A stretch of 36,471 nucleotides of DNA from a virus. Below the pieces are notes generated by a model. It was not told the DNA's origin, made no database searches, and was given only the letters and a program-made list of their open reading frames with translations. How positions within the stretch are numbered: the first letter of the stretch is position 1; every line of letters starts with the position of its first letter. This document shows, piece after piece, positions 1 through 36,471 of the stretch. The position numbers and the translations under genes were made by a program. The stretch is taken from positions 1 to 36,471 of IMG/VR virus record IMGVR_UViG_3300021963_000344. One strand, written 5' to 3'.

Positions 1-162
1 TACTGATCTGCCATTAGGAATACCAAAATCACCAGTAATTAGCGAGGCTGTCTTTCTAGCGCCAGTAAAAGAGATAGCTTTAGCACTTGTTACCCCAGCC
101 AATAGCAAAGCACCACCAGCCCATTGCCGAGAATCTAAGCTAACCCCTAATGAGTCAAGCGT
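1..162. repeat. Left copy of the terminal direct repeat
   Basis: Bases 1-162 match 36310-36471. Positions 1-126 are identical; the remaining 36 positions carry 7 mismatches. Both copies lie in the same reading frame of the minus-strand tail-hub gene, and all seven differences fall in third codon positions without changing the protein. This means the contig closes into a circle of about 36,309 bp, as expected for a circularly permuted genome or a circular assembly. It is not good evidence for a fixed packaged terminal repeat. Confidence 0.9.
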
Positions 163-1200
163 TCCAAATACATCTAGGCTTTCTAATGCAAGCGTAGGCG
201 TGTAGACATTGTTAATGTATGAGGCTGTTGTTTCTGCATACGACCATTTTTTTAACAAGATGTTATAAATTAATTGCTTTTTAGCTGCAAAAGTGTCTGT
301 GTAGTTCCAGATAACTAACTTCTTAACTGGGTCTACAGCGCAGGACATCTCGTTTAGCTTACTTAGGTTTACATCGGCAAAGAAGAATTTATCTACTTTC
401 TCTGATCCAATAGCCGTTATTGCTTGTCCATCGCAACTATAAAATCCATCGTCTGATAAGAAAAAAGTAGTGCTTGCATATTGGGCAACGCTGTTTGCTG
501 TGATGCAACCAAGCCCTCTAGCAATAGAGTCAAACTGGAAGTAAAACGGGCTTCCAATGTAGGACATACGAACTACTGAACGCTCGGTAAGCAGTAAGCC
601 AAACTCGCCACCAGTCAAGCCCATAATATCGCCACCATCGGCTAAGTCTTGCGTATCAGACTGGCTTGTTGCGCCTGGTGTCCAATCTGTTTCATCGTTA
701 ATATCAGACCAAAACACTCGGTTTGGGTTTGTTGGTGTATTGGCTGCCACTACAAAGTCACGCACAACTGTTACATATTTTGCGGTAGGCGCTGCTGCTG
801 CCACATCCGCAAATGCTGTTGATGTGCCAATAGTCCATGCTTGTATTTTGTTTGCGCCATTGGCTGCAAGAACCACATTACCAAACTGGGTAAAGAATGT
901 ACGATCTTCTGCTGCTGTGCTATATCCACCAGCTTTAGACACATCCGTTAAGTTAGTAGTTCCTGAGTTATAGCGAAATAACTTAGTAGCACCAGAGGCA
1001 AACAAAAGGGTCGTAGTGTTCTTTTTAGCAGCAAAAATATTGTTTAGGTTTTCGCTTGCATTGTTAGACAGGTTTACCTCTAACGGCAAAGAGCCATATC
1101 CATTCGCTATTGGATATACATTCTTGGCTTCTGTCATTGCTCCAGCTATGCCAGGTTGGTCAGGAAGCCACTCTGTAAAGTTTATCCTTGTCGTTGCCAT
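1..1200 (-). CDS. Tail hub / packaged-DNA stabilisation protein (P22 gp10-like), N-terminal 400 residues
   Basis: An open frame starts with ATG at 1200 (MATTRINFTEWLPDQPG) and stays open to base 1, where the window cuts it. The remaining 76 residues lie at 36309-36079, giving about 476 residues, close to the roughly 470 of P22 gp10. The sequence is rich in short beta-strand blades (FFTQFGNVVLAANG, FGLLLTERSVVRMSYIG, TTFFLSDDGFYSCDG), as in propeller-like tail hub proteins. The start overlaps the upstream repeat-protein gene by 19 nt. Near residues 355-378 it carries a module (LESLDVFGTLDSLGVSLD) also found twice in the upstream gene. The gp10 role is inferred from length, strand pattern and position between adaptor and fibre genes. 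Confidence 0.72.
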   Translation of the reverse strand, partial: MATTRINFTEWLPDQPGIAGAMTEAKNVYPIANGYGSLPLEVNLSNNASENLNNIFAAKKNTTTLLFASGATKLFRYNSGTTNLTDVSKAGGYSTAAEDRTFFTQFGNVVLAANGANKIQAWTIGTSTAFADVAAAAPTAKYVTVVRDFVVAANTPTNPNRVFWSDINDETDWTPGATSQSDTQDLADGGDIMGLTGGEFGLLLTERSVVRMSYIGSPFYFQFDSIARGLGCITANSVAQYASTTFFLSDDGFYSCDGQAITAIGSEKVDKFFFADVNLSKLNEMSCAVDPVKKLVIWNYTDTFAAKKQLIYNILLKKWSYAETTASYINNVYTPTLALESLDVFGTLDSLGVSLDSRQWAGGALLLAGVTSAKAISFTGARKTASLITGDFGIPNGRSV

Positions 1201-2147
1201 GTATTATTTCCTGAGTTCTGTTCTGTCCAAGTGTTTGAATCAGCATTTATTGGTGTCCAAGTATTTGAATCTGCATTTACTGTAGTCCAATTATTTGATC
1301 CAGCCTCTTGTACTGTCCATGTATTATTTACGGCAGAGTCAACCGACCACTCTTGACCAAACTTAAATCCTGTTGCGGTAACATTTGCGTTACCATTAAT
1401 CTCTACATAAGCACTAGCAATTAATCTGCCTTGCGCTGCAACATTTCCATTAGCGTTGATTTCTGCAAAGCCTTGGTAAGACATACCACCAAGACCAGCC
1501 ATGCTTCCTGTGCCATTAATTTGTGCATTGCCTAAAGCAACCCTTATAGAATCGCTTTGTAGGCTTGCTGTGCCGTTTACTGCTCCTTCTGAATACCTAA
1601 CCCTAGTCGAGCCAGATTCGAGGCTTGCAGAGCCGTTTATTGAGCTTTCGCCTTTGGCGATAATTGTGCCATTTGTAACTACATTAGCGGTACAAAGTAT
1701 ATCGCCTAATCCGTATGCTACTTTTGACACACCAACTTCTACACCAGCATTGCCAATAATCTCAGCTTTTGCTCCTACTATTAATCCACCTAGGGTTTCT
1801 ACTGATGCTGTGCCTAGTATTTCTGCATTTCCATTGGCTAATCGTATTCCGTTACCTGCAACACTAGCGACACCTAGTATTTCTGCTTGTCCACCAAGAG
1901 TTCTTTTTGGATCAACAGTAAGAATTGCATTAGCTGTAATACCAGCGTTTGCTAAGTTTACACAGGCATTAGATACCCAAATATCGCTATCTAGCGAAAA
2001 AGGGAGACTATCTAAGCTCCCAAAGTTATTAAGTTGTTCTAATGTCCATGGTCCACATACCTTGCCATCGTAAAAAGTATTATCTAATGAATAAGGTACA
2101 TTCTCAATCGAGCCATAAACATCTAGCTGCTCAAGAGTAAGAGGCAT
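1182..2147 (-). CDS. Repeat-built tail protein: N-terminal TLEQL modules, nine 20-residue repeats, Trp decapeptides
   Basis: This 321-residue protein has three parts. Residues 3-57 hold two copies of a module with the pattern TLEQL-(Y/F)GS-P(Y/F)SLD. Residues 88-267 are nine consecutive repeats of exactly 20 residues without gaps, with consensus AEI-G-A-V...I..G. Residues 268-317 are five 10-residue units ending in W. Regular 20-residue repeats with alternating small and aliphatic residues suggest a beta-solenoid or fibrous stalk. Its ATG overlaps the stop of the upstream gene (TAATG), and its end overlaps the tail-hub start by 19 nt. I recognise no named family. A structural tail role is inferred from context; an adhesin-like stalk is the alternative. 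Confidence 0.75.
   Translation of the reverse strand: MPLTLEQLDVYGSIENVPYSLDNTFYDGKVCGPWTLEQLNNFGSLDSLPFSLDSDIWVSNACVNLANAGITANAILTVDPKRTLGGQAEILGVASVAGNGIRLANGNAEILGTASVETLGGLIVGAKAEIIGNAGVEVGVSKVAYGLGDILCTANVVTNGTIIAKGESSINGSASLESGSTRVRYSEGAVNGTASLQSDSIRVALGNAQINGTGSMAGLGGMSYQGFAEINANGNVAAQGRLIASAYVEINGNANVTATGFKFGQEWSVDSAVNNTWTVQEAGSNNWTTVNADSNTWTPINADSNTWTEQNSGNNTWQRQG
1197..1346 (-). repeat. 30-bp tandem repeat encoding decapeptide Trp repeats
   Basis: Units begin at 1225, 1255, 1285, 1315 and 1345 on the plus strand with GTCCAA-like or GACCAC starts, an exact 30-bp period; a related degenerate unit begins near 1195. In the minus-strand protein they give tryptophans at residues 267, 277, 287, 297, 307 and 317, each preceded by (N/S)N(T/N). 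The last unit contains the start codon of the downstream tail-hub gene. Confidence 0.85.
1347..1886 (-). repeat. Nine in-frame 60-bp periods encoding 20-residue repeats
   Basis: Nine consecutive 20-codon units occupy codons 88-267 of the gene at 1182-2147. Unit starts read AEILG, AEILG, AEIIG, GDILC, SSING, GAVNG, AQING, AEINA and VEING. The period is exact at the protein level, while the DNA has diverged between units, so the array is old and selected for protein structure rather than a recent slippage product. Confidence 0.85.
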
Positions 2148-2533
2148 TACTCAAGCGTACAGGTCAATGCGCCAGCACTAATCTTAAACTGATCGCCTGT
2201 GCCAATCGACTTAGACGAGTTTAGGATCGTATGAAATAATAGGTTGCCAGTCGTAACTGCATCATGCAGACCGATATGGCTGATTGTTCCCCAGTTGTTT
2301 GTAGCTTGGGCAAAGGTTACATCTGCGCTATTAGTGCAAACACCATTGCTAGGTGCGCCAAACGATACAGAAATACGAGCATACGCACCACCAGTACATT
2401 CTGTGCCACTACCAGCATCGGTAGGATCAGAAGTAAACAAGCCTACATAGCAAGTAGCAGGGCTTGTGTAACTGGTATTGCGGAGAACTGCGTTTAAGAG
2501 TGCGTTCTCTAGGTAATTCGACATCTCGGACAT
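2147..2533 (-). CDS. Small tail protein, beta-rich
   Basis: The protein has 128 residues. It begins NYLENALLNAVLRNTSYTSP and continues with CYVGLFTSDPTD and a beta-rich second half ending in a strand-like KISAGALTCTLE. Proteins with this opening (a LENALLNHVLR-type helix followed by a 'VGLFTSDP' strand) are common in phage tail modules and are usually annotated as tail or fibre-base proteins. A strong ribosome site (AAGGAG) lies about 6 nt before the ATG. The stop overlaps the next gene as TAATG. The tail assignment comes from family resemblance and position. Confidence 0.6.
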   Translation of the reverse strand: MSEMSNYLENALLNAVLRNTSYTSPATCYVGLFTSDPTDAGSGTECTGGAYARISVSFGAPSNGVCTNSADVTFAQATNNWGTISHIGLHDAVTTGNLLFHTILNSSKSIGTGDQFKISAGALTCTLE

Positions 2534-2543
2534 TTAATACTCC

Positions 2544-3161
2544 TTATTTAGCAACAATCATGCGTAATGGAACACCAGCATACTCAGCTCCTTCGTCTGC
2601 CTGAGTAATGTTGGCAATAGATCGGTCATACAAAGAAGCCCATACAGGGATTCTTGCGTCATTCATAAGGTACGGCTCGGCTTCTGCTAGTGCGCCATAT
2701 AGTAGGGCATCTACACAGTTAGCCAAGAACACATTACTTGTGTTTGCGCCTGATAAATAGGTAGGCGCAGCGTAATAAAGCATCTTTAATGTATAAACTG
2801 CATCAGGCTTTGGTGCGAATATAAATTCACTAGCCAATACTGTGTAATTGACTGGCACACCGCTTTCAACTGAGCGACTGTTGCGATAAAACACCGATGG
2901 AGACATATACTCAAGCGTATAAAGTGGGTTTCCATCTATATGAATATCCCTAATTTGTAAGAAGTCTGCTGGTAAAGATACTGTTGCATCGCCACCCGTT
3001 GTAGGGCTTGTGACTACCTTTAGCATCTGCCGAATACGCAACTCTCTGCGTAAGCGATCCTCTGCTAAACGGATAAAATCAGGTATCTGTGTTGTTAAGT
3101 CCGACCTTCCCAGATAACTCGCTATCGTGGTCTGGAGGTCTGCGTATGTCGAGAGTGCCAT
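2544..3161 (-). CDS. Head-tail adaptor-like protein
   Basis: The protein has 205 residues and opens MALSTYADLQTTIASYLGRS, then DFIRLAEDRLRRELRIR. This helical start is typical of podovirus/SU10-type adaptor proteins that dock under the portal. The middle (PADFLQIRDIHIDGNPL, LEYMSPSVFYR) and the LLYGALAEAEPYL helix also fit that family. Its 5' end overlaps the glycosyltransferase gene by 83 nt, which is long for this genome. It lies between capsid and tail genes, as expected. The family call is from recall of motif pattern, not a search. Confidence 0.65.
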   Translation of the reverse strand: MALSTYADLQTTIASYLGRSDLTTQIPDFIRLAEDRLRRELRIRQMLKVVTSPTTGGDATVSLPADFLQIRDIHIDGNPLYTLEYMSPSVFYRNSRSVESGVPVNYTVLASEFIFAPKPDAVYTLKMLYYAAPTYLSGANTSNVFLANCVDALLYGALAEAEPYLMNDARIPVWASLYDRSIANITQADEGAEYAGVPLRMIVAK

Positions 3162-3792
3162 TTTCTATATCTTTCCATCCAAATGTTCTTGTTCCGATGT
3201 GTCCGATTGCTTTTGATAAGTCATGGTCAACATATACCTCAAAACCAGCATCTTGCGCCTTTATACAGAAATGAATATCCTCTCCGATAATTGCACCATG
3301 ATCTGACCACATGACATTAAACCAAGGTCTAGGAATCTTAGCCAAAATACTTGTTTTTACTAATGTCACACCAAAACCAACTGCTGTTACTTTTTCTATA
3401 CTCTTGCGTTTTAATGAGTCTAGATGAATCCAACTATGTTCTTTTTCGTTCTTAATGATTAAGTTCATTGCTGTAGGCTTAATAGGCTCTACTCTTGATG
3501 TTGCATTAACGCCAACAATGTCTTTATTTCTTTCTAACAGCACTTGCAAAGTATCTTTTGGGAATCGCATATCGCTGTCAATCCACAAAAGATAGTCTGC
3601 TTTCCAATTCAAGCCTTCTTCGCTCAATCGTTCTCGCTGAGTAAAGATTAGTGTGCCTGTCATCTGCATTACTTCTATTTCTACTTTATTGCGCTTACCT
3701 TCGTAAGCCATGAGCTTGGCTAAGTCAAAGCAAAAGCCAGCCATTACTTGATCTCTACAAGGTACACATACAACTACTCTTGGTTTTGTCAT
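3079..3792 (-). CDS. Glycosyltransferase, GT-A fold
   Basis: The protein has 237 residues. The N-terminal Rossmann strand (PRVVVCVPCRDQV) is followed by the metal-binding DxD-type motif in YLLWIDSDMRFP near residue 70, then an acceptor region with SDHGAIIGEDIHFCIKAQDAG, typical of family-2 glycosyltransferases. It would transfer a sugar from a nucleotide-sugar donor; the acceptor is unknown. Its position between a capsid-proximal gene (overlap 4 nt) and the adaptor gene (overlap 83 nt) suggests virion protein glycosylation or surface-sugar modification. It is one of three GT-A enzymes in this genome. Confidence 0.8.
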   Translation of the reverse strand: MTKPRVVVCVPCRDQVMAGFCFDLAKLMAYEGKRNKVEIEVMQMTGTLIFTQRERLSEEGLNWKADYLLWIDSDMRFPKDTLQVLLERNKDIVGVNATSRVEPIKPTAMNLIIKNEKEHSWIHLDSLKRKSIEKVTAVGFGVTLVKTSILAKIPRPWFNVMWSDHGAIIGEDIHFCIKAQDAGFEVYVDHDLSKAIGHIGTRTFGWKDIENGTLDIRRPPDHDSELSGKVGLNNTDT

Positions 3793-4109
3793 ACTTTGCC
3801 TGGTCTTGTACGAAAGAATCTGTTTTCAGGATCGTTTAAAAACTTCTTAAATTCTTTTTCGTCAATTACTGCAAAGCCTCGCATAATACCTTTGCGATTA
3901 AGAGTGTCGATAATTGTAAAAGGCAAACTAGCAACTTTTGTAAGATCACCCCATTTGTCATGGACTGAACCAGCATTATATTGTGCTTTGTTTTGTTCTA
4001 CTATATCGGTTACATCTTGGCTGGTGCGGATAATTAACCCACCTTCGCCATCGTATTCTGCTTCTGTAAACCTCTTAGCTGATTGGTCTACTGATATAAG
4101 TTTTGTCAT
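3789..4109 (-). CDS. Conserved head-region protein, unknown function
   Basis: The protein has 106 residues. It contains VHDKWGDLTKVASLPFTIIDTLNRKGIMRGFAVIDEKEF and ends NRFFRTRPGKV. Similar proteins directly follow capsid genes in related podoviruses, but I know no function; a capsid-associated or head-completion role is a guess. No Shine-Dalgarno sequence is visible directly before the ATG. Instead a perfect 10-bp hairpin ends 3 nt upstream, so translation may be coupled to capsid-gene translation or controlled by that hairpin. Confidence 0.6.
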   Translation of the reverse strand: MTKLISVDQSAKRFTEAEYDGEGGLIIRTSQDVTDIVEQNKAQYNAGSVHDKWGDLTKVASLPFTIIDTLNRKGIMRGFAVIDEKEFKKFLNDPENRFFRTRPGKV

Positions 4110-4112
4110 AGA

Positions 4113-4141
4113 AATAGGGGTGAGTTTTGCCCACCCCTATT
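4113..4141 (-). promoter_or_regulatory. 10-bp perfect stem-loop between capsid gene and next start codon
   Basis: AATAGGGGTG (4113-4122) and CACCCCTATT (4132-4141) pair perfectly around a 9-nt loop. On the minus-strand mRNA the hairpin comes after the capsid stop and 3 nt before the next ATG. There is no T-run after it, so it is not a standard intrinsic terminator. It could stabilise the capsid mRNA 3' end or limit translation of the downstream gene. Confidence 0.75.
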
Positions 4142-4150
4142 CTACATCAA

Positions 4151-5119
4151 TTACAGCGCAAAGTTCAAGTCTGCTGCGATACCATGAGCAGCTTCATTAC
4201 GCATTTCCAAAGTCAACTCAGCAAGCAACTGGGTCTTTTCAGAGTCACCAGTTTTTGCTAATTCGATAGTTTGGAATGGGCGTAAGTAAGCCAATGCTGC
4301 ATACTCAGGATCAACTACTACTGCATCACGAGTACGCATGAAACGATTTGGAACAATAGAAATTGAACCAAAGTCGCTCATATATACATCGGCTGCGCCA
4401 ATGATGGTCGTAGGAGCATCACCAGGAGCCATGTAGCGTTGTGCTGCAATACCAGTAAACTCTGAAGTTTTCTGTTTGCCGATAGGGCTTACATACATAA
4501 CCTTTGGATTGCCACCGCTAATGTACGCTTCACGAATAATCTCTTTCAAGATTGTTTCTGTGAATGTACGAACAACACCATCGGAACGAGTGGTTGATCC
4601 AGCAGTTGTTGGATCAGCACCACTTGTGCCAAACGATGTGTTGGTCTTTAGCCATGCAAGCATAGTACCCATCTTACGAGCAGATGAGCTTGAGCCAGCC
4701 GTACTTGCTTGGTTAGCAAAGAGGATGGTTTCAATATCACGCTTGATTTCGCTAGATGCTTTAGCTAACTGATAAGCCTTCTCAGACTTACGACCAGCTT
4801 TGTCTACGGCTTCCAAAGTACCTGATACTTGGATTGTCTTACCAACGATCTGGGTATAGTTACCAATACGGAAGGTAGGAGAAGCAGTTGTAGCAATAGC
4901 GTCATCGCCCTCAACTAATGCGTTAGCAGTAGTAGCGGCAGCAAGGCTATCGGTTTGCCATTCGTGATAAACGGCAGTTGCTTTGGATTTAGCCAAGGTA
5001 CTCATTAGAGGAGTATCTGTTGGGCTAATCGAATAAATCATATCGGACAAGTCCTCTCGTAAACCACCTCGAGTGGAGCTTGTGTCATATACTGTAAATG
5101 TACCGACTGGGGCTGTCAT
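4151..5119 (-). CDS. Major capsid protein (SU10 / DUF5309-like)
   Basis: The protein has 322 residues. It matches the SU10-type major head protein pattern: an early DLSDMIYSISPTDTPLMSTL segment, HEWQTDSLAAA, a long spine helix with KASSEIKRDIETILF near residue 130, and a C-terminal strand set with VYMSDFGSISIVPNRFM and VVVDPEYAALAYLRPF. It would self-assemble into the HK97-fold shell with the scaffold encoded just upstream. An AAGGAA ribosome site lies upstream of the ATG. A strong hairpin follows the gene, suggesting separate control of this highly expressed cistron. Confidence 0.88.
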   Translation of the reverse strand: MTAPVGTFTVYDTSSTRGGLREDLSDMIYSISPTDTPLMSTLAKSKATAVYHEWQTDSLAAATTANALVEGDDAIATTASPTFRIGNYTQIVGKTIQVSGTLEAVDKAGRKSEKAYQLAKASSEIKRDIETILFANQASTAGSSSSARKMGTMLAWLKTNTSFGTSGADPTTAGSTTRSDGVVRTFTETILKEIIREAYISGGNPKVMYVSPIGKQKTSEFTGIAAQRYMAPGDAPTTIIGAADVYMSDFGSISIVPNRFMRTRDAVVVDPEYAALAYLRPFQTIELAKTGDSEKTQLLAELTLEMRNEAAHGIAADLNFAL

Positions 5120-5128
5120 AATAATTCC

Positions 5129-6094
5129 TTATAAAAATTGTTCAAATAATTTAGCAGCGTCAGAGACTTTCCCTGACTGTTTAAACTGCTGTCTTAACCG
5201 CTTAGTTTTTTCTGCCTCTAAACTTCCTTGTGGCTTACCGACTCCAGGTCTTAGCATCTTAGGAGCTTGGCTTACTTTCTTGTTTACCTCGCCCTTGTTT
5301 TGCATTAACTTGTCGTACTGCATAGCCTTGTAAAGAGTCAGAACTGCACGAGAGTCATAAACCTTCGAGAGTTCGTCTGCTGAAAACCCAATGCTTTCGG
5401 CATAAGATCGGATGCTCTTACGAACAACCTCACCTTTTTGTGGGTCTAAATACTCAGGCAAAACTTTAGATAGCTTTTCAGCTTCTTGAGATACTACTTG
5501 CTGTAATTGGTTTGCTTGCTCTGCTTGTTGCATTTGTGCAATGCGAGCTTGCTCTGCCCTAATAGCATATAGTTTCTTATCGTTTTCAGCCCTTTCTGCC
5601 ACCTTGACTGCATAGCCAATGGGGTCAGTTTCTTTCAACTCATCGAGGTTCTCGCCCTGTGTTTGCGATCTGAGAGCTTGCTCAATAATCTGCAAACGCT
5701 GTGCGTATGTATCTCGTAGTTGTTTAGCTTGCTCTACAGCCTGTCGCTCGGCTTCTACAGCCTTGCGCTGTTCGGCAAGTGTTTGGGTTTTTTTAGTATA
5801 GTCAGCTTCTCTCTGATAGCCTTTTACAAGCTCATCAAGCGACACCTCGGATTCCTGTCCATCTACTTTGACACGATACCTTGGCTGCTCTACTTCTTGC
5901 TCTGCTTCTTCGGAGTCCTCTGAATCGTACTGTTCTTCGTACTGTTCTTCGGCTTGGGCTTCTGCTGGCTGTGATTGCTGCTCCTCTGGTTGCTCTTGCG
6001 AGGCTTCGGAAGCATCCATCATAGCTAGTAAACTGCTTGCAGCTTGATCTACTGTAAGCGATTCATTCCCTTTCGGGGTGATGTTTTCACTCAT
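5129..6094 (-). CDS. Capsid scaffolding protein
   Basis: The protein has 321 residues with very biased composition. An acidic Glu/Gln/Asp-rich N-terminus (to about residue 75) is followed by long charged coiled coil (residues 75-200, many A/E/Q/K) and a basic C-terminal tail. This composition and the position immediately upstream of the capsid gene are typical of scaffolding proteins, which template procapsid assembly and bind capsid subunits through a basic C-terminus. No protease domain is visible. Gene spacing to the capsid gene is 9 nt. Confidence 0.82.
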   Translation of the reverse strand: MSENITPKGNESLTVDQAASSLLAMMDASEASQEQPEEQQSQPAEAQAEEQYEEQYDSEDSEEAEQEVEQPRYRVKVDGQESEVSLDELVKGYQREADYTKKTQTLAEQRKAVEAERQAVEQAKQLRDTYAQRLQIIEQALRSQTQGENLDELKETDPIGYAVKVAERAENDKKLYAIRAEQARIAQMQQAEQANQLQQVVSQEAEKLSKVLPEYLDPQKGEVVRKSIRSYAESIGFSADELSKVYDSRAVLTLYKAMQYDKLMQNKGEVNKKVSQAPKMLRPGVGKPQGSLEAEKTKRLRQQFKQSGKVSDAAKLFEQFL

Positions 6095-6113
6095 TTGTTT
6101 TCCCTAATTGTTT

Positions 6114-6153
6114 TGTATAGTAACGCTATACACGCTTTCGTAACAAGTGTTAC
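6114..6153 (-). promoter_or_regulatory. Two adjacent dyads before the scaffold gene
   Basis: TGTATAG (6114-6120) pairs with CTATACA (6126-6132) around a 5-nt loop. GTAACA (6140-6145) pairs with TGTTAC (6148-6153) around 2 nt and includes the stop codon of the 76-residue gene. They fill the only sizeable gap between portal and capsid genes. They could be an mRNA processing site, a pause site or a protein-binding operator; the sequence does not decide. Confidence 0.45.
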
Positions 6154-6380
6154 AAAATCTTCCAACGCTTCTTGTCAATCTCGCCTTGTGCTGCGAGGGC
6201 TTGAAAGTGCGCTTTGATCTTTTTGATTGCGAGTTGCATACGATATGCTTCTTCTCGCTCCTCTAATTCATGTGGTGCAGAGTTCACAATAATGTCAATC
6301 TGTGATTGCTCTAATATATCCATTTCAGACTTAAAAAACTCGTCTCCTAATAAACCTCTAGCTCTTTGGTCTTTAGCCAA
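6150..6380 (-). CDS. Small helical head-region protein, unknown function
   Basis: This 76-residue protein is mostly charged and helical (KSEMDILEQSQIDIIVNSAPHELEEREEAYRMQLAIKK...). The HELEEREEAYRMQ segment resembles small proteins found between portal and scaffold genes in podoviruses, whose function is not known. It sits 9 nt after the upstream structural gene, and two dyads follow it. No motif suggests an enzymatic role. Confidence 0.6.
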   Translation of the reverse strand: MAKDQRARGLLGDEFFKSEMDILEQSQIDIIVNSAPHELEEREEAYRMQLAIKKIKAHFQALAAQGEIDKKRWKIL

Positions 6381-6389
6381 TTTTTATCC

Positions 6390-8138
6390 TTAGTTTGCTT
6401 GAATTGAAGTAACAAGCGGTTTAAGTGCAGTAAACATATTTTGAAGTTCTTGGTTTTGGTTTGTAAATGGATTCAAGGTTGATGGCACACCACCAACATT
6501 CACATTAGGATTGTTATAGGTAGAGTAAATAGGTTGTTGGTTTGCATCGTATCCAGTAATAAATCCACCAGTTGTTACTCCTTCTGGTTGGAACGCTCCT
6601 GGTCTGTATTGCTGGAATGTAGCGTTTACTGGTGGCGCACCAAATGTAAATCCTGTTGGTAACTGTGCTTGTGGAACATAACCAGCAACTCCACTACGGA
6701 ACATTGTGCCTTCTGTGCCTACAGGTCTAAATCCTGGTTGCAGACCTGTTTCGCTGTAATACTGTCCTGTTAATGGTGTTTGCATTGTATTTGCACCGCC
6801 AAACTGTTGACCTAATGACGATAACAACTCGTTAATGCGCTGATTAAAGTTTTGCTGATTCAATACATTATTTTGCGTCATCATTGTATTAGCACGATAT
6901 GTATCAGTCATAAATGGGAAGTTTAGCCCAGCAGCTTGATACGCTCTGCCTAGTTCATCGCTTGCTTGATAGTAACCAGGATCTTGTGCTGACAATACTG
7001 CCTGTCTTTGTCTTGCTTCTGCCAATGCTGCGTTTAGATCGTTTGCTTCGCCTGTTTGCTGACCATAAATTGCATCAATAACTACCGATCCTTTTGGTGT
7101 GGCAAGAATGTTTCTAATGTCTGCTGGGTTAGTAGCCCTAGATAATGAATTAACGATATCGCTGTACTCTGCTCTTGTAAGCGATCCAGCTCGGAAAGCA
7201 CGATTAACAGCCTCAGTTACCCTTGGTACGCTTAATGTTTCTACTCCTGGCGCTGATGTATATGCTGTTGACCTTGCTACTGCTGCAGCGTTTTCTGCTA
7301 CTGCTGATGGGTTAGCCCTAATTGCGTTTGCATAAGCCTGTGTAGCTGCGTTAACGCTTGGATCGTTTTTGGCTAATAGGTCTGCTGCTTTGCTAAGTTG
7401 TTGTGCATCAATGCCAAACATGGTTAATGCTTGGTTTACTTGTGCTGGATTGCTAAAGGCATTATCACGCAAATAAGCTGCTACTTGTGCGTCTGTAAAC
7501 TGATTCGTTGTTCCAGCACCTTTGTTTGTAAAGTTGCTGATAACTGCAAGTTGCGTAATAGGATTAACAAACTGAGTTTGTCTGCCATCAACGCTAGATA
7601 CATTAACTGCATTGGCTGGCAATCCATAGATGCTTTGTGTTGCATAACGACCACCAAACGGATCAGCCTCAAAGTCTGCCGATGTTAGATTTGTAAAGTC
7701 TTGAGTAATGCCACGCTGTTGACGCTCTATTGTTGCTGCTGTTCGTACTGCATCTCTTAATTGGTCTGCCGACAGTCCTTGGCTTTGACCTAAAGACTGA
7801 AAATACTGATACTCGTCTTGTGTAGGGTTTCTACCTACTGTTTGACGATAAATAGATGTAAGAGCTTGCGTATCAAAGTTTTGACCTTGCGTTGATTGAG
7901 CTAATTGATTCTGTACTTGCTGAACAGATGAGCCACTATTTAGTGCGCTTGCAATAGCACCAGCATTTGCATTAGAGCCTGTTTGAGCTTGCGATATGTA
8001 TTGTGCTGCTGCTGAGTTCATTTGCGCTGGCGAAATGCCATAGTTAGCAACACCACCTTGAATCGCTTGGTCTACTGTAAAGCCTTGAGCAACCGATGCT
8101 GCGATTGCTTGTGCTACTTGAGCGTCACTATATGCCAT
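6390..8138 (-). CDS. Large Ala/Gln/Asn-rich structural protein
   Basis: The protein has 582 residues. The N-terminal half is helical and Ala/Gln-rich, with repeated short segments such as SDAQVAQAIAASVAQGF, and FTDAQVAAYLRDNAFSNPAQVNQ later. At about residues 90-130 a segment reading YRQTVGRNPTQDEYQYFQSL resembles the DUF4214-like repeat. The C-terminal 150 residues are Gly/Pro/Asn-rich and low in complexity. Its start overlaps the portal stop by one base. It is probably a virion or ejection protein on the basis of location; I recognise no precise family. Confidence 0.6.
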   Translation of the reverse strand: MAYSDAQVAQAIAASVAQGFTVDQAIQGGVANYGISPAQMNSAAAQYISQAQTGSNANAGAIASALNSGSSVQQVQNQLAQSTQGQNFDTQALTSIYRQTVGRNPTQDEYQYFQSLGQSQGLSADQLRDAVRTAATIERQQRGITQDFTNLTSADFEADPFGGRYATQSIYGLPANAVNVSSVDGRQTQFVNPITQLAVISNFTNKGAGTTNQFTDAQVAAYLRDNAFSNPAQVNQALTMFGIDAQQLSKAADLLAKNDPSVNAATQAYANAIRANPSAVAENAAAVARSTAYTSAPGVETLSVPRVTEAVNRAFRAGSLTRAEYSDIVNSLSRATNPADIRNILATPKGSVVIDAIYGQQTGEANDLNAALAEARQRQAVLSAQDPGYYQASDELGRAYQAAGLNFPFMTDTYRANTMMTQNNVLNQQNFNQRINELLSSLGQQFGGANTMQTPLTGQYYSETGLQPGFRPVGTEGTMFRSGVAGYVPQAQLPTGFTFGAPPVNATFQQYRPGAFQPEGVTTGGFITGYDANQQPIYSTYNNPNVNVGGVPSTLNPFTNQNQELQNMFTALKPLVTSIQAN

Positions 8139-10192
8139 TATCCTGGTATCTCCACATTAGATGCTATGCCAGCACCAACTTTGGCTGCTTTTAGCTGTGC
8201 TTCTACTTCAAACTCGGCTTTCTTCAGTTCTAACTGTGCTGCTGCTTTTTCCCTTGCTAACTGGATTTCTGCTGCTGCTTTCTCTCTTGCTAACTGAATA
8301 TCAGCGAGTGCCTTTTGTCTATCTGCTTCTACATCTGCCATTGCCTTTTGTTGGGCAATTTGAATCTGTGCCTGAGACTGAGCGATCATTGCTTGTACTG
8401 TTGGATCGACTTGTTGCTCTTGTGGTGGCGGGTTAGATAGCTGTTGATCGACCTCTGGTGGGATTTCTTTGAAGAACTCTGCCACATCTTTGAAGCCAGC
8501 AGCCTCGATAAACTTAGCCATCGTAGTGCGGTATTGACCGACTGATACGAGTGGGTTAGCTGGACCATAATTCTGTAAAATCTGCTCTTGCTTAGCCATT
8601 ACCATCTGCAACATAGCCATTTGTTCTTGCTTGTTGCCTGTGCCTAGACCTACTGAGATAGACAAGTCGTACTGATTTGACCATGTACGAGGATCAATCT
8701 GCTCGTACTTGCCTCTTAAACGAATGATACGGGGCTTGTCTTGGTACTTGGTGACTAAGTGTAGGATACCTTTGAAAAGGCTCTTAACGCCTGTTTCTGC
8801 AAAGATACGAGCTACTAACTCGATCTTGCCACCAGCAGCCGATACTGTTGCTGCAATAGCAGCAGCCGTAACATTCTGTAGGATGTCAGGGTTTAATCCC
8901 TGTTGTGCATCGCTAACACCTGTACGCTTAGACTGTACTGCATCTAAGTATTCCAACATTGGAAACGCTTGATTAGCTACTGGCTGTACATTTAGAGGAA
9001 CAACCGCATTTGGATTCTTCATCCGAACAATGCCACCAGGAGCTACAGATAACAGATCGTCAATGTTGACTTGACCTTCTACTGCGCCCATACGAGCATT
9101 GTTTGTCAGATACAAGTTATCGAGCATCTGACGGGTAATCGTGGACTTCTGCAACTGGATGTCCATTGCACGATCAGCCAACGAGCTACCATAGAACTTG
9201 TGTGGGATCGGAATTGGGCAAACAGCATGGAAAGGAATGTAATCCGTTTCCTCATCGCTCAGAATCTCATTGCCAGCGTAGACTACTCTGCGTAACTCGG
9301 CAATCCCATCGTTATCCATGTCAGCACGAACATAGCACTCGAACACTTCGACCTCTTCCATTGTGGAGTCCATCGACTGATCGTCTGGCTGCTCGGATTG
9401 GTCAAAGCGACTTGTGCGCTCTGGGCTGAACTCTAGGTCTGTAGATGATGGAATGGTTGAAACAATCTCAGGATCGAATCCCATTGCCACTAACTCGGAA
9501 CGAGTCGTTAGCTTACGGTGTGCCACAAAAGGAGCATCTTCGATATTCCTTGCTCTTTTGGAGATCAGGAACTCCTCAGGTGGCACATTCTCTACAACCA
9601 CATTACCAGCAGTCGTTTTCTTGCTGACCTTAACATTGTGCGCTCGCATTACGATTGGCATACCCATTGGATCTGTGCCAACCACTTCTTCTATTGTGTC
9701 TTGCTCTACGATCTCTCGTGTGCCATCAGACAACAGGAGAACTAACTCATCGTCTGTCAGGTTTTGGTATTCTTCTTTGGTGACTTGGATCTTGGTATCC
9801 CAGTAAGCCTTAACGACACCAGTCTTTTGTAGAAGCGCATCCTTGAACCAGTTATGTAGAACTAGAAAGCCTTCGTTATCCCGATAGAATACCCAGTTGA
9901 CATACTCGGTAGCTTGTTTAGCACCAGCTTCGTCTCCTGGACCTTTTGGCTCAAACCGAACAATATCGTCTGATGCGGTAAAAACTCGGACTAACTGAGG
10001 TAATGCACCATCAATGACTTCTGCTACTTCTCCTGTAACGATTTGGCTACGACCTTCGATCTCGTTGCCATAAGGTCTGCGTAAGTAATAGTCGAGTGCC
10101 TTCCTACGATCCTCTGTAGTCTCGGTCTCAAGATAACCAATAGCGTTATCTATCTCCGTATCAATCAGGTTTCTTAGTTTAAGCTGATCCAT
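8138..10192 (-). CDS. Portal protein (podovirus type)
   Basis: The protein has 684 residues, the right size for P22/SU10-type portals. The N-terminus (YYLRRPYGNEIEGRSQIVTGEVAEVIDGALPQL) is a common portal signature, and YVNWVFYRDNEGFLVLHNWFKDAL and the PIPIPHKFYGSSLADRAMDIQ segment also fit. Residues about 595-670 form a long coiled coil built on an 11-residue repeat (IQLAREKAAAE, IQLAREKAAAQ), which may be a barrel or crown extension. It overlaps the DNA methyltransferase by 14 nt. The portal forms the dodecameric vertex through which terminase packages DNA. Confidence 0.88.
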   Translation of the reverse strand: MDQLKLRNLIDTEIDNAIGYLETETTEDRRKALDYYLRRPYGNEIEGRSQIVTGEVAEVIDGALPQLVRVFTASDDIVRFEPKGPGDEAGAKQATEYVNWVFYRDNEGFLVLHNWFKDALLQKTGVVKAYWDTKIQVTKEEYQNLTDDELVLLLSDGTREIVEQDTIEEVVGTDPMGMPIVMRAHNVKVSKKTTAGNVVVENVPPEEFLISKRARNIEDAPFVAHRKLTTRSELVAMGFDPEIVSTIPSSTDLEFSPERTSRFDQSEQPDDQSMDSTMEEVEVFECYVRADMDNDGIAELRRVVYAGNEILSDEETDYIPFHAVCPIPIPHKFYGSSLADRAMDIQLQKSTITRQMLDNLYLTNNARMGAVEGQVNIDDLLSVAPGGIVRMKNPNAVVPLNVQPVANQAFPMLEYLDAVQSKRTGVSDAQQGLNPDILQNVTAAAIAATVSAAGGKIELVARIFAETGVKSLFKGILHLVTKYQDKPRIIRLRGKYEQIDPRTWSNQYDLSISVGLGTGNKQEQMAMLQMVMAKQEQILQNYGPANPLVSVGQYRTTMAKFIEAAGFKDVAEFFKEIPPEVDQQLSNPPPQEQQVDPTVQAMIAQSQAQIQIAQQKAMADVEADRQKALADIQLAREKAAAEIQLAREKAAAQLELKKAEFEVEAQLKAAKVGAGIASNVEIPG

Positions 10193-10919
10193 TTATTCTC
10201 TCTTTTGCTATTTGAAAGTATGTCGGGTCTTGTTCTATGCCGATAAACTTTCTATTCAAATTCTTACAAGCAACACCAGTAGTGCCACTACCCATGCAGT
10301 TGTCTAGTACGGTATCGCCTTCGTTTGTATATGTTTTTACTAGGTATTTAAGCAAATCTACAGGTTTTTGCGTAGGATGAACTGGTTTATGTTCTTTAGC
10401 AAAATATATAATTGATTTTGGTAATAACATATCTGGCTCATAATTTACACCAGCCGATGCAAATAATGGTGCATTTGTATTAACTTCTACGCCACCAATA
10501 GTTTTGCTTGATTTATATAAATGCCTTTTTTCTATACCTTTTGGATTTTTTGTTTTTTGTGGTTTATATGTTGGTTGTTTTTTATAAAAGATACTAATCA
10601 GTTCATGTTTTTTTAATGGTTGTTTATTGCCAAAAACAAAATTTGGCGCTCTGTTACTTTCCCAAACCCAATCATATCTAAATAAATCTAAATTACTTAG
10701 TCTTAGTTTAGAACTAAATGGTTCTGAACCAAACAAAACAATAGCTCCGTCATCTTTTATTAAACGCTTGTACTGCACCCATAACGGCTCAAAAGGTATA
10801 ACGCTATCCCACTTACAAGCAGTAGTACCATAAGGCAGATCACAGATAACCGCATCTACAAACTTATCTGGTATCTGTTTCATTACTTCCAAGCAATTGC
10901 CCAAATGTAGATCAATCAT
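10179..10919 (-). CDS. DNA adenine/cytosine-N4 methyltransferase (beta-type order)
   Basis: The protein has 246 residues from the ATG that overlaps the terminase stop (ATGA). Catalytic motif IV appears as DLPYGTTACKWD near residue 30, a DPPY variant. The SAM-binding FxGxG-type motif appears late as DNCMGSGTTGVA, after PVHPTQKPVDLL. Motif order IV before I places it with beta-class N6-adenine or N4-cytosine methylases. No restriction partner is present, so it is probably an orphan enzyme protecting phage DNA or marking it for packaging. The gene is visibly more A/T-rich than the terminase and portal genes around it, suggesting later insertion. Confidence 0.85.
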   Translation of the reverse strand: MIDLHLGNCLEVMKQIPDKFVDAVICDLPYGTTACKWDSVIPFEPLWVQYKRLIKDDGAIVLFGSEPFSSKLRLSNLDLFRYDWVWESNRAPNFVFGNKQPLKKHELISIFYKKQPTYKPQKTKNPKGIEKRHLYKSSKTIGGVEVNTNAPLFASAGVNYEPDMLLPKSIIYFAKEHKPVHPTQKPVDLLKYLVKTYTNEGDTVLDNCMGSGTTGVACKNLNRKFIGIEQDPTYFQIAKERINGSA

Positions 10920-12166
10920 GTGATCCACCTTGTGTTGACTTGGATAGGTTTCTTCCAATCAAACGGTTTCTCATCCAACGCAACCGCAGCGTATCTCCAA
11001 GCGTCTGCTGCATGGCTATGTTGGTCATGTAAAGGTTTGTCGCTAAACATCTTAGTGTCTGGATCTACATCATAGCGGTAATGTCGCAATGCTTGTAGCC
11101 CTTCTGCACATCGTGTCTGATCTATGTAGCAACGGTTAAGCAGCATACGAGCTGCATTGATTCCATCGGCTACGGACAACTTAGGAGTAATCCGTACTGG
11201 GAATCCCATCGTTTCCATAATGTCCTTAACACTCTTACCTGTCATGTTCTTATGCTCGGCATCGTGTGGCAACCAATGATCTCGGTATGTATAGCCTTTG
11301 GTTTGCAGTAACGCTGTGTAGTAGTCGATAGGCTTTTGACAATCTTGATAGAAGTCAATCACCCTTACTTCGCCACCAGGTATGGTTTGCACAAACCAAA
11401 TGCTAGTCATATCTGCCCAACCAATATCCCAGAATGTAGATACTGGTACAGAGTGGTCTAGCAATACATCTTTGATTCTGTTTTCTTCTTGCGCCTTACG
11501 CAGCTCATTAGCGTAAACTGCGCCATCTAATACTTGTCGTGTATTGCCTTCCCATACATTGAGGTAGGCATCCATGTCTCTAGCCTTGAGGTCTTCCATC
11601 TCGTCTCGTAAGACTTGTGGAAACCAAGGATTGTCAGACCAGTTTACTTTTCTTACTTGTGCATTACTTGGTGGGTTTACGATAAAGCGCTTGTAAGTCT
11701 CATCTGTGTCTAACTCAGGATTGAATGTCATCCATATCTCTGAGCCTTCCTTACGAATCGTAGGAATCAATACATCCCATGAGCTTTTAGAAGTGGTCTG
11801 GGCTTCTTCCACCCATGCTATGTCTACACCCTCAAACGACTTGATCTTAGTAATGTTGTGTTTAAGACCAGCAAATAAGAACTCTGAGCCATTAGCTCCG
11901 TAGATCGCTGTATTCTGTATTGTAAAGAATCCTTCTAATCCCATGCTCTTGATCTGATCTGCTAACAGAGCGTGTACTGAGTCTGAGATACTGTTTTGAA
12001 ACTCTCTAGCGCATAGGACTCTGACTGGTCGCTGTAGAGCAATACTAATCAACGCTCTAGCTACACCCCAAGACTTGCCTGATCCTCGCCCACCGTACAG
12101 AACCTTGTATCGGCTTTTGTCGAATAAGAACCCTAGCTTTTCAGGGAACTCGAAATTAACTTCCAT
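10916..12166 (-). CDS. terL: Terminase large subunit
   Basis: The protein has 416 residues. The ATPase has Walker A GGRGSGKS at residues 25-32 and Walker B VDIAWVEEAQ near 114-123. The nuclease half shows acidic residues in FWDIGWADMTSIWF and a late HDQHSHAADAWRYAA segment, the usual metal ligands of PBSX/Terminase_3 enzymes. It translocates DNA into the procapsid and cuts the concatemer. It overlaps the small subunit by 11 nt and the methyltransferase by 4 nt. Headful packaging is consistent with the circularly closing map, but this is an inference. Confidence 0.93.
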   Translation of the reverse strand: MEVNFEFPEKLGFLFDKSRYKVLYGGRGSGKSWGVARALISIALQRPVRVLCAREFQNSISDSVHALLADQIKSMGLEGFFTIQNTAIYGANGSEFLFAGLKHNITKIKSFEGVDIAWVEEAQTTSKSSWDVLIPTIRKEGSEIWMTFNPELDTDETYKRFIVNPPSNAQVRKVNWSDNPWFPQVLRDEMEDLKARDMDAYLNVWEGNTRQVLDGAVYANELRKAQEENRIKDVLLDHSVPVSTFWDIGWADMTSIWFVQTIPGGEVRVIDFYQDCQKPIDYYTALLQTKGYTYRDHWLPHDAEHKNMTGKSVKDIMETMGFPVRITPKLSVADGINAARMLLNRCYIDQTRCAEGLQALRHYRYDVDPDTKMFSDKPLHDQHSHAADAWRYAAVALDEKPFDWKKPIQVNTRWIT

Positions 12167-12485
12167 CAGGCTTCTTTAGCACAATGTTGATAGTCTGCAA
12201 TGCGGAAATGTCTGCGCCATCTGCTCCTGAAATCTCAGTAGCCTGAATAGCTTTACCATCTACTCGGTCTATGACTTCCTTGATTGCCCAAGCATCTCCG
12301 TTCTCAGCAGCTTTAACTAACTTCTCTGCGATATTGCGTAGACGCTTCTTATCTTCTTGTACTAAAGCAACCCTTAACTGGTCGTAAAAGAGCTTACCTT
12401 TCCTACCATTCTGATTGCCTAATGGTGCGCCACCTTTATTTGTTGGCTCAACTTGTAGAGTATTGTTTTCTGTAGAGTTTTCCAT
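12156..12485 (-). CDS. terS: Terminase small subunit
   Basis: The protein has 109 residues. The N-terminal basic GGAPLGNQNGRKGKLFYDQLR segment and the helical core DKKRLRNIAEKLVKAAENGDAWAIKEVIDRVDGKA are characteristic of small terminase subunits in environmental podoviruses. It would recognise phage DNA and recruit the large subunit, whose gene overlaps its 3' end by 11 nt. Confidence 0.8.
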   Translation of the reverse strand: MENSTENNTLQVEPTNKGGAPLGNQNGRKGKLFYDQLRVALVQEDKKRLRNIAEKLVKAAENGDAWAIKEVIDRVDGKAIQATEISGADGADISALQTINIVLKKPDGS

Positions 12486-12534
12486 TCATTCCATTCCTAT
12501 TGGGTCATGGGTGATGACTGTTGTTATTTTACAA

Positions 12535-13620
12535 CTATTCTAAAAGACCTTCAAACTTATCCATTAGTCTGTAATCGCCAAACCTTGATGGGTAAATTGC
12601 TTCCCTTACATCGAATACTTCTGACAACACAGGATCGCCAGACTTTTTCTTTGAATAACCAAGAACAGCATCGTATCCAGAATCTCTTACCTTTTGGGCT
12701 ACAGCAGCCTCTTGTAAGGCATAAGCTAATTGATTGCCTTCTCTTGAATTGTAGAAAATATAATCGCCCATTCCTTTTAAGTCTGGTGCATATTTTTCTA
12801 AAAATTGTTCAGGTGTTATTGCATCGGATAAATTGTATCTTTTATCACTTATTAAATCAGGATGCCTAACCCTTAAAGCGTCATTACGCATTTCTTTATA
12901 TGCGCCTTTACCCATCAACTGATCGTAAGCTGCTTCTGGTGCTTTACCGCCTGTTGCACCTTTTACAAACAATGGGTTTTTATAGAGAGTTTCACCACTT
13001 ATTTTTTCTGTTCCACCATAAAAGTGTGTCCCGCCATAATGTTTCATGCTCGCAGAACCTTCTGGCAAATAGAACACACCGCCTCTTACAGACTCTGTTT
13101 CTGCCTGTTGGGGCTTTTGCTTACGCATAACATTCATTACTAGACCTTCGTCTGTAATGCTTGCTCCTGGTGTGTTTTCTACAGCTTTTCTGAATGTTTC
13201 GTCTGCTGGCAATGAAACTGGCATCTTTATGTCTCGTGCTGTAGAGACAGGAACTATATTTTGTAGAAGTCCTTGTTGAGCCATGTATCCTTCTAGTGCC
13301 ATTCCAGCTTTCGGAGCTACTGCCTTTGCTCCAGCGACTGCTGCTGGTGCTGCAAATGGCGCAGCCATGCCTAAATATGCTAATGGCTCTCCTTGAGAGT
13401 AGCCTTGCATATAAGCTGCTTGGTTAGGGTCTAGCACCGACATTTCTGTTTGTGCTGGTAATCCAAATGCTGCTTCTGCAAACCCTTGCTCTTTTGGCAA
13501 TGTTGGTGCGCCAAGCAAACCGCTAAACAATGTAGGGTTTACGATTGCTCTAGCTGCTCGTGTAGGTATATCTAGCAAACCCCTTAGTCGGGCATCTGCC
13601 AGATCTAATAGGCTTGCCAT
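12535..13620 (-). CDS. ADP-ribosyltransferase-like protein with virion-protein-like N-terminus
   Basis: The protein has 361 residues. Residues 1-110 are Ala/Gly-rich and hydrophobic (PLAYLGMAAPFAAPAAVAGA), like phage internal virion proteins. Residues about 175-345 look like an ADP-ribosyltransferase fold of the kind fused to phage polyproteins: an R-G-G-V-F-Y-L strand at 179-185, then a YGG segment, and finally GYDAVLGY (315-322) followed by SEVFDVREAIYP, where the acidic residue could be catalytic. Only this motif pattern supports the call. A good ribosome site (AAGGA) precedes the ATG. It lies just upstream of the terminase genes. If real, it could be injected with DNA to modify a host protein. 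Confidence 0.5.
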   Translation of the reverse strand: MASLLDLADARLRGLLDIPTRAARAIVNPTLFSGLLGAPTLPKEQGFAEAAFGLPAQTEMSVLDPNQAAYMQGYSQGEPLAYLGMAAPFAAPAAVAGAKAVAPKAGMALEGYMAQQGLLQNIVPVSTARDIKMPVSLPADETFRKAVENTPGASITDEGLVMNVMRKQKPQQAETESVRGGVFYLPEGSASMKHYGGTHFYGGTEKISGETLYKNPLFVKGATGGKAPEAAYDQLMGKGAYKEMRNDALRVRHPDLISDKRYNLSDAITPEQFLEKYAPDLKGMGDYIFYNSREGNQLAYALQEAAVAQKVRDSGYDAVLGYSKKKSGDPVLSEVFDVREAIYPSRFGDYRLMDKFEGLLE

Positions 13621-13629
13621 AGTTATCCT

Positions 13630-14175
13630 TTATGCGAATCTAGTTTCCTGTTCTACAGGATACTTTGTAAGAATGACATGGATATGGTCAATCATCTTAG
13701 GCATAAGTAATGCTGTGCCTTTGTTTATATCCATTTCTTTTGCTAAGTCGCTAAGTCTGAACTCAATCAGCTTAGTCCAAAATCTTTCTTCCCAGTTTAA
13801 ATACCATGCCCATTCACAGTAATATAGCCAGCTATTCTCATTGAACGCTCTGACATGGGTGGGGTCTTGCCATGCTCCTAAACTGAGATAATACGGTACG
13901 CTGATGTGAAACTCGCCTTTATCGTCTAGCAAGTCTCTACAGTTTGCCATTGCTGGTATTAGGTCTGTAATATGCTCTAGGACATCGTTAGCAATGATCT
14001 TGCTAAACATTCCTTTTTCTACTTTTATCTCTCCGAATCTTGTAGAGATAGTCTCCCCCCAAGGTACTTTAGTAATATCTAGTACCCAGTCTGGCTTTCT
14101 TTCTTCTTGGATGTCTGCGTTTAAGCAGTCCTCTTTGAAGTCTTTGCCACTACCGATATTAAGAGTTCTTACCAC
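13630..14175 (-). CDS. SAM-dependent methyltransferase, class I
   Basis: The protein has 181 residues from a GTG start with AAGG placed 4 nt upstream. LNIGSGKDF at residues 5-13 is the SAM-binding motif I. The acidic motif II follows as LNADIQE, and SKIIANDVLEHITD and GEFHISVPYYLSL match the Methyltransf_11-type core. Enzymes like this often accompany glycosyltransferases and modify sugars or small molecules. The substrate is unknown. It overlaps the upstream gene by 7 nt and ends 9 nt before the ADP-ribosyltransferase-like gene. Confidence 0.75.
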   Translation of the reverse strand: MVRTLNIGSGKDFKEDCLNADIQEERKPDWVLDITKVPWGETISTRFGEIKVEKGMFSKIIANDVLEHITDLIPAMANCRDLLDDKGEFHISVPYYLSLGAWQDPTHVRAFNENSWLYYCEWAWYLNWEERFWTKLIEFRLSDLAKEMDINKGTALLMPKMIDHIHVILTKYPVEQETRFA

Positions 14176-14441
14176 TTGACCTTATTCGCCCACCAACTCG
14201 CTGAAAGTTTACCCTTCGCTATGTTCTCTGCGTGTCTTGCCTTAAAGCTCTTGCGTCTGGCTTTGTCTGCCTCTGACTCGCCCTTTCGTGCTGGGCTACC
14301 GCTTACACCTTGCTGACCAAAGCGTATTAGTTTCTCTGTCTCCCCCACTTTAGCTAATACTGCATGGCTTTTAGTAGGGTGGTTAGGAGTTTTCTTTGGC
14401 TTGTTGTAGCCTGAGAATGTTTCCTTACCTTTTTTGATCAT
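14169..14441 (-). CDS. Small basic phage protein (DUF6321-like)
   Basis: The protein has 90 residues with high Lys content. AVLAKVGETEKLIRFGQQGV followed by ARRKSFKARHAENIAKGKLS and ending ASWWANKVKW is a well-known conserved phage pattern, usually labelled DUF6321, without known function. The charge suggests nucleic-acid binding. It starts in an ATGA overlap with the preceding small basic gene. Confidence 0.75.
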   Translation of the reverse strand: MIKKGKETFSGYNKPKKTPNHPTKSHAVLAKVGETEKLIRFGQQGVSGSPARKGESEADKARRKSFKARHAENIAKGKLSASWWANKVKW

Positions 14442-14599
14442 TTCTTCTTTTTCTTAGCCATTCCAGCTTCGCTTAGTGCGATTGCGATGGCTTGTTTAGG
14501 ACTCTTAACGACCTTACCACCTTTGCCAGAATGTAGAGTACCTGATTTGTACTCTTTCATTACCTTGCCAACCTTCTTCTGCCCTTTGGTCATTTTCAT
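14438..14599 (-). CDS. Small basic phage protein (DUF6496-like), 53 residues
   Basis: An ORF of 53 codons starts with ATG at 14599 and ends at 14438. The protein begins MKMTKGQKKVGKVMKEYKSG, continues LHSGKGGKVVKSPKQAIAIA, and ends in a run of lysines. This matches the DUF6496 pattern (a 'KVMxEFKxGxLxS...KQAIAIALSEAG' core) common near phage packaging genes. It shares ATGA overlaps with both neighbours, so the three small genes form one translationally coupled chain. Confidence 0.8.
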   Translation of the reverse strand: MKMTKGQKKVGKVMKEYKSGTLHSGKGGKVVKSPKQAIAIALSEAGMAKKKKK

Positions 14600-14754
14600 T
14601 TTTTAGCCTTTACTGGTTTAGCTGTTTTAGCAGCTTGTTTAAAAGCCTTTGCTGTAGGTGCGCCTTTTGTTCCTGGCTTACGCATCTTTTCGCCAGATCC
14701 AGCCTTGATACGCTCTCGTTTTGCTGCAATATTAGCGTAAAGACCCTGTTTCAA
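14596..14754 (-). CDS. Small basic phage protein with TTG start, 52 residues
   Basis: A 52-residue frame begins at a TTG (14754) that overlaps the stop of the upstream gene as TTGA, with GGAG about 4 nt before it. The product starts KQGLYANIAAKRERIKAGSG, contains EKMRKPGTKGAPT, and ends in lysines. 'KKGLYANINxKRxRIxxGSGE...RKPGxKGAPT' proteins are frequent in phages and have no known function. The start codon is fixed by the overlap and by this conserved beginning. Confidence 0.78.
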   Translation of the reverse strand: MKQGLYANIAAKRERIKAGSGEKMRKPGTKGAPTAKAFKQAAKTAKPVKAKK

Positions 14755-15107
14755 TCTTCTTCTCCTTCGTCTTTTTCTTCTTCACCTTCCCAAGAATCAC
14801 AGACTTTTTCAGACATACAAGCAAACTCATACTTCTTGCAATAGCCATCTGAAGTAGGAATCTCAGCCTGTACAGCCTCGATTGCTTCAGGAGTATCACA
14901 GAAATACTTGCAGTTTCCGCAGCGATAAAACTGTACTTCATCTACTTCCATACCCCAAAATTTAGCCAATTTTTCGCTTGGATAGCCGAAATGGTGCGTT
15001 TTCTCTAATGCTTTTACCATCTCTTTATTCATTTCTGGGCTAACAAGGTATTCTTCTTTTTCTTCTTCCTTGTCCATCTCGTCTAGTAAACCGATAGCAA
15101 TTTTCAT
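14751..15107 (-). CDS. Acidic protein with Cys cluster
   Basis: The protein has 118 residues. The centre holds FYRCGNCKYFCD and, about 25 residues later, GYCKKYEFACMSEKVCDSW, giving six cysteines (CxxCxxxxC, then C-C-C) that could bind zinc or form an iron-sulfur site. The C-terminus is a strongly acidic tail (EGEEEKDEGEED). Similar Cys-pattern proteins occur in phages without assigned function. It is the first gene after the terminator at 15119-15142, so its expression probably depends on read-through or a local promoter. Confidence 0.65.
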   Translation of the reverse strand: MKIAIGLLDEMDKEEEKEEYLVSPEMNKEMVKALEKTHHFGYPSEKLAKFWGMEVDEVQFYRCGNCKYFCDTPEAIEAVQAEIPTSDGYCKKYEFACMSEKVCDSWEGEEEKDEGEED

Positions 15108-15118
15108 GTATCACCCAT

Positions 15119-15142
15119 AAAAAAAATGGGCGTACTTGCCCA
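15119..15142 (-). terminator. Intrinsic terminator on the minus strand
   Basis: On the minus strand TGGGC (15142-15138) pairs with GCCCA (15131-15127) around a 6-nt loop, immediately followed by eight T residues (15126-15119). It comes after the glycosyltransferase stop and before the Cys-cluster gene, on the coding strand of both. It separates the Q-like regulator and glycosyltransferase from the packaging and structural genes, where an antitermination-controlled terminator would be expected. Confidence 0.7.
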
Positions 15143-15168
15143 CGACTATTTTAATTGCTTTTTTGTAT

Positions 15169-15855
15169 TTATGCAAGAAAGAACTCATAGAACTCTGGCT
15201 CGTTGTCTTTCATCCATTCCATCGCTTCTGCATTATTCTTTTTATGATCCATCCCAATAGTAGAACTGCCGACATGGTGGACATAGCTTGTAGAAACAAA
15301 ATGCCTTGCACCAGCATAGCGCATCTTTAAACATTGAATGTCATCCGAATACCAGTTGATCGGTGGGTAATCGATCCATCTCATTTTTGAGATAAGTGCA
15401 AATAATGGGCTAATAACATCTGTTTCTACAATCTGTTCTTCTTCTACAGATCGAATCCCATTAAGTTGCGACCAAATCCTAATGTTTTGTTCACCCCTAG
15501 CGTAGTCTGATCTTGCCGACATCCAACCTATGTCTGCGTCTAACAGGTTAATGTAGTCATCTACAAGTCTTGTATAAGAGTCAGGGTTTACCACTATATC
15601 GTCATTTGCCACGATTACATGGTCATGCTTGGTAAAAGCATAGTTCACTACATAGTTGTAACTTTCACCAAAAGACTTGCCATAGTTAGGCAAATTAATA
15701 GTCTTGTGCCTAGGAAGCCTTAGATCGCTCCCAGAGACGATTACTTCCACTTCTAATGGCACATACTGATCTATGCTCGCAAACAGCACAGGCAAGCATT
15801 TAGCGGTCTTTGTAGCTATGACGATTGGCACATTCTTGGCAGACAAATCGCTCAT
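15169..15855 (-). CDS. Glycosyltransferase family 2-like protein
   Basis: The protein has 228 residues. It opens VPIVIATKTAKCLPVLFASI and has the metal-binding acidic pair in VIVANDDIVVNPDSY at about residues 80-94, preceded by SFGESYNYVVNYAF, a typical donor-site helix of GT2 enzymes. A later segment, INWYSDDIQCLKMRYAGARH, fits the acceptor-side aspartates. The gene ends just before an intrinsic terminator. Acceptor and sugar are unknown; modification of phage or host surface glycans is plausible. Confidence 0.8.
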   Translation of the reverse strand: MSDLSAKNVPIVIATKTAKCLPVLFASIDQYVPLEVEVIVSGSDLRLPRHKTINLPNYGKSFGESYNYVVNYAFTKHDHVIVANDDIVVNPDSYTRLVDDYINLLDADIGWMSARSDYARGEQNIRIWSQLNGIRSVEEEQIVETDVISPLFALISKMRWIDYPPINWYSDDIQCLKMRYAGARHFVSTSYVHHVGSSTIGMDHKKNNAEAMEWMKDNEPEFYEFFLA

Positions 15856-15931
15856 TAATCCCCTTATTGTAGATTTCTAAATGTCCATGCTCAGTCGATT
15901 TGCGTATCTTGCACCTTGAGCATATTCTCAA
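15800..15931 (-). CDS. Possible small zinc-ribbon protein, TTG start
   Basis: A 43-codon frame can start at TTG 15931. It encodes MRICSRCKIRKST, then YNKGINERFVCQECANRH, giving two CxxC pairs about 24 residues apart like a small zinc ribbon. It overlaps the Q-like gene by 41 nt and the glycosyltransferase by 56 nt, and it fills the gap between them exactly. The same CxxC-CxxC plan is seen in the small gene at 23228. No good ribosome site is visible, so this could still be a chance frame. Confidence 0.42.
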   Translation of the reverse strand: MRICSRCKIRKSTEHGHLEIYNKGINERFVCQECANRHSYKDR

Positions 15932-16310
15932 GGTCTTTGCACTTGGCTCTCTTGTCGAGGATGTCTTGTAATCTACGCTTTGCATATCCAATTTCTAATT
16001 CTAGCTTATGCGCTGACATTCTTAGGTGATGGGATAGTTGACCAAGACTAGCGTATGGGTGGCTAACATAACGAGCTTTTAATATTCTACGATGCTGTAA
16101 GGGTAGTCCTTTGACCGACTGCTCGATTAAATCGCCATCGAGTTGGTCTGGCTCGTAGTGTGGTTCTTGATCGGTATAAAGATTACCTAGTTCGGGTACA
16201 TAGTTCTTTTCAAAGGATCGGCAAGTGGTGTCAGGTTGTGGACCAATTACCCCATACGATAGATACCAAGCCCAGTTTTGTAACCTAGAATCTAAAGCGT
16301 CTTTAGCCAT
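15891..16310 (-). CDS. Q-like late antitermination / transcription activator candidate
   Basis: The protein has 139 residues. Residues about 60-115 (QSVKGLPLQHRRILKARYVS, then a helix-turn-helix-like SLGQLSHHLRMSAHKLELEI) resemble the sigma-region-4-like fold seen in phage antitermination Q and related late regulators. The N-terminus with LQNWAWYLSYG also fits that group. It is the first gene of the leftward late block and lies upstream of an intrinsic terminator at 15119-15142, as expected for a regulator that lets RNA polymerase read into late genes. The exact Q subtype is not determined. Confidence 0.62.
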   Translation of the reverse strand: MAKDALDSRLQNWAWYLSYGVIGPQPDTTCRSFEKNYVPELGNLYTDQEPHYEPDQLDGDLIEQSVKGLPLQHRRILKARYVSHPYASLGQLSHHLRMSAHKLELEIGYAKRRLQDILDKRAKCKDLENMLKVQDTQID

Positions 16311-16392
16311 ATATTTACACTAAGTTATAATATGTAGAATTGTAACAAAAAAAAGTGTAGTATATCAATGTCTTAACTACTTTAAGGTATAT
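16311..16392. promoter_or_regulatory. Divergent promoter region between Q-like gene and metallophosphoesterase gene
   Basis: This 82-nt A/T-rich gap separates divergent genes. On the minus strand TATTAT/TATAAC-type hexamers lie close to the Q-like start. On the plus strand a TTGTAA hexamer precedes TATATC/TATCAA candidates, and AAGG lies 5-6 nt before the ATG at 16393. TGTAGAA (16333-16339) and TGTAGTA (16356-16362) match the half-site seen in operators at 20981-20995 and 22023-22094. Exact promoter hexamers are uncertain. Confidence 0.5.
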
Positions 16393-17349
16393 ATGCGTAA
16401 AGCTTGCACCGATGATGAATTTATTGCACTTTGGAAAGAACATCAATCAGCCGAAAAAGTTAGCAAAGTTATAGAGCTGAGTGTTCGTAATACTTTAAAA
16501 AGACGCAGAACTATAGAGCAAAAATACGACATTATTTTAGATGCTTTGACTCCTAGTGGGATGCCTAAGATTTACATTCCCGATGAGCAAATGCAAGCCA
16601 ACATCACAATAGACAATGGAGTTATCTTAGTTGGCTCTGATTGCCATTACAACCCTGATTATGTAACGACAGCTCACAGAGGGTTTGTAGAGTTTGTAAA
16701 GTATCTAAAGCCAAAAATTGTCATTTTGAATGGAGACATAGCAGACTTTGCTAGTATCTCAGCCCATCATCGTATTGGTTGGCAAAAAAGTCCTACAGTC
16801 AAAGAAGAACTAGACGAGATTCAGGAACGACTAGGGGATATTGAAAAAGTACGACCACCTGGCTGCAAATTGATGATTACGATTGGAAACCATGATCTAA
16901 GATTTTCAGGCAAATTGTCTAATGTCCTTCCACAATATGAAGGCATTAAGGGTTTTGATATTGCAGATCACACGCCTCATTGGAAGTGGTACTGGGCAAT
17001 TATGGTCAACCAGACTTGCATGATAAAACACCGATGGCATAACGGGGTTCATGCTGTTTATAACAATACGATGAAATCAGGCACAAGTTTTGTTACAGGT
17101 CATTTACATTCTTTAAAAGTAACGCCTTGGACTGACTACACAGGCACAAGGTATGGGGTAGATACTGGCACTATGGCTTGTATTAAGGACAATCAGTTCA
17201 GTTATACGGAACAAAATCCAGTCAACTGGAGAGCTGGTTTTGCAATCTTGACCTTTATCAATGGCAAGATGATGCCACCAGAGCTTGCAGAAGTTATCAA
17301 CGAGGATGAGGGTTTAATTTATTTTCGTGGCAAGTTAATAAAAGTATGA
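16393..17349 (+). CDS. Calcineurin-like metallophosphoesterase
   Basis: The protein has 318 residues. The two-metal phosphoesterase motifs appear in order: GSDCH (81-85), NGDIADF (113-119), GNHD (165-168), KHRWHNG (about 212) and GHLH (236-239). The N-terminal 70 residues are helical (DEFIALWKEHQSAEKVSKV) and could be a nucleic-acid-binding domain. Phage enzymes of this type are presumed to act on nucleic acid or nucleotide phosphoesters; the substrate is not known here. It begins a two-gene rightward unit with the SprT-like gene, overlapping it by 4 nt. Confidence 0.85.
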   Translation: MRKACTDDEFIALWKEHQSAEKVSKVIELSVRNTLKRRRTIEQKYDIILDALTPSGMPKIYIPDEQMQANITIDNGVILVGSDCHYNPDYVTTAHRGFVEFVKYLKPKIVILNGDIADFASISAHHRIGWQKSPTVKEELDEIQERLGDIEKVRPPGCKLMITIGNHDLRFSGKLSNVLPQYEGIKGFDIADHTPHWKWYWAIMVNQTCMIKHRWHNGVHAVYNNTMKSGTSFVTGHLHSLKVTPWTDYTGTRYGVDTGTMACIKDNQFSYTEQNPVNWRAGFAILTFINGKMMPPELAEVINEDEGLIYFRGKLIKV

Positions 17350-17699
17350 AACTGACCTCTACTATTTTAAAGAATATCTACACCATGCTTGTGGTGTGTG
17401 AGCCTTTTGATAAGTGGAATATGCCTTTGCCAGAGCAGATCAAGTTTATTGTTGATTTTGATCCCGATGTAATGGGTACATACTTGTACGATGATGGTGG
17501 CAAGCATGAGCATATTATTACTATCTCTGCTGCTAGATGTGGTTTCTTAGAGACTGTGATTAGGACAATGGCGCATGAGATGATTCATGCTAGTCGATGG
17601 GAAACCTCTACCTGTGCATGGCAAAAACACGATAAGACCTTTAAGCATCGTGCCAAAATGGTAGCTAACGAGTTAGGCTTTGATCCCTTGGAGCTTTGA
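17346..17699 (+). CDS. SprT-like zinc metalloprotease
   Basis: The protein has 117 residues. The HEMIH motif (residues 77-81) with a further HDKTF histidine near 95 is the gluzincin-like zinc site of SprT-domain proteins. Eukaryotic relatives cleave DNA-protein crosslinks; bacterial and phage members are poorly understood. It overlaps the phosphoesterase by 4 nt (ATGA). Its 3' end overlaps the convergent Ref-like gene by 27 nt, so no terminator separates the two opposing transcripts. Confidence 0.78.
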   Translation: MKLTSTILKNIYTMLVVCEPFDKWNMPLPEQIKFIVDFDPDVMGTYLYDDGGKHEHIITISAARCGFLETVIRTMAHEMIHASRWETSTCAWQKHDKTFKHRAKMVANELGFDPLEL

Positions 17700-17954
17700 C
17701 TCAACTATATCTAAAAGTGTATTGAATTCTACTTGGTGGTGTTTTTCAAATCCTTTTGCTCCGAGTCCATGCACACCTGTATTACCTCGATGATGCTCGG
17801 TACATAAAGGGAGTATGGGTGCGAGGGATCTTTTACCACCGAATCGCCTGACATGGTGAAGCTCTGCGGGGGTGTCATTGATGCCCATGTAGTAGCATAA
17901 GACGCAACCAAGTTTTGCAATATTGTCATTTCTTTTTCTTTCACTTTTGTTCAT
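17673..17954 (-). CDS. Ref-like HNH nuclease
   Basis: The protein has 93 residues, using the ATG that overlaps the upstream stop as TAATG with GGGG just before it. Zinc or HNH residues are C17 and C20 (CVLC), H33-H34 (ELHHVRRFGGKR), C51 (LPLCTEHHRG) and H54-H55, followed by GVHGLGAKGFEKHH. This pattern matches the P1 Ref family, RecA-dependent nucleases that cut at displacement loops. In a phage with an annealing protein and exonuclease, Ref would add recombination-linked cleavage. Confidence 0.75.
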   Translation of the reverse strand: MNKSERKRNDNIAKLGCVLCYYMGINDTPAELHHVRRFGGKRSLAPILPLCTEHHRGNTGVHGLGAKGFEKHHQVEFNTLLDIVESKLQGIKA

Positions 17955-18802
17955 TAGTCCCCACAAAAACAAGGTATTGTTTCATCGTTACCAAAAAAGT
18001 CTGATTGCTTGTTAGCGTAGTTCATCATTTCTGAATAAGATGCTCTATCAAGCCTAAATACTGCTCCTGTGCTGTTGTATTCTGGATGTATATCTTTTAT
18101 TGTTTTTTCCATTTTTGCCCACCAAATTGCTCTTGATGGTTCTTCGTGTATAAGACTTTGCACTATTTTTGAACCTTTTAAAAAACAAAGATCGCAGTTG
18201 CCATGCATTGTTACCCCATTTATATTTGGTAAATTTAAATCAAAAGAATTATTTTTCCAAAATTCCCCAACGATTTCTTTTGTAATACCAGCACTCCACA
18301 ATGGAATCCTAGATTTATCCGCTATTTTTGCTGCCCTTCTTGGCTCATCAGCCCTTATTCCAACCCAGCTTATATCTTCTCCATGCGATCTTTTTTCTAC
18401 AAAATCAATAGAAAACAAATAATTGGCAATAGTTCGTATTTTTAATTCTATTGTGCAAAACCTTGTAACTGGATTTGGCAAGTATTGTTTTTTTAAAATT
18501 ACAGCTTCAAAAGGCTCACCATTTCTACTTGCTGTTTCATAAGTAACCTTTTTCCATCTATCTTTTGATTCTTCTGCGTCTTGGTATTCTAGCCAAGCAA
18601 TAGGAACTTTCCAATTTTTTTCACAATCATTTACAAATTTAAGTGTAGACTCGTGTTCCTTTCCTGTGTTGGCAAAACAAACAACTGCATCGTCTGGAAG
18701 TCCATTGTTGCTTTGCAATACTCTCCAGAGCATATAAGCAGAAGTTCTGCCACCGCTAAAACTAATAACAGTTGGCTCAAGTATTTTAAATGGATCGCTC
18801 AT
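17954..18802 (-). CDS. PP-loop ATPase, PAPS-reductase-like
   Basis: The protein has 282 residues from the ATG overlapping the upstream stop as ATGA; an upstream in-frame start would add 16 unlikely residues. SFSGGRTSAYML (residues 14-25) is the PP-loop that binds ATP in PAPS reductases, DndC and tRNA-modifying enzymes. Cysteines occur in TRFCTIEL, GNCDLCFLKG and a C-terminal PCFCGD, enough for a metal or iron-sulfur site. It could activate a nucleic acid or small molecule for sulfur or amide chemistry; the substrate cannot be read from sequence. The gene is markedly A/T-rich compared with neighbours, suggesting recent acquisition. Confidence 0.75.
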   Translation of the reverse strand: MSDPFKILEPTVISFSGGRTSAYMLWRVLQSNNGLPDDAVVCFANTGKEHESTLKFVNDCEKNWKVPIAWLEYQDAEESKDRWKKVTYETASRNGEPFEAVILKKQYLPNPVTRFCTIELKIRTIANYLFSIDFVEKRSHGEDISWVGIRADEPRRAAKIADKSRIPLWSAGITKEIVGEFWKNNSFDLNLPNINGVTMHGNCDLCFLKGSKIVQSLIHEEPSRAIWWAKMEKTIKDIHPEYNSTGAVFRLDRASYSEMMNYANKQSDFFGNDETIPCFCGD

Positions 18803-19122
18803 TGCGTGGCTCTTTCCATAATCCTTGCAGAAGCCTCTAAACTGCGCCATACCTCGACTTTAGCTTGCGCTGCGGTCAGCATCCACTTTAGCTTTTCTTC
18901 GACCTCTATGGCTTCTTTAAGCCCTTCCAATAGCTCTATGTATTCTTTGTGTGCCAGAGCATCTACCTCGGCAGCAGCAACACTCTTTCCAGCAGTTTCA
19001 GCCATTAACATAGCCTTTTTGCTTTTTAGGAACTGCTCAATATAAACTCGGTTTGCCTTGGCTTCTGCGTACTTTCCTGAGTTTGTAATGATGTATTCGA
19101 TTGCTTTGTGCGGAGATTCCAT
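18799..19122 (-). CDS. Helical protein of unknown function
   Basis: This 107-residue protein is predicted almost wholly helical: SGKYAEAKANRVYIEQFLKS, then KKAMLMAETAGKS, then EYIELLEGLKEAIEVEEKLKW and ...WRSLEASARIMERATQ. The 'YAEAKANRVYLExxxKSxKAxLM' opening is common in phage early regions and often lies near recombination or replication genes. No catalytic motif is visible. It overlaps the downstream PP-loop gene as ATGA and the upstream gene by 97 nt. Confidence 0.65.
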   Translation of the reverse strand: MESPHKAIEYIITNSGKYAEAKANRVYIEQFLKSKKAMLMAETAGKSVAAAEVDALAHKEYIELLEGLKEAIEVEEKLKWMLTAAQAKVEVWRSLEASARIMERATQ

Positions 19123-19304
19123 AATCGTAGTATTTCTTCCTCTAGTTTCTGTCTGCCTTTTAAGCCTCTGTGTTTCTCTACCTCTACTAAGAACTTTCTA
19201 CGATCTGCAAGTTTCCAACTTAATACTTCTCTTGCTTCGCACTCTGCTCTCCATGCTTCGCTATATGTATCTATTGCAAGTTGATTCCCATTTTCTGTAG
19301 GCAT
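19026..19304 (-). CDS. Small conserved phage protein (DUF7696-like)
   Basis: The protein has 92 residues from ATG 19304. The pattern YSEAWRAECEAREVLSWKLADRRKF followed by VEKHRGLKGRQKLEEEILRLW is a recurring early-phage protein motif of unknown function, possibly DUF7696. The conserved part ends near residue 66. The following 26 residues overlap the next gene in another frame, so they may be non-conserved run-on. Its start overlaps the replication-domain gene by 34 nt. Confidence 0.6.
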   Translation of the reverse strand: MPTENGNQLAIDTYSEAWRAECEAREVLSWKLADRRKFLVEVEKHRGLKGRQKLEEEILRLWNLRTKQSNTSLQTQESTQKPRQTEFILSSS

Positions 19305-19645
19305 TTTTGTTTTAGTGTGTAGTAAGTATCGTATCCATTGCCTAGAACATTTAGCTCTTTTGCTTTTCTCTCTATGCCTTCGTTTGTAACCATCCAAGAC
19401 ATATCTTGCTTTTCTTTCTTTGGTGTTAAGTCTATTTCATCCAACCATCGCCAGCCGTTAAGCCAAGTAGCTGGGTGGCAAATATAGTCTTTCTCTGTCT
19501 GCTTTAGTTCCCAATGCTTAACATGGTTAGGCAAGGCATCTATCGCCAGTTGTTGATCTAGCGGTGTTAGCTTTAGCCATGCTTTTAGTGCAGCACCTTT
19601 GGCAATCTTTCTAGGGTACATAGACCAAAATGTTTCAAAACTCAT
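19271..19645 (-). CDS. Replication protein O-like C-terminal domain, stand-alone
   Basis: The protein has 124 residues. It begins SFETFWSMYPRKIAKGAALK and has AWLKLTPLDQQLAIDALPNH and YICHPATWLNGWRWLDEI. This is the C-terminal module of many phage O/DnaA-like replication proteins ('FWxxYPRKxGKxAAxKAW...PHPATWLNxxRWxDE'). Here it occurs without the N-terminal DNA-binding domain. It may help recruit the host helicase. It is the only replication-initiation candidate I can find. Confidence 0.65.
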   Translation of the reverse strand: MSFETFWSMYPRKIAKGAALKAWLKLTPLDQQLAIDALPNHVKHWELKQTEKDYICHPATWLNGWRWLDEIDLTPKKEKQDMSWMVTNEGIERKAKELNVLGNGYDTYYTLKQKCLQKMGINLQ

Positions 19646-19710
19646 TTTGCTTTTCTTGCCTTAATGTGCTTTTGTAGAATATGCCAAAACTCGGATTGGA
19701 TAATTTTCAT
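19642..19710 (-). CDS. 22-residue mini-ORF locked between two ATGA overlaps
   Basis: A 23-codon frame starts at ATG 19710, overlapping the stop of the upstream 65-residue gene as ATGA. It ends in TGA overlapping the ATG of the replication-domain gene. It encodes MKIIQSEFWHILQKHIKARK plus two residues, a basic amphipathic helix. The exact overlaps at both ends suggest it is translated, either as a peptide or to carry ribosomes across the junction. Confidence 0.5.
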   Translation of the reverse strand: MKIIQSEFWHILQKHIKARKAK

Positions 19711-19904
19711 TTTTTCTTTCCCTTTGTCTTTGCAACTTTTAGCATTTGTGGTGTTACCAAAGACTTACTATGCGTTATTGCTTCTTTCAGCACCGCTACA
19801 AAGCCTTCACCGATCAACCAATCTTTTGCTTCTTCATCCATCTCCATGGTAACAATGGCTGATCCGTCTGGCAATTCTTTTATCAACTTACATTTAATAT
19901 CCAT
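19707..19904 (-). CDS. Small early protein of unknown function
   Basis: The protein has 65 residues from ATG 19904, chosen because GGAGAG lies 4-5 nt upstream; a longer in-frame start is possible but has no ribosome site. The sequence (MDIKCKLIKELPDGSAIVTM, DEEAKDWLIGEGFVAVLKEA) suggests a small alpha/beta fold with a lysine-rich tail. No function is recognised. It overlaps the upstream membrane-protein gene by 11 nt. Confidence 0.62.
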   Translation of the reverse strand: MDIKCKLIKELPDGSAIVTMEMDEEAKDWLIGEGFVAVLKEAITHSKSLVTPQMLKVAKTKGKKK

Positions 19905-20121
19905 ATACTCTCCAAATAAAGACAACGATTCCTGATAAGTAGAATAATACTGAAACTACCTCTACAAGTAATAGGGGTATATCCCTAGTGTATATAGCTG
20001 CTACAGTCCACAATGCGCTTCCAATAAGACCAAGAATAATGTTGGCTGGAAAGAAATTAAAGCTGGTCAGCAAGATACCAGCTAAACACAGTATTGTGCC
20101 TAACCACTTAACTAGGATCAT
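19894..20121 (-). CDS. Small membrane protein, about three TM segments
   Basis: The protein has 75 residues from ATG 20121, which overlaps the glycosyltransferase end by 14 nt. Hydrophobic stretches at LVKWLGTILCLAGILLTSF, FPANIILGLIGSALWTVAAIY and PLLLVEVVSVLFYLSGIVVFI give three membrane spans. Small membrane proteins of this shape (DUF6552-like) are common in marine and freshwater phages. Here it adjoins a glycosyltransferase, which could mean a lipid-linked sugar or surface-modification role. That link is inferred only from gene order. Confidence 0.65.
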   Translation of the reverse strand: MILVKWLGTILCLAGILLTSFNFFPANIILGLIGSALWTVAAIYTRDIPLLLVEVVSVLFYLSGIVVFIWRVYGY

Positions 20122-20731
20122 GCCATTTCTTTCTGTAAACATTTGCTGCATCTGCATATCCGTTGATTTGAATAAGGTTGCTTGGTGCGCTAGTAAAGTG
20201 TGTGACGATTCTGTAGCCCTCTCTTACGCAGAAGTTTCTTAGTCCTTTTAATGTCATTTGCTTGCAGATGTCTTGGTCGTATAAATGAAAGCCTGGTATA
20301 GATTCATCGAACTCTACATCTTGGCAGGTAGCCAACACAATGCCATCTAAATGCTCGCAGAAGTCTTTACCTTCGCTAAAGTAGATTATCCCTTTACGAG
20401 TATCTACTGCGCTTCCAATCCCCTCTCCATCCCACCAAGAGACTATATCTGTCTTGCTACCTATTACTCCCACCATGCCAATATCCTCTGTGCAATACGC
20501 TATTAGATTCATGCGTAGCAAGATGGGATTAGTAACAATAATGTCGTGGTGAATAAAACACTTAATTTTGTTTTTAGCTCTTTCTATTGCTGTGTTGTAG
20601 CCTTCTGCAATAGACTTAGAATTCTCTACAACAATTAACTCATCGTCATCTTTTAATGTCAGCGACATTAGTAGACATTCTTCTAATATCTTTTTGTTGT
20701 GCGTACAGGTAATGTAGCTAATTGATTCCAT
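20108..20731 (-). CDS. Glycosyltransferase (Glyco_tranf_2_5-like)
   Basis: The protein has 207 residues. ISYITCTHNKKILEECLLMS at the N-terminus, SIAEGYNTAIERAKNKIKCF and the HHDIIV motif (61-66, replacing DxD) match the PF13712-type glycosyltransferases. FHLYDQDICKQMTLKG is the typical later Y-D-D segment. It is an early gene, unlike the other two glycosyltransferases, so it may act on host components during takeover. It overlaps the upstream gene by 14 nt. Confidence 0.78.
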   Translation of the reverse strand: MESISYITCTHNKKILEECLLMSLTLKDDDELIVVENSKSIAEGYNTAIERAKNKIKCFIHHDIIVTNPILLRMNLIAYCTEDIGMVGVIGSKTDIVSWWDGEGIGSAVDTRKGIIYFSEGKDFCEHLDGIVLATCQDVEFDESIPGFHLYDQDICKQMTLKGLRNFCVREGYRIVTHFTSAPSNLIQINGYADAANVYRKKWHDPS

Positions 20732-20954
20732 GAGCTTTTTCGATTAGTCTTGCATACTTTAGCCAGAATGACTCAAAAGTAAACTCACCATCTAGTTTAC
20801 TAAGTTCACCGATTAAATCTAATATCTTTTCTTCTGTAAGGGGTTTGGGTTTGACATGGTTAATAATGTCTTTTACAGACTCGTATTGAGCCATCATTAG
20901 CTTTGTAAAAATCTCTTGGCTAACACCTTGTAGGTTGCTGGGGTAATCTAGCAT
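20718..20954 (-). CDS. First gene of the leftward early operon, unknown function
   Basis: The protein has 78 residues from ATG 20954, preceded by AAGGAG with 6-nt spacing. It is helical and contains FTKLMMAQYESVKDIINHVK, KPLTEEKILDLIGELSK and FTFESFWLKYARLIEKAHG. The last segment resembles short C-terminal motifs of phage early proteins of unknown function. It is transcribed from a promoter candidate with a TGTAGA dyad in its spacer (20974-21002). Confidence 0.65.
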   Translation of the reverse strand: MLDYPSNLQGVSQEIFTKLMMAQYESVKDIINHVKPKPLTEEKILDLIGELSKLDGEFTFESFWLKYARLIEKAHGIN

Positions 20955-20973
20955 AATGATCTCCTTTTGTAGA

Positions 20974-21002
20974 ATCATAATGTAGATTATCTACAAATGC
21001 AA
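20974..21002 (-). promoter_or_regulatory. Leftward early promoter with operator dyad in the spacer
   Basis: On the minus strand TTGCAT (21002-20997) and TATGAT (20979-20974) are separated by exactly 17 nt. The spacer contains the dyad TGTAGAT-N-ATCTACA (20981-20995), with 7-bp perfect arms. Another TTGTAGA half-site follows at 20967-20973. It lies 20 nt before the first gene of the leftward operon. The likely regulator is the HTH protein at 21810-21998. Confidence 0.65.
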
Positions 21003-21124
21003 TGACTTAGTTTTATTAATATTTCATGCAATTTTATGGGTTTTTGTAAACAATAAGAAACATAAATGTAGCGTTAGCTATCCTAAAGTAATGTTTATGT
21101 AACATTTTGACAATAGCTTACTTT

Positions 21125-21233
21125 GGGTGATATGCCTTATCACCTGATCCATCTCTACCAGATATAGAGACTAATCCTTCCTAAGATAATGTTCGCTCAT
21201 TTGTAGATGTGTATATCACCCTTGATCTACAAA
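21125..21233. repeat. Two interleaved 9-bp inverted repeats
   Basis: GGGTGATAT at 21125-21133 is the exact reverse complement of ATATCACCC at 21213-21221. The latter lies inside the loop of a second perfect pair, TTTGTAGAT (21200-21208) and ATCTACAAA (21225-21233), which uses the operator half-site. A local alternative, GGTGAT/ATCACC, surrounds 21126-21144. The interleaving could serve looping by a DNA-binding protein or RNA structure. Confidence 0.55.
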
Positions 21234-21346
21234 CTTGTGCAGTACCCATTTAAGTCTGCGAGGCTTGCCATCCTGGTAGTGAGCCTATCTTTTCTCCCAC
21301 GCTGCCGATTTAAGCACTTTATACGCTTGGGGTGCGAGCAGAAATA

Positions 21347-21469
21347 GAAAAACCCCATAGGGTAGCTCTAAGTTGAACCCACTTAACAAAAGAATCCACG
21401 ACTTTTGCTAAATGCTCAAAGCTACCCTATAGGGTCTTGTGGATTAATACAAACAGGGTTCAATCTGCT
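21347..21469 (-). ncRNA. Candidate structured small RNA, about 120 nt
   Basis: Reading the minus strand, an outer 16-bp stem pairs 21435-21420 with 21367-21352. It encloses a 10-bp stem pairing 21411-21402 with 21392-21383. Each stem has a single non-Watson-Crick pair, and both are G-U on the minus strand (A-C on the plus strand), which favours minus-strand RNA. The outer stem is followed by five T residues (21352-21348). Two upstream segments can pair alternatively: TTGAACCC (21463-21456 read on minus) with GGGTTCAA (21380-21373), and AATCCAC (21445-21439) with GTGGATT (21399-21393). A perfect TATAAT box sits just upstream. No Rfam family was recognised. Confidence 0.6.
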
Positions 21470-21475
21470 GCTGTA

Positions 21476-21503
21476 ATTATAAACCATTCACCGCATTTGC
21501 GGT
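21476..21503 (-). promoter_or_regulatory. Promoter candidate for the small RNA, with overlapping dyad
   Basis: A perfect TATAAT lies at 21481-21476 on the minus strand, about 7 nt before the proposed RNA start near 21469. The -35 region has only a weak TTACCG-type match and is occupied by the perfect dyad ACCGCA-N2-TGCGGT (21490-21503), which could be an activator or repressor site. Confidence 0.45.
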
Positions 21504-21505
21504 AA

Positions 21506-21823
21506 TTAGAACTCAAACTCTTTGTAATCGTACCTTCCATTGGGCTTTTTGAACCACCCAATTACTAAGATTCTCCACTTGGATCTTAATACTTCTGCTA
21601 GGAAAGGGGAGTTGCTTATTTTTTTTATTCTTGCTGACATATTGCTTTTGGAAGTAAGCTGAATTGCTATAGTTTCGCCTTTTCCAATAGCCAGTATGTC
21701 GAATAGTCCAAATAAGTCTTTTTTTCGCCTGGTAAAGGCGTTGTAAGATTCGACTGTATCGCACACATATCCCCTTTCTTCTAGTAGGGTTATTGTCCTT
21801 TGGTTAAGGCTAGACAAGATCAT
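21506..21823 (-). CDS. Resolvase-like nuclease, PD-(D/E)XK-type
   Basis: The protein has 105 residues from ATG 21823, which overlaps the HTH gene by 14 nt; in-frame starts at 21841 and 21886 are alternatives. The family beginning LNQRTITLLEERGYVCDTVE, the RRKKDLFGLFDILAI strand with the metal-site Asp (D42), and AIQLTSKSNMSARIKKI (Q55 in place of the usual E/D) match small phage resolvase-like nucleases related to VRR-NUC/Holliday junction enzymes. The C-terminal WRILVIGWFKKPNGRYD is also typical. It pairs with the HTH gene in one short leftward unit. Confidence 0.65.
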   Translation of the reverse strand: MILSSLNQRTITLLEERGYVCDTVESYNAFTRRKKDLFGLFDILAIGKGETIAIQLTSKSNMSARIKKISNSPFLAEVLRSKWRILVIGWFKKPNGRYDYKEFEF

Positions 21824-21998
21824 CCTTTGTAATTTTGCCATCGGATTTAGCAATAATGGTGTCGTGGTGCTTTTCTGGGATGCCATTACGCATGAACCAG
21901 GCGTACACAGTTACATACTTGATACCTAGAGCCTCGGATATGCCTTTGTAGCTGCCAAAGACCTCTAATAGCTTATCGAATGGTTGTTTATCTGCCAT
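21810..21998 (-). CDS. Cro/YdaS-like helix-turn-helix regulator
   Basis: The protein has 62 residues, the usual length for Cro/YdaS-type repressors. The HTH is FGSYKGISEALGIKYVTVYAWF, followed by RNGIPEKHHDTII, which matches the 'W..G.IP....I' recognition-helix extension of YdaS proteins. A strong AAGGAG lies before the ATG. It is transcribed away from the rightward operon across a region with four TCTACA half-sites, so it probably represses its own promoter and the divergent early promoters. Confidence 0.8.
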   Translation of the reverse strand: MADKQPFDKLLEVFGSYKGISEALGIKYVTVYAWFMRNGIPEKHHDTIIAKSDGKITKDDLV

Positions 21999-22126
21999 GT
22001 TTTCTCCTTATGTAGTAGTAATTCTACAACACTTCTACATTAGGGTATATCCCTATATTGCAAATCTCTACATTTAGGATTATTGTTTCTACATGGGCAG
22101 TCGCTCATAACTGTGAAAGGTAAAAA
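21999..22126. promoter_or_regulatory. Divergent promoter-operator region of the HTH gene and rightward early operon
   Basis: Half-sites TCTACAA (22023-22029) and TCTACAT (22034-22040, 22067-22073, 22088-22094) are spread through this 128-nt gap, with TGTAGTA at 22011. A further dyad TAGGG-N5-CCCTA covers 22041-22055. TTGCAA at 22058-22063 is its own reverse complement and could serve as -35 for both directions. Rightward it is followed after 17 nt by TATTGT (22081-22086), with a half-site in the spacer. Confidence 0.6.
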
Positions 22127-22240
22127 ATGAAAGACTACAGAGGTGAATGGAAGGACTTGTTTTGGGGGGCTGTGGCAGCAATACTTATGCTTGCACCAGC
22201 TATGTTTGCTTATATCTATAAAACTGGGGGGATCAGCTAA
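22127..22240 (+). CDS. 37-residue single-TM protein
   Basis: A 38-codon frame starts at ATG 22127, about 5 nt after AAAGG, and ends in TAATG overlapping the next start. The product MKDYRGEWKDLFWGAVAAIL continues with a hydrophobic span (MLAPAMFAYIYKTGGIS). It is the first gene of the rightward early operon. A small inner-membrane peptide, perhaps acting on host membrane or superinfection, is plausible but not shown. Confidence 0.62.
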   Translation: MKDYRGEWKDLFWGAVAAILMLAPAMFAYIYKTGGIS

Positions 22241-22530
22241 TGGACTACCAAGAAAGAACTACAGCGTTTGATGTAGAACAACAATGCGCTTATGGCGATA
22301 TGATTAGCGAGGCAGCAGAGGCTAAGTTGCGTAAAGAATATGATCCAAGCAATTACCATAACTTTACTGAGGCTGTGACTGAGGATGCCTTAGCAAAGCA
22401 TTGGGATACGATTAAAGATGCTTGGGATCGTGGCGATAAAGCAACAATTGGCTTAATGATTACAAGTGCTATCTATACTTATTGGGAAAACAAAGCAATA
22501 TCAGATGCAGAAAACGAGGCAATGTTATGA
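22240..22530 (+). CDS. Early protein of unknown function
   Basis: This 96-residue acidic, helical protein includes CAYGDMISEAAEAKLRKEYD, EDALAKHWDTIKDAWDRGDK and GLMITSAIYTYWENKAISDA. The pattern resembles small early proteins encoded just before annealing proteins in related phages, with no known role. Both ends overlap neighbours (TAATG, ATGA), so it is co-translated with the recombination genes. Confidence 0.65.
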   Translation: MDYQERTTAFDVEQQCAYGDMISEAAEAKLRKEYDPSNYHNFTEAVTEDALAKHWDTIKDAWDRGDKATIGLMITSAIYTYWENKAISDAENEAML

Positions 22531-23078
22531 GTAAATATTTAGAACTACGAAAGATTGATGTATCGGAAAAGATAGAAAAGAAGAATGGACTGTCTTACTT
22601 GTCCTGGGCATGGGCTGTAGATACATTATTGCAGCACGACTCTACTGCTACTTGGTCGTATGGTGAGCCGATGAAGTTTGGCGAGACTGTAATGGTATTT
22701 TGTACAGTCAATGCTTTTGGCAAGTCTATGACAGCACAGTTGCCGGTCATGGACTATCGCAATAAAGCAATACCTAATCCAGATGCATTTGCAGTTAATA
22801 CTGCAATGCAAAGAGCTTTAGCCAAGGCAATTGCTCTACATGGTCTAGGATTGTCTTTGTACGCTGGAGAAGATATTTGGAATGATATAGAAGATTCTTC
22901 TGTTGCAGATGACTACTGCGCCAAACTCCAGGCAATAGATAGCCCTGCCGAACTTAAAGTTGCCTTTGCTAAGTATTATAAAGAACTTCAGGCTAATAAA
23001 GCTGCTAGAGATCAATTAACTACTATTTATCAAGTACAAAAGGATAAGTTAAATGAGACTAGCGGATCAGCAGCCTGA
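22527..23078 (+). CDS. Single-strand annealing protein (Sak3 / DUF1071)
   Basis: The protein has 183 residues from the ATG overlapping the upstream stop. SYLSWAWAVDTLLQ (23-36), PVMDYRNKAIPNPDAFAV (73-90) and NTAMQRALAKAIALHGLGLS (91-110) followed by LYAGEDIW are the diagnostic blocks of the DUF1071/Sak3 annealing family (PF06378). Proteins of this group coat single strands and anneal complementary DNA. It works with the YqaJ-type exonuclease at 24287 and the SSB-like protein at 24979. Confidence 0.85.
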   Translation: MSKYLELRKIDVSEKIEKKNGLSYLSWAWAVDTLLQHDSTATWSYGEPMKFGETVMVFCTVNAFGKSMTAQLPVMDYRNKAIPNPDAFAVNTAMQRALAKAIALHGLGLSLYAGEDIWNDIEDSSVADDYCAKLQAIDSPAELKVAFAKYYKELQANKAARDQLTTIYQVQKDKLNETSGSAA

Positions 23079-23247
23079 CAATGTATGTTCAGAATGTGGG
23101 GACAAATGGGGGACACACAGACCGAAAGACCATCAATACAGAATATGGGTGGACAAGTGCGATGTGTGTTTAGATACAAGAGCCGTATGCGATTCTTCGG
23201 AATATGGATATTTAAAGGAAGGCTGGGATGGACAAAAAGTGGTGTAG
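23053..23247 (+). CDS. Small zinc-ribbon-like protein
   Basis: The protein has 64 residues. NVCSECGDKWG and, later, DKCDVCLDTRAVCDS give two CxxC knuckles and an additional cysteine, a small treble-clef or ribbon pattern. It overlaps the annealing-protein end by 26 nt and the next zinc-ribbon gene by 20 nt. Function is unknown; nucleic-acid or protein binding is likely for this fold. Confidence 0.65.
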   Translation: MRLADQQPDNVCSECGDKWGTHRPKDHQYRIWVDKCDVCLDTRAVCDSSEYGYLKEGWDGQKVV

Positions 23248-23386
23248 TTCTTGTCAGGCTGAGAAGCCAGCTAGTAATCTTAAACTGGTAGCCTCTGGCA
23301 GTAGGTTAAGACCTGTAATGCGTTGGAAATGTGAAAGCTGTCTTAATAAAACAAGTAAATCTCAATATAGTAAAAAGGAGAAATAA
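23228..23386 (+). CDS. Small zinc-ribbon protein, 52 residues
   Basis: A 53-codon frame runs from ATG 23228 to TAA 23386. It encodes MDKKWCSSCQAEKPASNLKL and later MRWKCESCLNKTSKSQY, two CxxC motifs 26 residues apart, a pattern common in phage early regions. Its stop overlaps the next ATG as TAATG, and AGGAG within its own end serves the next gene. Function is unknown. Confidence 0.75.
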   Translation: MDKKWCSSCQAEKPASNLKLVASGSRLRPVMRWKCESCLNKTSKSQYSKKEK

Positions 23387-23556
23387 TGGAAGATTTTATC
23401 TACACAACTTCAGGCACAGATATTACTAAGCGTTGGAGACTGTTGTACAACTATGTGCCAGCAAGTGAGCAAGAAGAAGTTAGGCAGCGCTGGGCAGAGT
23501 TAAGAGCTAAGTTTAATAAAACTTTGGATGATGTTGCCCAAAATGATAACAAATAA
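23386..23556 (+). CDS. Small early protein, 56 residues
   Basis: The frame begins at ATG 23386 with AGGAG 5 nt upstream. It encodes MEDFIYTTSGTDITKRWRLL and YNYVPASEQEEVRQRWAELR, a helical pattern ('RWRLLYxYVPASExxEV...W') seen in other phage early regions without known function. It overlaps the next gene by 14 nt. Confidence 0.68.
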   Translation: MEDFIYTTSGTDITKRWRLLYNYVPASEQEEVRQRWAELRAKFNKTLDDVAQNDNK

Positions 23557-23770
23557 ATTTACTCGCCAGGCTTTTAATAAGCTGATATTAGACCAAGACC
23601 TACCGCCAGATTATATTCGTGTTGCTGAGTTTTATTTTATGCAAGGATGGAATAGCGCAGTCGATCTAATGTCAGATGAATTTTTAGACCAATGGATTAT
23701 TAATGGCACAGAGAATCAGTTAATCCGTAAAGACAACCAAGAGCCTATTCCAGATGACGATAGAGAATGA
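23543..23770 (+). CDS. Early protein of unknown function
   Basis: The protein has 75 residues from ATG 23543, chosen over 23528 to keep a short overlap. It is acidic and helical: FTRQAFNKLILDQDLPPDYI, RVAEFYFMQGWNSAVDLMSD, ending in PIPDDDRE. No family is recognised. It lies inside a chain of overlapping small genes. Confidence 0.6.
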   Translation: MITNKFTRQAFNKLILDQDLPPDYIRVAEFYFMQGWNSAVDLMSDEFLDQWIINGTENQLIRKDNQEPIPDDDRE

Positions 23771-23966
23771 TTGGTTTCCAGCCTGTTTCTTTAATCGCTT
23801 GCAATATAGGGATTGGAAATATTATCAACGAGGATCGTCTGAAAGGTGTACTGCGTGTGATGATTGTAGTTCTGAATATATGTTTAAAATGATAGATCAA
23901 CAGCGTTGCCACCCAGAAGAAGTAATTGACAGAACATCAAACAGTATAAAGAGAGTAAAAAAATGA
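23754..23966 (+). CDS. Small Cys-containing early protein
   Basis: The protein has 70 residues. NDWFPACFFNRLQYRDWKYY is followed by RCTACDDCSSEYMFKMIDQQ and RCHP, giving a CxxCxxC cluster that may bind metal. It is the third small Cys-motif protein in this operon. It overlaps both neighbours (17 nt upstream, ATGA downstream). Function is unknown. Confidence 0.6.
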   Translation: MTIENDWFPACFFNRLQYRDWKYYQRGSSERCTACDDCSSEYMFKMIDQQRCHPEEVIDRTSNSIKRVKK

Positions 23967-24133
23967 CAGATTTTAGCCAAGAGTATTTAGATGCAAAACT
24001 AGCATTAAATTTATTTTATAAACATACTCTTACTGGTAATTGGAAAGAGGCAGAAAAAGCAGCTAAAACGACAGAAGAAATGGCTAGAACTTTACAGGTG
24101 CTTGCGAAAGAAAACTATGACAAATCAGTTTGA
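23963..24133 (+). CDS. Small helical early protein, 56 residues
   Basis: The frame starts at ATG 23963 (ATGA with the upstream stop) and ends at 24133. The product MTDFSQEYLDAKLALNLFYK with KEAEKAAKTTEEMARTLQVL is entirely helical and may form a coiled coil. It overlaps the next gene by 17 nt. No family is recognised. Confidence 0.58.
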   Translation: MTDFSQEYLDAKLALNLFYKHTLTGNWKEAEKAAKTTEEMARTLQVLAKENYDKSV

Positions 24134-24287
24134 CGAGGAGTCTGAGGCTACCATTAAGTTAAAGCAAACTGGTTCGTTTGTTATGGTAGAAGTGGAAGGA
24201 AGTGGGTTTTGTTATGACTTAGCTGCTGACTTGGCTAAATCTATCCAGCCCGATGTGATTGACAACGATATTAAGAAGGCGCACTAA
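24117..24287 (+). CDS. Small early protein of unknown function
   Basis: The protein has 56 residues from ATG 24117. MTNQFDEESEATIKLKQTGS, FVMVEVEGSGFCYDLAADLA and IQPDVIDNDIKKAH suggest two or three strands and a helix. No family is recognised. Its stop overlaps the exonuclease start as TAATG, implying linked translation. Confidence 0.55.
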   Translation: MTNQFDEESEATIKLKQTGSFVMVEVEGSGFCYDLAADLAKSIQPDVIDNDIKKAH

Positions 24288-24979
24288 TGACTACTTTTAC
24301 TACAAGTGATAGAGAAGAAGCATATAAAGAGATACTAGAGAAAGCTCCGTATCAGCCAGGCTATGAGGATGCGATTGTGCAAGGCACAGACGATTGGCAT
24401 AAGCTACGACTTGGTAAGGTTACTGCAAGCCGAGTAGCGGATGTGTTGTCTAAGGGCAAGTCTGGTGAATCTGCTAGTCGTAGGAACTACCGCATAGAGT
24501 TGGTAGCCCAAAGGCTAACAGGCAAGCCAAGCGAGTCGTTTACCAATGCAGCAATGGAATGGGGTACGGCTACTGAGCCATTGGCTAGGGTTGCATACGA
24601 GTTGCATACAAACAGCGATGTATCTCAGGTTGCATTTGTAGATCATCCTAATGTAGAATGGTTTGGTTGCAGTCCAGATGGGATTGTGGGAAAAGGATTG
24701 GTTGAGATAAAGTGCCCGAATACTACGACCCACCTAGATTGGATGGAAGAAGGCAAAGCACCAAGCAAGCACATACCGCAGATGATGGCACAGATGGCTT
24801 GTACAGGCGCAGAGTGGTGTGATTTTGTTAGTTATGATCCTAGGCTTCCAGAGGATTTGCAGTTGTTTGTAGTGCGTGTCAATCGAGATCAGGAATACAT
24901 TGACAACATGGAAGTAGAAGTAAAAAGATTCCTGAAAGAAGTGGAAGAAACTATTAACAAGCTGAAAGAGAGGAAATAA
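24287..24979 (+). CDS. YqaJ-type recombination exonuclease
   Basis: The protein has 230 residues. QGTDDWHKLRLGKVTAS (near 32-48), MEWGTATEPLAR (residues about 90-101, metal-site Glu), WFGCSPDGIV (Asp near 131) and LVEIKCPNT (E140, K142) are the ordered motifs of the lambda-Exo/YqaJ family. It would resect double-stranded DNA 5' to 3', producing single strands for the Sak3-type annealing protein encoded at 22527. The chain has tight overlaps on both sides. Confidence 0.88.
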   Translation: MTTFTTSDREEAYKEILEKAPYQPGYEDAIVQGTDDWHKLRLGKVTASRVADVLSKGKSGESASRRNYRIELVAQRLTGKPSESFTNAAMEWGTATEPLARVAYELHTNSDVSQVAFVDHPNVEWFGCSPDGIVGKGLVEIKCPNTTTHLDWMEEGKAPSKHIPQMMAQMACTGAEWCDFVSYDPRLPEDLQLFVVRVNRDQEYIDNMEVEVKRFLKEVEETINKLKERK

Positions 24980-25227
24980 TGGCATTTGATAAAACAAATA
25001 CTGGCACATTAAGCAAAAACACAAAGAAGGAACAAGATAATCATTCCGATTACAAAGGATCAATAAATGTTAATGGTACTGAGCATTGGTTTGATGCGTG
25101 GATAAAAGAAGGACCGCATGGAAAGTTTTTATCTTGCAAGATTGGCAAACCAAAAGAGCAAAGTAACTTTAAAGCTAGGGGTGATGACGAGATGCCTAAG
25201 ATTCAGGATGATGAAATACCTTTTTAA
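24979..25227 (+). CDS. SSB-like small protein with acidic DDEIPF tail
   Basis: The protein has 82 residues. The core SDYKGSINVNGTEHWFDAWI and HGKFLSCKIGKPKE looks like a compact beta-barrel, and the C-terminus ends QDDEIPF, the same kind of acidic tip by which SSB proteins bind partner proteins. Full SSB length is missing, so single-strand binding is an inference. It follows the exonuclease with a one-base overlap. Confidence 0.65.
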   Translation: MAFDKTNTGTLSKNTKKEQDNHSDYKGSINVNGTEHWFDAWIKEGPHGKFLSCKIGKPKEQSNFKARGDDEMPKIQDDEIPF

Positions 25228-25283
25228 TGCTGGCAAGCACTTATGGGGAAATCGTAAGAAAGTACCCACTTTTTTGGAGATAA
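25227..25283 (+). CDS. Possible 18-residue leader peptide
   Basis: A 19-codon frame begins in a TAATG overlap with the SSB-like gene and stops one base before the ATG of the secreted Cys peptide. It encodes MLASTYGEIVRKYPLFWR. Its placement would carry ribosomes exactly to the next start, but a strong GGAGA site for that gene is present anyway. It may be only a chance frame. Confidence 0.3.
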   Translation: MLASTYGEIVRKYPLFWR

Positions 25284-25284
25284 C

Positions 25285-25422
25285 ATGAAAAAGATAACTA
25301 TAGTATTAGTGACATATATGTTACTAATGAGTAGTGCGTATGCTTGTCAGACACAGACCATCATAGTAAATGGAAAAGTAACAATCTGTACCTTTTGCCC
25401 TAACTATGTAATTTGTAACTAA
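25285..25422 (+). CDS. 45-residue secreted or lipoprotein-like Cys peptide
   Basis: A 46-codon frame starts at ATG 25285 with GGAGA 6 nt upstream. MKKITIVLVTYMLLMSSAYA is a signal peptide ending AYA, followed directly by Cys. The mature part CQTQTIIVNGKVTICTFCPN ends with VICN and has four cysteines. The site could be a signal peptidase I cut or a non-standard lipobox (Tyr at -2). Similar very small exported phage proteins are known, without function. Candidate roles are superinfection exclusion or envelope modification. Confidence 0.68.
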   Translation: MKKITIVLVTYMLLMSSAYACQTQTIIVNGKVTICTFCPNYVICN

Positions 25423-25503
25423 GAAAAGAGTCAGATCGGGACACATGGCGCAATGCCACTCTTTCACAAGGAGTGCTACCCCCCTGCCGATTAGGGTAGC
25501 TTT
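25423..25503 (+). promoter_or_regulatory. Structured leader; hairpin separating Shine-Dalgarno from the nuclease ATG
   Basis: AAGGAG at 25468-25473 lies 30 nt before the ATG at 25504, too far for normal initiation. A perfect 7-bp stem GCTACCC (25475-25481) / GGGTAGC (25494-25500) sits between them. Folding would leave only T plus TTT between the site and ATG, restoring usable spacing. Upstream, AAAGAGT and ACTCTTT form a second inverted repeat enclosing GGC-GCC. TAGGGTAGCTTT here also occurs in the candidate small RNA. Confidence 0.6.
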
Positions 25504-25923
25504 ATGAGCTTTAATAAAGACCTTCAGAGAGGTTTAGAGATAGAGGAAAGGGTTGTATCTATCCTACGCAAGAAATACCCTTGTGCGACCCTTGTAAGCG
25601 CTTTTAAAGGGTACGATATATGGATACCAGAGATAGATAAAGCCGTTGAGGTAAAGTTTGACCCGATGAGCCAACGCACAGGCAATATCGTTGTAGAGAT
25701 AGAGATGTATGGGAAAGACTCAGGGTTAATGGCTACCCAAGCTGATTACTGGGTTTTTTACGATGGACAGATGTTTGTCATCATGCCGGTCAAGCACATA
25801 TTTAAGTGCATATTCCTGAGTAAACTACAGTATGTAGAGTTTATTGGTGAGGGAGATAGTCAGATCAAAAAGGCTTTTTTAGTAGATAAAAACACCTTGT
25901 TTAAGTACGGAAAGATTTTATGA
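25504..25923 (+). CDS. PD-(D/E)XK nuclease, Holliday-junction-resolvase-like
   Basis: The protein has 139 residues. E12 in LEIEERVVSILRKKYP, D38 in FKGYDIWIPE and E49-x-K51 in KAVEVKFD give the metal-binding core of PD-(D/E)XK nucleases, continued by RTGNIVVEIEM and MATQADYWVFYD as in small resolvases. It ends the rightward early operon and overlaps the convergent lysozyme gene by 6 nt. A structured leader with a hairpin between ribosome site and start codon suggests translational control. Confidence 0.72.
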   Translation: MSFNKDLQRGLEIEERVVSILRKKYPCATLVSAFKGYDIWIPEIDKAVEVKFDPMSQRTGNIVVEIEMYGKDSGLMATQADYWVFYDGQMFVIMPVKHIFKCIFLSKLQYVEFIGEGDSQIKKAFLVDKNTLFKYGKIL

Positions 25924-26391
25924 GAGGTATAAAGCTCTTTCGTCTTTGCGTCTAGTAGTAAGTCCTTTTAGTTCTTTACCACCAGCTTTATTCCACTTCA
26001 TAAATTCCTCTGCAGCACCATCAAATTCACCTCGATTGTGTTTCATCCGAAGGGTAGAATTTTGGAGATTACCGAGTCCAACATTGAAGGCGAAAGACAC
26101 AAGTGCGCCAAAGCGACCAGGAGTAAGCCCACTAGGACATAATCGCTGTACCCCGCTTTCAAACCTCGCCAAATCTTTAGCAAGAATTTCATCGACTTCT
26201 CCCATTGTTAGGACTCTATCCCATCCACTAGGAATGGGCAAAGCCTTTCTTTCTGCAAGTGGAACTTTAGCATGATTAGGGTCTATGACATGACCTACGC
26301 CAACAGTCCAAAGTAGTGCTGGGCATTGGTAAGGTTTAAATCGGATTCCTTCGTGATGAGAAATCATTTCTAAAACTTTATGGTCAATCAT
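25918..26391 (-). CDS. Endolysin, GH24 lysozyme
   Basis: The protein has 157 residues. The catalytic region HHEGIRFKPYQCPALLWTV plus GVGH places E14, C23 (where T4 lysozyme has Asp20) and T29 at the E-8-(D/C)-5-T spacing of this family; Cys at this position is known in R21/P22-type members. FNVGLGNLQNSTL and the W-N-K-A-G-G, LTTRRKDERALYL end are also standard. No signal or SAR segment is visible, so it should need the holin to reach peptidoglycan. Its ATG overlaps the holin stop (ATGA). Confidence 0.9.
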   Translation of the reverse strand: MIDHKVLEMISHHEGIRFKPYQCPALLWTVGVGHVIDPNHAKVPLAERKALPIPSGWDRVLTMGEVDEILAKDLARFESGVQRLCPSGLTPGRFGALVSFAFNVGLGNLQNSTLRMKHNRGEFDGAAEEFMKWNKAGGKELKGLTTRRKDERALYLS

Positions 26392-26876
26392 TTCTTACTT
26401 GTAAACGCTTGCGTACCAAACCAAAAAGCAATGATAGAGGCTAGGATCTGCATTTCTTGATCGTCAAATATCATGGTAACAGATTCAGCGAATGGTGCGC
26501 CCACAGACCAAGCCCACCAGATAGATGCAATGTCTACAACAATCAACAGGAATACAAATAAATAAGTAACCATAGGGCGTACAGAGGCTCTTAGGTTAAT
26601 GATCCATTGGCTTGCACCCTTACCAATCTCGATGTCGTGCTGGTACATTGCAGAGCGTTCTTCAGCCTGTGTTTGCATCTGTATTTGATCTGTGCGTATC
26701 TCCTCGATCCTAGCTTGTGCAATATAGCCACGCTCTAGCATCTGTAGTTCTCGCTCTGTCTGCATCTTAGCGAGTTCTAGTTCATGCGCCTTATCCGATT
26801 TGTCTTGAAAGAAGTCTAGTAACTTGGGCAAACCACCCATTAAAAAGGATAACGCAGTAGAGATAAGAGTCAGCAT
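26388..26876 (-). CDS. Holin (GTA_holin_3TM-like)
   Basis: The protein has 162 residues. A short N-terminal hydrophobic segment (STALSFLMGGLPKLLDFF) precedes a coiled coil (residues 25-80, many E/Q/R), then ASVRPMVTYLFVFLLIVVDI, ASIWWAWSVGAPF and MQILASIIAFWFGTQAF provide membrane spans. The 'SVRPxxTY...ILAFWFGxxAF' pattern matches three-TM holins of the GTA type (PF11351). It directly precedes the endolysin gene and would form lesions in the inner membrane at lysis time. Confidence 0.78.
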   Translation of the reverse strand: MLTLISTALSFLMGGLPKLLDFFQDKSDKAHELELAKMQTERELQMLERGYIAQARIEEIRTDQIQMQTQAEERSAMYQHDIEIGKGASQWIINLRASVRPMVTYLFVFLLIVVDIASIWWAWSVGAPFAESVTMIFDDQEMQILASIIAFWFGTQAFTSKK

Positions 26877-26879
26877 TAT

Positions 26880-27332
26880 TTACCCTTTATGACCCCAAGT
26901 AAGGTAGTAAGCAATGAACGCAGCCACAAAATAGCACATGAACATTGCTCTACGAACCTTTGCCAAATCTTCTTTAAACTCTTTACTAAGTTCATCGTCT
27001 TGCCTTTCAATTTTTTGTTTAATTGTTTCTATTTCTGACCAGCGTTTAGTGCCATGCTTTTTAATAAAATCAGCTTTTACTTTAGCTTCTTCTATGCGGA
27101 TGGACTCTTGGCGTTGCCATTCCATCATTGCTCGTTTGAAGTATTGTTCTTTTAATACCTGAGATTCTCGTATTTGTCTTTTACGATCTAGGTCTTTTTG
27201 TTGCGCTACTGCTGCTGCATCTTTTTGTACATCAACAATACTTTTAGTTATTGACTTACTAGCCTCACGACTAGCATCCATGCTACCTGTTACAGACTTT
27301 GCGCCCTCTAAAAACCCAAATTGATCGGACAT
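26880..27332 (-). CDS. Coiled-coil, C-terminal tail-anchored lysis-region protein
   Basis: The protein has 150 residues. The first 125 are charged and helical (FGFLEGAKSVTGSMDASREA, SKSITKSIVDVQKDAA, LDRKRQIRESQVLKEQYF). A single hydrophobic span near the C-terminus (MFMCYFVAAFIAYYLTW) ends in GHKG. The position next to the holin suggests a spanin-like or holin-regulating role, but the membrane anchor is C-terminal, opposite to classic i-spanins. No lipoprotein partner is visible beside it. Confidence 0.6.
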   Translation of the reverse strand: MSDQFGFLEGAKSVTGSMDASREASKSITKSIVDVQKDAAAVAQQKDLDRKRQIRESQVLKEQYFKRAMMEWQRQESIRIEEAKVKADFIKKHGTKRWSEIETIKQKIERQDDELSKEFKEDLAKVRRAMFMCYFVAAFIAYYLTWGHKG

Positions 27333-27343
27333 ATATCATAGTC

Positions 27344-27511
27344 TTAGTTTAATTTAAGAATAAGAGAAAGTAGAATAGCAATAATAAATGCAGCAGAACC
27401 AATAAGAATTTGCTCTAAGCGTTTTAACCTAGCGTTGATGCCTGTATAGCGTTCAGCACATATCGCCTCGTGTGCAGATAACGCTGCCTCGTTTTTATCT
27501 ATTGTAGCCAT
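27344..27511 (-). CDS. Small single-TM protein of the lysis cassette, 55 residues
   Basis: A 56-codon frame begins in a TAATG overlap with the fibre-chaperone stop. It encodes MATIDKNEAALSAHEAICAE, RYTGINARLKRLEQILIGSA and a hydrophobic C-terminal span (AFIIAILLSLILKLN). This 'soluble helix then one TM' design, preceding other lysis genes, fits small holin or antiholin-like proteins (the HEAICAERYxGINARLKRLE motif is frequent in phages). A role in lysis timing is inferred from position. Confidence 0.7.
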   Translation of the reverse strand: MATIDKNEAALSAHEAICAERYTGINARLKRLEQILIGSAAFIIAILLSLILKLN

Positions 27512-27960
27512 TACCATTGCTCTACAGGCAGGTCAGGGAATGTAGCTTGTACTGGTGGGTTTAATGCAATAGCACGAACCGCAGCACGATAATCCACAAA
27601 GTCTTGTTTGTTTAGCAAAGGCACATCGGCTACTTGTGTCCAATCTGTAGCAGATAACTTCTGCTCTGCTGTAGCTTTATTTGCAGCTTTGCATTGTGCA
27701 TCTTTAGCGTCTTTAGCTTCTTGATCCATGTCTACGCAGATAAACTTAGTAAACCATTGATTGTTGATCTGCTCTACACCATCTTGCACTACAAATTGAT
27801 AAAAGCCTGGTGTAGGTTGTGCGCCATTAAGAACAGGATCAGCACCAAACTCGTTTAGGATTTCTACAGAGATTTGTGGTGGAAACGAAGTGTTTGGGTT
27901 GTTAGCCCTAAACTCTGACTCATACATTGTTGCGCCAGTTGAACGAATACGAATTAACAT
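27511..27960 (-). CDS. Tail fibre assembly chaperone-like protein
   Basis: The protein has 149 residues from ATG 27960, preceded by AAAGGA at good spacing; a longer frame begins inside the upstream gene and is unlikely. The C-terminal TDWTQVADVPLLNKQDFVDY, RAAVRAIALNPP and FPDLPVEQW match the tail fibre assembly/APC pattern ('DWxQxxDVPLxNKxxWxxYRxxLRxI...FPxxP'). Such proteins help fold or trimerise the fibre encoded immediately upstream. Confidence 0.78.
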   Translation of the reverse strand: MLIRIRSTGATMYESEFRANNPNTSFPPQISVEILNEFGADPVLNGAQPTPGFYQFVVQDGVEQINNQWFTKFICVDMDQEAKDAKDAQCKAANKATAEQKLSATDWTQVADVPLLNKQDFVDYRAAVRAIALNPPVQATFPDLPVEQW

Positions 27961-27970
27961 GATTTTTCCT

Positions 27971-29932
27971 TTATGCAATAGCCATGAATATGAACGAACC
28001 ACCATTAGCGTTAATAGCAGCTGGTGCAGTAGAACTAATCTCAAATCCAGAAGATACTGGGTCTATATAGTCTGTAGAAGTAACTTCGGCTGCTGTGCTG
28101 TTGAGCAACAAGTAAGGGTCGTTACCAGCAATGATTCCTCTAGCTGTGTCCCATACATACCAATCGCCAGACGGATTACCACCATCCCAGTCATCTGTTC
28201 TGCGAATCAATACAAATCTAGCGCCACCTGTAAATCCACAGTTAATAGTCTGAGTAGCGCCTGTGCCTGTGTAAGAGCCAACTTTAGATACACCAGGGCA
28301 AGTAGCAAATAGATAGGCTACATAAGTTGCAGTAGAACCATTAACAGTTGCAGATGATCCAACAGTAAAAACTGAAGAAGTTGGAGTTGTGTTATTCCAA
28401 ATTGTAGATGCGGTAGATGCTGCAGAATTACCATTTAATTGAATCCATTTTGTATTACCAAGAGCAGAATGGTAAACAGCCCAATTTGTTGCGCCATCTC
28501 TTCTTTTAACAATCATCATTTCAGGCACTACATTTAAATTGTGGTTAAAAGTTGTTGCGCTTCCTGTTCCTGTATAGCAAACTTCATCAAAGAATCCTGG
28601 TCTGCGAGAAAATGAATAAAATACAGAATTAGTAGAACCAAAACCACCAGGCATTTTAAAGCCAGTATTATTCCAACTATCGGAAACGCCTCTATTTGTA
28701 CTGGCAGTTTCTGATGATGTTGTATTTGTGGCTAACCAAGGAGATGACATGCCATTTACCCCAGTTGTATTAACTCCCCTTAATCTATCAGCTACATAAC
28801 GATTATCGCCACCATCTCTGTATGTTTCAATTTGAAAATCTATTGGGAATCCAGTTGTTAATGTTGTTTCTGATGCAGCCGAAGAAGCAATAGGACTAAA
28901 CACAGTAGTAGCATCTGTAGGCACTTTCATTGGTCCTCTACGGATTGCCATGTAGATGTATGTAGCACTAGGAGAAAGATTGCCTTGGTCAAAAGTAAAC
29001 CCAGTTGCTGTTGGGCTACCCCAATTTGCTGAAAATTCTGCACCACTTGTATTTGGTTGCAAAAGTTGATTGTTTGTCTTTGAAAACCCTCGCATTATAT
29101 CTGTAACAAACCAATTTCCTGTTGAATCTGAACGCTTAAACATTAAATACTGTGGTTCATACCCAAGGTTAATTGTGGCATTACCACTACCATCCGTAGT
29201 AAAACTACCGCAAGTAATTACATTATCTGTTCCTGCTGTACCAAATCCACCAGCGTCATGGGCGAATAAATACAATACATAGCTATAGCCGTTAGAGTTT
29301 GCTGTGCCACCAATAGTAACTTGTGTACTTGTAGGGGCAACTGTAATTGTTCCATTTCCAAAAATAGTGCTTGGCGTTGTTGGAGGGGAGCCAGTACCGT
29401 TTGTAAGATTTAAAGCTAATAATGAAGTTGGAATACTTCTGTGATACACATACCAATCATCACCAGCTAAATCAATAACTTTTAAAATCATCATTCCTGG
29501 TGCAGAACCAAGGTTATGACTTATGGTTCTACCAGTTGTTACGCCATTACCAGTATAAGTAACTACATCAAAGAACTTAGCTTGTTTACGGAATGTCCAA
29601 CCTACAACGGTAGCAGTAGTATCGTTTGGTTGACTTGTTCCTAATGAAAATCCATTTGTATTAAAAGAAGTTAATGACTGTGCTGCTACTCGTTCTGCAA
29701 GTGTTAAATCTGAAAAAATTTGTTTTGTTGCGCCTCTATTAGTATCGTATAAACGATTACTAGAAGCGTCTCTGTATTTTGCCCAAACCATTCCACCATA
29801 AGTAGCTAGGTCAATGTTATTAACAATGCTTCTTGCGGTAGAGTTTCCATCCCACAAGTAAGTACTAAATACATCTTCTACAAATACAGGTGGTGTACTA
29901 GGTGTGCCAGCTAGTGCTTTTTTATTAAGCAT
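27971..29932 (-). CDS. Large tail fibre / receptor-binding protein with repeated DUF7483-like domains
   Basis: The protein has 653 residues from ATG 29932, which overlaps the upstream stop by 8 nt with GAGGG upstream. A pattern recurs along the chain: GYEPQYLMFKRSDSTGNWF, NLGSAPGMMILKVIDLAGDD, NVVPEMMIVKRRDGATNWAV and GGARFVLIRRTDDWDGG. The blocks include W-Y-V-Y-H, LLLNSTAAE and YVAYLFA segments, i.e. several copies of a beta-rich domain (DUF7483-like) common in aquatic phage fibres. High Ser/Thr/Asn/Gly content fits an extended fibre that recognises the host. Confidence 0.75.
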   Translation of the reverse strand: MLNKKALAGTPSTPPVFVEDVFSTYLWDGNSTARSIVNNIDLATYGGMVWAKYRDASSNRLYDTNRGATKQIFSDLTLAERVAAQSLTSFNTNGFSLGTSQPNDTTATVVGWTFRKQAKFFDVVTYTGNGVTTGRTISHNLGSAPGMMILKVIDLAGDDWYVYHRSIPTSLLALNLTNGTGSPPTTPSTIFGNGTITVAPTSTQVTIGGTANSNGYSYVLYLFAHDAGGFGTAGTDNVITCGSFTTDGSGNATINLGYEPQYLMFKRSDSTGNWFVTDIMRGFSKTNNQLLQPNTSGAEFSANWGSPTATGFTFDQGNLSPSATYIYMAIRRGPMKVPTDATTVFSPIASSAASETTLTTGFPIDFQIETYRDGGDNRYVADRLRGVNTTGVNGMSSPWLATNTTSSETASTNRGVSDSWNNTGFKMPGGFGSTNSVFYSFSRRPGFFDEVCYTGTGSATTFNHNLNVVPEMMIVKRRDGATNWAVYHSALGNTKWIQLNGNSAASTASTIWNNTTPTSSVFTVGSSATVNGSTATYVAYLFATCPGVSKVGSYTGTGATQTINCGFTGGARFVLIRRTDDWDGGNPSGDWYVWDTARGIIAGNDPYLLLNSTAAEVTSTDYIDPVSSGFEISSTAPAAINANGGSFIFMAIA

Positions 29933-30692
29933 CGCCAACCCTCGCACCATAAACTTGTGATCCAACTTTCCACAATGTAATTGCAGTATATCCGCTAGTA
30001 TTTAGCGTAGGAGCAGCAGCAGCGTTTGTTTTCCAAACTACTCCGCTTGCTCCAAATGTAGTATCAGTCCAAGTCAGCGTATAAGCAGAGCCATCGTCTA
30101 CCATTAGGATTACAGACTCGCCATTGGCAAAGTTAGTAGCTTTAGGTGTACGGCTTGCGCCTAGGGTAATTAACTGGATAGAGCCGTTGCCTGGATCAAT
30201 CTCAAACGCTGCGCCATCGGTAATCGTAAAGATGTCCTCTAAGATCGTTCCAATGATCGCAGGATCGGTCAAAGTCTTGTTGGTAAGGGTCTGTGTACCT
30301 GTAGTGGTTACATCGCCTGTAGCGCCAGCTACGAATGAAAGAGTTGCAGATCCGTTTGTAGCTAATACTTGGTTAGCTGTACCATCTGTTGTAGGCAGGG
30401 TAAAGACATTGACAAAGGTAGTAAGATTTTGATCGTATGCTTGGACATTTGTGCCAATCGCTAAACCAAGTGCAGTTCTAGCAGCAGAAGCCGTAGTAGA
30501 GCCTGTACCGCCAGCAGTTAGTGGAATAGTATCTCCGCTAGTACCAGCTTGTAGGTCTTTAATCTGTTTCATTAGGGTACGAATAGCATCGTTTATCCCT
30601 GATGGAGCGCAACCTTCTGCTATGTCAATACCATTAATATCGGTATTATTTGCTGCTGTTGCGGAATATTCCGAGATTTTTGTGATTGGCAT
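29925..30692 (-). CDS. Tail fibre protein, proximal
   Basis: The protein has 255 residues. The start (MPITKISEYSATAANNTDIN, GIDIAEGCAPSGINDAIRTL) and GGTGSTTASAARTALGL are the classic opening of phage tail fibre proteins. QTLTNKTLTDPAIIGTI is another common fibre block. The second half is beta-rich and ends GYTAITLWKVGSQVYGARVG. It probably links the larger fibre downstream to the tail. Confidence 0.82.
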   Translation of the reverse strand: MPITKISEYSATAANNTDINGIDIAEGCAPSGINDAIRTLMKQIKDLQAGTSGDTIPLTAGGTGSTTASAARTALGLAIGTNVQAYDQNLTTFVNVFTLPTTDGTANQVLATNGSATLSFVAGATGDVTTTGTQTLTNKTLTDPAIIGTILEDIFTITDGAAFEIDPGNGSIQLITLGASRTPKATNFANGESVILMVDDGSAYTLTWTDTTFGASGVVWKTNAAAAPTLNTSGYTAITLWKVGSQVYGARVGDA

Positions 30693-30696
30693 TTCT

Positions 30697-32520
30697 TTAT
30701 TCTCCAGTTAATCCAAAGGCTGCGCCATAACCCATGTTAATGGCTTTCTTTTGCAATTCTTTACTTAGTGGCTCTACAGTAGTAGTAGAGGCTTTTGTCA
30801 TCAAACGAGAAGCTAACTTAGGGTCTAACATAGCGTCTACTAGAATCTCCCTAATTTGATCGTCTGTTCCGTTATATAACCAGTTTAATGGTGCTACAAC
30901 TTTATTGGCTGCTGCTGGTACTTCACCAAACATTTGCTTACCAATGATGCCACCGATAACATTGGCTGTAGATAGATTCTTAAATGTATCTGACCCTGGC
31001 ACACGACCAGCACGATTTAATACACCAGCATCTAAATCACGACCAACCTTTTCTAGTGTTCGTACTTGCATTTCTGATAGCTTTGTTTCTTTTGCGGTAG
31101 CACGAATAGCTCTAGCAAAACTAGGCTGAGAAATCATAAAATCGCCAACATTGATTGGATCAGGAATTGTTGACAATACTTTGGTCTTAAATGCCTGTGC
31201 TTCTTCTAAACGCTCTATGCCTTTACTTGCACCAGCATATGTTCTTAGATACTCTCTATAACCTGGCGCATTTTGCTCAATCAAACCATCAACTTCTTTA
31301 ATAACAGCATTAAGTTGTTTGTTTGCTAGGCTGTATGCAGAACCTTCTTTATCAAGCAACCCTTGTGATGCTGCTCGTAAATCTTTGCGAATCTCATATA
31401 GGGCTGGAATAGAGTCTGCTTTTTGTAATGATGTTTTAGCAAAGTTCATGGCATTTACAACTGTGCCACGCTTACCTTCTGCTGATTGCAAAATGTTATC
31501 AATCTTAGAATTAACTTGATTATTAAGAGCTAGCTTTAGATCGTCTCCAGCTAATGTAGCATTAGCAAAGGCTTGTTCTCTTAGTGGCGCAGTAACTTCT
31601 TCACGCTTGGCTAAAGCAAAATCTACGGCATCTTTGTCTTTAGCAAGACGATCCAAGATGTTCATTCTTGCTCGATTAGCTTGACTTGCTTGTGCTGCAA
31701 ATTTGCCTGTAGTGTCTAATGCACGAATAGCTGTTTCTGCTCCAATTAAACCTACATCACGACTAGCTTGTGCAGTAGTTGGTGTATATCCTGGAATAGT
31801 TGGCTCATAAGCAGCTAAACGAGATGGTAAGTTTTCAGGAGCATTTGCTAACTGGCGCAATACATTACCTACGATTGTTTCTCTACCAGCTTCAGTAAAT
31901 GGTCTTACAACTTCACGACCACCACGAGCAACCGCTTGTGTTCCAGCAGAAATACCAGTAGGAGCAACCATACCACCAAGTGCAGCTAATCCTAATTGAC
32001 CAGCAGCACCGACATCTCCGTATTCCCTACCAGCACCAGCAGCAGTAGCACCGCCAATAGCACCAGCAGCTTGCAATCCCATATTCTCTGTAAGCAATCC
32101 TGTGCCTACAGCTCTAGGAGCTAATGCTTGCGCCAATCGAGCAGTACCGCCAACACCAGCTAAAGCTGCTGCACCTTCTTGTGCGATTCGTTCTTGTGGG
32201 GTTTGTGGCTGTGGCAATCCAGCACGAGTAAGTAATGGCTGAATAGCTTGGCTAGGCATTTGAAGATTAAGTCCACTAATTTTGTTAATCAGCGTATTAA
32301 GCGCATCTCCAGCCAACAATGGCAATCCAGCAGCACCAGTCAATCCAGCTCTTGCTGTAAGACCAACTTGACGAGCTAACTCAGAGCCTATTGTTCTTTC
32401 TTCTTTTTTTGTTGTGGCATTAGCCTCATCATACAGTCGTTTAGCAGCAGCATTGATTTCCTTTTCAGACATTGAATCTGGGAACTCAACCTCTCCAACT
32501 TTAGGAATGTCAATAATCAT
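30697..32520 (-). CDS. Internal virion / DNA-ejection protein, large
   Basis: The protein has 607 residues. The N-terminal IDIPKVGEVEFPDSMSEKEI is a frequent start of podovirus virion proteins. Residues 45-210 are Ala/Gly-rich and hydrophobic (LTARAGLTGAAGLPLLAGDA, AIGGATAAGAGREY), and the rest is long helical (ALAKREEVTAPLREQAFANA, AKETKLSEMQVRTLEKVG). This build resembles ejection proteins that cross the cell envelope. It begins in a TAATG overlap with the upstream virion gene. Confidence 0.65.
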   Translation of the reverse strand: MIIDIPKVGEVEFPDSMSEKEINAAAKRLYDEANATTKKEERTIGSELARQVGLTARAGLTGAAGLPLLAGDALNTLINKISGLNLQMPSQAIQPLLTRAGLPQPQTPQERIAQEGAAALAGVGGTARLAQALAPRAVGTGLLTENMGLQAAGAIGGATAAGAGREYGDVGAAGQLGLAALGGMVAPTGISAGTQAVARGGREVVRPFTEAGRETIVGNVLRQLANAPENLPSRLAAYEPTIPGYTPTTAQASRDVGLIGAETAIRALDTTGKFAAQASQANRARMNILDRLAKDKDAVDFALAKREEVTAPLREQAFANATLAGDDLKLALNNQVNSKIDNILQSAEGKRGTVVNAMNFAKTSLQKADSIPALYEIRKDLRAASQGLLDKEGSAYSLANKQLNAVIKEVDGLIEQNAPGYREYLRTYAGASKGIERLEEAQAFKTKVLSTIPDPINVGDFMISQPSFARAIRATAKETKLSEMQVRTLEKVGRDLDAGVLNRAGRVPGSDTFKNLSTANVIGGIIGKQMFGEVPAAANKVVAPLNWLYNGTDDQIREILVDAMLDPKLASRLMTKASTTTVEPLSKELQKKAINMGYGAAFGLTGE

Positions 32521-33479
32521 TATTCAACTCTGCCTGTATTTGGATTGTAAACTTTGCGTTTTTTTTCTGTTTCTGGCAATTTAGCTGGTGCGCCTACTGC
32601 TCTTGTTGCATTTAAACCAAATTCTTCGCCTTGCTGGATATATTCTCCACGCTTGTCATTGTAAGTGGTTGCAGCAGTTCCATACAATTTATCTGCTAAT
32701 GCTTGGAAGTCTGCTCGTTGTGTAGGTGTTAATTTAGTGCCTTTAATAACATTCTGAGCATAGTTTGTAGCACGATCTAAAGCACCAGAAGCAGCCATAG
32801 CCATTGCTAATTCAGACTCACGAACAACTGAGCCTGGATCAAGCAGTTTCATAAACTTTGTAGCTGCTGCCAAATCACCCGCTGGACTAGTTTGTTTAAG
32901 AGAATCAGTAATCTGACCATAAGCAGATTTCATTTCGCTAAATGCTTTGTAAACTGGCTCACCCTTAAATGCACCGCCAAGTTTTAACTCATTCTCAAAA
33001 CCTTTTTGACCACCAGTCATGTCCAAAATTGTTTTTGGAGTTTTCATTGTTACATAGTCAGTAAGAGTAGTATTTGGTGGAATCAAGCCCATATCTCTAG
33101 CTGCTGTAAATTCAGCAATAATTCCTGGTGTTTTGGGTGCGCCTTGTGCTTTTACTTGACCAGTTCTTTTTCCAACCATAGTTGCGCCTTCTGGAAGAAT
33201 TACAGATTCTTCTTCTTGCGCTTTTTTTGCTGCCATAGCATCAGCTAATTGTTGCGTAATTGCGCCTTGGTATGCTTGTTGACCAGCCATTAAGCCAGAT
33301 GCTACTGGTTGCAAAATGCCTTGTGGCATACGAGATGGACCACTAGCAGCAATAATTCCTAAACCAGTATTTAATAAACCAGCTCTTTGCGCTGCTTGGC
33401 GCATCTTTTCTTCGTCAACACCGAGCAATCCACCAACTTGGCTTTGTTGCGGTGGGAATAAATAATCTAATAGTGCCAT
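32520..33479 (-). CDS. Internal virion protein candidate
   Basis: The protein has 319 residues. MALLDYLFPPQQSQVGGLLG, an Ala/Gln-rich helical section (AGLMAGQQAYQGAITQQLAD) and a long helical core with DPGSVVRESELAMAMAASGA and LTPTQRADFQALADKLYG are features of podovirus internal proteins encoded after the tail hub. No enzyme motif is seen. The DPGSVVRESE segment is a frequent block in these proteins. Confidence 0.65.
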   Translation of the reverse strand: MALLDYLFPPQQSQVGGLLGVDEEKMRQAAQRAGLLNTGLGIIAASGPSRMPQGILQPVASGLMAGQQAYQGAITQQLADAMAAKKAQEEESVILPEGATMVGKRTGQVKAQGAPKTPGIIAEFTAARDMGLIPPNTTLTDYVTMKTPKTILDMTGGQKGFENELKLGGAFKGEPVYKAFSEMKSAYGQITDSLKQTSPAGDLAAATKFMKLLDPGSVVRESELAMAMAASGALDRATNYAQNVIKGTKLTPTQRADFQALADKLYGTAATTYNDKRGEYIQQGEEFGLNATRAVGAPAKLPETEKKRKVYNPNTGRVE

Positions 33480-33486
33480 TCTTGCC

Positions 33487-34056
33487 TCACAGTAGAGAAA
33501 TCATTGGTCGCTCTTTTTTACGCTTTGGCGCAAGTAAAGATGCGATAGGGTCAGCTAGGTTTACTTCTTTTCCTGGTTTAAATGGTGCAGATTGCGTTTG
33601 ACTTCCTTGTTGCTGACCAAATCCACCCATAGCTCTTTGCATCATCATTGCTTGCATAGGGCTAATTGTGTATGGATTAGCTACACCTCCAGCAACTGCA
33701 TTAGAAGCTGTGCTTACTGCTGCGTTTGTACCAGCCATCATCTGTGCTGTAGCTGCTGCCGATCCAGCTTGTGTTCCTAAAGTAGCACCAAATGTTCCAG
33801 CCGTTGTAGGAGCAGCAGAACTTAATGCGCCAAATGTTCCAGCAGTAGGAGCTGCACTTAAAGTTCCAAAAGAACTTGCAGCACCAGCAGAGCCAACACC
33901 TGTTGCGCCTACTGTAGCTGGAGCTAAAGCAGATCCACCAGTAAATCCAGCAGCACCGCCTAATAATGCACCACGCATAGGGTTTTCTTTGTCTACTTGT
34001 GAGCCGATTAACGCACCGCCACCAGCTAACAATAATGGGATCTCCATTCCTGACAT
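33487..34056 (-). CDS. Ala/Gly-rich virion protein candidate
   Basis: This 189-residue protein is low in complexity. An N-terminal hydrophobic glycine-zipper segment (LLLAGGGALIGSQVDKENPM, GALLGGAAGFTGGSAL) is followed by repeated GTFGAL/GTFGAT segments and ends in a basic tail (PKRKKERPMISLL). It is likely membrane-active and packaged in the virion, as in other podovirus ejection sets, but this is inferred from composition and position. Confidence 0.55.
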   Translation of the reverse strand: MSGMEIPLLLAGGGALIGSQVDKENPMRGALLGGAAGFTGGSALAPATVGATGVGSAGAASSFGTLSAAPTAGTFGALSSAAPTTAGTFGATLGTQAGSAAATAQMMAGTNAAVSTASNAVAGGVANPYTISPMQAMMMQRAMGGFGQQQGSQTQSAPFKPGKEVNLADPIASLLAPKRKKERPMISLL

Positions 34057-34059
34057 AAT

Positions 34060-34887
34060 TTATCCTAACAATCCAAGACCAGCACCGATAGCTGCGCCTG
34101 GTGTACCACCTATTGCAGCACCAGTAAGCGCACCACCCAATACATTGCCGAATTGGTTGCGATAGACAGGCTGAGATACTTGCATACCAGCTGGCGCACC
34201 ATAAGCACCAGACAGATAGCTTTGTAGTTTTTGATATGGAGCTTGTTGTGCAAAATTAAAACGATTGACCGCATCGGCAATAGCTGTTTCTTGGTAGCCT
34301 TCTGCAACTTGACCAAGTTGGAGCATCTTGTTGATGTCCTCATAATCGGCTTGAGCCAAACTAGGTGCTGCACCGATCATTGCTTGCTGTCTACCACGCT
34401 CTGCTTCATAGTTTTGATATGCAAGGCTTCCAGCAGTATTAGCAAGTGCGTTAGCAAAAGTACCACCAGCACGATCTAAAACCGTACCCATAGCACCAGA
34501 TCCATAACGACCAGCACGACTAGCGTTAGACAATGCTTGGTTTACAGCATCTTGGTATGTTGTTTGTGCGCCCTGTGTGGCAGCTTTAAATGCGCCTTCA
34601 AAGAAAGGATTGCCACCTAAGAAGTTACCCTGAACAGTATTAAGTGCTTGTCTTTGAGCTGCTGGAGTCAACGGATTACCTAGAGAAGCTCGTTGTTGAG
34701 CAGCAGTCAACGCAGCTTGAGTCTGTTGAGATGGACTTACATAAGTTTGCCCAGGATAATATTGAGGAACATCAGGGTTTTGATATAGTCGTGTTGATTC
34801 CTGTAGTCCGTATTGGACAAAAGGGCGCATAACTGGATCAAGTTCTGTCCTCGTTACTGTATTAGTACCGCCACCGCCACCACTCAT
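34060..34887 (-). CDS. Virion protein candidate with C-terminal glycine zipper
   Basis: The protein has 275 residues. PVMRPFVQYGLQESTRLYQN and YYPGQTYVSPSQQTQAALTA are conserved blocks in podovirus tail or ejection proteins. The middle is helical (NQALSNASRAGRYGSGAMGT) and the end is a glycine zipper (GGALTGAAIGGTPGAAIGAG). It starts in an ATGA overlap, with AAGGAG placed at the end of the GNAT-like gene. A role in the ejection conduit is plausible. Confidence 0.6.
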   Translation of the reverse strand: MSGGGGGTNTVTRTELDPVMRPFVQYGLQESTRLYQNPDVPQYYPGQTYVSPSQQTQAALTAAQQRASLGNPLTPAAQRQALNTVQGNFLGGNPFFEGAFKAATQGAQTTYQDAVNQALSNASRAGRYGSGAMGTVLDRAGGTFANALANTAGSLAYQNYEAERGRQQAMIGAAPSLAQADYEDINKMLQLGQVAEGYQETAIADAVNRFNFAQQAPYQKLQSYLSGAYGAPAGMQVSQPVYRNQFGNVLGGALTGAAIGGTPGAAIGAGLGLLG

Positions 34888-35279
34888 AATATCTCCTTAA
34901 CCCATTTCCTAGGTTTAAATCCAAATTTAGGAGCGATCCGATCCCATCCTGACCGCCACGATTCAAAAGTTAAATACTTAAAACCACCATCTTTGGTAAT
35001 TTCAGAAACACAGTCAACTGCGCTTTTGAAATGCCCATTACTATTTGCCCATCCTACCCAGCAATGTAGGGCATCGCCTCTAGGCTCTAATACTGCGAAA
35101 CCTACAGGCTTGTTCTGCTCTGAAAACACCCATAATTGCGATCTGCCATTAAACACATCTGTATATACATCCTCTGGAATCCAGCTTTCTGGTGACTTCC
35201 TGAGTATTTCATCTAATCCTGGTCTAACAAACGCCCACCAGTTCCGTAGTTCTTGTGGATTAACGAGCGTTTTTTGCAT
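34884..35279 (-). CDS. GNAT-fold-like protein
   Basis: The protein has 131 residues. The fold order fits a small acetyltransferase-like domain: a first helix region (LRNWWAFVRPGLDEILRKSP), strands LWVFSEQNKPVGFAVLE and ALHCWVGWA, a helix FKSAVDCVSEI, then FKYLTFESWRSGWDRIAPKF with a terminal GFKPRKWVKEI. Similar proteins occur in the virion module of T7-like phages (gp13-like). The acetyl-CoA loop is not clearly conserved, so it may be structural rather than catalytic. Confidence 0.55.
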   Translation of the reverse strand: MQKTLVNPQELRNWWAFVRPGLDEILRKSPESWIPEDVYTDVFNGRSQLWVFSEQNKPVGFAVLEPRGDALHCWVGWANSNGHFKSAVDCVSEITKDGGFKYLTFESWRSGWDRIAPKFGFKPRKWVKEIL

Positions 35280-35296
35280 ACCACAATTTTAACGAA

Positions 35297-36079
35297 TTAT
35301 CCAACTAAAATATAGCCGTATGTTTTATTTGCTGTATTGTTGGCATAATGGCTAATTGTTGCTGATCCTTGGGTTTGGGCGCTAACATAAACATTACTAA
35401 GGCTGCCGCCTGATATTGCTTGCATTGTTGCAATAACAGAAGGTGTAGCTGGTCTTGTAGGACTTGTTTGTGCTGGTGTTTGTTCTATAGAAAGAGCAGT
35501 ATTTTCTGCTTTCCATACAATCTCTACATAATCATTTGCTGCCAGTTCAATAAAATAATTTAATGCTGCAATAACATGACCAAAAATACTAGCACTTTTA
35601 CGGGCTGGAACAGTGAATTTACTATTAGAATTGGCTATATTTGTACCATTCTTTCTAAACCAAATATCTACATCGTGTTGAGCATTATCTTGATTTTCAA
35701 GCTGTGCGCTAAATTGCAAGTTATAAACACCAGCATTTCTAACATTTAATCTACTGCTATTAGACAAATAAATACCATTGGAATAATCCGTAGTATTAAA
35801 TGTCATTGGGTAAGCAACAGTCGTACTTGCTGCTGCTTGGTCTGTAGAGTCTTGAAACGCACCATACGGAATAGAATCCGAGAAAGCATTAGCAGAATAA
35901 GGCACTAATACAATCTTAGTATCAGAGCTAATGCGCTCATCATACAAAGTCGTAGTTGTGGCGTTGCCTGTGGCTAATGTGACGCTACCTGTATTGTTGG
36001 TCTTGCCGTTTAACATTTGACGGACAACTTCAGCCACATTTCGAGGATCAGAGCCAAAATTGGGTAATGTCCGAAACAT
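35297..36079 (-). CDS. Beta-rich tail or decoration protein
   Basis: The protein has 260 residues. The start MFRTLPNFGSDPRNVAEVVR with QMLNGKTNNTGSVTLATGNA and TTTTLYDERISSDTKIVLVP are recurrent blocks in environmental podoviruses. Residues 115-185 (NAGVYNLQFSAQLENQ, HDVDIWFRKNGTNI, ANDYVEIVWKAE) resemble a jelly-roll or C1q-like sandwich. It follows the tail hub with a TAATG overlap. Binding of sugars or decoration of the tail is possible but not shown. Confidence 0.62.
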   Translation of the reverse strand: MFRTLPNFGSDPRNVAEVVRQMLNGKTNNTGSVTLATGNATTTTLYDERISSDTKIVLVPYSANAFSDSIPYGAFQDSTDQAAASTTVAYPMTFNTTDYSNGIYLSNSSRLNVRNAGVYNLQFSAQLENQDNAQHDVDIWFRKNGTNIANSNSKFTVPARKSASIFGHVIAALNYFIELAANDYVEIVWKAENTALSIEQTPAQTSPTRPATPSVIATMQAISGGSLSNVYVSAQTQGSATISHYANNTANKTYGYILVG

Positions 36080-36471
36080 TATCTATTTCCCTGTGGTGCA
36101 ATATCTACATCAACGGCTAAAGCTGATGTCCATAAACCGCTTGGAATGGTCTTAATTCGATGGTATCTACCAGCAGAACGCAGTCCAATCCTATTTTCAC
36201 TATCAGCAGCTACAGCAGTATTAAATGTAATTGCGCTATTTAGATTTACCCTAGACGCAATAGCAATGCTTCCTGATCCATTGTCAATAATGGGTTTACC
36301 TAGGGTTACTACTGATCTGCCATTAGGAATACCAAAATCACCAGTAATTAGCGAGGCTGTCTTTCTAGCGCCAGTAAAAGAGATAGCTTTAGCACTTGTT
36401 ACCCCAGCCAATAGCAAAGCACCACCAGCCCATTGGCGAGAGTCCAAGCTGACACCCAATGAGTCGAGCGT
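36079..36471 (-). CDS. Tail hub protein (P22 gp10-like), C-terminal part
   Basis: This segment is open at the right window edge and encodes 130 residues. The first 54 repeat those at 1-162, and the last 76 are unique to this end: VTLGKPIIDNGSGSIAIASR, then NLNSAITFNTAVAADSENRI, ending VDIAPQGNR. It completes the gene that starts at 1200. The stop overlaps the next ATG as TAATG. An internal ATG at 36459 is not the real start, because the frame continues upstream on the circle. Confidence 0.75.
   Translation of the reverse strand, partial: TLDSLGVSLDSRQWAGGALLLAGVTSAKAISFTGARKTASLITGDFGIPNGRSVVTLGKPIIDNGSGSIAIASRVNLNSAITFNTAVAADSENRIGLRSAGRYHRIKTIPSGLWTSALAVDVDIAPQGNR
36310..36471. repeat. Right copy of the terminal direct repeat
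   Basis: This is the second copy of bases 1-162. The first 126 bases are identical and the last 36 show seven silent third-position changes in the tail-hub reading frame. Bases 36079-36309 provide the unique continuation that closes the gene on the circle. Confidence 0.9.

Follow-up and report, generated by a model that had tools for sequence, protein, structure and literature searches.

A structured RNA of freshwater phages with two pairs of distant, covarying arms

What is encoded by the quasi-palindromic interval at positions 21347-21503 of a viral genome, and what role do its several complementary segments play? The window analysed here is the whole 36,471-nucleotide stretch of IMG/VR record IMGVR_UViG_3300021963_000344. 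Its positions 1-200 and 36079-36471 encode the same peptide stretch (SLDSRQWAGGALLLAG...) and therefore mark a direct terminal repeat, so that the window is probably a complete circular genome. An initial annotation of the interval, made from sequence alone, proposed a discrete minus-strand RNA of ~120 nt, a switchable attenuator or an origin-linked DNA structure. We find that the interval holds a structured minus-strand RNA of ~131 nt, denoted RNA1 (Table 1), in which two leader arms (A and B) match a bulge (A') and an apical loop (B') of a long hairpin built from helices C and D. We regard this structure, its helices and its pairing, as nearly certain.

Contigs were gathered using a neighbouring gene and a 19-base core pattern, followed by further patterns to recover more. 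Profile searches placed RNA1 in 196 gathered sequences (loci and window), so that it is present in ~190 other IMG/VR viral contigs, all homologues being metagenomic contigs. Because RNA1 is quasi-palindromic, nhmmer also returns reverse-strand matches, and only the best strand was kept. More than 100 variants were aligned; one cut gives 115 distinct RNA1 sequences, the parsed set contains 104, and a 52-sequence alignment (A1) is the basis of the covariation test. RNA1 occurs as a rule once per genome. Two variants are found both in IMGVR_UViG_3300047557_000594 (44384 bases) and in 3300044633_000120, either separated by roughly one genome length or located beside the contig ends; we rejected a true double copy in these records, which look like strain variants of a circular genome joined in assembly.

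Among the families of Rfam 15 none matches the window above its gathering threshold (best sub-threshold score 17 bits, E 0.6-1.6, chance-like), no tRNA gene lies in the window, and RNA1 has no match in annotated phage records. The RNA1 model also found nothing in 398 Burkholderiaceae genomes, a result of little weight as these are not known hosts. A scan of genomes with the core pattern gave 4 matches; those inspected (L129, L130 and L131, our own handles) lack the rest of the element and were dismissed as chance. Judged against Rfam 15 and the open-access literature searched, RNA1 is uncatalogued, and an earlier listing elsewhere is not excluded.

Table 1. Coordinates of RNA1, its parts and its neighbours in the window
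Feature	Position	Strand	Description	Support
RNA1, whole element	21338..21468	-	5' end 21468, 3' end 21338	unit kept in 196 sequences; covariation; z -7.4
-10 element	21476..21481	-	TATAAT, 7 nt before RNA1 5' end	at least 5/6 match in 102/104 variants
P0 5' strand	21464..21468	-	GCAGA, closing helix	pairs with TCTGC in 100/104; GCGGA/TCCGC variant
Arm A	21456..21463	-	TTGAACCC	A/A' covariation
Arm B	21439..21445	-	AATCCAC	~60 distinct B/B' helices; own pairing far exceeds cross pairing
Helix C 5' strand	21415..21436	-	22 bp (21436-21415 with 21372-21351), GACCCTATAGGGTAGCTTTGAG	97.9% of cells paired, 9 pairs changed on both sides; G-U pairs
Helix D 5' strand	21402..21414	-	13 bp (21414-21402 with 21392-21380)	96.9% of cells paired, 9 pairs changed on both sides
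Arm B'	21393..21399	-	GTGGATT, apical loop	covaries with B
Helix D 3' strand	21380..21392	-		covariation
Arm A'	21373..21380	-	GGGTTCAA, bulge between D and C	covaries with A; concerted switches
Helix C 3' strand	21351..21372	-	runs into T-run	covariation
U-rich tract	21343..21352	-	TTTTTCTATT; intrinsic-terminator-like after helix C	near invariant in A1
P0 3' strand	21338..21342	-	TCTGC	pairs with GCAGA
RNA2 class alpha	21107..21336	-	non-coding, directly 3' of RNA1	downstream alignment; 3' limit approximate
f1 gene	21506..21886	-		directly upstream of RNA1 in 90/196 sequences
YdaS/Cro-like HTH regulator	21810..21998	-	upstream, same direction	PF15943 E 1e-4; phrog_409 4e-6
f0, replication-initiation-like gene	19271..19645	-	downstream, same direction	phrog_270 E 2.5e-17

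Across all helices of A1, 92.9% of cells are paired (77.9% in shuffled alignments), and the covariation score is 0.402, against 0.148 for shuffled and 0.05-0.07 for slid alignments. Changes on both sides affect 31 pairs (356 cells); the observed values exceed those of all 500 shuffles, and slides of 1-3 columns collapse the signal. The arms A and A' form 31 distinct 7-bp helices (211 Watson-Crick, 4 G-U and 2 mismatch cells, 97% Watson-Crick); within A1, 98.0% of their cells are paired and 6/7 pairs are changed on both sides. A single base, the G at 21380, is common to arm A' and helix D. Arm B falls out of register in the MAFFT columns (62% paired), and its support therefore rests on own-register and swap tests: read in their own register, the B/B' helices comprise 384 Watson-Crick, 22 G-U, 11 A-C and 3 other cells, and exchanging partners between variants lowers the score from 17.4 to 10.6. 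The closing helix P0, which the initial annotation had missed, joins the ends of RNA1. Because it pairs past the T-run, the element must extend beyond that run to ~131 nt; the CAG of its 5' strand can instead pair with a local CTG, leaving arm A exposed in a loop.

The features on which the initial annotation was built, namely the stems, the complementarities, the T-run and the TATAAT (21481-21476), are all real and lie on the minus strand where it had placed them. Homologues lengthen its 16-bp outer stem to 22 bp and its 10-bp inner stem to 13 bp. The 8-bp and 7-bp pairings that it held to conflict with these stems are true helices with massive compensatory change, and the conflict with the hairpin is not obligatory. 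It had added that a lack of compensatory changes, or equally stable folding of shuffled sequence, would refute an RNA. Such changes are abundant, and the folding energy of the minus-strand RNA from 21340-21469 is -54 kcal/mol (z = -7.4), a stability equalled by none of 200 shuffles; the plus strand folds less strongly (z = -3.8). The dyad that it placed over the -35 region is no part of the element: 21490-21503 is present in L002, L003 and L006 and absent from L001, L005 and L008.

Strand is also indicated by wobble pairs; the initial annotation had noted that the one imperfect pair in each of its two stems is G-U only if the minus strand is transcribed. Most sequences of A1 have G-U at six pairs of helices C and D, and the minus strand is therefore the functional one. 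Counts of G-T versus A-C cells (22 vs 11 in arm B, 4 vs 0 in arm A) both favour the same strand. The conserved G-U pairs disfavour the origin-linked DNA structure.

Evidence that the pairing of A with A' matters comes from near-identical phages. Between -68 and +492 of the RNA start (560 nt), the loci L019 and L035 match throughout except for three compensated A base pairs, AGA to GAT and TCT to ATC, at positions 7-9 and 92-94, the two sides of the A pairs. Were differences placed at random, the probability of this pattern would be 1.9e-10, and no third co-varying site exists within the 560 nt common to the two. Eight pairs of RNAs are the same outside A/A' and switched inside; the list yielding them was pre-selected for A/A' changes, and its totals are illustrative only. 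Among RNAs with the same C helix and tail, 29% of A/A' sites still differ. Where f1 genes are 98-100% identical, A/A' shows 0.39 differences per site compared with 0.048 at four-fold sites and 0.13 in helix C, a divergence to which whole-element recombination contributes. The weight of the case is carried by L019/L035 and by this f1-matched comparison. We conclude that the compensated swaps very likely reflect a pairing that matters, the job of that pairing being inferred.

A mutational explanation must be considered, in which template switching during replication between the inverted arms keeps them complementary and the pairing has little function. Such copying could also produce concerted changes without selection, and each switched block indeed covers 1-5 contiguous bp on both arms and leaves the sequence between them unchanged. 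Against it, helices C and D are also inverted repeats and are conserved without such blocks; distant RNA classes, one of them without B, retain A pairing; and G-U wobble, which DNA copying does not predict, is tolerated. We consider this explanation very unlikely.

How the arms coexist with the hairpin is less settled. The initial annotation suggested a two-state switch or a pseudoknot, and neither is singled out: a nested fold with A and B paired averages 9.9 kcal/mol above the MFE and equals it in L191, L201 and L006. We do not claim strict two-state exclusion of B-B' by C and D, because linker and helix lengths allow a side-by-side double pseudoknot. Helix C measures 22 bp, close to the 20-21 bp of D plus B, and 0-7 nt link B to C, so that a double pseudoknot with the hairpin intact may be sterically feasible, on our geometric estimate and without modelling. 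The data may be compatible with a switch, with a static pseudoknot or with pairing between molecules.

The static arrangement leads to a possible alternative, a structural non-coding RNA in which A and B pair in cis as pseudoknot helices and keep C and D aligned next to each other, the compact RNA acting in trans on a host or phage protein. In this alternative arm sequences drift freely and pairing alone matters. In its favour, every helix covaries at once, P0 closes RNA1, and the lengths fit, with D (13 bp) and B (7-8 bp) together matching C and the short linker putting B at the D tip near the base of C. A distinct RNA1 class (L009, L020, L038, L065, L236 and others) keeps A-A', lacks B and B' and carries a longer apical D hairpin instead, again as a structural role would have it. 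Free drift, however, leaves unexplained both the near-saturated arms in phages whose four-fold sites differ by 5% and the switches confined to the arms.

Intermolecular pairing raises a second alternative, self-assembly as in phi29 pRNA, with A-A' and B-B' pairing between molecules into a homo-oligomer. Predicted monomers leave most of A' (84%) and B' (78%) unpaired, along with part of A (58%) and B (57%), arms match within a type only, and pRNA loops covary likewise (PMC12670572). Against it, there is no Rfam match, the packaging motor has an ordinary Terminase_3/6 large subunit and is not of phi29 type, and relatives exist wholly without RNA1. We consider pRNA-like assembly unlikely.

In nearly all loci RNA1 keeps the same strand and lies downstream of a Cro/YdaS-like gene. 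For the window's regulator the PF15943 match falls below the curated cut-off, and phrog_409 is annotated as a transcriptional regulator. Gene f1 is dispensable next to RNA1, its place being taken by an HTH gene in 64 other sequences; its protein has no match in Pfam or PHROGs. By eye, it shows a PD-(D/E)XK/resolvase-like pattern (LFDILAIG...IAIQLT). The downstream family f0 has 140 members among the loci. The -10 element, TATAAT or TATACT, is nearly always 6-9 nt upstream of RNA1, and thus the RNA's own TATAAT, as originally proposed, is conserved in nearly all variants; across the 104 variants no -35 box stands out upstream of it, and no sigma-70 site was called upstream of RNA1. Near-constant strand and position, a conserved -10 and one copy per genome support the proposal that the early control region holds a discrete RNA.

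The same arrangement could suit a put-like RNA: RNA1, with RNA2, would bind RNA polymerase upon emerging and render the enzyme resistant to pausing and termination across the replication operon, and the -10 would be a sigma-dependent pause site and not a promoter. RNA1 does follow a Cro-like gene and precede replication genes, its TATAAT has no -35, and putL of HK022 likewise combines a -10-like pause element with a V-shaped fold of two stems (PMC9378689). Against this, the ~70-nt putRNA occurs in each of the two early operons, the end of RNA1 is a terminator-like U tract, and fast arm diversification is unexpected if the partner is a conserved polymerase. We consider a put-like role unlikely.

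RNA1 is followed by a second conserved, structured RNA, RNA2, which begins a few nt past the TCTGC of RNA1 and whose place is taken by at least 4 unrelated, exchangeable classes (window; L005, L009, L049, L060, L087, L093, L124, L134). One class is Rfam RF02932 (Betaproteobacteria-1 RNA, 88-95 bits), whose matches start 2-3 nt after RNA1 in L049, L060 and L134; RF02932 never matches within RNA1 and has no match in the window. Its presence at this site is the sole suggestion that the host may belong to the Betaproteobacteria. In relatives without RNA1 (L011-L018, L045 and others) an RF02932-like RNA2 directly follows the same -10, and some such relatives carry a different RNA of similar layout. 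RNA1 is therefore an optional 5' module, likely of an untranslated early leader, as inferred without transcript data.

Several side observations concern RNA2. Within the alpha region, 21234-21268 has a 35-base match (94%) to positions 5200-5234 of MW202674.1, a Podoviridae record originating from Manatee Spring; the matched region is annotated with small hypothetical ORFs and lies beside erf. A perfect 9-bp inverted repeat (TTTGTAGAT/ATCTACAAA) lies at 21200-21233, and half-sites TTTGTAGA/ATCTACAAA recur at 20966-20997; together they may be operator repeats. RF02932 scores above cut-off in 57/398 Burkholderiaceae genomes (e.g. L263-L274), often in several copies, and in L272 it has its own promoter-like sequence in a context resembling a mobile element.

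Several unrelated RNA classes at the RNA1 site share its arm layout. One of these, epsilon (L010, L025, L026, L029, L034, L039, L067, L072, L073, L279), has a long stem ending GGGGTTTTCC and a leader arm, GGAAAGCAG or GAATAAGAG, that matches its own loop, and its GGCAAC matches GTTGCC. Epsilon has two B/B' types with few other differences: within ~100 nt either side, nearly all differences between L072 and L029 lie in the leader on the B side and in the loop carrying B'. A further hairpin occupies the same site in L079 (3541-3660) and L080, with an 18-bp stem and T7, a leader TTGGTGG complementary to the loop CCACCAA, and then an apparent GIY-YIG gene.

We propose that RNA1 would be the first untranslated module of the early phage transcript, with helix C and the U tract acting as a putative early transcription terminator between the -10 promoter and the second RNA and replication genes. 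Pairing of leader arms A and B with A' and B' would decide between termination and read-through at the C hairpin, either in cis as a double pseudoknot or in trans by another RNA1 copy. The arms would then serve as self-recognition tags, such that only RNA of the same phage type takes part, and rivalry with related phages in the same cell may drive the rapid arm exchange. RNA1 has the parts of an intrinsic-terminator attenuator: a stable stem, a U tract and conserved, interacting upstream pairing. Against the terminator, P0 is conserved beyond the U tract, and therefore either much RNA1 is read through or the tract is no terminator. Against attenuation stands the longer D hairpin of the class without arm B. 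Also against the proposal, own A' 8-mers are not enriched elsewhere in the same locus (13 versus 21 expected). Attenuation with arms as self-tags is a possibility drawn by analogy with P4 CI RNA, with no data on transcripts, termination or trans-interaction, and although it is our best explanation as a whole, we think it rather easier to doubt than to accept. Searches of 13 near-complete genomes gave no integrase, resolvase or ParA, so that lysogenic immunity may be unlikely. A bolder reading, which we can offer only as conceivable, is that A-A' and B-B' form a private, modular key-and-lock for each phage type, RNA tags of self and non-self. In this reading near-identical strains would swap their arms in a coordinated way, leaving the RNA of a related co-infecting phage unable to engage.

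RNA1 is an abundant, uncatalogued structured RNA of freshwater phages with more than 100 distinct variants. The switching of distant arms with hundreds of bases unaltered is an unusually clean natural experiment, in which RNA-RNA pairing itself is seen to be the target of selection (or of a copying mechanism). Should the arms prove to be self-recognition tags, RNA-level phage competition would gain a specificity code readable from metagenomes, one that compensatory mutants could test. The RNA classes that replace one another at one promoter offer a further way into early phage regulation.

Among known systems, Betaproteobacteria-1 RNA shares the promoter-proximal site and follows RNA1 in some phages, and is unrelated to it in sequence and fold. 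HK022 putRNA is likewise a structured RNA near early phage promoters with a -10-like element nearby and a bent two-stem fold; RNA1 differs in its 131 nt, its two possible pseudoknots, its terminator-like U tract and its single copy per genome, where putRNA has two. The phi29 pRNA is also a ~120-nt phage RNA with paired ends and covarying loop pairs within one RNA, but its loops pair over 3-4 nt between molecules, whereas the RNA1 arms span 7-11 bp. Transcription attenuators share a GC-rich stem with a U tract and competing upstream complementarity. Unlike them, RNA1 has pairings that may coexist and a conserved P0 past the U tract, and to our knowledge it has neither leader peptide nor ligand. 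A further likeness is to the P4 CI RNA with its seqA-seqB-seqC leader and to the P1 C4 antisense RNA. In P4, pairing of complementary leader segments causes premature termination and blocks the replication genes (PMC4825925). RNA1 shares with both systems short complementary segments within one early untranslated transcript upstream of replication genes, and premature termination is proposed for it too. P4 is a temperate satellite, whereas RNA1 phages show no integrase in 13 near-complete genomes; a Cro/YdaS-like regulator is present. RNA1 also has no sequence or Rfam match to these RNAs, and its arms, which pair with the bulge and loop of one 35-bp hairpin, are far more diverse than the P4 CI and P1 C4 segments.
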